From: Mycobacterium pseudokansasii
GTDB taxonomy: Bacteria; Actinomycetota; Actinomycetes; Mycobacteriales; Mycobacteriaceae
Length of the DNA: 64,000 nt
Direction of reading: 5' to 3'
Assembly: GCF_900566075.1 (NCBI RefSeq)
Contig: NZ_UPHU01000001.1
Coordinates: 3,658,325-3,722,324 of the forward strand
Positions 1 to 64,000 of the stretch are shown piece by piece; position 1 is the first letter of the stretch; every line of letters begins with the position of its first letter. Both the position numbers and the translations under genes were made by a program. Under the pieces are notes generated by a model. That model was given only the letters and a program-made list of their open reading frames with translations, ran no database searches and was not told where the DNA came from.

Positions 1-286
1 CCGCAGCGCCGAACGCCAGCTGCATTCCGATGAACGCCACCAGCAGCAGCACCATGATGGACAGGTCGAAGCGCACCGCGCCGATGGTGAGTTGCGGGAT
101 CAGCCGGCGCAGCAGCTTCACCGGTGGATCCGTGATCGACATGATGATCTCGAGGATCACCACCGTCAGCCCGGTCGGGCGCCAGTCGCGGCTGAACGAG
201 CGGATGAACTCGACGACGACCCGCGCGATCAGCAGCAGCCAGAAGATGAACAGCGCAAACCCAAGGATCTGAAAAAACAGCACCAA
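1..286 (-). CDS. YggT-family membrane protein (Rv2146c-like), 3' end cut by window
   Basis: Small integral membrane protein of the YggT family, which in actinobacteria sits between sepF and wag31 and is thought to belong to the division/polar-growth membrane machinery; its exact role is unknown. The reading frame starts with TTG at 286-284 (M-V-L-F-F-Q) and shows two hydrophobic segments, about residues 2-24 and 75-95, around a central SITDPPVK loop, the usual YggT hairpin. Ninety-five codons are visible and the frame runs off the window; the family length is about 96, so only the last residue and stop are missing. It lies 178 bp downstream of sepF on the same strand. The TTG start was chosen because it reproduces the usual N-terminus; a GTG immediately follows. 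It was recognised by translating the minus strand directly. Confidence 0.85.
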   Translation of the reverse strand, partial: MVLFFQILGFALFIFWLLLIARVVVEFIRSFSRDWRPTGLTVVILEIIMSITDPPVKLLRRLIPQLTIGAVRFDLSIMVLLLVAFIGMQLAFGAA

Positions 287-464
287 CGAGAGCCCGACCT
301 TACCGACGAGGATGTGAATGTGCCGTCCGTGAGGCCGGCAAGCGCAAGCCTACCGACTCGGCCGACGGACACACATGTGGTGCGATCGCCGGCGGCCGGG
401 CCGGGCCGCAACCAGCCCGGCGGGCTCAGCTGCCACCCACCGGGCTGCGCATCGCCAGATGCGG

Positions 465-1142
465 CTATTGGTAAGCGTAGAAACCGGTTTCGGCGATCCG
501 GCGACGCTCCTCCGGGGTCACGTCGACGTCCGCGGGTGACAACAGGAACACCTTCGTGGCGACTTTGTCGAACGAGCCGCGCAACGCGAAGGCCAAACCC
601 GCCGCGAAGTCGACGAGCCGTTTGGCGTCGGCGTTGTCCATCGACACCAGGTCCATGATGACGGGCGTGCCGTCGCGGAACCGCTCACCGATAGTGCGCG
701 CCTCGCCGTAGTCCTTGGGCCGCAGCGTGGTGATCTTGGACAGTGGGTGGCCGTCTTCGAACATCATCGCCATCCGGCGCGGGTCCATCGCCAGCGCGCC
801 GCGAGTGGAGTTGCGCAGCCATGAGCCGAAGCGCGGCCGTGCCATGTCGGGACGGTCGAACTCACGGGGCGGGAATCGCGGTTCGTCGGGGTACCCGCCG
901 CGATAGCTGCTGGGCGGCGGATAGTCGGCCGGCTCGCCGCGCAAGTCGCCACGCGGGTCGCGACGGGGGTCGCGGGGGTCGCGGGGATCCTCGTAGTCGC
1001 GTCCTTCATAACGGCCGTAATCGTCTTCGAATCGGGGCCGCGAATAACCGCGTGAGGGCGCGCGGTCGTCGTAATACTCGTCGTCGTATTCCTCCATCGG
1101 AGCCATACCGAAGTAGGCCTTGACCTTGTGCAGTGTGCTCAT
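465..1142 (-). CDS. sepF: SepF, FtsZ-ring membrane anchor
   Basis: SepF binds the FtsZ C-terminal tail, and in mycobacteria, which lack FtsA, it is an essential link between the Z ring and the membrane. The 225-residue product has the expected layout: a short amphipathic N-terminus ([12 protein letters not shown]), a long acidic and arginine-rich low-complexity linker rich in Y, D, R and P with DPRDPRR-type repeats (about 17-105), and a C-terminal SepF fold (about 135-225) containing [10 protein letters not shown] and a region rich in [21 protein letters not shown] residues. It lies downstream of yggS on the same strand with 65 bp between. The ATG at 1142 is preceded by AGAAGGGG. Function is inferred from the family and from its place next to ftsZ and yggT. 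Confidence 0.95.
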
Positions 1143-1207
1143 CGCTTGACCCCTTCTAGCCCTGGGTTACCTGTTGTCTGTGATGAAGGTGTGACTACAG
1201 TGACTAT

Positions 1208-1993
1208 TCACGGTGACCGTAACCGCCGCGGACCCAATAGCGCGGTACCGACACGCACACACGTCGAACCATGTTTGACGGCAGTTTCGAAATCAGCTGA
1301 CATGCCGGCGGACAGCCCGACCGCCCCGGGGAACGACTCGCGCACCCTGTTGTGCTCGGATTGCAGCCGGTCAAACGCCTCGTCCGGATCCCAGTCCAGG
1401 GGTGGGATGCCCATCAAACCGACCAGTTCCAGGCCCGGTGCCTCATCCACTTGCGCGCAGATCCGATCCACCGCTCCGGGCGCGGTGATGTCCACACCGC
1501 CGCGTGACACGTCGCCGTCGAGGCTCACCTGGACGTAAACCCGCAACGGATGGTCGCGACGGCGCTCGGCCAGCGCCGCGGTGACGGCGCGATCCAGCGC
1601 CGTCACCAACCGCGGGCTGTCGACCGAATGAGCCGTGTGCGCCCACCGCGCCAGCGAACGCACTTTGTTGCGCTGGATTCGTCCCACCATGTGCCAGCCG
1701 ATGCTGCCATGCCCGGCCCTTGGCGGTGCCGCCAACAGCCGAGCCACTTCGACCGCCTTGGCCGCAGCTTCCTGTTCGCGAGATTCACCAACGGCGCGGC
1801 AACCCAATCGGCACAAAATCACAACATCGGTTGCTGGAAAGAATTTGGTAATTGGCAGAAGTTCAATTTCGCCGACATTACGACCGGCCGCCTCGGCCGC
1901 GGCCGCGAGCCGGGACCGCACCGCGGCCAACGCGTGCGTCAATTCCGATTGACGGTCTGCCTGCTCCGAAAGGTCCACCACCATCGCGGTCAT
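1208..1993 (-). CDS. YggS/PLPBP family pyridoxal-phosphate homeostasis protein
   Basis: Member of the YggS/PROSC family: single-domain, fold-type III PLP-binding proteins that buffer pyridoxal phosphate and have no known catalytic activity. The 261-residue product contains the lysine segment LLPITKFFPATD near residue 45 that should carry PLP, HMVGRIQRNKVR, and a C-terminal GLSAGMSADFETAVKHGST stretch typical of the family. The start is set at ATG 1993 because it overlaps the yfiH stop (ATGA, 1990-1993), which implies translational coupling; an upstream in-frame start at 2122 would intrude far into yfiH. The gene sits in the usual ftsZ-yfiH-yggS-sepF order found in Gram-positive dcw clusters. 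Confidence 0.93.
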   Translation of the reverse strand: MTAMVVDLSEQADRQSELTHALAAVRSRLAAAAEAAGRNVGEIELLPITKFFPATDVVILCRLGCRAVGESREQEAAAKAVEVARLLAAPPRAGHGSIGWHMVGRIQRNKVRSLARWAHTAHSVDSPRLVTALDRAVTAALAERRRDHPLRVYVQVSLDGDVSRGGVDITAPGAVDRICAQVDEAPGLELVGLMGIPPLDWDPDEAFDRLQSEHNRVRESFPGAVGLSAGMSADFETAVKHGSTCVRVGTALLGPRRLRSP

Positions 1994-2787
1994 TCCATCC
2001 ACACCACCGACGCCAGCCGCCCGGTGGGGGCGCCGCGTCGATGGCTGAACAACGTCGGGTCGGCCACCGTGCACCGGGGGTCGACGTCGATCGACGTAAT
2101 GCCCAAACCTCTTAGCTGGCAAGCGATTCCGGCGCGAAGATCGAGTGCGGGCGTTCCGGCCGACGTGGTGGTGCGGCTGCCCGGCAACGCCGCCTCGACC
2201 TCGTCGGCCATGCCGGCGGGCACTTCGTAATTGCGGCCACTGGCCGCCGGGCCCAACAGCGCCGAAATGTCGCCGGCCCGGGCACCCAGGTCGAGCATCG
2301 CCTCCACCGCTCGGGCCACCACCCCGTGCTGTGCACCAACCCGGCCGGCATGAACCGCCGCGATGACACCGGCACGCGCATCGGCCAGCAACACCGGCAC
2401 GCAGTCGGCCGACAACACCGCCAGCGCCAGTCCGCGGGTGCCGGTCACCAATCCGTCGGTGCCCACCCTGCCGCCGACGGCGGCGCTCTGCGGCCCGTCG
2501 ACCATCGCGATCCGGTCACCGTGGACCTGATTCATCCACACCACCCGCTCGCCGGGCAGCCCGATGGCGGCGGCCAGCCGGGCCCGGTTGGCCGCCACCG
2601 CGGCCGGGTCGTCACCGACATGGTCGCCGAGGTTGAAGGTGTCGAACGGTGCCTTGGACACACCGCCCGCCCGGGTGGTGATCACCCGGCGGATGCGAAC
2701 GCTCACCTTCCCAGTATCCGAAACCCGTTGCCCGCCAGGTTGCACCAATGTCGCGCCGCAGCCGGTTTGTCGCGCACTGGCAAGCAA
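1990..2787 (-). CDS. YfiH/PgeF family (DUF152, multicopper polyphenol oxidoreductase-like) protein
   Basis: Homologue of YfiH/PgeF/LACC1 proteins, for which purine nucleoside phosphorylase/adenosine deaminase activity and a role in editing peptidoglycan precursors (removing L-Ser-containing UDP-MurNAc) have been reported in other organisms; which applies here is not known. The 265-residue protein has the three metal-site segments NQVHGD, LSADCVPV and VHAGR, the last being VHAGRVGAQ instead of the more usual HAGWRG. The start is taken at TTG 2787 (M-L-A-S-A-R), 10 bp after the ftsZ stop; the longer ATG/GTG-initiated frame reaching 2838 would overlap ftsZ by 41 bp. Its stop overlaps the yggS start by 4 bp. 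Confidence 0.9.
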   Translation of the reverse strand: MLASARQTGCGATLVQPGGQRVSDTGKVSVRIRRVITTRAGGVSKAPFDTFNLGDHVGDDPAAVAANRARLAAAIGLPGERVVWMNQVHGDRIAMVDGPQSAAVGGRVGTDGLVTGTRGLALAVLSADCVPVLLADARAGVIAAVHAGRVGAQHGVVARAVEAMLDLGARAGDISALLGPAASGRNYEVPAGMADEVEAALPGSRTTTSAGTPALDLRAGIACQLRGLGITSIDVDPRCTVADPTLFSHRRGAPTGRLASVVWME

Positions 2788-2797
2788 ATCGAGATCC

Positions 2798-3943
2798 TCA
2801 GCGGCGCATGAAGGGCGGCACATCGACGTCGTCGTCATCGCCGCCGATGCTCAGGGTCGCGCCGTTGGTGTGCAGTGGCACGCTGACGGCGTCGACCGGC
2901 TCGAACAGCGTGGAGGTGAGCTTGCCGGCCCGGGCCGACTCGATGCGGTGTGCGCCGCCCGTCTCGGCCACCCCGGGAGGCTTGCGGCTGGCACCGCCGG
3001 CCTCGAAGCCCGCTGCGATCACCGTTACCCGTACCTCGTCGCCGAGTGAGTCGTCGATGACGGTGCCGAAGATGATGTTGGCGTCGGGGTGAGCGGCGTC
3101 CTGCACCAGCGAGGCCGCCTCGTTGATTTCGAACAGGCCCAGGTCGCTGCCGCCCGCGATGGACATCAGCACGCCCTGCGCGCCCTCCATCGAGGCTTCC
3201 AGCAGCGGCGAGTTGATGGCAATCTCGGCGGCCTTCAGCGACCGGCCCTCACCGCGGGCCGAGCCGATGCCCATCAGCGCGGTGCCGGCGCCGGACATGA
3301 TTCCCTTGACGTCGGCGAAGTCGACGTTGATCAGACCCGGCGTGGTGATCAGGTCGGTGATCCCCTGCACGCCGTTGAGCAGCACCTCGTCGGCGCTGCG
3401 GAAGGCGTCCATCAGCGACACCGCGGCGTCGCCCATCTGCAGCAGCCGGTCGTTGGGGATGACGATCAGGGTGTCGCAGCTTTCCCGCAGTGCCGAGATG
3501 CCGTTTTCGGCCTGGTTGCTGCGCCGCTTGCCCTCGAAGGAGAACGGCCGGGTGACCACGCCGACGGTCAACGCCCCAAGTTTGCGGGCGATGCTGGCCA
3601 CGACGGGTGCCCCACCGGTTCCGGTGCCGCCGCCCTCACCGGCGGTGACGAAGACCATGTCGGCGCCGCGGAGCAGCTCCTCGATCTCGTCCTTGGCGTC
3701 CTCGGCGGCCTTACGTCCCACCTCCGGGTCGGCGCCGGCGCCCAGCCCACGGGTCGAGTCGCGGCCCACGTCGAGCTTGACGTCGGCATCGCTCATCAAC
3801 AACGCCTGCGCATCGGTGTTGATCGCGATGAACTCCACGCCCTTGAGTCCCTGCTCGATCATCCGGTTGACGGCGTTGACGCCGCCGCCGCCGATGCCCA
3901 CGACTTTGATGACGGCCAGGTAGTTATGCGGGGGGGTCATCAT
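2798..3943 (-). CDS. ftsZ: Cell division GTPase FtsZ
   Basis: Tubulin-like GTPase that forms the division ring. The 381-residue protein shows an N-terminal nucleotide-binding domain ([15 protein letters not shown]), the tubulin signature GGGTGTG at 104-110, a T7 catalytic loop with [15 protein letters not shown], and a C-terminal tail ending [10 protein letters not shown], the acidic peptide that mycobacterial FtsZ uses to contact FtsW and SepF. Two consecutive ATG codons (3943 and 3940) follow GGGAGGAAGACGA; either may start. The 200-bp gap to ftsQ carries a promoter candidate, so ftsZ is probably not transcribed only from the upstream mur genes. Confidence 0.98.
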
Positions 3944-4004
3944 TCGTCTTCCTCCCTGAAGGGAAACTCGGTTCCTCCTGCGGTGTGTCTGCTTGCAAAA
4001 CTCT

Positions 4005-4036
4005 CAACCTCAACCATAGATTTAGAGTTATGTCAA
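4005..4036 (-). promoter_or_regulatory. Candidate ftsZ promoter
   Basis: On the minus strand a perfect TTGACA (4036-4031) lies about 90 bp upstream of the ftsZ ATG. Seventeen bases downstream is TTGAGA (a weak minus-10 match), and a TATGGT hexamer lies 12 bases downstream. The surrounding stretch is unusually AT-rich for this genome. This fits the known presence of dedicated ftsZ promoters in mycobacteria, but the exact minus-10 is ambiguous. Confidence 0.45.
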
Positions 4037-4143
4037 GTACCTCCGCGTAACCAGAACCGTATGGGTACGACGGGTGCTAACGGTGCAGGCGCGCCGACGC
4101 GTCACCCGCAAATTTTTTGTGGGCCGGCTCGCTGAGCCCCACG

Positions 4144-5106
4144 TCATTTCACGGTCGGCAGGTCCGGGCTGGACACGTCATAGGTCCGCCCGGGCTGAGT
4201 CAACAACGCCGCCAGCTTCTCGGCCTTCTCCTCGGCACGGTCGGTGGTCCCCCAGATCACCACTCGCCCGTCGGCCAGCGTGAGGGTGATCGAGGACACC
4301 GAGGGCGCCGCGATCCTGCCCACCTGGCCTGCGACTTCGGGACGCAGCGCGGTCAGCACCTGCAACGCTGCCAAGGTGGCGGGATCCGTCGGGCCCGGAT
4401 TGTCCACATCGATATACGGCAGTGCCGGTGGCGGCGGACCGGTCGCGAAATCCACGCCGTCGCGGTCGAACAGGTGCGGCCCGTCGGGGAAGTCCTTGAC
4501 CACCAACGGGACCCGCTCCACGATGGTGATCCGCAACGCCGACGGGTACTGCCGCTGTACCCGGGCGCTGGCCACGCGCCGGATCGCCGCCACCCGGTCG
4601 GCGACCTGACTGGTATTGATCTGCAGCAGCGGCGTACCTGGGCGCACCTGGGCGGCGTCGAGAACCTCCTCGCGGGTCACCGCGCCCACCCCGACGACGA
4701 CGATGTTGCGCGCCGACATCGCGGGCGTGAAATACAGGATCAGCGCCAGCCCCACCCCGACGACGAGTAACACCACGGTGGCCAGCAGCATCTTCAATCC
4801 CTGAACAACGCCGCGCGCAACGGGTTTGGGCTCTTTGACGACGTGCCCGCGGGCCCGTCGTTTGGCCTCGCGGCGGGCTTGCTCGATGGCGACGGCGCGA
4901 GCCTGGGCGGCACGGCGCTCGGCACGTTCGCGCCGGGCCCGGCGGCGCGGGCCCTCGAATTCGTCGTCGGCTGCCGACTGCTGCGCGCCCGGCGCCTCGG
5001 TGGTGAGTGGCTCGGTGACCGCTTCGGCACCGACGTCTGCCGAGACGCCGGCGACGACGTCGATCGGGCTGGCGTCGACCGGGCTGCCCTCGTCGGGTTG
5101 GGTCAC
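4144..5106 (-). CDS. ftsQ: Cell division protein FtsQ
   Basis: Bitopic divisome protein that links early and late division proteins and the septal synthase FtsW/PbpB. The 320-residue product has a cytoplasmic N-terminus of about 105 residues with a strongly basic R/A-rich stretch at 53-95, one membrane segment (about 106-126, [19 protein letters not shown]), a POTRA domain directly after it (about 130-200, [16 protein letters not shown]) and the FtsQ beta domain. The GTG start at 5106 overlaps the murC TGA by 4 bp, so it is probably translationally coupled. The long basic N-terminus is usual in mycobacteria. Confidence 0.95.
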
Positions 5107-6569
5107 TGCAGAACTCCCGGCCGGCCGGGCGCACCGCGGTTGGCGTGTACCCGCAGGGTGGACACGATCTCCGGACCCAGCAGGGTGACGTCTCCGGCGC
5201 CCATGGTGACGATGACGTCACCGGGGCCCGCTGCGGCGGCAACCTCGCCGGCCACCGCCGAGAAATCCTGAAGGTAGCGCACCGGTACGCTCACATGCTC
5301 GGCGACGCTGGCTCCGCTGACGCCGGCGAGCGGTTGTTCGCGGGCGCCGTAGACGTCGAGCACGAACACCGCGTCGGCGGCACTGAGGGCGCGACCGAAC
5401 TCGACGGCGAAAGCCTTGGTGCGCGAGTACAAATGCGGCTGGAAGACGACCAGCAGCCGACCGGTGCCCCCGTGCTGGACGACCGAGCGCACGGCCGCCA
5501 GCGTGGCGCCGATCTCGGTCGGGTGGTGGGCATAATCGTCGAACACCCGTATCGATCCCACCGTGCCGACCAGCTCGAATCGACGGCGTACTCCCTCGAA
5601 TCCGGCCAGGCCCTCGAGCACCTCGTCGATCGCGGCGTCCACCTCGATCGCCGCCAGCAGTGCACCCAGCGCGTTGAGCGCCATGTGCCGTCCGGGCAGT
5701 GCGAGCCGCATCACCCGCGGGTGCCGTTCGCCGGCCAACCGGACATGCGCCACCGCTTCGGTGCCCCGCTGCTCCCAGGACAGCAGTGTCGCGGCCAACG
5801 GCGCGCCGGCGGTTTCGGCCGACCCGTAGCGCAGCACCCGGATTCCCAGCTCAGCGGAGCGCCGGGCCAGTGCGGCCGCGCCCGGGTCGTCGGTGCACAC
5901 CACCAGCGCGCCACCGGGCGCCAGGCGCTCCACGAACGCGTCGAACACCCCCACATAAGCCTCGGTGCTGCCGTAGAAGTCCAGGTGGTCGGACTCGATG
6001 TTGGTGACCACGGCGACGTTGGGCGTGTACTCCAGCAGCGAACCGTCGCTTTCGTCGGCTTCGGCGACAAAGCAGTCTCCGCTGCCGTGATGGGCGTTGG
6101 TGCCGGCCTCGCCCAGTTCGCCGCCCACCGCGAACGAGGGGTCGCGCCCGCAGTGCTGCAGCGCGACGATCAGCATTGACGTCGTGGTGGTCTTGCCGTG
6201 CGTTCCGGTGACCATCAGCGTGGTGCGACCGGCCATCAGCTTGGCCAGCACGACCGGTCGCAGCAATACCGGGATGCCGCGGCGCCGGGCTTCGACCAGT
6301 TCGGGATTGGTCTTGGGGATGGCGGCGCGAGTGGTGATGACGGCGGTGACGCCACCGGGCAGCAGGTCCAGCGACGCCGCGTCGTGCCCGATCCGGATCA
6401 GCGCGCCGCGCGCCCGCAACGCGTGCAGACCGCGTGACTCCTTGGCGTCCGAGCCCGACACCAGGCCGCCGCGGTCCAGCAGGATGCGGGCAATGCCCGA
6501 CATCCCAGCCCCGCCGATGCCGACCATGTGGACCCGCTGCAGTTCGGGCGGCAACTGCTTGGTGTTCAC
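5103..6569 (-). CDS. murC: UDP-N-acetylmuramate--L-alanine ligase MurC
   Basis: Cytoplasmic ATP-dependent ligase that adds the first stem-peptide residue to UDP-MurNAc (mycobacterial MurC can also use glycine). The 488-residue protein has the three Mur-ligase domains: an N-terminal Rossmann region with [13 protein letters not shown], the ATP P-loop GTHGKT at 122-127, and a C-terminal domain with [10 protein letters not shown] and [10 protein letters not shown]. The start is GTG at 6569, overlapping the murG TGA; the ftsQ start overlaps its own stop. This chain of 4-bp overlaps (murG-murC-ftsQ) indicates a single coupled message. Confidence 0.97.
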
Positions 6570-7765
6570 TTGGCTCTCCCGGAGGCGCTCCCGGAGCGAG
6601 CCCGCCGTGCGATGTCCAGCGCCGCCTGCGCCACCTGCCGGGCCGCATCACGGTGTCCCACCTGCGCGGCGGCGGCCGTCATCGCCGCCAGCCGGGGCGG
6701 ATCGGTAAGCAGCCCGGCGACTTCGCGAGCCACCAGGGCCGGGGTGAGGTCGGCGTCGGCGACCACCATGCCGCCGCCGGCGTTGACCACCGGCAGCGCA
6801 TTGAGCCGCTGCTCGCCGTTGCCGATCGGCAGCGGCACATAGATGGCGGGCAGCCCGACGGCGGACACCTCGGCGACCGTCATCGCCCCGGAGCGGCAGA
6901 TAACCAGGTCGGCGGCGGCGTAGGCCAGATCCATCCGGTCCAGATAGGGCACCGCGACATAGGGCGGGTCACCGGCGCCGGGCGTGCGCAGCTCCAAGAC
7001 GTTCTTGGGGCCGGGGGCATGCAAGACGGAAACACCCGCGGCGGCCAGGTCGGCCGCGGCCGCTGACACCGCCCGGTTGAGTGAGACCGCGCCCTGCGAA
7101 CCGCCGAACACCAGCAGCACCCGGGCGTCGTCGGCGAAGCCGAAATGCGCCCGGGCCTCGGCGCGCAGCGCCGCGCGGTCCAGGCCGGTGATGGCCTGCC
7201 GGACCGGAACCCCGACCACCTCGGCGCGGCGCAGCCCGCAATCCGGCACCGCCGACAGCACCCGGTCGGCGCTGCGGGCACCCACCCGGTTGGCCAACCC
7301 GGCCCTGGCGTTGGCCTCGTGGATCACCACCGGGACACGGCGGCCGCGCCCGCGCATGCCGGGGATACCCCGCGCGGCCAGATAGGCGGGCAGCGCGACA
7401 TACCCACCGAAACCGACCACGACGTCGGCGTCGACCGCGTCGAGCACCGCCCGGGTCTCCGCGACGGCACGCCACACCCGCGGCGGCAGCCGGGCCAGGT
7501 CACCACTGGGTTTGCGCGGCAACGGCACCGGAGTGATCAGCTCCAGGTGATAGCCGCGCGCGGGCACCAACGTCGTCTCCAGCCCGCGGGGGGTGCCCAA
7601 CGCGGTGATCCGGACATTCGGCTGCAGAGCGCTGAGTGCATCGGCGACGGCCATCGCGGGCTCCACATGGCCGGCGGTGCCGCCGCCGGCGAGCACGATC
7701 GACAGCGAAGGACCGTAGTCGGTCACCCTCTGCCCACCGGCCGGCTCCCTGACCGAGTCGTTCAC
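6566..7765 (-). CDS. murG: MurG, lipid II-forming GlcNAc transferase
   Basis: Peripheral membrane glycosyltransferase (GT28) that adds GlcNAc from UDP-GlcNAc to lipid I, giving lipid II. The 399-residue product has the first glycine loop GGGTAGH at 27-33, the second FGGSQGA loop in the middle and the acceptor/donor segment GNGEQRLNA with NAGGGMVV. An N-terminal extension of about 20 residues precedes the fold and matches mycobacterial MurG. The GTG start at 7765 overlaps the ftsW stop by 4 bp. Confidence 0.97.
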
Positions 7766-9465
7766 CCGTAACGCTGACCTTCCAATGCCCGAACCCGACC
7801 TGCCTGACGCTGGCCGGCGTAGCGCTGACCCGCTCTATGATGCTCCCCCGCAAGCGGGTGGTGCCCCCGCCCCGGCGCGCGCGCGGTACCCGCGGACCGG
7901 CGAACCGGCCGATCGGCACGGCGCGGCAACGCCGGCCGCGGTGGCTCGCCCGCCTTGCGAATCGCCTTGGGCGTCTTCCGGCCAGCCGGCTGTTTGGCCG
8001 GCTGCGGGTGCGCGCGCTTGCGGTCGCGAAACGCCTCGAGGCGGGTCGGCATGTAGGGCTTGGGTAGCGGTAGCCGCAGCAGTCGGTTCACTGTATCGTC
8101 GCGACCCGCGCGCAGCGCGGCCACCGCCTCGGGTTCATGCCGCGCCGCGTTGGCGATGACGCCGATCATCGACAAGGTGGTGGCCGTCGAGGTGCCACCG
8201 GCCGAGATCAGCGGCAGCTGCAGCCCGGTGACCGGCAGCAGCCCGATCACGTAACCGATGTTGATGAACGCCTGTCCCAGCACCCACAACGTGACGGTGG
8301 CGGTCAACAGCCGCAGAAACGGGTCGGCCGACCGGCGAGCGATCCGCATGCCGGTATAGGCGAACAGCCCGAACAGTCCCAGCAGCCCGAGCGCGCCGAT
8401 GAAGCCGAGCTCCTCCCCGATGATCGCGAAGATGAAGTCGTTGTGGGCGTTGGGCAGATAGTTCCACTTGGCCACACCCTGGCCCAGGCCGTCGCCGAAG
8501 ATTCCACCGTGAGCCAGCGCGAACTTGGCCTGCCGGGCCTGGTAGCCCGAGTCCATCGGGTCGTTGTCGGGATCGAGCCACGACCGCACCCGGTCGGATC
8601 GGTAACCCGCGGTCATCGCCAGGATCGCCGCAGAGATGACGACCGCTGCCAGTGAGCTGGCGAAAACGCGCAGCGGCAACCCCGCATACCACAGCAGCCC
8701 GAGCAGGATGATGCCCATCGACACCGTCTGTCCCAGGTCGGGCTGGGCCACGATCAAGGCCAGCGCCACGACCGCGGCCGGCACCAGCGGAATCAGCATT
8801 TCCCGCAGCGACGCGTGCTCCATCCGCCGGGCCGCCAGCAGATGCGCACCCCAGACCGCGAACGCCATCTTGGTCAGCTCCGACGGCTGCATCGAAAAGC
8901 CCGCCACCACGAACCAGCCGCGGGAACCGTTGGCTTCTTTGCCGATTCCCGGAATCAGCACCAGCACCAACAACACGATGGTGAACGCGAAGGCGGAGAA
9001 GGCGACGCGGCGAAGGAACTGCACCGACATGCGTAACCCGACGTAGCAGCCGGCGAGACCGACGATGGTCCACAAAACCTGCTTGCCGAAGATCACCCAT
9101 GCCGACCCGTCGTCGTCATAGGACCGCACGCCGGAGGCCGAGAGCACCATGATCAGGCCCAGCGTGGTGAGCAGCGCCGCGACGGCGATGATCAGGTGAA
9201 ACGAGGTCATGGGCCGGCCCAGCCAAACGCCGAACCGGGTGCGCGGGCCGGCATCCTCGGGCTTTGCCCGGGATTTGTCGCCGGACTTCTCGCCCGACTT
9301 CTCGCGGGACTTCTCGCCGGTCTGCGCGCCCGGCTGCTTGTCGGGCGAAGCCGCAGCGTCGACCTGCTCGTCAGCCTGGGCCGTCTCCTCCGGCTCGGCC
9401 GGCTCGGCATTGTCGGCATTGCCGGCGTTGCCCCGGCGCTTCAGCCGGGTGAATGCGCTGCGCAC
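7762..9465 (-). CDS. ftsW: FtsW, septal peptidoglycan polymerase (SEDS)
   Basis: SEDS-family glycosyltransferase that polymerises lipid II at the septum together with PbpB. The 567-residue protein has a hydrophilic, charged cytoplasmic N-terminus (1-85), about ten membrane helices (90-450) and a long basic C-terminal tail. Family landmarks include NGSRGWF, QPSEL, AQPDLGQ and [16 protein letters not shown]. It is about 40 residues longer than the M. tuberculosis protein as I recall it. Two places account for this: an EKSG-type repeat in the N-terminal tail (about 50-66) and a C-terminal tail insertion (about 530-545) encoded by an interspersed DNA repeat. Six base pairs separate it from murD. 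Confidence 0.96.
7843..7871 (-). repeat. Interspersed palindromic repeat, copy A, inside ftsW
   Basis: A 29-nt element whose plus-strand core CCCCGCAAGCGGG contains the small palindrome CCCGC-AA-GCGGG, flanked by CT on the left and a GGT/CCCCC segment on the right. It matches the element at 28663-28691 at 26 of 29 positions. It lies in frame in the ftsW tail (codons about 532-541) in the antisense orientation, coding for residues like GHHPLAGEH. Confidence 0.75.
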
Positions 9466-9471
9466 GCTCGG

Positions 9472-10914
9472 CTACCGGACCGCGGCGCGTACCGCGGCCG
9501 CGAACGCGTCGCCCCGGTCGGCGTAACCGTTGAACTGGTCAAACGACGCGCCGGCCGGCGCCAGTAGCACCGTGTCACCGGGTTTGGCCATCTCTTTGGC
9601 CGCGGCCACCGCGGCGGTCATCACGCGCGCGCCGAGCGGTTTGACGGAATCGTCAACTTTTGTCACATAAGCATCAGAAGCCACAGCCATATCAGCATCC
9701 TCGCCTGTCACAACCTGGACGACGGGGACATCCGGCGCGTGTCGTGATAACGCCTCGGCAACCGCTGCCCGGTCTCGGCCGAAGAGCACCGCGCCGACCA
9801 GCCTCGATGCCATGCTCGCCACCTCGGCATCCACGGATGCGCCCTTGAGCAGCCCACCGGCCAGCCAGACCACCCGCGGGTAGGCCAGCACCGATGCCTG
9901 CGCGGCGTGCGGATTGGTGGCCTTGGAGTCGTCGACATAGGTAACGCCGTCGACGACCGCCACCACTTCCGAGCGGTGCCGGCCGACCTGAAACGACGCG
10001 ATCGCGTCCGCGATCGCCGCGGCGGACACCCCGACGGAGCGGGCCAGCGCGGCCGCAGCCAGTGCGTCGAGCACCCCGACCGGGCCCGGTACCGGGATGC
10101 AGGCGACCGGCAGCAGCGGCAGGTCGGCGGCGAAAGCGCGGTCAACCAGGTGGCCGTCGCGCACGCCCAGCTCCCCGGCGGCGGGCTCACCGAGCCGGAA
10201 ACCGGCCCGCACCGGCGCGGGCACGGTGTCCAGCAGTGCCGCGGCTCGGGCGTCATCGAGTCCCACCACTGCCACCCGGCCGGTCAGCACCCGAGCTTTG
10301 GCTTCGGTGTAGGCCGCCATCGTGCCGTGCCAGTCCAGGTGATCTTCGGCGATGTTGAGCACCACACCGGCCTCGGGCCGCAGCGACGGCGCCCAGTACA
10401 GCTGGAAACTCGACAACTCGACGGCCAGCACGTCGGCCGGCTGGTCAAGCACCTCCAACACCGGGCTGCCGATGTTTCCGCACAGCGCGCTACGGCGGCC
10501 GGCGGTGATCAGCATGGCGTGCAGCATCGAGGTCGTGGTGGTCTTGCCGTTGGTGCCGGTCACCACCAGCCAGCGGCGCGGCGGCCCATAGCGGCCCGCC
10601 GCATCCAGCCGCCAGGCCAGCTCCACGTCACCCCAGATCGGCACGCCCGCGGCGGCGGCCGCGGCCAGCACGGGCGTCGTCGGTTGGAACCCGGGGCTGG
10701 TGACCACCAATGCATACTCGGCGATTTGCGATGCCGCGACCGACGGCTCGACCGTCGCCACACCGCCGTCGGAATAAGGCTGCAGCATCGCCGGATCGTC
10801 GTCGCAGACCGTGGGCGCCGCCCCGAAGCGGGTCAGCGCCGCCAGCACGGCGCGCCCGGTCACCCGGCCACCGGCGATCAGCACCGGCGCGCCCGGCGCC
10901 AGGGGGGCAAGCAC
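9472..10914 (-). CDS. murD: UDP-N-acetylmuramoylalanine--D-glutamate ligase MurD
   Basis: Adds D-glutamate to UDP-MurNAc-L-Ala in the cytoplasm. The 480-residue product has the ATP loop GTNGKT at 120-125, an ELSSFQL segment with the following [13 protein letters not shown], and the C-terminal [10 protein letters not shown] motif typical of MurD. The start is GTG 10914, one base after the murX TGA and aligned with the family N-terminus (M-L-A-P-L-A-P-G); an alternative GTG at 10923 would overlap murX. Its stop is 6 bp before ftsW. Confidence 0.96.
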
Positions 10915-10915
10915 G

Positions 10916-11995
10916 TCAGGCACCGATCGCAGCCAGATATTCACCGTAGAACAAGGCCACACCCAAACCACAGCTGATGGCGGTGAGCAGCCAGAAACGG
11001 ATGATCACCGTGGTTTCTGCCCAGCCGACCAACTCAAAATGGTGGTGGAAGGGCGCCATCCGGAATACCCGGCGCCCGGTCGTGCGGAACGTCAGAATCT
11101 GCAGCACCACCGAGGTGATCTCGGCAACGAACAGCGAGCCCAGCACCACTGCCAGCAGCTCGGTGCGGCTGGTGACCGAGAGCCCGGCGATGACACCGCC
11201 CAATGCCAGGGAACCGGTGTCGCCCATGAAGATCTTCGCGGGCGCCGCGTTCCACCACAAAAAGCCGATGCAGGCGCCGGCGGTCGCGGCGGCGATGAGC
11301 GCCAGATCCAGCGGGTCGCGCACGTTATAGCAGCCCAACCCGGGCGCGGTGACGCATGCGTTGCGGTATTGCCAGAAGGTGATCAGCACGTAGGCACCGG
11401 TGACCATCGCCATGCAGCCGGCGGCCAGCCCGTCCAGGCCGTCGGTGAAGTTGACCGCGTTCGACCAGGCGCTGACGACGACCACACAAAACAGCACGAA
11501 CAGCACTGGAATCAGCGTGACCGTGGCGATCTCGCGCACGTAGGACAGCTGCGCGCTGCCCGGCGTGAGGCCGGCCGGATTGCGGAATTGCAGCACCAGC
11601 ACGGCGAACAGCACGGCGGAGGTGATCTGCCCGACGGTCTTGGCGGTCTTGTTCAGCCCGAGGTTGCGTGACCTGCGGATCTTGATCATGTCGTCGAGGA
11701 ATCCGACCCCGCCCAGCGCGGTGGCCAGGCCCAGCACCAGCAAACCCGACGCAGAGATGCCTTCGCCGTCGACCGCCAGACCGGCGAGGTGGGTGCCGAA
11801 GTAGCCCGCCCAAATGCCGGCCAGAATCGCCACGCCGCCCATCGACGGCGTGCCGCGTTTGCTGTGGTGGCTGGGTGGGCCATCGTCGCGGGTGTGGTGA
11901 CCGAAACCCTGTTTGGTGAACAGCCGGATCAGCGCCGGGGTGAGCAGGATGGAAACCGCCAGCGCGATGGCGACGGCGATCAGGATTTGTCTCAT
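10916..11995 (-). CDS. murX: Phospho-MurNAc-pentapeptide translocase MraY (MurX)
   Basis: Integral membrane enzyme that transfers phospho-MurNAc-pentapeptide to decaprenyl phosphate, making lipid I; it is the target of several nucleoside antibiotics. The 359-residue protein is strongly hydrophobic with about ten helices. It shows GTPSMGG (about 49-54), the catalytic aspartate pair in FLDDMIK (101-102), [10 protein letters not shown] and the C-terminal [10 protein letters not shown] segment. The ATG at 11995 overlaps the murF stop by 4 bp. Confidence 0.98.
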
Positions 11996-13566
11996 GGGCG
12001 TGCGCTCCCGCCGTTGTCGGCGCCCCCAGCTGCGCCGTCGGCGCCGTCTGAGACCAACGCGTCGGCCAGCGCTCCCAGGCCTGCCGAGTTCGATGCCTTG
12101 ATCAGGATCACATCCCCGGGTTGGACTTCGGCGCGCAACAGTTCCAGCGCGGCATCGGCGTCGGCGACGTTGACCGCCCCTCTATCAGCCCCGGCTCCCC
12201 ACGAGCCCCACGCTCCTTCCAGCACCGCAGCGTGGTGCATGGCGCTCACCGACCTCCCGGTTCCCACGACGACGAGTCGAGACACATCTAAACGCACCGC
12301 GAGCCGGCCGACGCGGTCATGCTCGGCTACGGCGTCCGCGCCGAGTTCAGCCATCTCCCCCAACACCGCCCAACTGCGCCGTTTGTCGGAGCGGTCGGAC
12401 CCGGTGCCGGAGCCGCCGTGGGCGATCCAGGCCAGCGCCTGCAGACCGGCCCGCATGGAGTCAGGGTTCGCGTTATAGGCGTCGTCGATGACCGTCACCC
12501 CGTCCGCGCGGGTGGTCACCTGCATCCGATGGCGCGACACCGGACCCGCGCCGCCAAGCGCGGTTGCCACCTGATCGAGGGTGGCACCGCATTCCAGCGC
12601 GACGGCGGCCGCGCACAACGCATTGCTGACGTGATGGTCGCCGTAGACGCCCAGCCGGACTTCAGCCTGGGTGGCACCGGCGTGCACGGTGAACTGCGGC
12701 CTGGCCAGCTCGTCCAGCGACACCGGCCCGGCCCATACATCGCCAGTGCTGCCGCGGCTGACCCGCACCACGCGGGCCGCGGTCACCTCGGCCATCGCCG
12801 CCACGGCCGGGTCGTCGACATTGAGAATGACCACCCCGGATCGCGGAACAGCTTGCGGCAGTTCCGATTTCGTTCGTGCTATGGCCTCACGGGAGCCGAA
12901 TTCGCCCAGGTGCGCGGTTCCGACGTTGAGCACCACCCCGACGGTCGGGGTCGCGATCTCGGCCAGCGCCGCGATGTTGCCGGGGTGGCGGGCCGACATC
13001 TCCAGAATCAAGTAGTCGGTGTCGCGGCCGGCGCGCAGCACGGTCCAGGGATGACCCAGCTCGTTGTTGAAGGATCCGGGCGGGGCAACCACCTCACCCA
13101 ACGGCTGCAGCACCGCGGCCACCAGGTCCTTGGTCGACGTCTTGCCCGACGAACCAGTGATCCCGATGATGGTCAGCCCGCCGGCGACCAGTTCCGCGGC
13201 CACCGCCTTGGCCAGTTTCGCCAGCGCGGCCAGGACAGCTGCGCCCGACCCGTCGGCGTCGTGCTCGAGCACTCCGGCCAGCGCGCCCTCGACCGCGGAC
13301 CGCACCGGCGCCACCACGATGGCCGGAACACCGACCGGCCGAGCGGCCAGCACGGCGACCGCCCCGGCCGCTATCGCCGACTCCGCATAGTCGTGTCCGT
13401 CAACATGTGCGCCCGGCAGCGCCAGGAACAATCCGCCGGGGCCGATCGCGCGGGAGTCGAACTCGACGGTCCCGGTGACGCGACGTTGTGCGGCGTCCTG
13501 CGGCGAGATATCGGCCAGGGTGCCGCCGACGATGTCGGCGATCTGAGCCACGGTCAGGTCGATCAT
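11992..13566 (-). CDS. murF: UDP-MurNAc-tripeptide--D-Ala-D-Ala ligase MurF
   Basis: Adds D-Ala-D-Ala to complete the UDP-MurNAc pentapeptide. The 524-residue product has the N-terminal [17 protein letters not shown] region, the P-loop GSSGKT at 138-143, [12 protein letters not shown] and the C-terminal [11 protein letters not shown] motif diagnostic of MurF. The ATG at 13566 overlaps the murE stop by 4 bp. A short glycine/aspartate-rich insert around residue 400 and the A/G-rich C-terminus look like lineage variation rather than damage. Confidence 0.97.
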
Positions 13567-15149
13567 GGGCGTGTCTGCCCGGATCCGGGAAGCCCGCCGG
13601 CCCTGCGCGCGGCCAACGCCTCGGCCAGTTCCACCCGGTCATCGAACGGGCGGACCTCCCCGGCGCCGCGCTGGCCGGTTTCATGGCCCTTGCCGGCGAC
13701 GAGGACCACGTCCCCGGGGCCGGCCCAGGCGACCGCGTGCCGGATCGCGTCCCTTCGGTCAGCGACCTCGACCACCTCGGCAGTACTGCCGGCTCCCGCG
13801 GCCCCGGCCAGGATCTCCCGGCGGATCGCCGCGGGATCCTCACCGCGTGGGTTGTCGTCGGTGACGACGACCAGGTCGGCCAGCTCCGCGGCGACGGCAC
13901 CCATCGGGGCGCGCTTTCCCGGGTCACGCTCGCCACCGGCGCCGAACACCACCGCCAGCCGACGGTCCGGGCTCGCCAGCGTAGTCAACACCGCCCGCAA
14001 GGCCCCGGGCTTGTGCGCGTAGTCGACGAGAGCCAGGAAGTCCTGACCGCGGTCCACCTGTTCCAGGCGTCCGGGGACCCGGGCCTGCCGCAGTCCCGGC
14101 GCAGCCTGTTCCGGCGAGACCCCGATACTGTCCAAAATCGCCAGTGCGAGAAGGCAATTGGCGACGTTGTAGCTGCCCGGCAAGCCGATGCGCACCCGGT
14201 GCTGGATGCCGGACGGGTCAACGGCGGTGAATTCCTGTCCGGCGGCGCCCATCGGCACCACGTCGACGGCGCACCAGTGCGCGGCCCGATCGCGCGCACT
14301 CACGGTGATCGCGGTCTCGGCCCGCTCGGCAATCGCGCGCCCGGCGTCGTCATCGACACACACCACGACGGTGTCGGCGCGCAGCGCCGAGGCCGGGTCG
14401 AACAGCAGCGCCTTGGCCTCGAAGTAGTCCTCCATGGTGGGGTGGAAGTCCAGATGGTCACGCGACAAGTTGGTGAAGCCGCCGACGGCAAAGCGGGTAC
14501 CGTCCACCCGGCCCAGCGCCAGCGCATGGCTGGACACCTCCATGACCACGGTGTCCACGCCGCGTTCTGACATTTCCGCAAGCATCGCCTGTAAGGCGGG
14601 CGCCTCCGGTGTCGTGAGCGCACTCGGGATGTCGGCGCCGTCGATGCGGATGCCGATGGTGCCGATCAGCCCGGCGACCCGACCGCCGGCCCGTAAACCG
14701 GCGTCCACCAGATAGGTGGTGGTGGTCTTGCCGGACGTCCCGGTGATGCCGACGACCGTGAGCCGCTCGGACGGGCGACCGTACACGGTGGCGGCCAGCC
14801 CCCCGAGCACGCTGCGCGGCGCCGGATGCACCAAGACCGGCACGCTCGCCGCATGGGCACCCATCGCGGCGACCCCGTCGGCGTCTGTGAGCACCGCGAC
14901 CGCCCCCCGCTCGATGGCATCGACGGCATGACGGGCGCCGTGTGTGGTCGAGCCAGGCAAGGCGGCGAACAGGTCACCGGGCCGGACGTCCTGGGCACGC
15001 AGTGTCACGCCGGTGACTTGCACATCCCGGAAGGTTTCGGGGTAATCCGCGGTGCCGTCTGGTACCGCGCCGGTCTGTGCCGCCAGCACAGCCAGCTTCA
15101 CCCCTGCGACGGCACGAGGGCGTAGCCCAGTGGGCATCGATTCCGCCAT
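13563..15149 (-). CDS. murE: UDP-MurNAc-dipeptide--meso-diaminopimelate ligase MurE
   Basis: Adds meso-diaminopimelic acid as third residue of the stem peptide. The 528-residue product shows [17 protein letters not shown], the ATP loop GTSGKT (about 137-142), [10 protein letters not shown], and the DDNPR motif that distinguishes mDAP-adding from lysine-adding MurE. The start is placed at ATG 15149 because GGAGG lies eight bases upstream; the frame stays open to a GTG at 15158, which leaves no room for that ribosome site. The 336 bp upstream separate it from the PE_PGRS gene, so murE may have its own promoter. Confidence 0.96.
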
Positions 15150-15485
15150 TGGCACCACCTCCGTCCGACCGCAGATGTTGAGAGATCGCCATGGTCGGCG
15201 TTGACACCCTACCTAGACGCACCCGCTCACCATGTGGAGCCGCGCCTGCGCTGGACGGCCGCAGCCGCCCGGCTCGCTTCGATCTGCGGTGATACCAGCC
15301 GGTGCGGCCGCGGTGACGCACCCGGGATCAGCAGCGCCCGGCGGGCATCCCACAGCCGCCGGATCCGGCACCCGCGGATGCCCCCCGGCCTCCCATTGCC
15401 GTACACCAACCCTCCGGAACCCCTCGACCGCACCACAAGTTCCGGCCGATGGGCCTTTGGATCAGCGGTGCCGGCCGAGCGCGCT
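15150..15485. other. Gap between PE_PGRS and murE, no gene seen
   Basis: A 336-bp stretch with no convincing coding frame. The only open frames are GC-skew shadows running into the PE_PGRS antisense. On the minus strand it holds the murE ribosome site and presumably a murE promoter, but no clear minus-35/minus-10 pair stands out. In M. tuberculosis, as I recall it, three genes (Rv2159c-Rv2161c) sit at this position; no trace of them is visible. Confidence 0.6.
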
Positions 15486-16757
15486 CTAGAGCAGCCCGCC
15501 GCGCCCGCTGGTCCCGTCGGCGCCGGCCGGGACGCCCGCACCGCCCCGGCCACCGGCACCGCCGGTGCCCCACAGCAGGGCATTGCCGCCGTTGCCGCCG
15601 CCACCGCCGCCCGCGCGGACCCCCGTAATCGCGCTCAGGCCGCCGGTCCCGCCGGCCCCACCCGCCGCCCCATTGCCGATCAGCCCGGCGTCCCCGCCGG
15701 TGCCGCCCACGCCGCCGATCCCGCCCACCGAGCCCTCGGCGCCGTTTCCACCCGCCCCGCCAGTGCCGCCGCTGCCCCACAAGAGCCCACCGCGGCCGCC
15801 GCCGGCACCGGCCCCGCCCTGCCCGCCGGCGACGGTGCCGTTGCCGCCGTCGCCGCCGTTACCGCCGTCACCGCCGGCACCTCCGGTGCCGAACAACCAA
15901 CCGGCGGCACCGCCGGCACCGCCGGCACCACCGGTGGCGCCCGCGGTGAACGACCTTCCGCTCGACCCGCCGTCGCCACCGGCACCGCCGTTTCCGCTCA
16001 CGAAGCCCCCATGCCCGCCGTTACCACCGGCCGCGCCCGCGGTGGGCACGCCGAGACCGGCACTGCCACCGTTGCCACCGGCACCGCCATGACCCCACAG
16101 CCAGGCGTTGCCGCCAGCGCCGCCGGCACCGGCCACCCCGTTCGAGGTACCCGCCCCGCCCGCGCCGCCGACACCGCCACTGCCGAACAACCATCCGCCG
16201 TCGCCGCCCCGGCCGCCGGCGCCGGTGTTGGCGCCAGCGCCGCCGGCTCCGCCGTTGCCGATCAGTCCGGCAGCGCCGCCGTTGCCGCCGGCGGGGTGGC
16301 TGCCGTTCCCCGGGCCGCCGTTGCCCCCATTGCCGAAGAGCAAACCGCCGGCCCCCCCGTCTCGCCCCGAAGCCCCGTTTGCCCCGTCGCCGATCAATGG
16401 CCGCCCCAACAGAGCCAGGGTGGGAGCGTTGACCACATCCAACAGGCCCGCGATCGGCGACTGCAGCGCTGCCGCGCCGATCGCCTCGACACCGGCATAT
16501 GAGCTGGCAGCCGCGTTCAGGGCGAGCACGAACTGGTCGTGAAAGACCGCCGCCCGCGCGCTGAGGGCCTGGAAACCATCGCCATGAGCACCGAACAAGG
16601 CCGCAAGGGCGGTGGAGATCTCGTCGGCGGCCGCGGCCAGCACATTCGTCGTGGGCGCCGCCGCAGCCGCACTCGCCGCGGTGACGGTGGACCCGATGCC
16701 CGTCAACTCCGTTGCTGCGGCGGCCAGCTGCGAAGGGATCGTGACGACCAATGACAT
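15486..16757 (-). CDS. PE_PGRS family protein (PE_PGRS38-like)
   Basis: Surface or secreted PE family protein of slow-growing mycobacteria; function unknown. The 423-residue product has a PE domain at the N-terminus ([11 protein letters not shown], about 1-95), the linker [11 protein letters not shown], and then a PGRS domain of about 300 residues made of GGAGG/NGG-type repeats with interspersed WLFG/LLWG/GLIG units. The ATG at 16757 follows GGGGAGG and gives the canonical PE start; an upstream in-frame start at 16772 is ignored. It is co-directional between pbpB (84 bp upstream) and murE, so it interrupts an otherwise conserved cell-wall operon. The C-terminus ends abruptly after the repeats (GRGGLL) with no extra domain. 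Confidence 0.93.
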
Positions 16758-16840
16758 CGGGTACCTCCCCACGGGTCAGCAAGCGGATCGTATCCCGACC
16801 CGTGCACCCCGTCGGGCGCTTTGGGCGGACGCGGGTGGCC

Positions 16841-18898
16841 TCAGGTGGCCTGCAAGACCAGCGGCGGCCCCGGGTCGGGTGACAGCGGCACGTTTTCGCG
16901 TTGCATCAGCCAGCCGGCGATGTTGTGGAACAGCGGGGCCGCCGAGTGGCCCGGGCTACCGTCGGCGTTGCGCTCCGGGTTGTCCATCATCAACCCGATC
17001 ACATATCGCGGACTGTCGACAGTGGCCATCCCGGCAAAGGTGATCCAGTAGACGTTGTCGAAGTAGCAGCCGCAGGCGGGGTTGATCTGCTGTGCGGTCC
17101 CGGTCTTGCCGGCCATCTGGTAACCGGGCACCGCCGCCGCCGGGCCGGTGCCCTGCTGGTAGCCCATCGGGTCCTGCTGTACGACGGCGCGCAACATCTG
17201 GCGTACGGTCTGGGCCGTCTGCGCCGACACCACGCGGACGCCGTCGGGACGCGGTTCCTCGGTGCGGGTGCCGTCGGCTGCGATGGTCGCCTTGATGATC
17301 CGAGGAGGTATCCGCACCCCGTCGTTGGCGATAGCCTGATACATGTCCGCCATCTGCAGCAAGGTCATCGAAAGACCTTGGCCAATGGGCAGATTCGAGA
17401 AGGTGCTGCCCGACCACTGGTCGATGGGCGGCACCAGCCCGGCGCTCTCACCGGGCAGCCCCACCCCGGTGCGCTGACCCAGCCCGAACTTGCGGACCAT
17501 GTCGTAGAAGCGCTCCGGGCCCACCCGCTGCGCCAGCATCAGCGTGCCAACATTCGACGACTTACCGAACACGCCGGTCGTGGTGTAGGGCATCACGCCG
17601 TGCTCCCAGGCGTCGTGCACGCTGACCCCGCCCATCTCGATCGTGCCGGGCACCTGCAGCACCTCGTCGGGGTTGGACAGCCCGTACTCAATGACCGACG
17701 ACGCGGTGATCACCTTGTTCACCGATCCCGGTTCGAAGGGTGACGACACGGCCGGGTTGCCCAACTGCTTGTCGCCCTGGCGCCCGATGTCCTGGGACGG
17801 GTCGAAGGTGTTGTCGTTGGCCATGGCGAGCACCTCGCCGGTCTTGGCATCCAATACCACGGCTGACACGTTGTGGGCCCCGGACAGGTTCCTGGCCTGC
17901 TGCACCTGCTGTTGCACATAGAACTGGATGTCGTTGTCGAGCGTGAGCTGGACGGTGGAACCGTGAACCGCCTTGTGCCGGTTGCGGTAGCTGCCGGGGA
18001 TGACCACGCCGTCCGATCCGCGGTCGTAGGTGACCGAGCCGTCGGTTCCGGCCAGCACGGCATCCATGGAGTCCTCCAGACCCAGCAGACCATGGCCATC
18101 CCAATCGATCCCGCCCACGATGTTGGCGGCCAGCGATCCGCCGGGGTACTGGCGCAGGTCCTGCCGCTCGGAGCCCACCTCGGGATACTTCTCGGAGACG
18201 GCGCTGGCGATAGCGGGATCGACCGCACGTGCCAGGTACACGAACGCATCATTGCTCTGCAGCTTCTTCAGCAGCGTTGCGGCGTCGGGCTTGTTGTTCA
18301 GCTTGCCCGCGATCTCCCGGGCGATGTCCTTGAGCCGCTGCTGCGGGTCCGGGGCGGCGGGGGACTTCTTCTTGGCCTCCTCCAGTTGTTGGCGAACCCT
18401 CTTGGGCTGGAAGGTCAACGCACGCGCCTGGATGGTGAACGCGAGCCGGTCGTTGTGCCGGTCGACGATGGCACCGCGAACCGCCGGTTCGACGTCGGTG
18501 ACCTTGAGCTGGCCGGCCGCCTGCGCACGCAGGTCCGCGGCATTGGACACCTGCAGGTAGAACAGCTGGGTCGCGGCGACCATCGTCAACGCGAAAATCA
18601 CCGCGTTGCCGGCCCGATGCCGGAAGACAAACGACGCACCGCGGGTCGCCACTTCCACTGCCTGACGGGTCCGCCGTTGCCCCGCCGGCCGGCCGGGTGG
18701 GGCTGTTTCCGCGCGCACCGCGACGCGGGTTTTATTGGCTTCCTTGGCTTTCCGGAGCCGCTTGGGAGCCGGGGGCTCGTCGACCCGGCGCTCGCTTGAC
18801 TTCTTCGACCGCTTCGACTGCCGTGCATCGACGGCTTGCTGCCGTTTGCACGCACCACCCGTCGATGGCGCCGGGCGAATGCGCCCGCCGCGGCTCAC
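16841..18898 (-). CDS. pbpB: PbpB (PBP3/FtsI), septal transpeptidase
   Basis: Monofunctional class B penicillin-binding protein that cross-links septal peptidoglycan and partners FtsW. The 685-residue protein has a basic cytoplasmic tail (1-95), one membrane anchor (about 98-116), a dimerisation/pedestal domain (about 130-310) and the transpeptidase domain with all three active-site motifs: SVNK at 392-395, SSN at 447-449 and KTGT at 598-601. The GTG start at 18898 overlaps the stop of the ftsL-like gene by 4 bp. The C-terminus PDPGPPLVLQAT is typical of mycobacterial PBP3. Confidence 0.97.
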   Translation of the reverse strand: MSRGGRIRPAPSTGGACKRQQAVDARQSKRSKKSSERRVDEPPAPKRLRKAKEANKTRVAVRAETAPPGRPAGQRRTRQAVEVATRGASFVFRHRAGNAVIFALTMVAATQLFYLQVSNAADLRAQAAGQLKVTDVEPAVRGAIVDRHNDRLAFTIQARALTFQPKRVRQQLEEAKKKSPAAPDPQQRLKDIAREIAGKLNNKPDAATLLKKLQSNDAFVYLARAVDPAIASAVSEKYPEVGSERQDLRQYPGGSLAANIVGGIDWDGHGLLGLEDSMDAVLAGTDGSVTYDRGSDGVVIPGSYRNRHKAVHGSTVQLTLDNDIQFYVQQQVQQARNLSGAHNVSAVVLDAKTGEVLAMANDNTFDPSQDIGRQGDKQLGNPAVSSPFEPGSVNKVITASSVIEYGLSNPDEVLQVPGTIEMGGVSVHDAWEHGVMPYTTTGVFGKSSNVGTLMLAQRVGPERFYDMVRKFGLGQRTGVGLPGESAGLVPPIDQWSGSTFSNLPIGQGLSMTLLQMADMYQAIANDGVRIPPRIIKATIAADGTRTEEPRPDGVRVVSAQTAQTVRQMLRAVVQQDPMGYQQGTGPAAAVPGYQMAGKTGTAQQINPACGCYFDNVYWITFAGMATVDSPRYVIGLMMDNPERNADGSPGHSAAPLFHNIAGWLMQRENVPLSPDPGPPLVLQAT

Positions 18899-20133
18899 CG
18901 CGCCCCCCCCGGCGCCGCCGGCACCGTGGGAGCCACCGGGACGAACTGTTCGCCGTTGGACGGCACCGGTGGTGGGATCGGCTGCGGTGCGTGCACCGTG
19001 ATCGGGGGCGCGGGCGCTGCCGGAGCTACCGGGGTCATGGGGGCAGCAGGAGCCGGCGGTACGCCGAGCACCGGCGGCGCGGTGCCCGATTGCAGTGGTA
19101 CCGGTACCTCGACTGGTACCGGGGCCGGCACTTGACCGGGCAGCTGCACCGGCGCGGCGGGCGCCGAGCCGACGGGTGCCGGCAATTGAAGCTGCGGCGG
19201 GAGCTGTCCCGGCATGCCCGGCGCCTGTCCCGGCACCGCAGTCTGTCCCGGCACCGCCGGCGCCTGGCCCGGCAGGTGGTTGCTGTCGGCACCCAGCGTC
19301 GACGCGCCGTCGGGAGTGCGAGGCAGCAACTGCGGGCCGGACCGGGCAGGCGGTGCCGGGTCACCGGGACCCGGCAGGACCCGAACCGGAACCTCCGGGG
19401 GAACCACCGGCGGTTTCGGAGGCTGCGGCGGACCTTCTTCCGGCAGTTTCGTGTTCAGCGGGGGCGGCGGAACACCGTCAGCAGGCTTGGGGGTTCCCAC
19501 CACCACCCAATTGCCGTCGGGCGCCTGAACCAAGTGGGCGGTGTCCCTGGTCGGAATCATGCCTTGCTTGCGGGCCGCCTCTGCCAGTGCCGGCGCCGAC
19601 CCGGCCTCACGAACATCGCGTTCCAGCGCCTCCTTTTGCTGCTGCAATATCCGCGTCCGCTCCCGGGCGTGGCTTAGCTGATACGAACGCTCGGCGGCAT
19701 CGGTCGACAGCCACAAAGTGAGCGCCAACCCGACGCCGAGGGACCCGATCACCAAAACCACAAACGGGACCTTGCTCAGCAAGGTCTGGGGGCGCAGGTC
19801 GATCGATGCCAGCCGGACGGCCAACCGCTCGCTCAGTTTAGGACGTACTACTTTGGGCGACTTGGCTTTTCGGGCCTTGGCCCGAGCTTTGGCCTGACTG
19901 GTGTTCTTGGGCCGGGCCGGACGGTCGACGGGCCGGGGCATCGGACTGGTCTGCGGTCCCGACTTCGGCATCCGCGCCTCGCGGTGCGGCGCCGTGGTCT
20001 TTCCCGCCCGGGAGCGACGCGACGCCGAGTCGGCTGCCGTGTGCCGGTTGGAAGCAGCCGTACGATCGCCTTCGCCGCGACGATCGCTACCGCGGCGGTT
20101 CCCCGGCGCCCGAGCTTCGCGCTTCGCCGTCAT
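18895..20133 (-). CDS. FtsL-like, proline-rich bitopic membrane protein (Rv2164c-like)
   Basis: Occupies the ftsL position between rsmH and pbpB. The 412-residue protein has a long basic cytoplasmic region (1-120), one membrane segment (about 122-143, [21 protein letters not shown]), a heptad-like coiled coil right after it (about 145-180, rich in E, R, Q, L), and an unusually long Pro/Ala/Gly/Val-rich extracellular tail with GQAP and VPGQ-type repeats (about 230-412). FtsL normally forms a coiled-coil complex with FtsQ and FtsB; the coiled coil and context support that role, while the proline-rich tail is an actinobacterial addition. The ATG at 20133 overlaps the rsmH stop. Confidence 0.85.
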
Positions 20134-21308
20134 GAATCGCCCTTCCCGGTCGCGTGCTGCGGTTCCGCCTCATGGTCAATGCGTTGCAACGCCCGCAGCC
20201 GCACCGCGGCGCTGCGTGGATTGCGTTCCACTTCGACCGCATCCGCGCGTTCGGCGCCGTGGGTCAGCGACCGGAACCGCGGTCCGTGGCCGGGAAGCTC
20301 GACCGGAAGCCCGATCGGCGTTCTGGAGGCGACCGCGTCGGCGAACACCCGCTTGACGATCCGGTCCTCCAGCGACTGGTAGGCCATCACCACGATGCGT
20401 CCGCCAACGCGGAGTGCGGCCATCGCAGCGGGAACGGCGCCACGCAGCGAGTCCAGCTCTTCGTTGACCGCGATGCGCAGAGCCTGGAAGGTGCGTTTGG
20501 CCGGATGCCCGCCGGTGCGCCGGGCCGCAGCCGGAATCGCCTGGTAGACAACGGCAACCAGCTCGGAGGTCGACGTGAACGGCGTATGGGCGCGCTGCCG
20601 GACGATAAGCCCGGCGATGCGGCGCGCAAACCGCTCCTCACCGTAGCGCTGCAAGATATCGGCCAGCGCGGCCTCGTCGTAGGTGTTGACGATGTCGGCC
20701 GCGGTCAGCGGTGTGTCCGGGTCCATCCGCATGTCCAGCGGAGCATCCTTGGCATAGGCGAAGCCGCGCTCGGCGCGGTCGAGTTGCATGGACGAGACGC
20801 CCAGATCGAACAGCGCCCCGTCGACCGATTCGACTGCGCCATAACCTAACTCGGCCAGTGCCGGCGCGAGGCCGTCGTAGCGGGTGCGTATCAGTGTGAT
20901 CCGCTCGGTGAAGGGCGCCAACCGATCCCGGGCAATGTCCAGGGCGCGCGGGTCGCGATCCAGCCCGATGAGCCGCAGGCCCGGCAAGTTGCGCAGAAAG
21001 CGTTCCGCGTGCCCGCCCGCGCCGAGGGTCGCGTCGACGAGAATCGCCCCGGAACCGTCTGGGTGGTGCCGCGTCAGCGCCGGAGCGAGCAGCTCGACAC
21101 AGCGGCGCGCCAGGACGGGAACATGACCGAAATCCCTTGGGCCATCAGCCACCGTGACACCTCCCCGGGTGGGGCAATACCGGTCTGTCCACCAGTCTGG
21201 CCACAGTGGCGTCCCTGCACCGAGGTCCCTGTCCGAAGTCGCGAACCTGGCGTCGGGGAAGTACGCCAGGGTCGGTTCGGGCAGAGACCACGGTGCACGG
21301 ACACGCAC
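20130..21308 (-). CDS. rsmH: RsmH, 16S rRNA (cytosine-1402-N4)-methyltransferase
   Basis: S-adenosylmethionine-dependent methyltransferase (formerly MraW) acting on C1402 in the ribosomal P site. The 392-residue product has the AdoMet loop [14 protein letters not shown] (about 92-105), GLDRDPRAL, a [18 protein letters not shown] segment and the C-terminal [15 protein letters not shown]. The start is GTG 21308, one base after the mraZ stop and matching the usual RAPWSLPE N-terminus; the longer frame to 21362 would overlap mraZ by 53 bp. Placement between mraZ and ftsL is the standard dcw order. Confidence 0.95.
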
Positions 21309-21309
21309 C

Positions 21310-21741
21310 TCAGAAGATGTCGCCGAGTGCTTCATCGCTGGCCGCGGAGAAGTTCTCTTCATGGAGTTGCTGGTAGTCGTGCCAAGCTCGGGCGTCCCAG
21401 ATCTCGAGGTAGTCGACCGCGCCGATCACCACGCAGTCCTTGGAAAGACCCGCGTAGCGGCGATGGTCGGCGGATAGCGTGATCCGGCCCTGGCCGTCGG
21501 GGTGCTGCTCGTCGGTGCCGGCGGCAAGATTGCGCAGGAACGCCCGTGCTTCGGGGTTGCTTCGCGGCGCCTTGCTCGCCCGGCGCGCCAGCTGCTCGAA
21601 CTCCGCTCTCGGGTACACGGCGAGGCTGTGATCTTGGCTCTTGGTGACCATCAACCCCCCTGCCAACGCGTCGCGAAACTTTGCCGGCAGCGTCAGCCGC
21701 CCCTTGTCGTCGAGTTTGGGCGTGTAGGTGCCGAGAAACAC
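21310..21741 (-). CDS. mraZ: MraZ, transcriptional regulator of the dcw cluster
   Basis: Small DNA-binding protein made of two SpoVT/AbrB-like repeats (about residues 7-54 and 83-126), which binds repeated TGGGN elements at its own promoter in other bacteria. The 143-residue product begins [26 protein letters not shown] and repeats the theme with [15 protein letters not shown]. The GTG at 21741 is chosen because GGGAGG sits upstream and it gives the standard N-terminus; an in-frame start at 21756 adds five unlikely residues. It heads the minus-strand cluster, with three TGGGG repeats just upstream. Confidence 0.96.
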
Positions 21742-22119
21742 TAGGCCACCTCCCACCTAGAGCTGCTCGCTCACCCAAACACTTCAGCCACCATACCCCA
21801 CAATCCCCCACTTCGCCCCATTGATGGGGTGTCGCCACGGCATTTCCGCAAGAATCTGCGGCGTCAGGTCACCTCTAGATCACCCTGCGCCCCGGCATCC
21901 AGCTCACTGGTCATGCTAAAACCGCATTTCAGAGGCCAGTGATTGAAAACGGAGCGTCAAGTGGGGCGCAGTGGGGCACAACCAGATCAATAGTTCACGA
22001 CTGGGGTTTCGGGGTGGATTCCCCGACGCCCGGGAACGGCGGCTTCGGTGCGAGATATCGGGTGCGCACGAAAAACGGGACAGCCAGATGGCTGCCCCGT
22101 CAGGTCTACTTTCGTTCGC
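21742..22119. other. mraZ upstream region, no gene
   Basis: A 378-bp stretch without a credible gene. It holds the mraZ ribosome site, the MraZ operator/promoter at 21786-21820, a CCGCA-N6-TGCGG inverted repeat near 21847-21862, and a second TGGGG pair on the plus strand (21962-21976). In M. tuberculosis, as I recall it, an IS6110 copy lies here; no IS sequence is visible. Confidence 0.6.
21786..21820 (-). promoter_or_regulatory. Candidate MraZ operator and mraZ promoter
   Basis: On the minus strand three exact TGGGG pentamers (21820-21816, 21810-21806, 21800-21796) occur with five-base spacers, a perfect 10-bp period, followed by a partial fourth TGGCT (21790-21786). A TATGGT hexamer (21795-21790) directly after the third repeat fits a mycobacterial minus-10, putting the start of transcription about 40 bases before the mraZ GTG. 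The arrangement matches the TGGGN(5 nt) repeats bound by MraZ in other bacteria and would place the regulator over the promoter. Confidence 0.75.
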
Positions 22120-22524
22120 CTACTCGTCGAAGCGGCGCCGGAACCGATCCTCCATCCGGCTGGTGAATGAGCCTCCGGCGCCCTTACTGCGACGCTGGCG
22201 CGACCCGCCGGACGCTTGCCGAGAGTGATCCAGCCGACCCGGCAACCGCGGACCGGTGATGGCATACACCACGCCGCCGAACATCACCACAAAACCGAAG
22301 ACACTGAGGATCGGGAAGCTTCCGATCATCGTGGCCTTTAATGCCACCCCGGAAACCAGCATGGCCAGGCCGATGACGAACAACGCCGCACCCTGCAAGC
22401 GCCGCCGTGCCGTGGGTGCGCGGAAGCCCCCACCACGGACACTCGACGCGAATTTAGGGTCTTCGGCGTAGAGCGCGCTCTCGATCTGCTCAAGCATCCG
22501 CTGCTCATGATCGGAGAGTGGCAT
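22120..22524 (-). CDS. DUF3040 membrane protein (Rv2169c-like)
   Basis: Small actinobacterial membrane protein of unknown function, often next to the dcw cluster. The 134-residue product begins MPLSDHEQRMLEQIE, the hallmark of DUF3040, followed by a GGFRAPTARRR basic stretch, two membrane helices (about 43-63 and 68-90), and a basic cytoplasmic C-terminus. The ATG at 22524 is preceded by AAGGAGGGACGA, a strong ribosome site. It is divergent from the acetyltransferase gene. It could be co-regulated with mraZ, but 378 bp separate them. Confidence 0.88.
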   Translation of the reverse strand: MPLSDHEQRMLEQIESALYAEDPKFASSVRGGGFRAPTARRRLQGAALFVIGLAMLVSGVALKATMIGSFPILSVFGFVVMFGGVVYAITGPRLPGRLDHSRQASGGSRQRRSKGAGGSFTSRMEDRFRRRFDE

Positions 22525-22832
22525 TCGTCCCTCCTTGCCGACAGACTGTCACGTAACTACCGGTAGCAACGCGGATGCCCGTTGTGGGGGCAACTAACTC
22601 AGATGATACGAGGTCAATCCCAGCCGTACCACTGATTCGCCGGCGATTCTATCCCGGCCGCACCCCGTCGCACGAATGCGCCCGACACCCCATGGGGTGC
22701 AACCGGTCACAAACTCCGCGTCGCTCCCTATCGCTTCATACCGGTGCGCATCTCGACCGCTCGGCCAACCGCGACGGCGGTGGTCCGATACTGGTGCTTA
22801 GGCACCGCACCGGATCACCGCGAGGAGGGCAG
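22525..22832. other. Divergent intergenic region
   Basis: A 308-bp gap between the divergent DUF3040 and GNAT genes. The plus-strand frame is open from 22575 into the acetyltransferase but lacks conserved protein features and reads as untranslated leader. It must carry both promoters; I do not see a clear pair of hexamers. Confidence 0.5.
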
Positions 22833-23471
22833 TTGGCGATATTCCTCATCGATCTGGCCCCGAGCGAGATGGAGCGCCGCCTCAGGGAGGCCCTGACCGT
22901 CTATGTCGACGCGATGCGCTACCCCAGAGGCACCGAGAACCAGCGCGCCGCCATGTGGCTGGAGCACATCCGCCGGCCGGGCTGGAAGGCCGTCGCCGCC
23001 GTCGACGTTGCGGACCCGGGCGGGTCCGATCCGTCCGGAATCGTGGGAGCCGACCCCGACAGCCGGGCGTCGGCGGCTGGCGATCTGAGCAACGCACCGA
23101 TGGTGGGCGTCGCCTACGGCTACCCCGGCGCCCCCGGGCAGTGGTGGCAGCAGCAAGTGGTCCTCGGGCTGCAGCGCAGTGGTTTTCCGCCGCAGGCGAT
23201 CTCCCGGGTGATGAGTAGCTATTTCGAGTTGACGGAATTACATATCCAGCCGCGCGCCCAGGGCCATGGCGTCGGCGAGGCACTGGTCCGCCGGCTACTC
23301 GCCGGTCGGCAGGAGGACCACGTCCTACTGTCCACTCCGGAGACCAATGGCGAGGCCAACCGGGCGTGGCGGTTGTACCGGCGGCTGGGCTTCACCGACA
23401 TCATCCGCGGCTACTACTTCGCCGGCGACCCCCGCGCGTTCGCGGTCCTGGGCCGCGCGCTACCGCTGTAG
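22833..23471 (+). CDS. GNAT-family N-acetyltransferase (Rv2170-like)
   Basis: GCN5-related acetyltransferase of 212 residues. The acetyl-CoA pyrophosphate-binding loop is RAQGHGVGEALVRRLL (about 141-156), followed by LSTPETNGEANRAWRLYRRLGFTD, the usual C-terminal part of the fold. The M. tuberculosis homologue Rv2170 has been reported to acetylate isocitrate dehydrogenase; whether that holds here is inference. The start is TTG 22833, directly after GAGGAGGG, giving M-A-I-F-L-I-D-L; the frame is open upstream to 22575 but that stretch has no family similarity. It lies 59 bp before lppM. Confidence 0.88.
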   Translation: MAIFLIDLAPSEMERRLREALTVYVDAMRYPRGTENQRAAMWLEHIRRPGWKAVAAVDVADPGGSDPSGIVGADPDSRASAAGDLSNAPMVGVAYGYPGAPGQWWQQQVVLGLQRSGFPPQAISRVMSSYFELTELHIQPRAQGHGVGEALVRRLLAGRQEDHVLLSTPETNGEANRAWRLYRRLGFTDIIRGYYFAGDPRAFAVLGRALPL

Positions 23472-23530
23472 GCCCGACCGACTGCGGACGGCTTGCCCAA
23501 GCGGCACACCGGGTCTGGCACGATGACCTG

Positions 23531-24259
23531 GTGCGCGCCAGCTCTCCCTCGCTCTCAGCCCGCAAATCTCACGTGGCCGGGACCCGACGGCGTCGCATGC
23601 TGGCCATCGCGATGCTGTTGATGCTGGTGCCCCTGGCCACCGGATGCCTGCGCGTCCGGGCGTCGATCACCATCTCACCCGACGACCTGGTGTCCGGCGA
23701 GATCATCGCCGCGGCAAAGCCCAAGAACAACAAGGACGCCGGCCCTCAACTCGACAGCAACAACCTGGCATTCAGCCAGAAAGTGGCTGTCTCCAACTAC
23801 GACAGCGACGGCTACGTGGGGTCGCAGGCGGTGTTTTCCGATTTGACGTTCGCCGAGTTGCCGCAGCTGGCCAACATGAACTCCGACGCGGCCGGGGTGA
23901 ACCTATCGCTGCGGCGAAACGGCAACCTGGTGATTCTGGAGGGCCGGGTGGATCTGACCTCACTCACCGACGCCGATGCCGACGTCGAGCTGACCGTCGC
24001 CTTTCCCGGAACCGTGACCTCCACCAACGGTGACCGCATCGAGCCCGAGGTGGTGCAATGGAAGCTCAAGCCGGGCGTGGTGAGCACCATGAACGCTCAG
24101 GCCCGCTATACCGATCCCAACACCCGGTCATTCACCGCGGCCGGCATCTGGCTGGGAATCGGGTCGTTGCTGGCCGCGGGCGTGGTTGCACTGCTGGCCT
24201 GGGTCAGCCGGGACCGCTCCCCCCGGTTCACGGCCGCGGGCGACCAGCCGCCGAAGTAA
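23531..24259 (+). CDS. lppM: Lipoprotein LppM
   Basis: Predicted exported lipoprotein with a C-terminal membrane anchor; the M. tuberculosis homologue is linked to phagosome manipulation and to envelope mannolipid metabolism. The 242-residue product has a basic N-region, a hydrophobic core (LAIAMLLMLVPLATG) and a lipobox with Cys39 (LATGC). A conserved ectodomain follows (about 40-195), then a C-terminal helix (about 200-222) and a short cytoplasmic tail. The start is GTG 23531, giving M-R-A-S-S-P-S-L. It is convergent with the MTHFR gene, 37 bp apart. Confidence 0.92.
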   Translation: MRASSPSLSARKSHVAGTRRRRMLAIAMLLMLVPLATGCLRVRASITISPDDLVSGEIIAAAKPKNNKDAGPQLDSNNLAFSQKVAVSNYDSDGYVGSQAVFSDLTFAELPQLANMNSDAAGVNLSLRRNGNLVILEGRVDLTSLTDADADVELTVAFPGTVTSTNGDRIEPEVVQWKLKPGVVSTMNAQARYTDPNTRSFTAAGIWLGIGSLLAAGVVALLAWVSRDRSPRFTAAGDQPPK

Positions 24260-24296
24260 CCGGATCAGGTCGCTTACCGGGCTCGGTTAGTCCCGG

Positions 24297-25193
24297 TTAG
24301 CCCTGCTTGTCGGGCGACCAGTAATCCAGCATCTCGGCGAAGGTCTCGAAAGCCGGCGCGGAAAGGCCGTAGGTTGCCTCGAAATGGATGCTCAGCGGAA
24401 AGCCGAGGTCCACGACTCCATCGAGCACGCGTTGGTAGAGGTCGACCATCAACCGGCGCTTCTGGGCGGGTTCGCTGCCGGCCAGCTTCTGGACGAATTC
24501 CTGCTCCTCGGCCACGGCCGCGTTGCCGGGGTCCTGGATCAACCAGTTGATCAAGCCGACGCGAGCCTCGACCTTGGGGACGAAACCGAACGACAGCAGG
24601 ATCTCGGGTCGGTGGTCGGTGGCCTCGGCGAACTTGGTCAGAAACCCGACGATCGCGTCGGAATACAACAGCTGCGTCATGCCATAGGTCGCGCCCTGAT
24701 TGCATTTGAAATCGAGCCGACCCTGCTCGCCGTCTCGGGTGGGAATCACGATCACACCACGGTTGGCCACCAGCTCCCGATAGATCGACAACGCGTCGGT
24801 CGGTGCGACGCCGGAGCCTTCGCCGTCGTTCATCGTGCGCGGCACCCCGACGAACACGACACCCTCCATCCCGGCAGCACACAGCTCGGCGAGCCTCCCA
24901 CGCAACGACGACTCGTCCATGAAGGCGGTGACCTGCGTGCACAGGCCGCTGATCGACGGCAACTCCGGTCTGATGATCGACCAGAAATCTAGGACGTCGA
25001 GCTTGGGCTGCATCGGGACCGGCCGATCGTCGTCCTCGGCGATCATCCCGGGGATCATCACGTGCCGGATTCGGCAGTCAAGACCGGACTCGGCGGAGTA
25101 CCGCTGCACTTTGTGCGCGTCTTCCAGTGCGCGCTCCCGGCCCCCGTCGACGTTGGGCGGCACCAGCTCGAGAGCGATGGTGTTGAGCGTCAC
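24297..25193 (-). CDS. Non-canonical methylenetetrahydrofolate reductase-like protein (Rv2172c-like)
   Basis: The 298-residue product resembles the MetF/MTHFR TIM barrel but is divergent. The family segment GATYGMTQLLYSDAIV corresponds to the GA..TQ..FD motif of MetF, and EILLSFGFVPK and GLINWLIQDPGN follow. The M. tuberculosis homologue is reported, as I recall, to be an atypical NADH-dependent reductase of one-carbon metabolism; this is established knowledge I could not check. The start is GTG 25193 after GAAGAGGTGCC, matching the M-T-L-N-T-I-A-L-E N-terminus; the frame remains open to 25451 but the extension has no homology. It is divergent from idsA2. Confidence 0.8.
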   Translation of the reverse strand: MTLNTIALELVPPNVDGGRERALEDAHKVQRYSAESGLDCRIRHVMIPGMIAEDDDRPVPMQPKLDVLDFWSIIRPELPSISGLCTQVTAFMDESSLRGRLAELCAAGMEGVVFVGVPRTMNDGEGSGVAPTDALSIYRELVANRGVIVIPTRDGEQGRLDFKCNQGATYGMTQLLYSDAIVGFLTKFAEATDHRPEILLSFGFVPKVEARVGLINWLIQDPGNAAVAEEQEFVQKLAGSEPAQKRRLMVDLYQRVLDGVVDLGFPLSIHFEATYGLSAPAFETFAEMLDYWSPDKQG

Positions 25194-25362
25194 ACGGCAC
25201 CTCTTCCTCAGACGACTACTGCTCAAATCGCGCCACGCCGCGCGCACCCCCACACCGGCCACAACAGAGGGCCACCACGACAGCATAGGGGCGGAATGGC
25301 TAGCTGAGAGGGCATATGGCCGCCCGTGGGAGCCAATGCCCGCCCACCGCGCCCGGGCCGAA

Positions 25363-26493
<1,131 letters not shown>

Positions 26494-26497
26494 ACCG

Positions 26498-28039
26498 ATG
26501 ACCAGTGCGACGCCCCCGCCGGAAGCTGATTCCGCGACGAAAATGTCAGTGAGCCAACGTATTTCACGATTTCGTGCATTCGCCGGCACCCCGCAGGCCA
26601 AACCCGCCTGGCTGGGTTTCCTGGGGGCTGTGCTGATCACCGCGGGAGGGTTGGGAGCCGGCAGCACCCGCCAGCATGACCCGCTGCTGGAGACGATTCA
26701 CATGTCGTGGCTGCGCTTCGGCCACGGGCTGGTGGTGTCGTCGATCGTGTTGTGGTTGGGCGTGGGCGTGATGCTGATCGCGTGGCTGTGGCTGGGCCGA
26801 CAAGTCCTCACCGGCGAAGCAACCGAGTTCACCATGCGTGCCACCACCGCATTCTGGCTGGCGCCACTGCTGCTGTCGGTGCCGGTCTTCAGCCGCGACA
26901 CCTATTCCTACCTGGCCCAGGGCGCACTGTTGCGCGACGGCCTGGATCCCTATGCGGTAGGGCCGGTGGGTAACCCGAATGCGTTGCTGGACGACGTGAG
27001 CCCGATCTGGACGATCACCACCGCCCCCTACGGTCCGGCGTTCATTCTGGTGGCCAAGCTCGTGACGATTATCGTCGGCAACAACGTGGTCGCCGGGACC
27101 ATGCTGTTGCGCTTGTGCATGCTGCCCGGGCTGGCGCTGTTGATTTGGGCGGCCCCGCGCCTGGCACGTCACCTCGGCGCCGACGGCGCCACCGCGCTGT
27201 GGACCTGCGTGCTCAACCCACTGGTGCTCATCCATCTGATGGGTGGAGTGCACAACGAGATGCTGATGGTCGGCCTGATGGCCGCCGGCATCGCGCTCAC
27301 CATGCAGCGTCGCCATGTCGCGGGCATCACGCTGATCACGGTGGCGATCGCGGTCAAAGCCACGGCCGGGCTGGCGCTGCCGTTCCTGTTCTGGGTATGG
27401 ATGCGGCATCTGCGCGATGGCCGGGGGTACCGGCCGATTCACGCGTTCCTGGCAGCCGCCGCAGCGTCGCTGCTGATATTCGTGGCGGTGTTCGCGGTGC
27501 TGTCCGCGGTGGCCGGCGTCGGAGTGGGGTGGCTCACGGCGCTGGCGGGCTCGGTGAAGATCATCAACTGGTTGACTGTGCCGACGGGAGCGGCGAACCT
27601 GATCCACGCCCTGGGCAGCAACTTCTTCACCATCGACTTCTACACCTTGCTGCGGGTAACCAGGTTCATCGGAATTCTGATCATCGCGGTGTCGCTGCCG
27701 CTGTTGTGGTGGCGGTTCCGGCGCGACGACCGGGCGGTGCTGGCCGGCATCGCGTGGTCGATGCTGATCGTGGTGTTGTTCGTCCCCGCCGCCCTGCCGT
27801 GGTACTACTCCTGGCCACTGGCGATAGTGGCCCCACTGGCCCAGTCACGGCCGGCTGTCGCGGCTATCGCCGGGTTCTCGACCTGGGTCATGGTGATCTT
27901 CAAACCCGACGGTTCACACGGCATGTATTCCTGGCTGCACGTCGGGTTTGCGACCGCGTTCGCGCTGCTGGCCTGGTATTCGTTGTACCGGGTGCCGGAG
28001 CCGGCTGCCCCAAGGGACGCAACGGAACCCGCTCGATAA
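26498..28039 (+). CDS. mptA: Alpha-1,6-mannopyranosyltransferase MptA
   Basis: Polyprenyl-phosphomannose-dependent GT-C transferase that extends the alpha-1,6-mannan backbone of lipomannan and lipoarabinomannan on the outer face of the membrane. The 513-residue product has about 13 membrane helices and the conserved loop SVPVFSRDTYSYLAQGALL (about 130-148), followed by GLDPYAVGP. The start is ATG 26498, 4 bp after the idsA2 stop. Its TAA stop (28037-28039) lies in the first unit of a tandem repeat array shared with the convergent Rv2175c gene. Confidence 0.92.
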   Translation: MTSATPPPEADSATKMSVSQRISRFRAFAGTPQAKPAWLGFLGAVLITAGGLGAGSTRQHDPLLETIHMSWLRFGHGLVVSSIVLWLGVGVMLIAWLWLGRQVLTGEATEFTMRATTAFWLAPLLLSVPVFSRDTYSYLAQGALLRDGLDPYAVGPVGNPNALLDDVSPIWTITTAPYGPAFILVAKLVTIIVGNNVVAGTMLLRLCMLPGLALLIWAAPRLARHLGADGATALWTCVLNPLVLIHLMGGVHNEMLMVGLMAAGIALTMQRRHVAGITLITVAIAVKATAGLALPFLFWVWMRHLRDGRGYRPIHAFLAAAAASLLIFVAVFAVLSAVAGVGVGWLTALAGSVKIINWLTVPTGAANLIHALGSNFFTIDFYTLLRVTRFIGILIIAVSLPLLWWRFRRDDRAVLAGIAWSMLIVVLFVPAALPWYYSWPLAIVAPLAQSRPAVAAIAGFSTWVMVIFKPDGSHGMYSWLHVGFATAFALLAWYSLYRVPEPAAPRDATEPAR

Positions 28040-28177
28040 GCCCTCAATAAGCCGTCAATAAGCCGTCAATAGGCCCTCAATAAGCCGTCAATAGGCCTCA
28101 ATAGGCCTCAATAGGCCTCAATAGGCCTCAATAGGCCTCAATAGGCCTCAATAGGCCTCAATAGGCCTCAATAGGCC
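28036..28177. repeat. 11-bp/10-bp tandem repeat array between mptA and Rv2175c
   Basis: Five 11-bp units of the form ATAAGCCGTCA with small variations (28036-28090) are followed by eight perfect 10-bp units ATAGGCCTCA (28091-28170) and a partial copy (28171-28177). The array fills the whole convergent intergenic space. The mptA TAA (28037-28039) lies in the first unit and the Rv2175c TGA (28168-28170) in the last full one. Confidence 0.95.
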
Positions 28178-28572
28178 ATAGCCTGGGCGCGACGCACGAC
28201 TTCGCGCGCCTGGTGGGCGTGGAGCGCATCGACCGGGCGCGCATTGTTCACGACATCGCGTGAGCCATCGCGGGTAATGATCAGCGACGGGTCGGGGGTG
28301 AACAGCCAGCGCACGATCTCGGTATCGCGATAGCCGCCGTCGTGCAGGATTGTCAACAGTCCCGGCAGGCTCTTGACCACCTGGCCGGATTTCGTGAAGA
28401 ACACTTGCGGCACCACTACGCCGCCGGCGCGCCGCACCGCGACCAGGTGACCTTCGCGCAGCTGCTGGTGCACCTTGCTGATCGACACACCGAGAAGTTC
28501 GGCGACCCGGGGCAGGTCGTAGGTTGGCTCGTTGGGATCCAGAACATCATCGCCGGCCGGAATGCTGCCCAC
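28168..28572 (-). CDS. Winged-helix DNA-binding protein, PknL substrate (Rv2175c-like)
   Basis: DNA-binding regulator of 134 residues; the M. tuberculosis homologue is phosphorylated by PknL, which abolishes DNA binding. It has a helix-turn-helix near the N-terminus (YDLPRVAELLGVSISKVHQQLREG, about 18-41) and a conserved C-terminal region with LLTILHDGGYRDTEIVRWLF. The start is GTG 28572, giving M-G-S-I-P-A-G-D-D. It is divergent from pknL across 65 bp, fitting the kinase-substrate pair. Its last codon and stop (TAT TGA) fall in the tandem array. Confidence 0.9.
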   Translation of the reverse strand: MGSIPAGDDVLDPNEPTYDLPRVAELLGVSISKVHQQLREGHLVAVRRAGGVVVPQVFFTKSGQVVKSLPGLLTILHDGGYRDTEIVRWLFTPDPSLIITRDGSRDVVNNARPVDALHAHQAREVVRRAQAMAY

Positions 28573-28625
28573 GGCGCAAGTGTAGAGCTTGGTGCACGTT
28601 GTCTCATCCGATTCGCGCCGCCACC

Positions 28626-28640
28626 TACGATGGCCCCGTG
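28626..28640 (+). promoter_or_regulatory. pknL minus-10 with leaderless GTG
   Basis: TACGAT (28626-28631) matches TANNNT and is separated from the pknL GTG (28638) by six bases, so transcription would begin at or next to the start codon, giving a leaderless mRNA of the kind common in mycobacteria. No Shine-Dalgarno sequence is present. Confidence 0.5.
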
Positions 28641-29924
28641 GCTGAAGCTGAAGTGCCCGGCTCTCCCCCGCAAGCGGGAGGTACCCCCACCTCGGGCCGT
28701 GCCGGCCCGCATCGTCACCGAGCCGAAGCCGGCACCCCGGATCCGTTGGACAGCACGCTGCTGGACGGCCGCTACCTGGTCCAGGCCAAGATCGCCAGCG
28801 GCGGGACCTCGACGGTCTACCGCGGTCTTGACGTCCGGCTGGACCGCCCCGTCGCCCTGAAGGTGATGGACTCCCGCTATGCGGGCGACAAACAGTTCCT
28901 CACCCGCTTCCAACTCGAGGCGCGCACGGTCGCCCGGTTAAAGAATCACGGCCTGGTTGCGGTCTATGACCAGGGGCTGGATGCCCGGCACCCATTTCTG
29001 GTGATGGAACTCGTCGAAGGCGGCACGCTGCGCGAACTGCTGGCCGAACGAGGACCGATGCCCCCACATGCGGTGGTCGCCGTACTGCGTCCGGTGCTGG
29101 GCGGGCTGGCCGCCGCGCATCGGGCCGGCCTGGTGCACCGCGACGTCAAGCCCGAAAACGTGTTGATCTCCGATGACGGCGAGGTCAAGATCGCCGATTT
29201 CGGATTGGTCCGGGCCGTCGCCGCCGCTGGAATCACTTCGGCCAGCATCATTTTGGGCACCGCGGCGTATTTGTCTCCCGAGCAGGTCCGCGACGGCCAG
29301 GCCGGCCCCCGCAGCGATGTCTACTCGGCCGGAATTCTCACCTACGAGTTGCTGACCGCGCAGACGCCATTCAGCGGCGACTCGGCATTGTCGATCGCCT
29401 ATCAACGGCTGGACCGCGACGTGCCGCTACCTAGCTCTGTAATCGATGGTGTGCCAACGCAATTCGACGAATTTGTGGCCTGCGCGACCGCCCGTGACCC
29501 TGCCAAGAGGTACGCCGACGCCATCGAAATGGGCGCCGATCTCGAGTCCATCGCCGAGGAGCTGGCACTTCCGGACTTTCGGGTGCCCGCGCCGCACAAT
29601 TCGGCCCAGCACCGGTCGGCCGTGCTGCATCATAGCCGGCAGCAGCCGCGGCCACCGGTTCGCCACCCGACTCGCGAACTGACCCGAGAACCGGGGAGCT
29701 GGGCCGAGCCGGTATCTGCGGCCCGGCCGGATGCCGAACCGGAAGAATACGAATACCAGCCGGTGTCAGGGCAATTCGCCGGCATCTCGATGGACGAATT
29801 CGTCTGGGCGCGACAGCATTCCCGCCGCGTGGTGCTGATCTGGGTGGCGGTGGTGCTCGCGATCACCGGGCTGGTCGCGACCGCGGCTTGGACGATCGGC
29901 AGCAATCTGAGCGGACTGCTTTAG
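28638..29924 (+). CDS. pknL: Serine/threonine protein kinase PknL
   Basis: Membrane-anchored eukaryotic-type kinase of 428 residues. It has an N-terminal extension (1-38), a glycine loop IASGGTSTVYRG (52-63), the ATP lysine in VALKVMD (about 75), the catalytic HRD (167-169) with KPEN, DFG (187-189), and LGTAAYLSPEQV in the activation segment. A juxtamembrane region rich in P, R and E follows, then a C-terminal membrane helix (about 398-418) and a very short outside tail, with no PASTA domains. Compared with M. tuberculosis PknL as I recall it, about 30 extra residues sit at the N-terminus; part is encoded by an interspersed DNA repeat (28663-28691). It is divergent from its substrate gene and convergent with aroG. 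Confidence 0.95.
   Translation: MAEAEVPGSPPQAGGTPTSGRAGPHRHRAEAGTPDPLDSTLLDGRYLVQAKIASGGTSTVYRGLDVRLDRPVALKVMDSRYAGDKQFLTRFQLEARTVARLKNHGLVAVYDQGLDARHPFLVMELVEGGTLRELLAERGPMPPHAVVAVLRPVLGGLAAAHRAGLVHRDVKPENVLISDDGEVKIADFGLVRAVAAAGITSASIILGTAAYLSPEQVRDGQAGPRSDVYSAGILTYELLTAQTPFSGDSALSIAYQRLDRDVPLPSSVIDGVPTQFDEFVACATARDPAKRYADAIEMGADLESIAEELALPDFRVPAPHNSAQHRSAVLHHSRQQPRPPVRHPTRELTREPGSWAEPVSAARPDAEPEEYEYQPVSGQFAGISMDEFVWARQHSRRVVLIWVAVVLAITGLVATAAWTIGSNLSGLL
28663..28691 (+). repeat. Interspersed palindromic repeat, copy B, inside pknL
   Basis: A 29-nt element with core CCCCGCAAGCGGG, 26 of 29 positions identical to copy A in ftsW (7843-7871). It lies in frame near the pknL start (codons about 9-18) and is read as SPPQAGGTPT. 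Confidence 0.75.
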
Positions 29925-29938
29925 CGGTATGGTGGGGA

Positions 29939-29984
29939 GACGCAAAAGCCCCCAAAACCGTTGCGTTTTGGGGGCTTTTGCGTC
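29939..29984. terminator. Bidirectional terminator between pknL and aroG
   Basis: Perfect 20-bp inverted repeat (29939-29958 with 29965-29984) around a 6-base loop, with stem centre AAAAGCCCCC/GGGGGCTTTT and the downstream flank TGCTCG. It lies between convergent stops. The same GCCCCC stem with a GTCTGCTCG-type flank recurs after fadD15 and, altered, after asnB. Confidence 0.9.
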
Positions 29985-29995
29985 TGCTCGCCGAC

Positions 29996-32024
<2,029 letters not shown>

Positions 32025-32045
32025 ATCGCAGTTTATCCGGGCAGG

Positions 32046-32912
32046 CTATCGCGCGGTCAGCAGGCGTTCGGCAGCCTTCGGCGGTGGCGCCGGATGGATG
32101 TCGAGGTCCAACCGGGCGTCCACGGCGTGCTCGTCGGGCCGTCGCGGGGTTCCGGCGATCGCACATTGCAGCCACAGCTTGGCCCGTACCACGGGGCGGC
32201 GCAAGGTGCGTTCACGCTGCAGGGCACGGCGCATCTTGTCCGGCCGGGCGCTGTATCGCCATCGTGCCCACGGGGCATGCGGACGCGACAACCGAATCGC
32301 GCCGACGATCAGCAGCACCACCATGAACATGCCGAGCAGCCCCGTCCACACCTTGCCCTTGAACAGGACCACCACCGCCAGCGGCAGCGTCAGCACCACG
32401 CCGCCGACCAGCGCGGCATGCAGCATCACGGAATTGGTGTCCGACCAGATCGCCAGGACAAACATCAGCGGATGGAATCCCAGGGTCAACAGCCCCGCCA
32501 CGGCTACGGCGGCGAAGACCGCGTCCACCGAGGTGCGTCCGTCTTCCTCCCAGTAGACGTCGGACAGGTGCAGGATCAGCGCGTACTCGTCGAGCACCAG
32601 TGCCGCGCCGATTCCGAAAAATGTCGCCGACACCGCGAACTCGGGTGCGCGTCCGTCGACGGATAGCGTTACCAGCGCCAGCCCGGAGACCATCACCACC
32701 AGAACACCGAAGGCCACGTGGTGGACGTGTACGGACCCGATGTAGATATTGCGGGGCTGCCACCAGCTGGGCGGTGGCGCGTCGCCGGGGCGGCGACGGA
32801 TGATGCGGGCGAAGGTGCGCGTCACAAAGAAGGTCAGGATGAAGGCGACCAGGCAGCACAGGAGGGGCAGTCGGCCACGGTCGATGATGTCATGCTGCAG
32901 CCATTGGAGCAC
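32046..32912 (-). CDS. Integral membrane protein (Rv2180c-like)
   Basis: Polytopic membrane protein of unknown function, conserved in mycobacteria. The 288-residue product has about seven hydrophobic segments, the histidine-containing loop VHVHHVAFG near residue 70, and EYALILHLSDVYWEEDGR. A basic cytoplasmic C-terminus follows. The start is uncertain: GTG 32912 gives M-L-Q-W-L-Q-H-D, which matches the usual N-terminus, while the frame continues to a TTG at 32984. It is divergent from the Rv2181-like mannosyltransferase gene, possibly functionally linked. Confidence 0.78.
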   Translation of the reverse strand: MLQWLQHDIIDRGRLPLLCCLVAFILTFFVTRTFARIIRRRPGDAPPPSWWQPRNIYIGSVHVHHVAFGVLVVMVSGLALVTLSVDGRAPEFAVSATFFGIGAALVLDEYALILHLSDVYWEEDGRTSVDAVFAAVAVAGLLTLGFHPLMFVLAIWSDTNSVMLHAALVGGVVLTLPLAVVVLFKGKVWTGLLGMFMVVLLIVGAIRLSRPHAPWARWRYSARPDKMRRALQRERTLRRPVVRAKLWLQCAIAGTPRRPDEHAVDARLDLDIHPAPPPKAAERLLTAR

Positions 32913-32988
32913 TCCACAAAAAATACGCCTGCGGACGCCGGCGCGGCCAAAGCGCCGCTGTGGCGGTAGGCGGCCGTCTCGCAACGAT

Positions 32989-33006
32989 TAGGCTGTCTCT
33001 GACATG
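32989..33006 (+). promoter_or_regulatory. Minus-10 for the Rv2181-like gene
   Basis: TAGGCT (32989-32994) fits TANNNT and is nine bases before the ATG at 33004, implying a leader of only two or three bases. No ribosome site is visible. Confidence 0.4.
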
Positions 33007-34290
33007 AGTACATGGCGGTCGCCCGGGGTGGGCAGTCGACTCGGGCGGGCCTCGTTATGGTGCCTGCTCTGGCTGGTGGCCGCCGGTGCGCTGGGCTACG
33101 TGGCCTGGCGGTTGTTCGGACGCATCCCCTACCGCATCGATATCGACATCTATCAGATGGGCGCTCAGGCCTGGTTGGATGGGCGCCCGCTGTACACCGG
33201 CGACGTGAAGTTCCACACACCCATCGGGCTGGACCTGCCGTTCACCTACCCTCCCCTGGCCGCTGTGGTGTTCAGTCCGTTCGCCTGGCTGAAGATGCCG
33301 GCCGCCAGCGTCGCGATCACCCTGGTGACACTGGTGGTGCTCGTCGTCTCGACCGTTGTGGTGCTGACCGGCCTGAACGTCTGGCCCACCTCGAGGCTGC
33401 TGCCCGGCCCGGCCTGGGTGCGCCGGCTGTGGTTGGCGGTGATCATCGTCGCGCCCGCGTCGATCTGGCTGGAGCCGCTGAGTTCCAACTTCGCCTTCGG
33501 CCAGATCAACGCCGTGCTGATGACGTTGGTGATCCTCGATTGTTTCCCGCGCCGCACCCCGTGGCCGCGCGGGCTGCTGCTCGGCTTGGGCATCGCACTG
33601 AAGCTGACCCCGGCGGTGTTTCTGCTCTACTTCCTGCTGCGCCGGGACGGCCGGGCGGCGCTGACCGCCCTGGCGTCCTTTGCGGCCGCGACGCTGGCCG
33701 GCTTCGCCCTGGCGTGGGGTGATTCCCGCGAGTACTGGACCCATACCCTGCACCACACCGATCGGATCGGTTCGGCTTCGTTGAACACCGACCAGAACAT
33801 TGCGGGTGCGCTGGCCCGGCTGCCGATCGGCGAGTACGAAAGCTTCCTGCTGTGGGTGGTCCTGTCCCTGGTGGTGCTGGTTGGGACGGTATGGGCGATG
33901 CGCAGGGTGCTGCGGACCGACGAACCGGCCCTGGCCGTGATTTGCGTGGCGTTGTTCGGGCTGGTGGTTTCACCGGTTTCGTGGTCCCACCACTGGGTGT
34001 GGATGCTGCCGGCGGTTCTGGTGACCGGGGTGCTGGCCTGGCGACGGCGAAATGCGGCGCTGGCCGTGGTCACCGCCGTCGGGGTGGCGCTGATGAGGTG
34101 GACGCCGATCGATCTGCTGCCCAAGCACCGGGAGGCCACCGCGGAGTGGTGGCGTCAACTCGCCGGGATGTCCTACGTGTGGTGGGCGCTGGCGGTCATC
34201 GTCGCTGCCGGCCTCACCGTGACGACCCGGCTGACGACGGAGCGCTCGCCCGAGCCCGGGCGGACCCCGGTGTCGACGGCCGCGGCCTGA
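33004..34290 (+). CDS. Alpha-1,2-mannosyltransferase of LM/LAM synthesis (Rv2181/MptC-like)
   Basis: GT-C (GT87-type) polyprenyl-phosphomannose-dependent transferase that adds alpha-1,2-mannose branches to the mannan backbone of lipomannan and LAM in M. tuberculosis. The 428-residue product has about ten membrane helices and the first-loop signature [18 protein letters not shown] (about 43-60), followed by PLYTG and [10 protein letters not shown], as in this family. The C-terminus is a short hydrophilic tail. The ATG at 33004 is close behind a minus-10. It works in the same pathway as mptA and pimB' in this window. Confidence 0.9.
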
Positions 34291-35028
34291 TCAGCCGGCA
34301 GCGGTCTCGGGGATCCGGGCGGCGTCGTGCGGACCGGGATGAGCCCCGGCACCGTTGCTGCCGCCTTTGACGCTGGCTGCGTAGATATCGACGTACTCCT
34401 GACCGGAAAGCCCCATCAGCTCGTACATCACCTCGTCGGTGACGGCCCGCTCGATGAAGTGGTTGCCGGCCAGTCCCTCGAACCGGGTGAAGTCCATCGG
34501 CTTGCCGAAACGAACGGTCACCCGGCCGAACCGCAACATCTTCTTGCCCGGCGGGTTGACGACGTTGGTGCCGATCATCGCCACCGGAATCACCGGAACC
34601 CCGGTGTGCAGCGCCAGCCGCGCCAAGCCGGTCTTCCCCTTGTAGAGGCGACCGTCGGGCGACCGGGTGCCTTCGGGGTACATACCCAGCAGCTTCCCCC
34701 GGCGCAGCAAGCCCTCCGCGGTTTCCAAGGCGGCCTGTGCGGCGTCGGCGTTGGTGCGGTCGATGGGCACCTGCCCGGAGACGCTGTAGAACCAGCGGTT
34801 GATCCAGCCTTTGAGCCCGGTGCCGGTGAAGTACTCGGCCTTTGCCAGAAACGTGATCCGGCGGCGGACTACCAACGGAAGGTAGAAGCTGTCCGCCACG
34901 GCAAGGTGGTTACTGGCGAGGATCGCCGGCCCGGAACTCGGAATGTTTTCCGCACCTTCAATTTTCGGCCGGCCGAGCAAAATAAACAGCGGGCCCATGA
35001 AAACGTACTTGAAAAGGTAGTACCACAT
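34291..35028 (-). CDS. 1-acylglycerol-3-phosphate acyltransferase family (PlsC-like, Rv2182c-like)
   Basis: Membrane-associated acyltransferase of phospholipid synthesis. The 245-residue product carries the NHLAVAD motif (H41xxxxD46), a second block GQVPIDR, the YPEGTRSPDGRLYKGKTG motif that binds glycerol phosphate, and PVIPVAMIGT. The N-terminus is hydrophobic (WYYLFKYVFMGPLFILL). The ATG at 35028 is chosen because GGGAGGGCC precedes it. The C-terminal 25 residues are G/A/P-rich and variable. Confidence 0.92.
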   Translation of the reverse strand: MWYYLFKYVFMGPLFILLGRPKIEGAENIPSSGPAILASNHLAVADSFYLPLVVRRRITFLAKAEYFTGTGLKGWINRWFYSVSGQVPIDRTNADAAQAALETAEGLLRRGKLLGMYPEGTRSPDGRLYKGKTGLARLALHTGVPVIPVAMIGTNVVNPPGKKMLRFGRVTVRFGKPMDFTRFEGLAGNHFIERAVTDEVMYELMGLSGQEYVDIYAASVKGGSNGAGAHPGPHDAARIPETAAG

Positions 35029-35115
35029 GGCCCTCCCTCTCGCCCGCACCGGAACAATGTCTGGGCCAACTGTACCCATCTGCCGTGGCTGCGACCACCT
35101 TCGCCGGGCGGCGCC

Positions 35116-35517
35116 TCACTCCTGCAAACTCACCGGGATGGGCTGGTAGCGCGTTTTCGCACCGGGGTCCACGGACCCGTTCTCCGGCGGTGTCTCGCTG
35201 GTGAGGCCGCCGCCGGGCGGATCCTCCGGCGGCGGTTTCGCCGATCGATCAATGTCGTCGACTATGGCGCGAATCACGTTGAGCAAAGCGACACTGTGGT
35301 TGGCGATCACCGTCAGCAACGGGTGTTGCTCGCCACCGACCACCGCCGCCAGCGCACATACCGGACACCACACCTGTTGGCACTTGGCGGCCGCTTTGCC
35401 GCCGGCCGACCCGGACGCCATCGCGGCCGCGGCGCGCATCGCGGGGTCGATCGCATCCAGGATTGCCTGCGCGAGTCTGCGCAGTTCGGGACCAACCTCG
35501 GTATGAACCCCGGTCAC
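35116..35517 (-). CDS. Conserved hypothetical protein (Rv2183c-like)
   Basis: Small mycobacterial protein of unknown function, 133 residues. It has an alanine-rich helical N-terminal half with a cysteine cluster KCQQVWCPVC (about 46-55) that could bind metal, a hydrophobic helix (HPLLTVIANHSVALLNVIRAIV), and a proline/glycine-rich C-terminus. The start is GTG 35517, overlapping the stop of the ArsA-like gene (GTGA, 35514-35517), so the two are probably translationally coupled and functionally linked. It is not a recognised family beyond actinobacteria. Confidence 0.8.
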   Translation of the reverse strand: MTGVHTEVGPELRRLAQAILDAIDPAMRAAAAMASGSAGGKAAAKCQQVWCPVCALAAVVGGEQHPLLTVIANHSVALLNVIRAIVDDIDRSAKPPPEDPPGGGLTSETPPENGSVDPGAKTRYQPIPVSLQE

Positions 35518-36791
35518 GTCGGCCACACCTCCGGATTGGGTCGAAATCGAACGGTCAGCTCGCTGCCCCGCAGCTGCGCGTCCAGCACCGTGCATCTGCG
35601 CAGTACGGACGCCAACCGAACTCTGCGCCGCACCCCGCCGGCACTGATGATCAGGTCGTCGTCTGCGCGGCCCAGCGCCAGCGAACCGGGATCGAGCTGG
35701 GGCAACGCTAGCCGCAGACGATATACCGACTCAAGCCCCGACCCGGATTCCAGGTCCACAATAGGGCGCAGCGGGCCCGGCGGCGCCGAGCCTCGGCGAC
35801 GGCGGGCACTGTCGAGCAGCGCGCCCAGCGCCTTCGGGCCGATCGGCTCGCCGGACAGGTGCGGAACCAGCACCAGCGCCAGGTCACCGATGGTGGCGTC
35901 GAGTTCTTCCAGGACGGCGCGTTGCTCGGAGATGCGTTCGGCATACCAGTAGAAGGCCGGGTGGTCGGGAAGGCTGCGGTACTCGTAGGTCTCGTCGCGG
36001 ACCAGGACCTGATTGACCAGCAGCTCTTCGACGCGCATCCCCATCAGCGCCAATGAACCCAGCGTGCGGGCTGCCTCGGCGGCTACCACCCGCTCCGGGG
36101 TCAGCACCAGATGGGCGCCGACCAGGTCACCGTCGGTCAGCAAGGCGCTGAGCCGGTCCACGCTGGCGCTGGTGCGCTCCAGCAACTCCACCAGTGCGGC
36201 AGATCGGTTGTCGTCGATGGCGAGCCTGCGATGCCGCGGCCACGCGCGCTCCACGTATAGCCCGAAGGTCGCCGGGAGCGTCAACATTCGCAGCGCATCC
36301 GCGGTCGATGCGCAGTCGACGACGACGCGATCCCAACGTCCGCTGGCGGCAAGCTCGCCGACGGCGTGCAGCCCGAGCACCTCCTGAATCCCGGGCAACG
36401 CCGAGAGTTCCTCTGGCGCAACGCTACTCAGCTCGGAACCGGGGAATCGCCGGTCCAGGGCGTCGACGACGTCTCGCCACCGGTCCTCGAGCAGCGCCAG
36501 GGTGTCCAGCGCGATGGCGTCGAGGAAACCGCCGTCGGACCCGGATCGCCCGGTTTCGAGATCGGCGAGAACGCGGACCGGCTCGCCCCGGCCGGTCGGC
36601 GGCACCGAGATGCCCAGCACATCACCCAGCGAGTGCGCCTGATCGGTGGATACCAGCAGTACTCGCTGTCCAGCACCGGCATCGCAAACCGCGGTGGCGG
36701 CCGCCAGTGTGGACTTTCCTACTCCGCCTTTACCGACGAAGAGACTGATCCGGGCCGGGGCTGACGCCCGGAATTCACTGGACTCACTCAG
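35514..36791 (-). CDS. ArsA/Get3-like P-loop ATPase (Rv2184c-like), non-standard CTG start
   Basis: ArsA/Get3/ParA-superfamily ATPase of about 425 residues, no arsenite context. The deviant Walker A loop GKGGVGKST is at about 20-28, with VLLVSTDQAHSLGD (about 45-59), the switch region DxxHSLGD typical of ArsA, and VVVDCASTADALRML further on. ATG/GTG/TTG starts exist only from 36620 inward, and those would remove the P-loop. The frame is open upstream to a stop at about 36804, and the only plausible initiator there is CTG 36791, overlapping the Rv2185c-like stop region. I chose CTG because the N-terminal M-S-E-S and P-loop look intact. Downstream is the coupled Rv2183c-like gene. Confidence 0.8.
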   Translation of the reverse strand: MSESSEFRASAPARISLFVGKGGVGKSTLAAATAVCDAGAGQRVLLVSTDQAHSLGDVLGISVPPTGRGEPVRVLADLETGRSGSDGGFLDAIALDTLALLEDRWRDVVDALDRRFPGSELSSVAPEELSALPGIQEVLGLHAVGELAASGRWDRVVVDCASTADALRMLTLPATFGLYVERAWPRHRRLAIDDNRSAALVELLERTSASVDRLSALLTDGDLVGAHLVLTPERVVAAEAARTLGSLALMGMRVEELLVNQVLVRDETYEYRSLPDHPAFYWYAERISEQRAVLEELDATIGDLALVLVPHLSGEPIGPKALGALLDSARRRRGSAPPGPLRPIVDLESGSGLESVYRLRLALPQLDPGSLALGRADDDLIISAGGVRRRVRLASVLRRCTVLDAQLRGSELTVRFRPNPEVWPT

Positions 36792-37221
36792 CCTCGACTC
36801 GTTTCTTCAGATCCTTCAACGCGCCGTCGATCAACCTGCGTTCGGCTTTGCGCTTGAGCATCCCGATCATCGGGACGGCGAGGTCGACGGCGAGCTCATA
36901 GGTCACGTCAGTTCCAGAACCGTTGGGCTCCAAGATATATGAACCTTCGAGAGACTTCAGCAGGGAGCTCGATTCCAGAGTCCAGCTCAGCGACTGGCGG
37001 TCCGCCGGCCACTGGTAGGCCATGATCAAGGTGTCCCTGAAGATGGTTGCGTCCATCAACATCCGGGCCCGTTGCGGGTATCCCTCGTCGTCAGCCTCCA
37101 GGACCTCGACTTCCTTGTACTCCGAAATCCATTCCGGGTAGGCCTCGATGTCGGCGATCGCCTTCATCACCTCGCCTGGAGCCGCGTCGATGTAGATCGT
37201 CTGCCTCGTCTTGTCCGCCAC
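36784..37221 (-). CDS. SRPBCC/polyketide cyclase-like protein (Rv2185c, TB16.3-like)
   Basis: START/SRPBCC-fold protein of 145 residues, a family that binds hydrophobic ligands; ligand unknown. It begins MADKTRQTIYIDAAPGEVMKAIADIEAYPEWISEYKEV in the usual fold order, with LSWTLESSSLLKSLEGSY and a C-terminal long helix (KRKAERRLIDGALKDLKKR). The start is GTG 37221, in line with the family; the frame is open to 37323. It overlaps the start region of the ArsA-like ATPase gene and is preceded by a second SRPBCC gene, suggesting a lipid-related unit. Confidence 0.88.
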   Translation of the reverse strand: MADKTRQTIYIDAAPGEVMKAIADIEAYPEWISEYKEVEVLEADDEGYPQRARMLMDATIFRDTLIMAYQWPADRQSLSWTLESSSLLKSLEGSYILEPNGSGTDVTYELAVDLAVPMIGMLKRKAERRLIDGALKDLKKRVEAE

Positions 37222-37342
37222 CTGGCAAATCCCTTTCCCGTCTCCTCGCACTGCGCGTCGATTCCTCGGGAATATCCGCCATTCGGCACAAACGCTACTC
37301 CCGATGCCCAGCTTGAGCCCCACTCGAGCCCACTCGACCCGG

Positions 37343-37732
37343 TTAAACTACCGGAGAAACCCCGACAGGGCGTGCTTGTTCCAATGTGGTTTTGACCTCG
37401 AACGCCATTTTCTTCGCTGCCACCCGGCGGCGGTGGGTGATTTTGGCCAGATTCATCCGGGCCAGTTGCCAGGCGGCCGCCGCGGTCGGTTCGGCGTGCA
37501 GGAAGTAGTGCAGCACCACCCCATCCATCGACGGTTCCAGCCAGATTTCCATGGTGCCGGTCAGGGCCCCGGTAACCGCCCACCTCATGCCCTTGTCGGC
37601 GCGGTCCTCGGTGACCTCCAGCCGCAGATCAGGCCACCACCGGCGCCACTTCGACGGGTCGGCAATTGCAGCTCCCACCCGTGCGCCATCCGCGGCGACA
37701 TACGTCTGGTCCGCGATCTGGATGCTGTTCAT
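37343..37732 (-). CDS. SRPBCC-like protein (Rv2186c-like)
   Basis: Conserved hypothetical of 129 residues with the SRPBCC layout: MNSIQIADQTYVAADGARVGAAIADPSKWRRWWPDL at the N-terminus, GTMEIWLEPSMDGVVLHYF in the middle and a C-terminal basic helix (NLAKITHRRRVAAKKMAFEVK). It is probably a distant relative of the neighbouring Rv2185c-like protein, separated by 121 bp on the same strand. The start ATG 37732 is chosen over GTG 37738. Function unknown; it is divergent from fadD15. Confidence 0.85.
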   Translation of the reverse strand: MNSIQIADQTYVAADGARVGAAIADPSKWRRWWPDLRLEVTEDRADKGMRWAVTGALTGTMEIWLEPSMDGVVLHYFLHAEPTAAAAWQLARMNLAKITHRRRVAAKKMAFEVKTTLEQARPVGVSPVV

Positions 37733-37891
37733 AGCCACAGCTTCACATACCCCGGGTAGCGACGGCCAACGGCGCTCGGCTCGGTCCGAAAAGCCACCAG
37801 ACCAGCAATCACCTGGCTTCCCCTAATGCCCGGCTAGGCTGGCGCGAGGGGATCTACCCGCAAAAACATCAGTTGGAGCGAGGTCAACAAG

Positions 37892-39691
37892 GTGCGTCAG
37901 TACAGTGTCCCTGCCGGCTTTTCGGTCGGCGAGCGCGACAACGTCGCGGCCATGGTCTTCGAGCACGAGCGCGACGATCCGGGGTGCGTCATCTACCAAC
38001 GCCTTGTCGACGGCGTCTGGACCGACGTGACCTGCGCCGAGGCGGCCCATCAGATTCGTGCTGCGGCATTGGGTTTGATCGCGCTCGGGGTACAGGCCGG
38101 TGATCGGGTGTCGGTCTTTTCGGCCACCCGCTACGAGTGGGCGATCCTGGACCTGGCCATCCTGGCGGTGGGTGCGGTCACGGTGCCGATCTACGAGACG
38201 TCGTCGGCCGCGCAGGTCCGCTGGGTCCTGCAGAATTCGGAAGCCGTACTGGCGTTCGCCGAAACCGACGCGCATGCCGCGATGGTTACCGAGCTCAGCG
38301 GTGACCTGCCCGCATTGCGCCGGGTGTTGCCTATCGACGGCCCCGGCCGCAAGGCGCTCGACCAGCTCGAAGAGGAAAGCGCGTCGGTTGACCCGGCGGA
38401 GCTGACCGCGCGCCTCAAGGCCCTACGGGCCGACGACGCGGCGACGCTCATCTATACGTCGGGCACCACCGGGCGGCCCAAAGGCTGTCAGCTCACCCAT
38501 TCCAACCTGCTGCACGAGATCCGCGGCACCCGCGAATGCCTGCCCACGCTGTTGCGCCAGGGACAGCGGCTCCTGGTGTTCTTGCCGCTCGCACACGTGC
38601 TGGCCCGGTCGCTGACGCTGTCGGCGTTCGCCAGCAAAGTGACCGTGGGGTTCACCAGCGATATCAAGAATCTGCTGCCGCTGTTCGCGGTGTTCAAGCC
38701 CACGGTGGTGGTCTCGGTGCCCCGGGTTTTCGAGAAGGTGTACAACACCGCCGAGCGAAATGCCGTCAACGACGGCAAGGGAGCGATCTTCAAACGCGCC
38801 GCGCAGACCGCGGTCGATTGGAGTCGAGCCTTCGATAGCGGCCGCCCAGGGCTGCTGCTGCGCGTCAGGCACGCCCTGTTCGATCGTCTGGTCTACTGCA
38901 CGTTGCGCGCGGCGCTCGGGGGCGACTGCCATGCGGCGGTCTCGGGCGGAGCCCCGCTGGGCGCGCGGCTGGGCCACTTCTACCGCGGCGTGGGATTGAC
39001 CATCTACGAGGGTTACGGCCTGACCGAGACCAGCGCGGCGATCACCGTCAACCAGGTGGGTGCCCTCAAGATCGGGACGGTCGGAAAGCTGGTGCCCGGC
39101 AACAGCTTACGCATAGCCGACGACCAGGAGCTGTTGGTACGCGGCGGTGTGGTGTTCAGCGGCTATTGGCGCAACGAGCAGGCCACCGAGGCAGCCTTTA
39201 CTGACGGGTGGTTCCGCACCGGTGATCTGGGCGCGCTCGACGAGGACGGCTTCTTGAGCATCACCGGCCGCAAGAAGGAACTCATCGTCACCGCGGGCGG
39301 TAAGAACGTCGCCCCCGCCGTGTTGGAGGACCAGCTGCGGGCACACCCGCTGATCAGTCAGGCAGTGGTGGTCGGAGATGCCAAGCCGTTCATCGGCGCA
39401 CTGATCACCATCGACCCGGAGGCGTTCGTCGGCTGGAAGCAGCGCAACAGCAAGCCCGCCGACGCGTCGGTGGGCGATTTGGCCACCGATCCGGACCTGG
39501 TGGCCGACCTCGATGCGGCCGTCAAACAGGCCAATCTGGCTGTGTCGCATGCGGAGTCGATCCGCAAGTTCCGCGTTCTGGGTGTGGACTTCACCGAGGA
39601 CACCGGCGAGCTGACACCGACGATGAAGGTCAAGCGCAAGGTGGTAGCCGAGAAGTTTGCCGACGAGATCGAGGCGATCTACACGGGCTAG
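37892..39691 (+). CDS. fadD15: Long-chain fatty acid--CoA ligase FadD15
   Basis: AMP-forming acyl-CoA synthetase of 599 residues. Motifs include the P-loop-like [11 protein letters not shown] (188-198), [13 protein letters not shown], the GWFRTGDLG hinge and the C-terminal [17 protein letters not shown] and TPTMKVKRK. It activates long-chain fatty acids with ATP and CoA at the membrane or cytosol. The start is GTG 37892 with GGAGCGAGG upstream. A TAGGCT minus-10 candidate lies about 57 bases upstream. It is convergent with pimB', with a strong hairpin between. Confidence 0.94.
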
Positions 39692-39699
39692 TGGCGCCA

Positions 39700-39751
39700 G
39701 CAGACGCGAAAGCCCCCATTCCGCGGGTGGAACGGGGGCTTTCGCGTCTGC
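39700..39751. terminator. Bidirectional terminator between fadD15 and pimB'
   Basis: Perfect 18-bp stem (39700-39717 with 39734-39751), centre CGAAAGCCCCC, around a 16-base loop that can pair further (TTCC/GGAA). The flank TGCTCG matches the pknL-aroG terminator. It lies between convergent stops. Confidence 0.9.
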
Positions 39752-39760
39752 TCGCCACCC

Positions 39761-40903
39761 TTAGGCACCGAGCAGGCCGGCCAGCCGGATCGCCAGTGTG
39801 TCCCAGCGCCAGTTGGCCGTTACCCATTCCCGGCCGGCAGCGCCCATGGCGGCGGCACGGTCGCGATCGGTCAGCAAGTCGGCGACGGCGTCGGCCACCT
39901 TGTCCACCGAGGTACCGTCGACGACCAACCCAGTCTTGTTGTGCTGCACGGTTTCCGGCGCTCCGCCGGATTCGCCGGCGATTACCGGAACGCCGCTGGC
40001 CGAAGCCTCGAGAAACACGATCCCCAGACCCTCGACATCCAGTCCGGCACCGCGGGTGCGGCACGGCATCGCGAACACGTCGGCTAACGCATGATGCGCC
40101 GGTAGTTCGTCGCCCGGCACGCCTCCGGTGAACGTCACATGGTCGGCCACCTGGCAGTCCCTGGCCAGCTTGCGCAGCGCCTGCAGGTAAGGGCCGCCCC
40201 CGACGATCACCAGCGCGGCCCCGTCGACGCGCCGGCGGATCGCCGGTAGCGCCTTGATCAGCATGTCCTGGCCTTTGCGCGGCACCAGCCGGGACACGCA
40301 CACCACCACGGGCCGCTCGTCCAGCCGGTAGCGCTTACGCAGTTCGGCGCGCGCGGCCGGGTCCGGCCGGAACCGGTCGCTGTCTACCCCGGGCGGCAGG
40401 TATTCCAGCGCGGCGCCGGGTCCGAAGGCGGGCGCGAACCGGGCTTGGGTGTAGCGACTGACGAAGGTCACCACGTCAGCGCCGTCCCCGATTCGGCGCA
40501 ACACCGACCGCGCGACCGGAAGCATCGACCACCCCACTTCATGGCCGTGCGTGCTGGCCACTATCCGGGTGGCACCGGCCCGGCGCGCACGGGACGCCAG
40601 CAGCGCCAACGGGGCGGCCGCCCCGAACCAGACGGTATCGATGTCGTACTCGGCGATCATTCGGCGCATGCGGCTGTCGACGGCCGGGACGGGCAGCATC
40701 AACGTGCCGGGATGACGCACCACGCGATAGCCGGCTGCACAAGCCGCGTGGTCGTATGCCTGCGCCCCCTTCCATTGCGGTGCATATACCGTCACCGAGT
40801 GCGATCCGGTTTCGACCAGCCGGCCGACGAACTCCCCCAGGTAAGACTGAATGCCGCCGCGTCTGGGCGGAAAGTCGTTGGTTACCAGCAGGACCCGGCT
40901 CAC
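39761..40903 (-). CDS. pimB: Mannosyltransferase PimB' (Rv2188c-like)
   Basis: GDP-mannose-dependent GT4 enzyme adding the second mannose to phosphatidyl-myo-inositol monomannoside on the cytoplasmic side. The 380-residue product starts MSRVLLVTNDFPPRRGGIQSYL, with the GG(I/V)QxY acceptor loop, STHGHEVGW, VSRLVPRKGQD and the GT4 E-x7-E motif EGLGIVFLEASASGVPVIAGESGG. The start is GTG 40903; the open frame upstream overlaps the next gene. It is 10 bp downstream of the putative metallopeptidase gene. It is called PimB' to avoid confusion with the unrelated earlier PimB name. Confidence 0.93.
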   Translation of the reverse strand: MSRVLLVTNDFPPRRGGIQSYLGEFVGRLVETGSHSVTVYAPQWKGAQAYDHAACAAGYRVVRHPGTLMLPVPAVDSRMRRMIAEYDIDTVWFGAAAPLALLASRARRAGATRIVASTHGHEVGWSMLPVARSVLRRIGDGADVVTFVSRYTQARFAPAFGPGAALEYLPPGVDSDRFRPDPAARAELRKRYRLDERPVVVCVSRLVPRKGQDMLIKALPAIRRRVDGAALVIVGGGPYLQALRKLARDCQVADHVTFTGGVPGDELPAHHALADVFAMPCRTRGAGLDVEGLGIVFLEASASGVPVIAGESGGAPETVQHNKTGLVVDGTSVDKVADAVADLLTDRDRAAAMGAAGREWVTANWRWDTLAIRLAGLLGA

Positions 40904-40913
40904 CTGCGTCAGG

Positions 40914-41777
40914 CTAATCGGCCAGCCATCCCTGCCAGCGGGCGAGCAGCCCGGCAGGGTCGGTCTCCAGTACGGTGCGCGCGGCGGTTTCGAAGTCCGG
41001 ATGTCCGGCACCGCACGCGGCCAGGTACAGCCCGCGCAACGCGGTGGTCCCGTAGGTCTCCGCGACGAACCTGGCAAACCACCACGCCCGGTCATATGCC
41101 AGCGCCCGCTGCGGTCCCGCGGTGTCCAGGTCGTTATCGGACGGTAGCGCCCGGGCTGGCGTATCGACGGGTGGCCTGGACGCCGGCCTGGCGACGAAAT
41201 CGGCCACCCCCTCGGTCAGCCAGCGCGGCGCATCGCGCGCGGTGTCGATACGCGCCGCGTAGTGAAAAAGCTCATGGGTCAACACAATTCGCAACGCAGA
41301 CGGACTCATGCGGACCGCACCCGGGGCGAAGACGATCCGTTGGCCGGCGGCGGTCCGGCGGGCGGTATCGACGTACTCGACGACGGTTACCGCCGCGATA
41401 TCGGCCCACTGCGACGTCGGCCCGCCGCCTGCGGCAGTGCGGAACTGGTCATCGGAGCCGGCCACCACCACCGAGATCTCGTGCGGCCATTCGGTGCCCC
41501 AGAAGGCTGCGACCGCGTCGATCGCGGGACCAAGGTTAGCCGCGACACGAGATAGCAGACGCTCATTATCCGCGCCGCCGAGGCCGATCAGCCGGACGGT
41601 GCGGCCGCCGACGACCACCGGGGTGAGGCCGGCGTCGTCGACTCGCGCCGCCGGCGGTGCTGCCGAGCCGTCGTGTACCGCAGGAGCAGGCAGAGCGGCT
41701 GCCGCGACGAGCTCGGCCACGAAGACGAGGGCCAGCGTGATCGACAGCCACCGGGGCCGGCGGCGAAGCCACGCCAC
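40914..41777 (-). CDS. Putative membrane-anchored HExxH metallopeptidase (Rv2189c-like)
   Basis: Annotated as a conserved hypothetical in M. tuberculosis as I recall, but the sequence shows a gluzincin-like zinc site: HELFH at 168-172 followed by TEGVADF with Glu189, 17 residues after the second His. The 287-residue product has an N-terminal signal anchor (about 10-29) after a basic start, a linker rich in A and P, and the catalytic region in the C-terminal half; it should face outside. It sits between pimB' and the NlpC/P60 hydrolase gene, with 10 bp and 7 bp spacings, so it is probably part of an envelope operon. Substrate unknown; activity is inference. Confidence 0.8.
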   Translation of the reverse strand: MAWLRRRPRWLSITLALVFVAELVAAAALPAPAVHDGSAAPPAARVDDAGLTPVVVGGRTVRLIGLGGADNERLLSRVAANLGPAIDAVAAFWGTEWPHEISVVVAGSDDQFRTAAGGGPTSQWADIAAVTVVEYVDTARRTAAGQRIVFAPGAVRMSPSALRIVLTHELFHYAARIDTARDAPRWLTEGVADFVARPASRPPVDTPARALPSDNDLDTAGPQRALAYDRAWWFARFVAETYGTTALRGLYLAACGAGHPDFETAARTVLETDPAGLLARWQGWLAD

Positions 41778-41784
41778 GAGGTCG

Positions 41785-42939
41785 TCAGTAGCGACGGGCG
41801 TCGTAGATCGGACCCGAGGAGGTCATCGGCACTACCCGCACCGGTTGGCCGAAGGTGGACGAGTGGACCATCAGACCGTCGCCGATGTAGATGCCGGCAT
41901 GTGAGGCATCGGAATAAAAGGTCAGCACGTCACCGGGCTGCAGGTCCGACAGCGCCACCGGCTGGCCACCATGGGCCAGCGCCTGGCTGGAGTGCGGCAG
42001 TGCGATCCCGGCTTGCTGGAATGCCCACATGACCAGTCCGGAGCAGTCGAAACCGCCGGGCGCGGCGCCACCCCATGCGTACGGAGTGCCGATCTGGGTC
42101 AAGGCCGCCTGCACCACGGTCGCCCGATCGCCGCCACCGCCAGGAGCCATGAAAGGTATATCGGACACTACGCCGGGAGCCGGCGCCTCGCCGGGAGCCG
42201 GCACGCCCTCGGGCGGAGCACCCGGTGGCAGTCCTTCAGGTGGCGGCCCGAGAACGTCCGGTACTCGCGCTGAGATTGGTCCCGGGTCGGCGAGCGCGGT
42301 GCGCTGCTCCGGCGTCAGGGCCTGGTATTGCGACTTCACGACGGCGATCTGCACCTGCAGCTGGCTCTGTTTGTGCTGTAGATTGGCTCGCACCGCCGCG
42401 GCTTGTTCGGCGGCGGACTTGGCGTCGGCAGCCGACTTGGCAGAAGCCTGCTCAGCCTTGGCAGCCTGTTCTCCGGCGGCCCGGAAACCGGCCATCTGCA
42501 TGGACATTTGACGCGCCATCACCCGCTGCACCGAGAGACCGTCGATCAGCAGCTGCGGCGATTCCGCCGTCAAGATCGCATCCAAGCCGTTGGTGCGGCC
42601 ACCCATGTAGGTGGCGGCCGCAACCTTGTTGACGGCGGTCTGAAAGGTGGCCAGGCGCGCTTTCGCGGCGGCCAGCGCGGCCTGGTCGTCGGCGAGCTTC
42701 CTTTCCGCGGCCTGCTGCGCCGCAAGCTTCGCGTTCAGGTCGAGTTCTGCGCTGTGCATCGCCTCGGTGGTCTGTTCGGCCTGCCGCGATAGCTCGTTGA
42801 GTTTTGCCAGCGCGTCGTCGGCGGGGTCGGCCATCGCAGTCGCGGCCAGGATGCCGGACAACACGGTGAAGCTCGCCAACGAACCGACTGCGGACCGCTT
42901 GATGACGCGCGCGATCGAATGCCTACAGTCGAGCCTCAA
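41785..42939 (-). CDS. NlpC/P60 peptidoglycan endopeptidase (Rv2190c-like)
   Basis: Secreted cell-wall hydrolase of 384 residues, RipA/RipD class. It has an N-terminal export signal (about 10-36), a long coiled-coil region rich in A, Q, E and K (about 40-210, with KLNELSRQAEQTTEA), a proline/glycine-rich linker (about 225-270), and a C-terminal NlpC/P60 domain with the catalytic cysteine in GGFDCSGLVMWAF and the histidine in SHAGIYIGDG. The M. tuberculosis homologue is needed for virulence and normal envelope. The start is TTG 42939 behind AAGGAAG, giving the usual M-R-L-D N-terminus; the ATG at 43029 adds 30 residues without homology. Confidence 0.92.
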   Translation of the reverse strand: MRLDCRHSIARVIKRSAVGSLASFTVLSGILAATAMADPADDALAKLNELSRQAEQTTEAMHSAELDLNAKLAAQQAAERKLADDQAALAAAKARLATFQTAVNKVAAATYMGGRTNGLDAILTAESPQLLIDGLSVQRVMARQMSMQMAGFRAAGEQAAKAEQASAKSAADAKSAAEQAAAVRANLQHKQSQLQVQIAVVKSQYQALTPEQRTALADPGPISARVPDVLGPPPEGLPPGAPPEGVPAPGEAPAPGVVSDIPFMAPGGGGDRATVVQAALTQIGTPYAWGGAAPGGFDCSGLVMWAFQQAGIALPHSSQALAHGGQPVALSDLQPGDVLTFYSDASHAGIYIGDGLMVHSSTFGQPVRVVPMTSSGPIYDARRY

Positions 42940-43040
42940 GATTTGCTTCCTTAAACTGCCATCGGCCTGGCGCCGTCGAGCTGGTTTAGGTCTCAAACAG
43001 GTTACGAAATGGTCTCGGCTTTTGTCCAAAGGGGGGAGTT

Positions 43041-43071
43041 AAGAAAATGGCAAGATTTCTGTCATTTTCTT
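43041..43071. other. AT-rich inverted repeat upstream of the NlpC/P60 gene
   Basis: AAGAAAATG (43041-43049) and CATTTTCTT (43063-43071) form a perfect 9-bp inverted repeat separated by 13 bases, with extra near-matches inside. It is strikingly AT-rich for this genome and lies between the Cys-rich small gene and the NlpC/P60 gene, 102 bp upstream of the TTG. It could be an operator or an RNA hairpin. Confidence 0.55.
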
Positions 43072-43114
43072 GTGAGAGAGCGCGTCTTTGCGCCACACCA
43101 CCATACAGGCTCGA

Positions 43115-43375
43115 TCAGGCAACACCCGACGCAGCACCCGGCCCTCGGCCACGCCGGATCGGGACGAGACGCAATCTCGGAGCCAACCCGGCATCGGCGA
43201 GTGCCTCGAGGGCCGCTCGCTCGTCGTGCAACAACGTATCGGGCACCCCGAGCAACACACTCACCACACAATCGCGGCAGGCGCGTCCCCGCACCGCACA
43301 CTCATCACAGTCGATAACCACCTCCCCCTGTTCGGCCGCGCCGCCGGTGCATTCGCCACCGCTGTTCCATGCCAT
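43115..43375 (-). CDS. Small cysteine-rich conserved protein
   Basis: An 86-residue protein with two CxxC pairs at C23/C26 and C33/C36 ([14 protein letters not shown]), followed by VVSVLLG and a helical [22 protein letters not shown] segment. This pattern is common in small, uncharacterised actinobacterial proteins, which is why I treat it as real although it is not numbered in M. tuberculosis as I recall. The four cysteines suggest a zinc or iron-sulfur site. The start is placed at ATG 43375; the frame is open to 43411. It is divergent from the DnaQ-GIY-YIG gene and co-directional with the NlpC/P60 gene. Confidence 0.7.
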
Positions 43376-43536
43376 CAATCCCGGTCCTTTCGGTAAAACG
43401 TTCGATCGCAATTGGGGCTGCGCCGAAGGCTAACCGCCGGCACCGACAACTCCGCGCTGCTGCGGATCGAGCGCTGCCGACCCGTGCCCGGCGTGGGAAC
43501 CGTCGGCTGTCGGTGCCGCTGCCTAACGTCACCGCC

Positions 43537-45525
43537 ATGGGTGCGAGCGGCGGAACTCAACTGAGTCTCGCCGGGCTCGACCCGCTCGCATTTGCCGGTA
43601 TCGACCCGGCGGGCGCTCCGGCCGATGAGCTGCCGCTACGGGAGACCACCTTCGTGGTGGTCGACTTGGAGACCACCGGTGGCCGCGCCACGGGCACCGA
43701 AGCGGCCCCGCCGGACGCCATCACCGAGATCGGGGCGGTCAAGGTGCGCGGTGGGACCGTCCTCGGCGAGTTCGCCACGCTGGTGGACCCGCAGCGCAGC
43801 ATCCCGCCCCAGATCGTGCAGCTGACCGGGATCACTACGGCCATGGTGCATGACGCCCCAGTCATCGGCGCCGTCATGCCGATGTTTTTCGAGTTCACCG
43901 GCAACTCGGTCTTGGTCGCCCACAACGCGGGGTTCGATATCGGGTTCCTGCGGGCCGCCGCGCGGCGATGCGACATCACCTGGCCGCGGCCTAAGATCCT
44001 GTGCACGGTCCGCCTGGCGCGGCGGGTGCTGAGCCGAGAGGAAGCCCCCAGTGTGCGGCTGGCCGAACTGGCGCGGCTGTTCTCGGTTGTCACCCAACCC
44101 ACCCACCGCGCCCTCGACGATGCCCGTGCCACCGTCGACGTCTTGCATGCCCTGATAGAGCGGGTGGGCAACCAGGGCGTGCACACCTTTGCCGACCTGC
44201 GTTCGTATCTGCCCAACGTGACCCCGGCGCAGCGCCGCAAACGGGTGCTGGCCGACGGCCTGCCACACCGGCCGGGAATCTATGTGTTCCGGGGGCCGTC
44301 GGGCGAGGTGCTCTACGTCGGCACCGCGGTCGACCTGCGCCGCAGGGTCAGCCAATACTTCAACGGCGCCGATCCTCGCGGCCGGATCAAGGAAATGGTC
44401 AACCTGGCCACCGGGGTGGACCACGTCGAGTGCGCGCACCCACTCGAAGCCGGCGTGCGTGAGCTTCGAATGCTGGCCGCACATGCGCCCCCGTACAACC
44501 GCCGATCGAAGTTTCCCCTCCGTTGGTGGTGGGTGGTCCTTACCGAGGAAGCGTTCCCGCGCCTGGCCGTCGTTCGCGCTCCCCGGCACGGCCGGGTCAT
44601 CGGCCCGTACCGGTCCCGGGCCGACGCAGCCGAGACGGCCACCCTGGTGGCGGGCTTCACCGGGATCCGAACCTGCACCAAGCGGCTGGCGCGGTCGGCC
44701 CTGCACGGCCCGGCCTGCCCCGAGGTGGAGGTGTCCCCGTGCCCCGCCGCGCGCAACCTGACCGCCGAGCAATACGCCGACGCCGTGCAGCGCGCGACGG
44801 ATTTGATCGACGGACGCGACAACACCGCGCTGGCCGCCGCGACCCACCAGGTCACCGCCCTGGCCGAGCGACATCGTTACGAGAGCGCGGCGCGGCTACG
44901 CGACCATATCGCCACCGCGATCGAGACGCTGTGGCGTGGTCAGCGGTTGCGGGCGCTGGCCGCGCTGCCCGAATTGATCGCCGCGGCGCCGGACGGCGGT
45001 GGTGGCTACCAGTTTGCTGTCATCCGCCACGGCCAACTGGCTGCCGCCGGTACCGCCCGGCGCGGGGTGCCACCGATGCCGGTGGTCGACGCCCTGCAAA
45101 CCGGTGCCCAGGCGATCATGCCGGCCGCGGCGCCGCTCGGCGGTGCGCTGGTGGAGGAGACCGCGCTCATCGCCCGCTGGCTCGCGGCTCCGGGGGTGCG
45201 CATCGTGCAGGTCACCGGAATTCCGGATGCCGGGGGCGCCGCCGAAACCGCGGGCTGGGCCACACCGTTGCGCTGCGCCGGCGCATGGGCGGCGTGGGCG
45301 GCATCGGCCCGTTCGGCGCGGCTGGCCGTCGAGCAGGCACCCGGCCCGACGGGGCGACTCTCCCCTCACCAGGACCCGCCGCACCGCCGGGCCGGCAGCT
45401 CAGAGCTGCTGGCTGAACCGCACCCATCGCGCGAGCAACTGTTCGGCCGCGCCGCTGTCGATCGCCGCGCTGGCCCGCTGCAAGCCGTCCTCCCACGCGG
45501 GCAGCCATTCAGCCCGGCTGGATAG
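43537..45525 (+). CDS. DEDDh exonuclease fused to a UvrC-like GIY-YIG domain (Rv2191-like)
   Basis: Two-domain nuclease of 662 residues. The N-terminal DnaQ/epsilon-like exonuclease (about 35-210) has D43 and E45 in [17 protein letters not shown] and [13 protein letters not shown] UvrC-like GIY-YIG endonuclease domain follows (about 244-330) with GIYVF (247-251) and LYVG (259-262). The rest resembles the UvrC middle region. It is probably involved in DNA repair or mutation avoidance, like Cho-type proteins, but its role is not settled. The start is ATG 43537; the open frame before it is antisense to the Cys-rich gene. The last 42 codons run antisense into the trpD 3' end (126-bp convergent overlap). 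Confidence 0.88.
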
Positions 45526-46512
45526 CCCGGCATGGGCGACGATCGCGCCGGCGGCGTTGAGCACCACCGCATCCCGGATCGGGCCCCGGGCCCCGCCCAG
45601 TACAGCGCGGGCTTCAGCCGCGTTGGCTTGCGCGTCGCCGCCCAGCAGCTCGTCGAGCTCGGCTCGTGCGAAGCCAAATCCCGCGGGATCGAAAGTCAGT
45701 TTGTCGACGGTGCCCGCCTGCACCCGCCAGATCGTGCTGGTGGTCGTCGTGGTCAACTCGTCGAGCCCGTCGTCGCCGTGCACCACCAGCACGCTGGACC
45801 GGCGGGTGGCAAACACCCCGGCCATCACCTCGGCGAGGTCAGCGAACGCGCAGCCGATCAACCCGGCCCGCGGCCGGGCCGGATTCGTTAGCGGCCCAAG
45901 CAGATTGAACACCGTGGGCACGCCGATCTCGCGGCGCACCACCGAGGCGTGCCGGTAAGACGGATGGAATTGCGGCGCGAAGCAAAAGCCGATCCCGACT
46001 TCCTCGAGGCTGCGCACCACCTGATCGGCGTCCAGGTCGATGCGCACCCCCAACGCTTCCAGGGTGTCGGCCCCCCCGGACAACGACGATGCCGCTCGGT
46101 TGCCGTGTTTGACCACCGGCACACCGGCGGCGGCCACCACGATGGCCGCCATCGTGGACAGGTTGACCGTATTGATCCCGTCGCCACCGGTACCGACGAC
46201 ATCGACGGCGTCCTCCGGAACGGCGTGGGCCGGCATCGGGCGCGCGTGGTCGAGCATCACGCCGGCCAATTCGGCAACTTCGTCCGCGGTGGGCACCTTC
46301 ATCGTCAACGCCACCGCGAACGCGGCGATCTGTGCCGGCCGTGCGGCGCCGGTCATGATCTGATCCATGGCCCAGGCCGCCTGACCCCGCGCCAAGTTGG
46401 TCCGGCCCGTCAAGCGACCCAGAACCTGTGGCCAAGAGGTCCCCGAAGCCGACACCGACGCCGACGCCGCCGGGGGCCGACCAAAGGGGGATCCTTCACC
46501 TGACCGAGCCAC
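45400..46512 (-). CDS. trpD: Anthranilate phosphoribosyltransferase TrpD
   Basis: Second enzyme-specific step of tryptophan synthesis, transferring phosphoribose from PRPP to anthranilate. The 370-residue product has the PRPP-binding [38 protein letters not shown] and [17 protein letters not shown] motifs. An N-terminal A/S/P-rich stretch of about 25 residues precedes the fold, as in M. tuberculosis. The start is GTG 46512, which gives the expected length; the frame runs open to 46809 but overlaps the divergent ctaE start. It is isolated from other trp genes here. Confidence 0.94.
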
Positions 46513-46663
46513 GCGCCGATGGTCGCATGCCGGCCGGCCACCGCCCAACGCGCGGCCGGCAACGCCGGGGTACGGGGCGGCACGCGGCTGTGAAACGACG
46601 CGCGGAAAACGAATTTGTGACCCGGGTAGAGTTCGACAACTACAAAGCGTCATACTTGCGGAT

Positions 46664-47275
46664 GTGACGAGTGCTGTAGGGACCTCGGGTACTGCCATCA
46701 CGTCGCGCGTGCATTCGCTGAACAGACCGAACATGGTCAGTGTCGGCACCATAGTGTGGCTTTCCAGTGAGTTGATGTTCTTTGCTGGCCTGTTCGCTAT
46801 GTACTTCACTGCGCGCGCTCAGTCCGGCGGGAAGTGGCCGCCGCCGCCGACCGAGCTCAATCTCTATCAGGCGGTGCCGGTGACGCTGGTGTTGATCGCG
46901 TCGTCGTTCACCTGCCAGATGGGGGTGTTCGCCGCCGAGCGCGGCGACGTGTTCGGCCTGCGCCGCTGGTATGTGATCACCTTCATGATGGGCCTGTTCT
47001 TCATCCTTGGTCAGGCCTACGAGTACTACCACCTGGCGACCCACGGGACGACCATCCCGGGCAGCGCCTACGGCAGCGTGTTCTACCTGGCGACCGGGTT
47101 CCACGGCTTACACGTGACCGGTGGCTTGATCGCCTTCATCTTCTTGCTGGTCCGGACCGGGATGAGCAAGTTCACCCCGGCGCAGGCCACCGCCAGCATC
47201 GTCGTCTCCTACTACTGGCATTTCGTCGACATCGTGTGGATCGCGCTGTTCACGGTGATCTATTTCATCCGATGA
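46664..47275 (+). CDS. ctaE: Cytochrome c oxidase subunit III CtaE
   Basis: Subunit III of the aa3 oxidase in the bcc-aa3 supercomplex. The 203-residue product has five membrane helices and landmarks [38 protein letters not shown] and [13 protein letters not shown]. The start is GTG 46664 (M-T-S-A-V-G), in line with the family; the longer open frame to 46397 is antisense to trpD. It heads the ctaE-qcrC-qcrA-qcrB unit. Confidence 0.96.
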
Positions 47276-47282
47276 GCCGGCC

Positions 47283-47316
47283 CCCCGAACAGGCATGAAC
47301 CCCGAACAGGCATGAA
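47283..47316 (+). repeat. 17-bp tandem duplication before qcrC
   Basis: Two exact copies of CCCCGAACAGGCATGAA (47283-47299 and 47300-47316) lie between the ctaE stop and the qcrC start. Each contains an ATG that is not the likely start. Confidence 0.8.
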
Positions 47317-47329
47317 TAGGAGTGCTCAG

Positions 47330-48178
47330 TTGAAAAGACTGGGATTCACCCGATCCGGTGGCAGCGCGCAGCGGAACAGTCGCTCGCGGAGATGTCTCCA
47401 CCGGCGGTTGTCGGGCGGGCTGCTACTGCTGATAGCGCTGACCGTCGCCGGTGGCCTGGCGGCCGTGCTGACACCTACCCCGCAGGTGGCCGTCGCTGAC
47501 GAGTCGTCCTCAGCGCTGCTGCGCACCGGCAAGCAGTTGTTCGACACGTCGTGCGTGTCCTGCCACGGCGCCAACCTGCAGGGCGTACCCGACCACGGGC
47601 CCAGCCTGATCGGCGTCGGCGAGGCGGCCGTCTATTTCCAGGTCTCGACGGGCCGGATGCCCGCCATGCGGGGTGAGGCTCAGGCGCAGCGCAAGGAGCC
47701 GATCTTCGACGAGGCCCAGATCGACGCGCTCGGTGCCTACGTGCAAGCCAACGGGGGCGGGCCCACCGTGGTCCGCAACCCCGACGGCAGCATCGCCACC
47801 AAATCCCTGCGGGGAGACGACCTGGGGCGCGGCGGCGACCTGTTTCGCCTCAACTGCGCCTCCTGCCACAACTTCACCGGCAAGGGCGGCGCGTTGTCGT
47901 CGGGAAAGTACGCGCCCGACCTGGGACCCGCCAATGAGCAGCAAATCCTCACCGCGATGCTGACCGGGCCGCAGAACATGCCGAAGTTCGACGACCGCCA
48001 GCTGTCCTTCGAAGCAAAGAAGGACATCATCGCCTACGTGCGGACCGTCGCCGAGGAGCGGTCGCCGGGTGGCTACGGACTTGGCGGATTCGGACCCGCG
48101 CCCGAAGGCATGGCGATATGGATCATCGGCATGGTCGCCGCCATCGGGCTGGCACTGTGGATTGGGGCGCGATCATGA
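47330..48178 (+). CDS. qcrC: Cytochrome bcc complex diheme cytochrome c subunit QcrC
   Basis: Membrane-bound diheme cytochrome c that carries electrons within the bcc-aa3 supercomplex, replacing soluble cytochrome c. The 282-residue product has an N-terminal hydrophobic anchor or signal (about 29-48), heme motifs CVSCH (75-79) and CASCH (176-180), and a C-terminal helix (about 258-278). The start is TTG 47330, seven bases after AGGAG and matching the family N-terminus; the ATG at 47312 lies in the tandem duplication. Its stop overlaps the qcrA start by 4 bp. Confidence 0.95.
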
Positions 48179-49416
48179 GCGACGGCTCTCCCGTGACCGG
48201 CGACGCCAAAACCGATATCGGTTCGGACACCGGCTCTGACACCGACAAGGGCACCGGCGCGGCCCATGAGCCGGACGAGGCTGCGCTGGCTGCGATGTCG
48301 CAGCAGGAACTGCTCGACCTGGGCGGCAAGCTCGACGGCGTCCAGATCGCCTACAAGGAACCCCGCTGGCCGGTCGAGGGCACCAAGGCCGAGAAACGTG
48401 CCGAGCGTGGAGTGGCGGTCTGGCTTTTGCTGGGCGGTGCATTCGGACTCGCCCTGCTGTTGGTTTTCCTCTTCTGGCCGTGGCAGTACAAAGCCAAGGG
48501 AGAGTCGGGAAGCTTCCTGTACTCCCTTGCCACCCCGCTGTACGGGCTGACTTTCGGGCTGTCCATCCTGGCGATCGCAATCGGGGCGGTGCTGTTCCAG
48601 AAACGCTTTATCCCGGAAGAGATTACGATCCAGGACCGGCACGACGGCGCGTCTCGCGAGATCGACCGCAAGACGGTGGTGGCCAATCTGACCGACGCCT
48701 TCGAGAGCTCGACCATCCGGCGCCGCAAGCTCGTCGGGCTGTCCTTGGGCATGGGATTGGGCGCGTTCGGGCTCGGCACTCTGGTTGCGTTTGCCGGCGG
48801 CCTCATCAAGAATCCGTGGAAGCCGGTCGTCCCCACGGCCGAGGGCATGAAGGCCGAGCTGTGGACGTCGGGCTGGACCCCGCGCTACAAAGGAGAGACG
48901 ATCTATCTGGCGCGGGCCACCGGTTTGCACGACGGGCCACCGTTTATCAAAATGCGCCCCGAGGATATGGACGCCGGCGGCATGGAGACGGTCTTCCCGT
49001 GGCGGGAATCCGATGGTGATGGCACCACCGTGGAATCGCACGAGAAGTTGCAGGCCATCGCGATGGGCATTCGCAATCCGGTGATGCTCATCCGCGTCAA
49101 GCCAAGCGATTTGGGCAAAATGGTGAAACGTCAAGGCCAGGAGAGCTTCAACTTCGGCGAGTTCTTCGCCTACACCAAGGTCTGCTCGCACTTGGGTTGC
49201 CCGGCATCGCTGTACGAACAGCAGACCTACCGAATCCTGTGTCCGTGTCATCAGTCGCAGTTCGACGCGCTGCACTTCGCCAAGCCGATATTCGGCCCGG
49301 CGGCCCGCGCGTTGGCGCAACTGCCCATCACTATCGACTCCAACGGATATTTCGTCGCCAACGGCGATTTCGTCGAGCCCGTCGGACCGGCATTCTGGGA
49401 GCGCACAACATCATGA
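48175..49416 (+). CDS. qcrA: Rieske iron-sulfur subunit QcrA
   Basis: Iron-sulfur subunit of the menaquinol:cytochrome c reductase. The 413-residue product has a hydrophilic acidic N-terminus, three membrane helices typical of actinobacteria (about 80-100, 120-140, 185-205), and the [2Fe-2S] ligands in CSHLGC (337-342) and CPCHQSQFD (356-364). The start is ATG 48175 in an ATGA overlap with qcrC; its stop overlaps qcrB in the same way. Confidence 0.97.
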
Positions 49417-51071
49417 GTCCGAAACTCCGTCCTCCGAAAATCGGTGACGTTCTGGCTCGCCAAGCCGAGGACGTCGACACCCGGTATCACCCTTCGGCCG
49501 CGCTGCGCCGACAGCTGAACAAGGTCTTCCCGACCCACTGGTCGTTCCTGCTCGGCGAGATCGCGCTGTACAGCTTCATCGTCCTGCTGATCACCGGCGT
49601 GTACCTGACGCTGTTCTTTGACCCGTCGATGACCGAGGTCACCTACAACGGCGTCTATCAACCATTGCGCGGCGTCGAGATGTCGCGCGCCTATGAAACG
49701 GCACTGGACATCTCGTTCGAAGTCCGAGGCGGACTGTTTGTCCGCCAGATCCACCACTGGGCCGCGTTGATGTTCTCCGCGGCGATCATGGTGCACCTGG
49801 CCCGCATTTTCTTCACCGGCGCGTTCCGGCGGCCCCGCGAGGCCAACTGGGTCATCGGCTCGCTGCTGCTGATCCTGTCTATGTTCGAGGGCTACTTCGG
49901 CTACTCGCTGCCCGACGACCTGCTGTCAGGTATCGGCCTGCGCGCCGCGCTCTCCTCGATCACGCTGGGCATGCCGATCATCGGGACCTGGTTGCACTGG
50001 GCGCTGTTCGGGGGTGATTTCCCGGGCACAATCCTGATTCCCAGGCTCTATGCGCTGCACATTCTGCTGCTGCCGGGAATCATCCTGGCGCTGATCGGTA
50101 TGCATCTGGCGTTGGTGTGGTTCCAGAAGCACACCCAGTTCCCCGGCCCCGGCCGGACCGAGCACAACGTCATCGGCGTGCGCGTCATGCCGGTGTTCGC
50201 GTTCAAGTCCGGCGCATTTTTCGCCGCGATCGTCGGCGTTCTGGGCCTGATGGGCGGCCTGCTGCAGATCAACCCGATCTGGAACCTGGGCCCCTATAAG
50301 CCCTCTCAGGTGTCGGCCGGCTCGCAGCCGGACTTCTACATGATGTGGACCGAGGGGCTGGCTCGTATCTGGCCGCCGTGGGAGTTCTACTTCTGGCACC
50401 ACACCATTCCCGCGGCGGTGTGGGTGGCGCTGATTATGGGCCTGATCTTTGTGCTGCTGATCGTCTACCCATTCCTGGAGAAGCGGTTTACCGGCGATTA
50501 CGCGCATCACAACCTGCTGCAGCGGCCACGGGACGCCCCGGTGCGGACCGCGGTCGGCGCGATGGCGATCGCCTTCTACATGGTGCTCACACTGGCCGCC
50601 ATGAACGACATCATCGCGTTCAAGTTCCACATCTCGCTCAACGCGACGACCTGGATTGGCCGTATCGGCATGGTGGTGCTCCCACCGTTCGTGTACTTCA
50701 TCAGCTACCGGTGGTCCATCGGCCTGCAGCGCAGCGACCGTGCGGTGCTCGAACACGGCGTCGAGACCGGCATCATCAAGCGCCTGCCGCATGGGGCCTA
50801 CATCGAGCTGCACCAGCCGCTCGGCCCGGTCGACGACCACGGTCATCCGCTACCGCTGGAGTACCAGGGCGCTGCCGTTCCCAAGCGAATGAACAAGCTG
50901 GGCTCGGCCGGTGCGCCTGGTATTGGCAGCTTCCTGGCCGCCGATCCGGCGTCAGAGGACGCGGCACTGCGGGAGGCCGGTCATGCCGCCGAACAACGTG
51001 CGCTGACCGCGCTACGCGAATACCAGGACAGCATCGCCGGCTCGCCCAACGACGAGCACGGCCAGCACTAG
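49413..51071 (+). CDS. qcrB: Cytochrome b subunit QcrB
   Basis: Diheme cytochrome b that oxidises menaquinol at the Qp site, target of imidazopyridine inhibitors. The 552-residue product has the usual eight or so helices, heme histidines in [22 protein letters not shown] and the following helix region, [15 protein letters not shown], and the [11 protein letters not shown] stretch. A C-terminal hydrophilic extension (about 420-552) is characteristic of actinobacteria. The start is ATG 49413, overlapping the qcrA stop by 4 bp. A hairpin follows the stop. Confidence 0.97.
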
Positions 51072-51083
51072 GGACGAGACAGC

Positions 51084-51111
51084 CGGCGCGCCAGGGACAG
51101 CCCCTGCGCCG
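51084..51111 (+). terminator. Candidate qcrB terminator
   Basis: A GC-rich hairpin 12 bases after the qcrB stop: CGGCG (51084-51088) with CGCCG (51107-51111) and CAGGG (51092-51096) with CCCTG (51102-51106). No T-run follows. The remaining 238-bp gap to the convergent Rv2197c-like gene shows nothing else. Confidence 0.4.
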
Positions 51112-51309
51112 ACACCGTTCCGGCTCGGGCCGTCGACCAGCCTGGACTCCGGAGCTACCCGCAGCAGCCAGCCGCAGGTGCGCACTTGCCGCGGATCCGC
51201 GGCCCCGCTAACTGCGCCACGCCGAACCGGCTACCCGGGTGGCTGTGGGCGTGCCTCGTGAGGATGTCCGGTCAAGCGAGACCAGGCGATTGCCGGTTGC
51301 CGGATCGGG

Positions 51310-51951
51310 TTATCGCTCGGCGACTGCGCGGCGCAGCTGCCGAACGTGGTACCACTCGATCGCCGGCATTCCTGCGGTGATAACCGCCGCCGCCCCGTAG
51401 CTGACCCATGATGCGCCGTCGTGACCGACGGCCATCAGATACGTTGCCAATGCCACACCGATCAAGGCGGTGCCGATGGCACCAGTCAGCGAGACGGTTC
51501 CGCGCAACCAGATCCGATCCACTGCTTCCCCGGATCGCTCGGCGGCCGCCTCGAATGCCCGGACTTGATCTCGGCGGGTCGAGCCGCCGACCGTACGCAC
51601 CGCGGGTTTCCCCGGCCCGGCCGGCGGTCTGCCAAGCGCACGTGGCGGCACCGGCCTCGCCACCGACTCGGCCCCCGACATGCGGCGAGCCCGCAACAGC
51701 ACCGGAATCGCCCCCGCAATGATCAACGCGGAGATGATGATGACGGCGTACAACACCCAGGTGGTGTCCGAGTCCCTCGCCACCTTGTGAAAGCCCCGTC
51801 CGAGGTCGGCCAGCGCGACCGCTGCGGCGACGCTGATGCCGACAAGCACCAGCCAGACCGCCGCACACGCGCCGATCAGGATGCGGTCAACGACCGCTGG
51901 AGCCACGATGCCGTCCGGCCCGCGCCGGTATGCGGAGTATCTCCCGAGCAT
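51310..51951 (-). CDS. Membrane protein (Rv2197c-like)
   Basis: Conserved mycobacterial integral membrane protein of unknown function, 213 residues. It has two helices at about 20-45 and 65-86, a central hydrophilic region rich in R, P and A with a short charged helix (RRDQVRAFEAAAERSGEAVDR), and two more hydrophobic segments (about 149-170 and 177-196). It follows mmpS3 with a one-base stop-start overlap (TGATG), suggesting coupling and possibly a joint function. It lies between the bcc genes and the oxidase genes but has no known respiratory role. Confidence 0.85.
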   Translation of the reverse strand: MLGRYSAYRRGPDGIVAPAVVDRILIGACAAVWLVLVGISVAAAVALADLGRGFHKVARDSDTTWVLYAVIIISALIIAGAIPVLLRARRMSGAESVARPVPPRALGRPPAGPGKPAVRTVGGSTRRDQVRAFEAAAERSGEAVDRIWLRGTVSLTGAIGTALIGVALATYLMAVGHDGASWVSYGAAAVITAGMPAIEWYHVRQLRRAVAER

Positions 51952-52883
51952 CAGCAGCTCGTTTGCGGTGCGTCGTTGTTGTTCGATGACAGCACCGTCC
52001 CGTCGCTCGTGGTGATAGAGCAGTTGAGTTTGCTGACCCGGAAAAGGCTGGACGCCTCCACCGAGCCCACATCAGATTGTGAGATCGGTGTGACGGTCAT
52101 CGACCATGGAATGTACACGTTGTGCTGCGTCCGCCGGCGCCCTGAAGCGTCGACATAGGTGACCGAGATGATGTCACCCGGTGCCTTGGTGCCGGTAACC
52201 GAATAAGTGACTTGTCGGGGACCAGCCGGCGTGGTGGTGGTCGTGGGCGGAGGCGCCGCCGCCGTCGTCGTCGCCGGAGGCGGGGCCGTCGCCGGTGGTG
52301 GCGGGGGCGGAGGCGTCACGGTCACGGTCTGCGTCTCCGTCGCTGTCGGGATCTCGGTGGTGGGCGGTGGTGGTGGCGGCGGTGGCGGTGGTGGCGGCGG
52401 CGTGGTTGTCGTTATCTCGTCCTGTACCGGGGGCGCCGACGAGGACGTCGTGGCCGGGTTGGCCAGTCTTTGGGATCCGGCGCGGGTGACGAGCAGCGAT
52501 ACCGAAACCACCAGGGCGATGGCGGCCAGTATGGCCGCCACGCCGACCACCCATGGCCAGCGCGGAGCGCCATGTTCGTCGTCGGCATCCGATGCGTCGT
52601 CGTAATTGTCGTAGTCGTAAAGACTGAGATCGGCCGGCAGATACGGCCCGCTGATGAATTGCTCGGACTCTGGCGCCGAGTACGCACGCGAGTAGGCTTC
52701 GGTCTCCCCCGTGGGATATGCCGCGTCGAAGTGGCCACTATCGTCAAGCGGTTTCAGTGCTCCGCCCTCGGCACCAGCTGTCAGCTCATCACCGGTGTCG
52801 CTCAAGGCTTCCAGTTCGGCGCTGGAATCGCCGGCGGAATCGGGTTCCTCAGGTTCCCGTCCCGGCGGATTCGGCCCGCTCAT
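51951..52883 (-). CDS. mmpS3: MmpS3, MmpS-family membrane protein
   Basis: MmpS-family protein; other members assist MmpL lipid exporters, but no mmpL gene is adjacent. The 310-residue product has an acidic cytoplasmic region (1-108), a membrane helix (about 110-133), a long proline/threonine-rich spacer including a run of 13 prolines (162-174), and the C-terminal MmpS beta domain (about 225-310) with [19 protein letters not shown] and a cysteine pair near the end. The ATG at 52883 opens the frame. M. tuberculosis MmpS3 is considered important for growth and division; that link is established knowledge, not visible here. Confidence 0.9.
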
Positions 52884-53066
52884 GTTTGCCTACCCTGTCC
52901 AAACTGCCTCACCAGAGCGCTGGGCTCCGCGGCTGCATGTGTGCGCGTGCGCTCGGTGGAATTTCACTGTGTATCGCAAACCCTACCCAACCGGGCAGGG
53001 CACAGAAGTCGCGGCTAACTGGCCGCCGATCAACTGATGCCCTGATTGTGACCTTTCCGGCTTTGA

Positions 53067-53486
53067 TCAGTGCTTCTCGGGTCCGACGTAGTACTCGAAG
53101 ACCAGTCCGGCCGCCGAGGCCAGGACGAATACCACGCCGGCAACGATGAGCCAGGGCAGCCATAGCGCTACGCCCGTCGCCGCCACCGAACCGGACAACG
53201 CAACCAGGATCGGCCACCAGCTGTGCGGGCTGAAGAACCCCAATTCTCCTGCGCCATCGCTAATTTCGGCACCCTCGTAGTCCTCGGGCCGGGTGTCCAG
53301 CCGGCGGGCCACAAATCGGAAGAACGTGGCCACGATCAACGCCATACCGCCTGTCAGCGCCAGCGCAGTTGTGCCGGCCCACTCGACCCCACCGGTGGCG
53401 AACATCGAAGTCAGCACACCGTAGAGCACCGCACACAATACGAAGAACGCGGCGACGAACTCGAAAAGCCTGGCTTCGATATGCAT
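53067..53486 (-). CDS. ctaF: Cytochrome c oxidase subunit IV CtaF
   Basis: Small subunit of the aa3 oxidase in actinobacteria. The 139-residue product has four membrane helices, the N-terminus [17 protein letters not shown], the loop [15 protein letters not shown] and FSPHSWWP typical of the family. The start is ATG 53486, 11 bp after the ctaC stop; the open frame further upstream is in ctaC. It is co-transcribed with ctaC. Confidence 0.95.
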
Positions 53487-53497
53487 TCTGCAGTGTC

Positions 53498-54607
53498 CTA
53501 ACCTTGGCTCGGGGCCAATTGACCGCGGCGGGCGTCGAACGGATGGGTGGTCACGGCGAGGGGCGGCTGGTTGATCGCCTGCAGGGCTTCGGCGTTGGTC
53601 TTGCCGTCGATACGTTGCTGTAAATAGGCCTTGAAGTCGTTGGGGGCCACCACGCGAACTTCGAAGTTCATCATGGCGTGGTAGGTGCCGCACATTTCGG
53701 CGCAGTGACCGACGAACGCTCCGGTCTTGGTGATCTGCTCGATCTGGAAAATGTTGACCGAATTATTCGCAGCCGGATTGGGCATCACGTCACGCTTGAA
53801 CAAGAACTCGGGCACCCAGAAGGAATGGACCACGTCGGCCGAGTTCAGCTGGAATTCGATGCGCTTGCCGGCCGGCAAGACCAGGACCGGAATTTCGTTC
53901 GTGGTGCCCAGCGTCTCGATCTTGTCGAAATTGAGATAGCTGCGGTCCTCGGTGTTACGGCCGGCAACCGGTCCGACGAGCTCTTCACCATGGGCGTCCT
54001 TGCCTTCCGGCTTGGATTCAACGGCGTGCTTGCGGGCCTCGTCGGCGCCATCGTAGGTCAAGGTGTGGTCGTGGAAGTCGACCCGCTGATAGCCGAACTT
54101 CCAGTTCCATTGAAAAGCCGTGACGTCGACCACGACTTCTGGGTCGTTGGTGGTGTGCAGCATCTTCTCCTGCACGACAACGGTGAAGTAGAACAGCACC
54201 GAAATGATGAGGAACGGCGTGACTGTCAGCACCAGCTCAAGGGGCATGTTGTAGCCGAACTGTCGAGGAAAGTCGGCGTCGCTTCGCTTCTTTCGGTGAA
54301 AGACTGCCGTCCAGAAGATCAGACCCCACACGATGACCCCGACCACCAGGGAGGCGATCACCGCACCGACCCACAACTCCCGGTTGACATGGGCTTCCGG
54401 GGTGACGCCCTCGGGCCAACCGAGGCCTAGCGCTTCCGACCAGCTGCAACCGCTCAGGGTGACAGCCAGCGCGCCGAGGGCCCCGGCCAGTGCCGCCAGC
54501 CGTCGGCGTGGGGTGACCCCGCGCGCTCCGCGCCGCCGACCGCCGGAACGGATCTCAGAATTGCCCTGCGACAAGCAATGCGAACGACCTGGCTCGCGAA
54601 GTGTCAC
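53498..54607 (-). CDS. ctaC: Cytochrome c oxidase subunit II CtaC
   Basis: CuA-bearing subunit II. The 369-residue product has a lipobox LSGC with Cys54, two membrane helices (about 80-102 and 126-150), and a cupredoxin domain with the CuA ligands in HSFWVPEF and [14 protein letters not shown]. The GTG at 54607 is chosen because GGAGG sits six bases upstream and it fits the family; an in-frame start at 54628 lies on the other side of that ribosome site. An insert of about 25 residues in the cupredoxin domain ([15 protein letters not shown]) is usual for actinobacteria. Confidence 0.95.
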
Positions 54608-54692
54608 GTTGCGCCTCCTGTAGCACAAGCTGGGCCGACTCGGGTTAGGCGCCGCTTCCGGCGGGAATCGTCGGCTAACTCGGATTCGAATA

Positions 54693-54902
54693 CTACGCAG
54701 CGTAGACCACGCCGCCCGCGGTGGCGACGATGCGTGCCAAAACGACCGGCGGTGCCGCTACCCTGGCCCGCGGTGGCGGCACCGCCGGATCGAGTGAGAC
54801 GGTGCGTAGCCCGCCCGCGGTGGTGACCAGGAGCTCGATACAACCCCTTTCGGAACTCCACATCGTGAACCGACGAGCGCGAGATCCGGTCTCGATCACC
54901 AT
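54693..54902 (-). CDS. Possible small hypothetical protein between ctaC and asnB
   Basis: Open frame of 69 codons upstream of ctaC on the same strand, starting [20 protein letters not shown] and ending [11 protein letters not shown]. About three quarters of third positions are G or C and there are no rare-codon runs, consistent with coding, but I do not recognise a family. It fills most of the 348-bp ctaC-asnB divergent gap (54608-54955), which must also hold both promoters. It could be a leader region read as an ORF. The frame is open to 54944. Confidence 0.35.
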
Positions 54903-54955
54903 TACCCGCCGGCCGCGCCCGGGCAGCAGCGCCTCGTGCGGCATACTGGGGCGCC

Positions 54956-56932
54956 GTGTGCGGACTGCTGGCCTTCGTCGCGGCCCCGGCTGGCGCTGCC
55001 GAGACCCAGGGGTCCGACGCTGCTGCCCGTAGCGTCACGGAGGCCGACAGCGCGATCGCCCGCGCGTCGCACCTGATGCGCCACCGTGGCCCCGACGAGC
55101 CGGGCACCTGGGTCGACCCGGACGCCGACGGATCGGTGATCTTCGGGTTCAACCGGCTGTCCATTATCGACATCGCCCATTCCCATCAGCCGCTGCGGTG
55201 GGGGCCGCCGGAGGAGCCACAGCGCTACGTGCTGGTGTTCAACGGCGAGATCTACAACTACCTGGAGCTGCGCGACGAACTCCGCGCCCGGCACGGCGCC
55301 GTATTCGTGACCGACGGCGACGGCGAGACGATCGTCGCCGGCTACCACCACTGGGGCACCGGCGTGCTCAAGCGGCTGCGCGGCATGTTCGCCTTCGCGC
55401 TGTGGGACACCGTCACCCGCGAATTGTTCTGCGCCCGCGACCCGTTCGGCATCAAGCCGCTGTTCCTGGCGACCGGCGCCGGCGGCACCGCGGTGGCCAG
55501 CGAGAAGAAGTGCCTGCTGGACCTCGTCGACTTGCTCGAATTCGACACCGAAATCGACCGCCGGGCGCTGCAGCACTACGTCGTGCTGCAGTACGTGCCG
55601 GAGCCCGAGACGCTGCACCGCGGGGTGCGACGGCTCGAATCAGGGTGTTATGCCTGGATTCGGCCCGGGCGCGAGCCGGAGATCACCCGCTACTTCGTGC
55701 CGCGTTTCGCCGCCACCCCGATCACGCCCGACACCGAGCAGGCGCGCTACGACGAGATCACGGCGGTGCTGGAGGACTCGGTGGCCAAGCACATGCGCGC
55801 CGACGTCACCGTCGGCTCGTTTCTGTCCGGGGGTATCGACTCCACGGCCATCGCCGCCCTGGCCATCCGGCACAACCCGCGGCTGATCACCTTCACCACC
55901 GGTTTCGAGCGGGAGGGTTTTTCCGAGCTCGACGTGGCCGTGGCCTCCGCCGAGGCGATCGGCGCGCGCCACGTCGCCAAGGTGGTCAGCGCGGACGAGT
56001 TTGTGGCCGCCCTGCCCGAAATCGTCTGGTATCTCGACGAACCGGTGGCCGATCCGGCGCTGGTCCCGCTGTTCTTCGTCGCCCGGGAGGCCCGCAAGTA
56101 CGTCAAGGTGGTGCTGTCCGGGGAAGGCGCCGACGAACTGTTCGGCGGCTACACGATCTACCGCGAACCGCTGTCGCTGAAACCGTTCGACTACCTGCCG
56201 CGGCGGCTGCGGCGGTCGATGGGGAAAGCCTCCAAACCGCTGCCGGAGGGCATGCGCGGCAAGAGCCTGCTGCACCGCGGCTCGTTGACGCTCGAGGAGC
56301 GCTACTACGGCAATGCCCGCAGCTTTTCCGACGCACAGCTGTGCGACGTGTTGCCCGGCTTCCGCGAGAACTGGACCCATACCGACGTCACGGCGCCGGT
56401 GTACGCGCAGTCGGCCGGTTGGGATCCGGTGGCCCGCATGCAGCACATCGACCTGTTCACCTGGCTGCGCGGCGACATCCTGGTCAAGGCCGACAAGATG
56501 ACGATGGCCAATTCGCTCGAGCTGCGGGTGCCGTTCCTGGACCCCGAGGTGTTCGCGGTGGCCTCCCGGGTACCGCTGCAGGCCAAGATCACCCGCACCA
56601 CCACCAAATATGCGCTGCGCCGCGCGCTTGAGCCCATCGTTCCGGCACACGTGCTGCACCGGCCCAAGCTGGGGTTTCCGGTGCCGATCCGGCACTGGTT
56701 ACGCGCCGGCGAGCTACTGGAGTGGGCCTACCAGACGGTGGCCTCGTCGGACGCCGGGGATCTCATCGACCTGGGCGCCGTCCGCCGGATGCTCGATGAG
56801 CACCGGACCGGCGCCAGCGATCACAGCCGCCGGCTGTGGACCGTGCTGATCTTCATGCTGTGGCACGCGATCTTTGTCGAGCGCAGCGTGGTGCCGCAGA
56901 TCGGAGAGCCGCAGTATCCGGTCCAGTTATGA
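54956..56932 (+). CDS. asnB: AsnB, glutamine-dependent amidotransferase amidating mDAP
   Basis: Asparagine-synthetase-like amidotransferase. In mycobacteria and corynebacteria (LtsA) this protein amidates the meso-diaminopimelate of peptidoglycan precursors, with effects on lysozyme and beta-lactam resistance. The 658-residue product has the Ntn glutaminase domain with Cys2 (MCGLLAF), RHRGPDEPG, NGEIYNY and DGDGETI, and the synthetase P-loop SFLSGGIDSTAI (about 287-298). The GTG at 54956 is required to place Cys2 at the N-terminus. CATACT eight bases before the GTG may be a minus-10 of a leaderless message. It links functionally to the mur cluster earlier in the window. Confidence 0.93.
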   Translation: MCGLLAFVAAPAGAAETQGSDAAARSVTEADSAIARASHLMRHRGPDEPGTWVDPDADGSVIFGFNRLSIIDIAHSHQPLRWGPPEEPQRYVLVFNGEIYNYLELRDELRARHGAVFVTDGDGETIVAGYHHWGTGVLKRLRGMFAFALWDTVTRELFCARDPFGIKPLFLATGAGGTAVASEKKCLLDLVDLLEFDTEIDRRALQHYVVLQYVPEPETLHRGVRRLESGCYAWIRPGREPEITRYFVPRFAATPITPDTEQARYDEITAVLEDSVAKHMRADVTVGSFLSGGIDSTAIAALAIRHNPRLITFTTGFEREGFSELDVAVASAEAIGARHVAKVVSADEFVAALPEIVWYLDEPVADPALVPLFFVAREARKYVKVVLSGEGADELFGGYTIYREPLSLKPFDYLPRRLRRSMGKASKPLPEGMRGKSLLHRGSLTLEERYYGNARSFSDAQLCDVLPGFRENWTHTDVTAPVYAQSAGWDPVARMQHIDLFTWLRGDILVKADKMTMANSLELRVPFLDPEVFAVASRVPLQAKITRTTTKYALRRALEPIVPAHVLHRPKLGFPVPIRHWLRAGELLEWAYQTVASSDAGDLIDLGAVRRMLDEHRTGASDHSRRLWTVLIFMLWHAIFVERSVVPQIGEPQYPVQL

Positions 56933-56945
56933 CGGCCAGCAGACC

Positions 56946-56983
56946 CAATAGCCCCCGAAAACCGTGGTTTTCGGGGGCTATTG
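56946..56983. terminator. asnB terminator
   Basis: Perfect 18-bp stem (56946-56963 with 56966-56983), centre ATAGCCCCCGAAAACC, with a two-base loop. It is the same class as the terminators after pknL and fadD15, but the downstream flank reads TCTTACTCG where those have TCTGCTCG. The transposase stop codon (56978-56980) lies in its 3' arm. Confidence 0.85.
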
Positions 56984-57973
56984 TGTCTTACTCGAAAATG
57001 CGGTGACCCGAAGCGGGTGAGTGGCGGGCCCCCGGTGTTGGGCGGCGTGGGTGAGGGGTTCGAGAGTGACTGTGTAGCCAAGGGCCTGCAGTTGTTTGAT
57101 GGCTTTTGCTTTGGTTTGCCCAGGGTGGTGTCGGGTGGAGTAGTCGGCGCCGGGGTCGTGGTAGAAGGCGCCGTTGACCACCATGTTCCAGGCGTCAATG
57201 AGCATGCTGTGTTCGACAGCGACCACGGCGATCAGGGCGGGCACCGACGGGCTGCGAGCTTTGCGGCGGTGGGATGTGGCGGGCCGGTGGGTGCCGGCGA
57301 TGCGGCGGTAGCGGGCGTTGTAGTAGGTGTCTTTGGAACGCGCTGCCGACAGCGCGGCCACCCCGAGAGCGGCTTTGAGGTGGCGGTTGCCGGGGCGGGT
57401 GGTGGCCGATTTGAGCCGGCCCGCCGATTCGTTGCAGCCGGGCACCACCGCGGCCCACGACGCCAAATGGGCAGCGGTGGGAAACACGCTCATGTCCGCG
57501 CCGGTCTCGGCGATAAACACATCGGCGACGATGTGGGAAAAGCCTGGGATACTCATCAGCAATTCCCGGGCGGGTTGAAAGGGTTTGATCGCCTCCTCGA
57601 TGCGCTCCTCAAGGCGGGCGATGTCGGCGCCGTGGGCGTCGATGCGATCCAAATACAGCCGAGCCATAAACGCGTGATGGTCGCTAAACGGCCCGCGCAA
57701 CGCCTCGGTCGATGCGGGGATCTTCTCACTCGAAAATGCGAGCCGCTGTTTGGCCAGATCGGCGAGCACCACCGGATCACGCTGCCCGCCGATCAACGCC
57801 TCCAGCATCGCCCGCCCCGAGACCCCGACGATGTTGGAGGCCACCGCCGACAGTTTGATCCCGGCATCTTCGAGCGGCTTTTCCAGCCGCTGGATTTCTT
57901 TGGTGCGCGCTCGGGTGATGGTGGTGCGCGCCCGGGTCAGATCACGCAACACCCGAATCGGCTCCGGCGGCAC
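56978..57973 (-). pseudogene. IS110-family transposase, C-terminal part
   Basis: Distal 331 codons of an IS110-type transposase (DEDD recombinase plus Transposase_20 domain). It starts in the middle of the protein at VPPEPIRVLRDLTRARTTITRARTKEIQRLE. It then shows AVASNIVGVSGRAMLEAL, the LMSIPGFSHIVADVFIAETGADMSVFPTAAHLASWAAVVPG block and SARSKDTYYNARYRRIAGT with the serine/tyrosine-type region of the C-terminal domain. The N-terminal domain lies 2.4 kb away at 60415-60621, beyond a group II intron. About 45 residues between the two parts, normally containing NARQVKN and KTDVSDA, are missing, so the enzyme cannot be rebuilt by splicing. The last codons and stop fall in the asnB terminator. Confidence 0.85.
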
Positions 57974-59700
57974 GGTACACGCCGATGCGGTCTGGGTGAC
58001 GGCCTCGGCAGTGTGTGTGAATGAGACGGAACGCGGTATAACCCAATGACTCTGGCCCCGAATCGACGATGATCGCCTGGTGGCGGATCGCCTTGGCGGT
58101 GGCAGTGATCCACTGCTCCCACTCGTCGGGGTGTTGCGGCTCGACCTCAGCGTGCAGCAGTAGCTGGCCGCAAAGCGGGCAGCGTCCGCGCTGCATGCGG
58201 ATCAGTCTCGACCGGGCCCGGCCCAGCGGGGGTCTCCCGCGGCGGCGCCGGGTCGCCCAGTAGTCGGTCAAGGCAGGGTCGTCCGGGGACGCCCAGCCCT
58301 TGACCAGGGTGTGCCGGGTGATCGCCGTCCAGGCGAACTTGACCAGGTAGGCGCCGTGTCGCGGTCACCGAATACCCAGCGGTCGCGCCGGGACGGGTGG
58401 AACGCGCCGAAGTAACGGGACACGATCCAGCGCCGTCCCTTGTGCGGATGGGTGAATCTGGCCCACTTGTCGGTGAGCTTCCACACGTGATTGTCCAGCG
58501 CATTGAACACCCGGGCCGACACGCAGTGCCGGTAGTAGGCCGACCACCCCCGAATGATCGGGTTGAGCCGGATGAGCACCATCTGGGCGTTGTGGCCCCG
58601 CAGTGCTCGCATCTCGGTGGTCAGCCGTGCCCGGATCCGTTTCACGGCCGCCTTGCTGGGTTTGATCAGCAGCCTGTTGCGGTAGCGGCGGATGTTGAAC
58701 CCCAGAAAATCCACCCCGTCCTCGAGGTGCACGATACGGGTCTTGTCCTCGTTGAAGACCAGACCCCGAGGTCGCAGCCACTCCGTGAGCCGCGCCTTGA
58801 CCTGTTGGGCGTGTTCCCGCGAGTGGCACAGGGCCAGCAGATCATCGGCGTATCTGATCAAAACTGGGGAGCCCGGCCGCGCCGTTTCGGCGTTGGTGCC
58901 GGTGCGGATATAGCGGACTCCGGCGGCCTGTTCCATTCCGTGCAGGGCAACGATCAGCAACGGGCTGATCACCCCGCCTTGTGGGCTGCCGTCCTCGGTC
59001 GGTGCGAACCGACCTTGATCGATCACCCCCGCGCGTAGCCAGGCCGCGATCATTCCCGCGCGGGGAACGAGCCGAGCTGTGCGAGAAGATGGGCATGATC
59101 GATGCGGTCGAACGCGGCGGCCAAATCGGCGTCTAGCGCCCACACGCGTTTGCAGGTCGCACCGCGAGCGGTCACGAAGATCGCCTGCATTGCGTCCTGA
59201 CAGCTACGGCCTGGCCGAAACCCATACGATCGGGACTCGAACCGGGCCTCCCACTCGGGTTCTAGCGCGTTGACCGTGAGCGCTTGCAGCGCCCGATCGG
59301 CGATCACGGGAATCCCGAGGCCGCGCCGTTTTCCGTTGCTCTTCGGAATGAACACCCGCTTGACCGGTCGAGGTCTCCACGCGTTGGTGTCGCGCTGCAG
59401 CCAGGTGGCCATCTCGGCCTTTTCCCATCCCGCGAGCACGACCCTGCCGTCGACCCCGGCCGTCTTGCGGCCAGCGTTGAGCTCGGTGACCCGCCGCACA
59501 CTCAGCAGAGCGTTTGCGTGGGAACCCAGCATCAGCTTCTGCAGATTACGGACCCGCTTGAGGTCCCCCGCCTGCATCGCCGTGAAGATTCGTCGCCGCA
59601 GCCTCCGTACGTCGTCTTCGACTTGGCGCCAATCCACGGCGTCCCAGTCGATGATCTCGTCCTCAGGTCCGTTCACCGTCACGGTGTCCAACTTGCCCAT
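57942..59700 (-). pseudogene. Group II intron reverse transcriptase/maturase, two frameshifts, 3' end lost
   Basis: Intron-encoded protein in three pieces. Frame 1 (59700-59050) starts MGKLDTVTVNGPEDEIIDWD and covers RT motifs 0-3 with VFIPKSNGKRRGLGIPVIADRALQ and SYGFRPGRSCQDAM, breaking at about 59054 after SFPAR. Frame 2 continues GMIAAWLRAGVIDQG with SPQGGVISPLL, the catalytic RYADDLLALC and LGFNIRRYRNRLL, then the maturase domain X, breaking at about 58353. Frame 3 carries the HNH-like endonuclease part with CPLCGQLLLHAEVEPQHPDEWEQW. Both breaks are one-base losses in G-runs and may be mutation or sequencing error. The normal C-terminus and intron domains V-VI are absent. Confidence 0.85.
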
Positions 59701-60414
59701 CGGTTCTGGAGTCTCCGATCATCTGGTCTTCACAGGCTCACCCGACCCACGTCAGCTCCCTTTCGGGCCGGGCAGCACGCCCGTATCCGACCGGTTATGC
59801 GGCTACCATCTGGCGGAGGAGCCAAATCGTGCGGTTGCCGGTTTCCCGTTGCCTTTCGGTGTGTCGGCATCGGCTTCTTGGGTCATCCAGCGCCTGCCGG
59901 GGAGTTGCACCTTCCCCACGGTCGGCCTACCGGCAGAATTCACCGGACCCCAACAGGGTTGTCATGTTGCGCATGAACAAGATTCGACCGGGCAGGGTGC
60001 CCCCTTTACCCCGGGGACGGTGATGCGCTCCCGACCAGCGACTATCCTCTGGCCGACACCCGCCGCTTCCAGCGGGTCCCTACGGCCCCGCTGACACATC
60101 CCATCGGCGGGGGTCACCTTCACAAGGCGTCATCAGGGGTTCACTCGCGTTCACCCATCACCGCACGACGACTGGATGCCGCCCCGCAGCCGGGAAGCGC
60201 GTTCGCTTCCCGCCGGTCTTCTCCTCGCCCACGGTCCACGGATGGAACGCGAACCGCTTCGGCTTCTACCCCGGGCTTCGCACCCCGCAGTCACCCGCAG
60301 AGCACGCCGAGGCGAAGACAGGCCCTCACGCACTGGCCCGAGTACTACACCTACGGCATCAGCCGAACCTCCAAACGGTGCCTCCTGCTTCACTCATGCA
60401 CCCTCATGTCGCAC
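57974..60414 (-). mobile_element. Group II intron remnant inside an IS110 transposase
   Basis: The 5' splice site is visible: transposase codon 69 (TAT) ends at 60415 and is followed by GTGCGAC (60414-60408), matching the GUGYG intron consensus. About 710 bases of ribozyme domains I-IV (59701-60414) precede the reverse transcriptase gene. At the 3' side the RT frame runs straight into transposase sequence near 57973, with no domain V hairpin and no AY terminus, so the intron lost its 3' end and cannot splice. Confidence 0.8.
59701..60414 (-). ncRNA. Group II intron ribozyme 5' region (domains I to IV)
   Basis: A 714-bp non-coding stretch between the intron 5' end and the reverse transcriptase ATG. 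Length and position fit domains I-III plus the start of IV of a bacterial group II intron. Plus-strand open frames here have no protein features. Individual helices were not folded. Confidence 0.6.
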
Positions 60415-60621
60415 ATACTCCGAGGTGGATTCGATCACCACGCAGCTGACCTGCTCGGCGATCCGATGCTCGACCACCGCCAAGATCTCGGCGGTGGTCG
60501 AGCCCCACGTGCTCACCGTCGTCGACGTGGCACGCCGACCCTGCCCCTGAACCCGGATACACGCCGTGGCGTCCTTCGTCGAGACATCGATACCCACACA
60601 CCGCGGACGTATCACCTCCAT
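60415..60621 (-). pseudogene. IS110-family transposase, N-terminal 69 codons
   Basis: Begins with ATG 60621 behind GAAGGAG and encodes MEVIRPRCVGIDVSTKDATACIRVQG, with the first catalytic Asp of the DEDD domain in GIDVSTKD. It continues TSTTVSTWGSTTAEILAVVEHRIAEQVSCVVIESTSEY, where the second acidic residue (the Glu in IEST) is present. Coding then stops at the intron boundary. It is the missing front end of the transposase fragment at 56978-57973. Confidence 0.85.
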
Positions 60622-60895
60622 AGTGGCACTCCTTCACCCAGAGTTATTGTCGTGGAGCGCGTTTCGGAGAGAGTCAAACAAACAGGAGTCTCACTCACGT
60701 GCGCACAGGCAACAATCCACCGCCCCCGCACAACCACCGGGGCACTCTCCGCTCCCAAGCTGCTCGCCGTGCTCACCGGCACCACAGACGCAACGGGGTC
60801 CACCGAAACACCCCCACGCCTCGACCCCACCAGCCCGCCAAACAACCACTTACCCAGCCGAACGGCCGGCACCAATTTTCATCCCCCACCGCGGG
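60622..60895 (-). other. IS110 left-end non-coding region, possible bridge-RNA locus
   Basis: About 274 bp between the transposase ATG and the adoK terminator, with no credible gene. In IS110-group elements the non-coding left end encodes a structured bridge RNA that pairs with target and donor DNA; size and position agree. The exact IS boundary is not visible. Confidence 0.4.
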
Positions 60896-61934
<1,039 letters not shown>

Positions 61935-62096
61935 CTAGCCTCTCACAATTATCGGCGCCGCGGCCCGCCCCGTCGCGTCGACAGCCGACGGCCGGTGTTG
62001 CGCTAGCCTGCCCTAGGGAACTCACCTGATTGCCGGAATCCGCTGCCGGGCGGCAAGCCCACATGTCGTTTCGTCCACCACCGTAGGAGAACCACG

Positions 62097-62765
62097 ATGG
62101 CCGGTCAGCACCCGCCGAACCCTGCCGTCGGCACCGAAGGAGCCCGAGAGGTGCGACCGTACCCGCAGACCGGGCCCGATGAGCCTCTTGAATACCCCCA
62201 TGAAGCGGCCGACCGGCAACCCGGCTTTCCCCCCGCCCCGGCGGCGGGTTATCCCGGCATGCCGGGCTCCTATCGAAGGCGACGGCCGAAGCGGCTGCTG
62301 ATCGGCACGCTGCTGGCCCTCGCCTTGGTCGGTGCGTTGACGGCGGCAATCGTGTACGGGGTTCGCACCAACGGGGCCAACACCGGGGGCACCTTCACGG
62401 AAACATCGGCCAAAACGGCGATTCAGGGCTACCTCAAGGCACTCCAGCACCGCGATGTCGACGTCATTGTGCGCAACGCGCTGTGCGGGATCTATGACGG
62501 GGTCAAGGACCGGCGGTCGGATCAGGCCCTGGCCAAGTTGAGCAGTGACGCCTTCCGCAAGCAGTTCTCCCAGGCCGACGTGACGTCGATCGACAAAATC
62601 GTGTACTGGTCGCAATACCAGGCCCAGGTGCTGTTCACCATGCAGGTAACACCTGCCACCGGCGGCCCGCCGAAGGGGCAGATGCAGGGCATCGCGCAGC
62701 TGCTCTTCCAGCGCGGGCAGATACTGGTCTGCTCCTACGTGCTGCGCACAGCCGGGCAATATTGA
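62097..62765 (+). CDS. Membrane protein (Rv2203-like)
   Basis: Conserved mycobacterial membrane protein of unknown function, 222 residues. A proline-rich cytoplasmic N-terminus (1-60) and a basic RRRRPKR stretch precede one membrane helix (about 67-88); an extracellular domain follows with TETSAKTAIQGYLKALQHRDVDVI, resembling DUF4878/NTF2-like lumazine-type folds, and two cysteines (about 128 and 212). The ATG at 62097 is preceded by AGGAGAACCACG. It is convergent with the ErpA-like gene. Confidence 0.85.
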   Translation: MAGQHPPNPAVGTEGAREVRPYPQTGPDEPLEYPHEAADRQPGFPPAPAAGYPGMPGSYRRRRPKRLLIGTLLALALVGALTAAIVYGVRTNGANTGGTFTETSAKTAIQGYLKALQHRDVDVIVRNALCGIYDGVKDRRSDQALAKLSSDAFRKQFSQADVTSIDKIVYWSQYQAQVLFTMQVTPATGGPPKGQMQGIAQLLFQRGQILVCSYVLRTAGQY

Positions 62766-62790
62766 CCGGGCCGGGATGATCCCGGCCCGG
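62766..62790. terminator. Bidirectional hairpin between Rv2203-like and ErpA-like genes
   Basis: Perfect 11-bp stem CCGGGCCGGGA/TCCCGGCCCGG (62766-62776 with 62780-62790), 3-base loop, starting right after the Rv2203-like TGA. Confidence 0.75.
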
Positions 62791-62809
62791 TAGACCCACT
62801 TCGGTCAGG

Positions 62810-63166
62810 TCAGTTGAAGGAATCCCCACACGCGCAGGACCCGGTTGCGTTGGGGTTGTCGATCGTGAAGCCCTGCTTCTCGATAGTGTCCACGAAATCG
62901 ATCGATGCGCCTTCCACATACGGCGCACTCATCCGGTCGACCGTCAACGTCACGCCGCCGAACTCCGCCCTCAGGTCGCCGTCAAGCGTCCGGTCGTCGA
63001 AGAACAGGTTGTAACGCAGGCCGGCGCAGCCTCCCGGCTGCACCGCAATCCGCAGCGACAGGTCGTCACGCCCCTCCTGATCGAGCAGGGACTTCGCCTT
63101 GGCGGCAGCGGCCTCGGTCAGGATCACACCATGAGTCTTGGCGGTCGGCTCGTTCTGCACCGTCAT
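62810..63166 (-). CDS. ErpA/IscA-type iron-sulfur carrier (Rv2204c-like)
   Basis: A-type carrier of 118 residues that delivers Fe-S clusters. It has the HesB fold (GVILTEAAAAKAKSLLDQEGRDDLSLRIAVQPGGCAGLRYN) and the three ligand cysteines, one in GGCAG and two in SCACGDSF. The ATG at 63166 follows GTAGGAGAAGC; the upstream in-frame start at 63187 is ignored. It is preceded by the glycerate kinase gene, 81 bp upstream. Confidence 0.95.
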   Translation of the reverse strand: MTVQNEPTAKTHGVILTEAAAAKAKSLLDQEGRDDLSLRIAVQPGGCAGLRYNLFFDDRTLDGDLRAEFGGVTLTVDRMSAPYVEGASIDFVDTIEKQGFTIDNPNATGSCACGDSFN

Positions 63167-63247
63167 TGCTTCTCCTACATGCCTCATCGTTAGGTGGGCT
63201 CGCCGGCTGGCGTGTCAGCCCGGGCCGTCGGGAAAAACCCACTGCTA

Positions 63248-64000
63248 CTAACGGTACCCCGCAGGCCGGGGATTCCCGAGTCGCGCGGCGACTTCCGACG
63301 CCAAACCCATCAGCTGATTGGCCGCATCGGCCAGTGCCAACCGCACCGAACCCGCATAGTCGGCGATGGACAAGGCCGACATGATCCCCGACGATCGGAT
63401 CGTCGATTTATCCAGGACCACTTGCCCGGCCAGCACTATCACCGGAATGCCCAGCGGACGGGCCGCGGCCGCGATCTCGCCGACGACCTTGCCGTGCAGC
63501 GACTGCTCGTCGAACTTGCCCTCACCGGTGATGATCAGCTGCGCTTCGGCCAGGTCGTCGGCCAAGTTGGTGTGTTCGGCGATGATCGCGGCACCGGACT
63601 CGCATCGGCCGCCGAGCGCGAGCAGACCCGCGCCGATGCCGCCGGCGGCACCCGCACCGGGCTCGGCGCTCACCGCCCGCCCGGCGGCCGCGTCCAGTTC
63701 CACCGCCCATGCCTCGAGACGGGCCTCCAGTGCGGCGACGGTGGCCGCGTCCGCGCCCTTCTGCGGCGCGAACACCCTGGCCGCGCCCCATGGTCCCACC
63801 AGCGGGTATTCCACGTCGGAGGCGGCGATCAGCTCGACTCCGGCGAGTCGTCGCCGGGCGGCGTCCAGGCCGCCGAGTTCGGTGATCATGCCGTACCCAC
63901 CGTCCGTGCACGCGCTACCGCCCAGCCCGACCACAATGCGGCGCGCCCCGGCCGCGACTGCGGCAGCGATGAGCTGGCCCACTCCCCTGCTGTGCGCGGT
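63248..64000 (-). CDS. Glycerate kinase (Rv2205c-like), 5' end outside window
   Basis: GarK-type (class I) glycerate kinase family; converts glycerate to phosphoglycerate. Two hundred and fifty codons are visible with [62 protein letters not shown] and [17 protein letters not shown], all characteristic of the family. The full protein should be about 358 residues, so roughly 107 N-terminal residues lie beyond the window. The stop is TAG 63250-63248. Confidence 0.92.

Follow-up and report, generated by a model that had tools for sequence, protein, structure and literature searches.

The closest described relatives of the locus analyzed here are the bacterial minisatellites of VNTR type, the MIRU elements, and convergent genes with overlapping ends. 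MIRUs are intergenic units of mycobacterial genomes that overlap the stop and start codons of neighboring genes. According to the part of PMC2734929 consulted, they occupy 41 places in M. tuberculosis H37Rv; the same part ties the repeat length of M. tuberculosis Mtb-fpg1 to the expression of a DNA repair gene. In the accessible text of PMC5849605, the genome of M. kansasii ATCC 12478 is credited with 1,447 tandem repeats and 17 typed VNTR loci, and VNTR 19, 20, and 24, whose units do not exceed 20 bp, are described as differing in copy number between M. kansasii subtypes. For convergent overlapping genes, the accessible part of PMC2174442 describes tetramers, CTAG or TTAA for example, in which both genes terminate.

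Like members of the VNTR class, the array reported here consists of short units joined head to tail in a mycobacterial genome, and like MIRUs it is intergenic. It differs from MIRUs, which are longer and scattered, by a unit of 10-11 bp, the exact double form of which exists at one locus only, without dispersed exact copies at many loci of its own genome. Its relatives resemble convergent overlapping genes, with tail-to-tail overlaps of 4, 7, and 14 bp; unlike in the cases treated in the consulted part of PMC2174442, the shared stop is multiplied in the window and the genes stand apart. The word tandem is absent from the main text of that paper, and the term mptA from the main text of PMC5849605, the locus tables of which are in supplements outside the search. 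In the literature searched, with most subscription journals and supplements lying outside it, no account of the locus or of shared-stop repeats was found. The array itself is of a known kind, a minisatellite of VNTR type, and its distinguishing trait is a unit consisting of a two-way stop from a former gene overlap.

Results

In the window (the whole 64-kb stretch of DNA analyzed), 14 near-identical modules of the pattern TCRATARGCC are arranged head to tail from 28033 to 28177, between the convergent genes mptA (+) and Rv2175c (-) (Table 1). Five steps of 11 bp connect the module starts at 28033, 28044, 28055, 28066, 28077, and 28088, followed by eight steps of 10 bp carrying the starts from 28098 to 28168. 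The initial annotation had described five 11-bp units followed by eight perfect 10-bp units; the array is real and its five 11-bp steps stand, the identical 10-mers numbering nine instead of eight. Its placement of the mptA TAA in the first unit (28037-28039) and of the Rv2175c TGA in the last was confirmed from the sequence.

Table 1. Coordinates of the array, its flanking genes, and the control junction (positions within the window)
Feature	Position	Strand	Basis or remark
mptA homologue (alpha-1,6-mannopyranosyltransferase A)	26333..28039	+	open frame limits; NCBIfam TIGR03459
Five 11-bp modules	28033..28087		first = coding end of mptA (TCGATAAGCC)
Nine identical 10-bp modules TCAATAGGCC	28088..28177		head to tail, all perfect; hairpin ladder possible on either strand
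Rv2175c TGA stop	28168..28170	-	complement of TCA in last module
Rv2175c homologue (winged-helix DNA-binding protein)	28168..28572	-	open frame and Pfam; ends RAQAMAY*
CCATAG, site of mptA TAG in 14-bp-overlap relatives	28176..28181	+	persists here inside Rv2175c
Control convergent junction pknL/aroG	29924..29996		repeat not significant in window (p 0.47)

Tandem Repeats Finder reported the array at 28042-28177 with a period of 10, 13.2 copies, 93% matches, and a score of 215, the highest of 75 rows in the window. As chromosomal background, 19 stretches of 20 kb each (380 kb) were sampled from the same chromosome, in which the best array of period 8-14 scored 131 (9-bp unit, 73% matches). Given this difference between 131 and 215 for the period range 8-14, the array is not a chance occurrence; in the same sample, 215 is exceeded by six rows with longer periods, from 18 to 432 bp. 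An exact search for the 20-base double unit in 198 genomes of the genus returned only the window's own genome, with eight occurrences, all at the array; exact matches were absent from the other 197 genomes and from the rest of its own genome. A dispersed repeat family, considered as a candidate, was rejected on the basis of this confinement of the exact double unit to one locus.

Further repeats were seen at other places. A perfect 17-bp tandem duplication (CCCCGAACAGGCATGAA x2, score 68 in Tandem Repeats Finder) lies at 47283-47316 of the window, and dense GC-rich repeats, many with a period of 9, fill 15583-16326, presumably resembling PE_PGRS-like genes. The locus L160 carries at 7292-8552 a 432-bp tandem repeat (2.9 copies, 99% matches), which we take to resemble the long repeats of PPE-type genes.

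The upstream neighbor was identified as mptA by the NCBIfam MptA equivalog TIGR03459, matched on 26498-28036 with 656 bits (cut-off 439). Rv2175c matched both Pfam Rv2175c domains, while the NCBIfam search gave no match; its Rv number is a borrowed name, the host not being M. tuberculosis. The window's genome comprises 6,425,786 bases in two contigs. Its Rv2175c is closest, among named relatives, to those of M. ostraviense (97%), M. gastri and M. innocens (both 96%), and M. attenuatum (95%), and in the DNA tree the window groups with the rows of these relatives and G158 (six rows, SH-aLRT 99). Judged from these sequences, the host belongs to the M. kansasii complex and is distinct from M. tuberculosis, which has a genome of 4.4 Mb. 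The second contig (117,445 bases) is probably a plasmid, as judged from its first 20 kb. In a search from which entries of the window's own genome may be absent, these gave 10 matching plasmid records, each covering 80% or less of the stretch, and the M. intracellulare plasmid NZ_CP023152.1 covered 35% at 80% identity in a helicase-related region.

For comparison across the genus, we collected 97 unique mptA/Rv2175c junctions whose gap or overlap did not exceed 150 bp, excluding loci without an mptA match, L089 (277 bp, containing N, a likely assembly join), and L009 (634 bp). In L009 (863-1498, genome G029), a 634-bp insert, perhaps a mobile-element remnant, parts the two stops. The junctions fall into a 14-bp overlap class (37), a 7-bp class (11), a 4-bp class (8), longer overlaps (3), and junctions with a gap (38). 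The stops of the window, separated by 128 bp, do not overlap, unlike those of 59 of the 97 junctions. In all 11 junctions of the 7-bp class, a single TCARTAR heptamer, read by eye, is common to both stops. In the 14-bp class, the mptA TAG sits within Rv2175c as CATAG, a motif that all 37 junctions of this class carry, versus 8 of 38 with a gap. Since TCA reads TGA on the other strand and the following TAA or TAG ends the + frame, TCAATAR constitutes a two-way stop.

By parsimony on a midpoint-rooted tree, the three nearest ancestors of the window's clade (8, 7, and 6 rows) had a gap, and the 14-bp overlap was reconstructed at three ancestors lying deeper (39, 35, and 29 rows); the root state is ambiguous, and the 39-row ancestor has a support of 53. 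Because the end of Rv2175c is also the end of mptA in the 14-bp overlap (37 of 97 junctions, and the ancestors reconstructed by parsimony), the array unit corresponds to the shared two-way stop. The likeness of the unit to the end of Rv2175c, pointed out in the initial annotation, holds and is refined thereby: the same end terminates mptA in overlapping relatives as well.

Tandem repeats at p<=0.01, with periods of 10-13 bp, were found in 11 of the 97 junctions, the remaining 86 being without a significant repeat. Rv2175c ends with MAY* in all 11 repeat-bearing junctions, and in 10 of them the repeat extends to the Rv2175c stop end, the exception being L014 (read from strings); the window's own repeat exceeded the 120-base frame and its extent was taken from the module positions instead. 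On the tree, at fewest 10 changes of the repeat label are needed, at least nine of them forced by starred branches; this label is a threshold, leaving L004, L122, and L002 unlabeled despite two to three modules, and the changes may be losses.

As a control, the convergent junction pknL/aroG was compared at 75 loci with gaps under 900 bp and both junctions present. Repeats at p<=0.01 occurred in 10 of 75 mptA/Rv2175c junctions versus 3 of 75 pknL/aroG junctions (p 0.08 by Fisher's test and 0.09 in the paired test, both without correction for relatedness); L090 and L114 (p 0.00998), among those ten, failed on the rerun with 97 junctions, and L014 passed only on this rerun. Five other control segments gave 0, 5, 0, 1, and 3 of 97 at p<=0.01. 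The segment with five, taken from the mptA coding region, reached 30 of 97 at p<=0.05, above the 20 of 97 of the junction itself, and common coding repeats may be the cause of this excess. The excess of repeats at mptA/Rv2175c over the control junction is suggestive but falls short of proof.

One of the three control matches deserves its own description. At pknL/aroG of L056, the end of aroG shows by eye an 8-bp stop-segment repeat in three copies (CCTAGTCG), the third with one change (score 14.5, period 8), adjoined by a strong inverted repeat. This case hints that a similar event took place at another convergent junction and that the process is general.

On either strand, the RNA is predicted to fold into successive AGGCCU stems, a ladder in which CAAU or AUUG form the internal loops. 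The underlying palindrome AGGCCT is present eight times, the first starting at 28093 and the last ending at 28168, and is confined to the 10-bp part, which is the uniform part of the array. The fold energy per base amounts to -0.45 and -0.51 kcal/mol in this part, in comparison to -0.08 and -0.20 in the 11-bp part. None of 200 dinucleotide shuffles folded as well on either strand (z -4.6 and -3.6). Nine-copy arrays of permuted units did so in 91 of 600 cases (+) and 129 of 600 cases (-); with 15-22% of permuted units folding equally, the fold strength derives largely from being a repeat with a small palindrome. Rfam returned no family at its gathering score and two at E<=1 (purD, 23.9 bits vs 41; mir-345, 18 vs 65).

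These folds bear on the question of whether the array terminates transcription from both sides or stabilizes RNA 3' ends, its AGGCCU ladders stopping converging polymerases or protecting both mRNAs. A stable hairpin is predicted, surpassing all shuffles on both strands, and the part of PMC8355165 consulted puts forward clusters of hairpins lacking U trails as terminators. However, the hairpin is matched by the above fraction of unit permutations, no U-tract follows it, the array contains no site resembling a terminator with a T run (two such sites elsewhere in the 2 kb scanned, vs 1.1 expected), and 86 of the 97 junctions are without a significant repeat. We therefore regard this role as unlikely.

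Low-copy versions of the array exist in relatives, where the initial annotation had suggested looking for a single-copy ancestral sequence. The junctions of M. ostraviense, M. gastri, and M. attenuatum contain two modules each, that of M. innocens (G091) four with a period of 12, and that of G158 two by pattern or three by eye. Copy number thus differs between the species of the M. kansasii complex, with one genome per species, from 2 to the 14 modules of the window. Repeats of different sequence and period occupy the same junction in other lineages. In a well-supported sister trio, M. scrofulaceum E3039 (L069) has one module, M. sp. E1747 (L050) two, and G001 (L006) three of 13 bp; M. sp. IS-836 (L057) has 2.6 copies of 10 bp and its sister G116 (L019) one module. 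G360 carries three to four modules of 10 bp, and G026 2.5 copies of 11 bp by score or more, degenerate ones by eye. As the periods among relatives at this place are 10, 11, 12, and 13 bp, the idea that a 10-bp period carries special meaning as about one helical turn, raised in the initial annotation, was dropped.

The range of 2 to 14 modules across the clade would also suit a contingency locus, in which copy number tunes the expression of mptA or Rv2175c, and Mtb-fpg1 offers a precedent in the consulted part of PMC2734929. Yet the Mtb-fpg1 repeat is located upstream of its gene, whereas the present array is downstream of both genes, and the same 86 junctions show no significant repeat; we judge such tuning to be less probable still than a role in termination.

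An assembly error in the exact copy number is very improbable: perfect short repeats are easily miscounted and the count rests on one assembly of the species, but an array of ~145 bp is within reach of ordinary sequencing reads, lies inside a 6.3-Mb contig, and has counterparts in other assemblies (M. innocens, G001, and G360).

Discussion

We consider it probable, and with good confidence, that the array is a VNTR-like minisatellite grown by tandem duplication of the two-way stop segment. The reading is based on the overlap in relatives, the module series, the unchanged end of Rv2175c, and the repeats in several lineages, all of which are observed. From these we infer an origin in which duplication parts the genes and copy number, then invisible to the proteins, drifts. 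After duplication of the shared end, mptA would stop in the first copy while the Rv2175c stop stays in the last, and the duplication would separate the formerly overlapping genes. Translation of both strands ends within this shared segment, and its duplication would therefore be silent for both proteins. Later gains or losses of copies would likewise leave both proteins unaltered, so that copy number would be free to drift by replication slippage, and no function would be required.

The switch from the 11-bp to the 10-bp unit would have made the 6-bp palindrome AGGCCT, and slippage in the 10-bp part may have been helped by hairpins. Recent, hairpin-aided slippage fits the finding that only the hairpin-capable 10-bp part is perfectly uniform. 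The initial annotation had proposed growth by slippage from the 3' end of Rv2175c; slippage remains the best reading, and the source becomes the end common to mptA and Rv2175c.

In a wider and more tentative sense, tail-to-tail overlaps might serve as a nursery of minisatellites. Duplicating a shared end would be silent for both proteins, overlapping pairs would repeatedly separate and seed arrays, and such arrays could later be usable as two-way hairpin terminators, maybe beyond mptA/Rv2175c. We offer this generalization as a speculation that is rather doubtful at present. Repeated origin at one junction would be neat more than very surprising.

For the M. kansasii complex, the array is a candidate typing marker. 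For the biology of these genomes, it suggests a concrete and testable route by which overlapping convergent genes may become separate genes and an intergenic minisatellite may begin.
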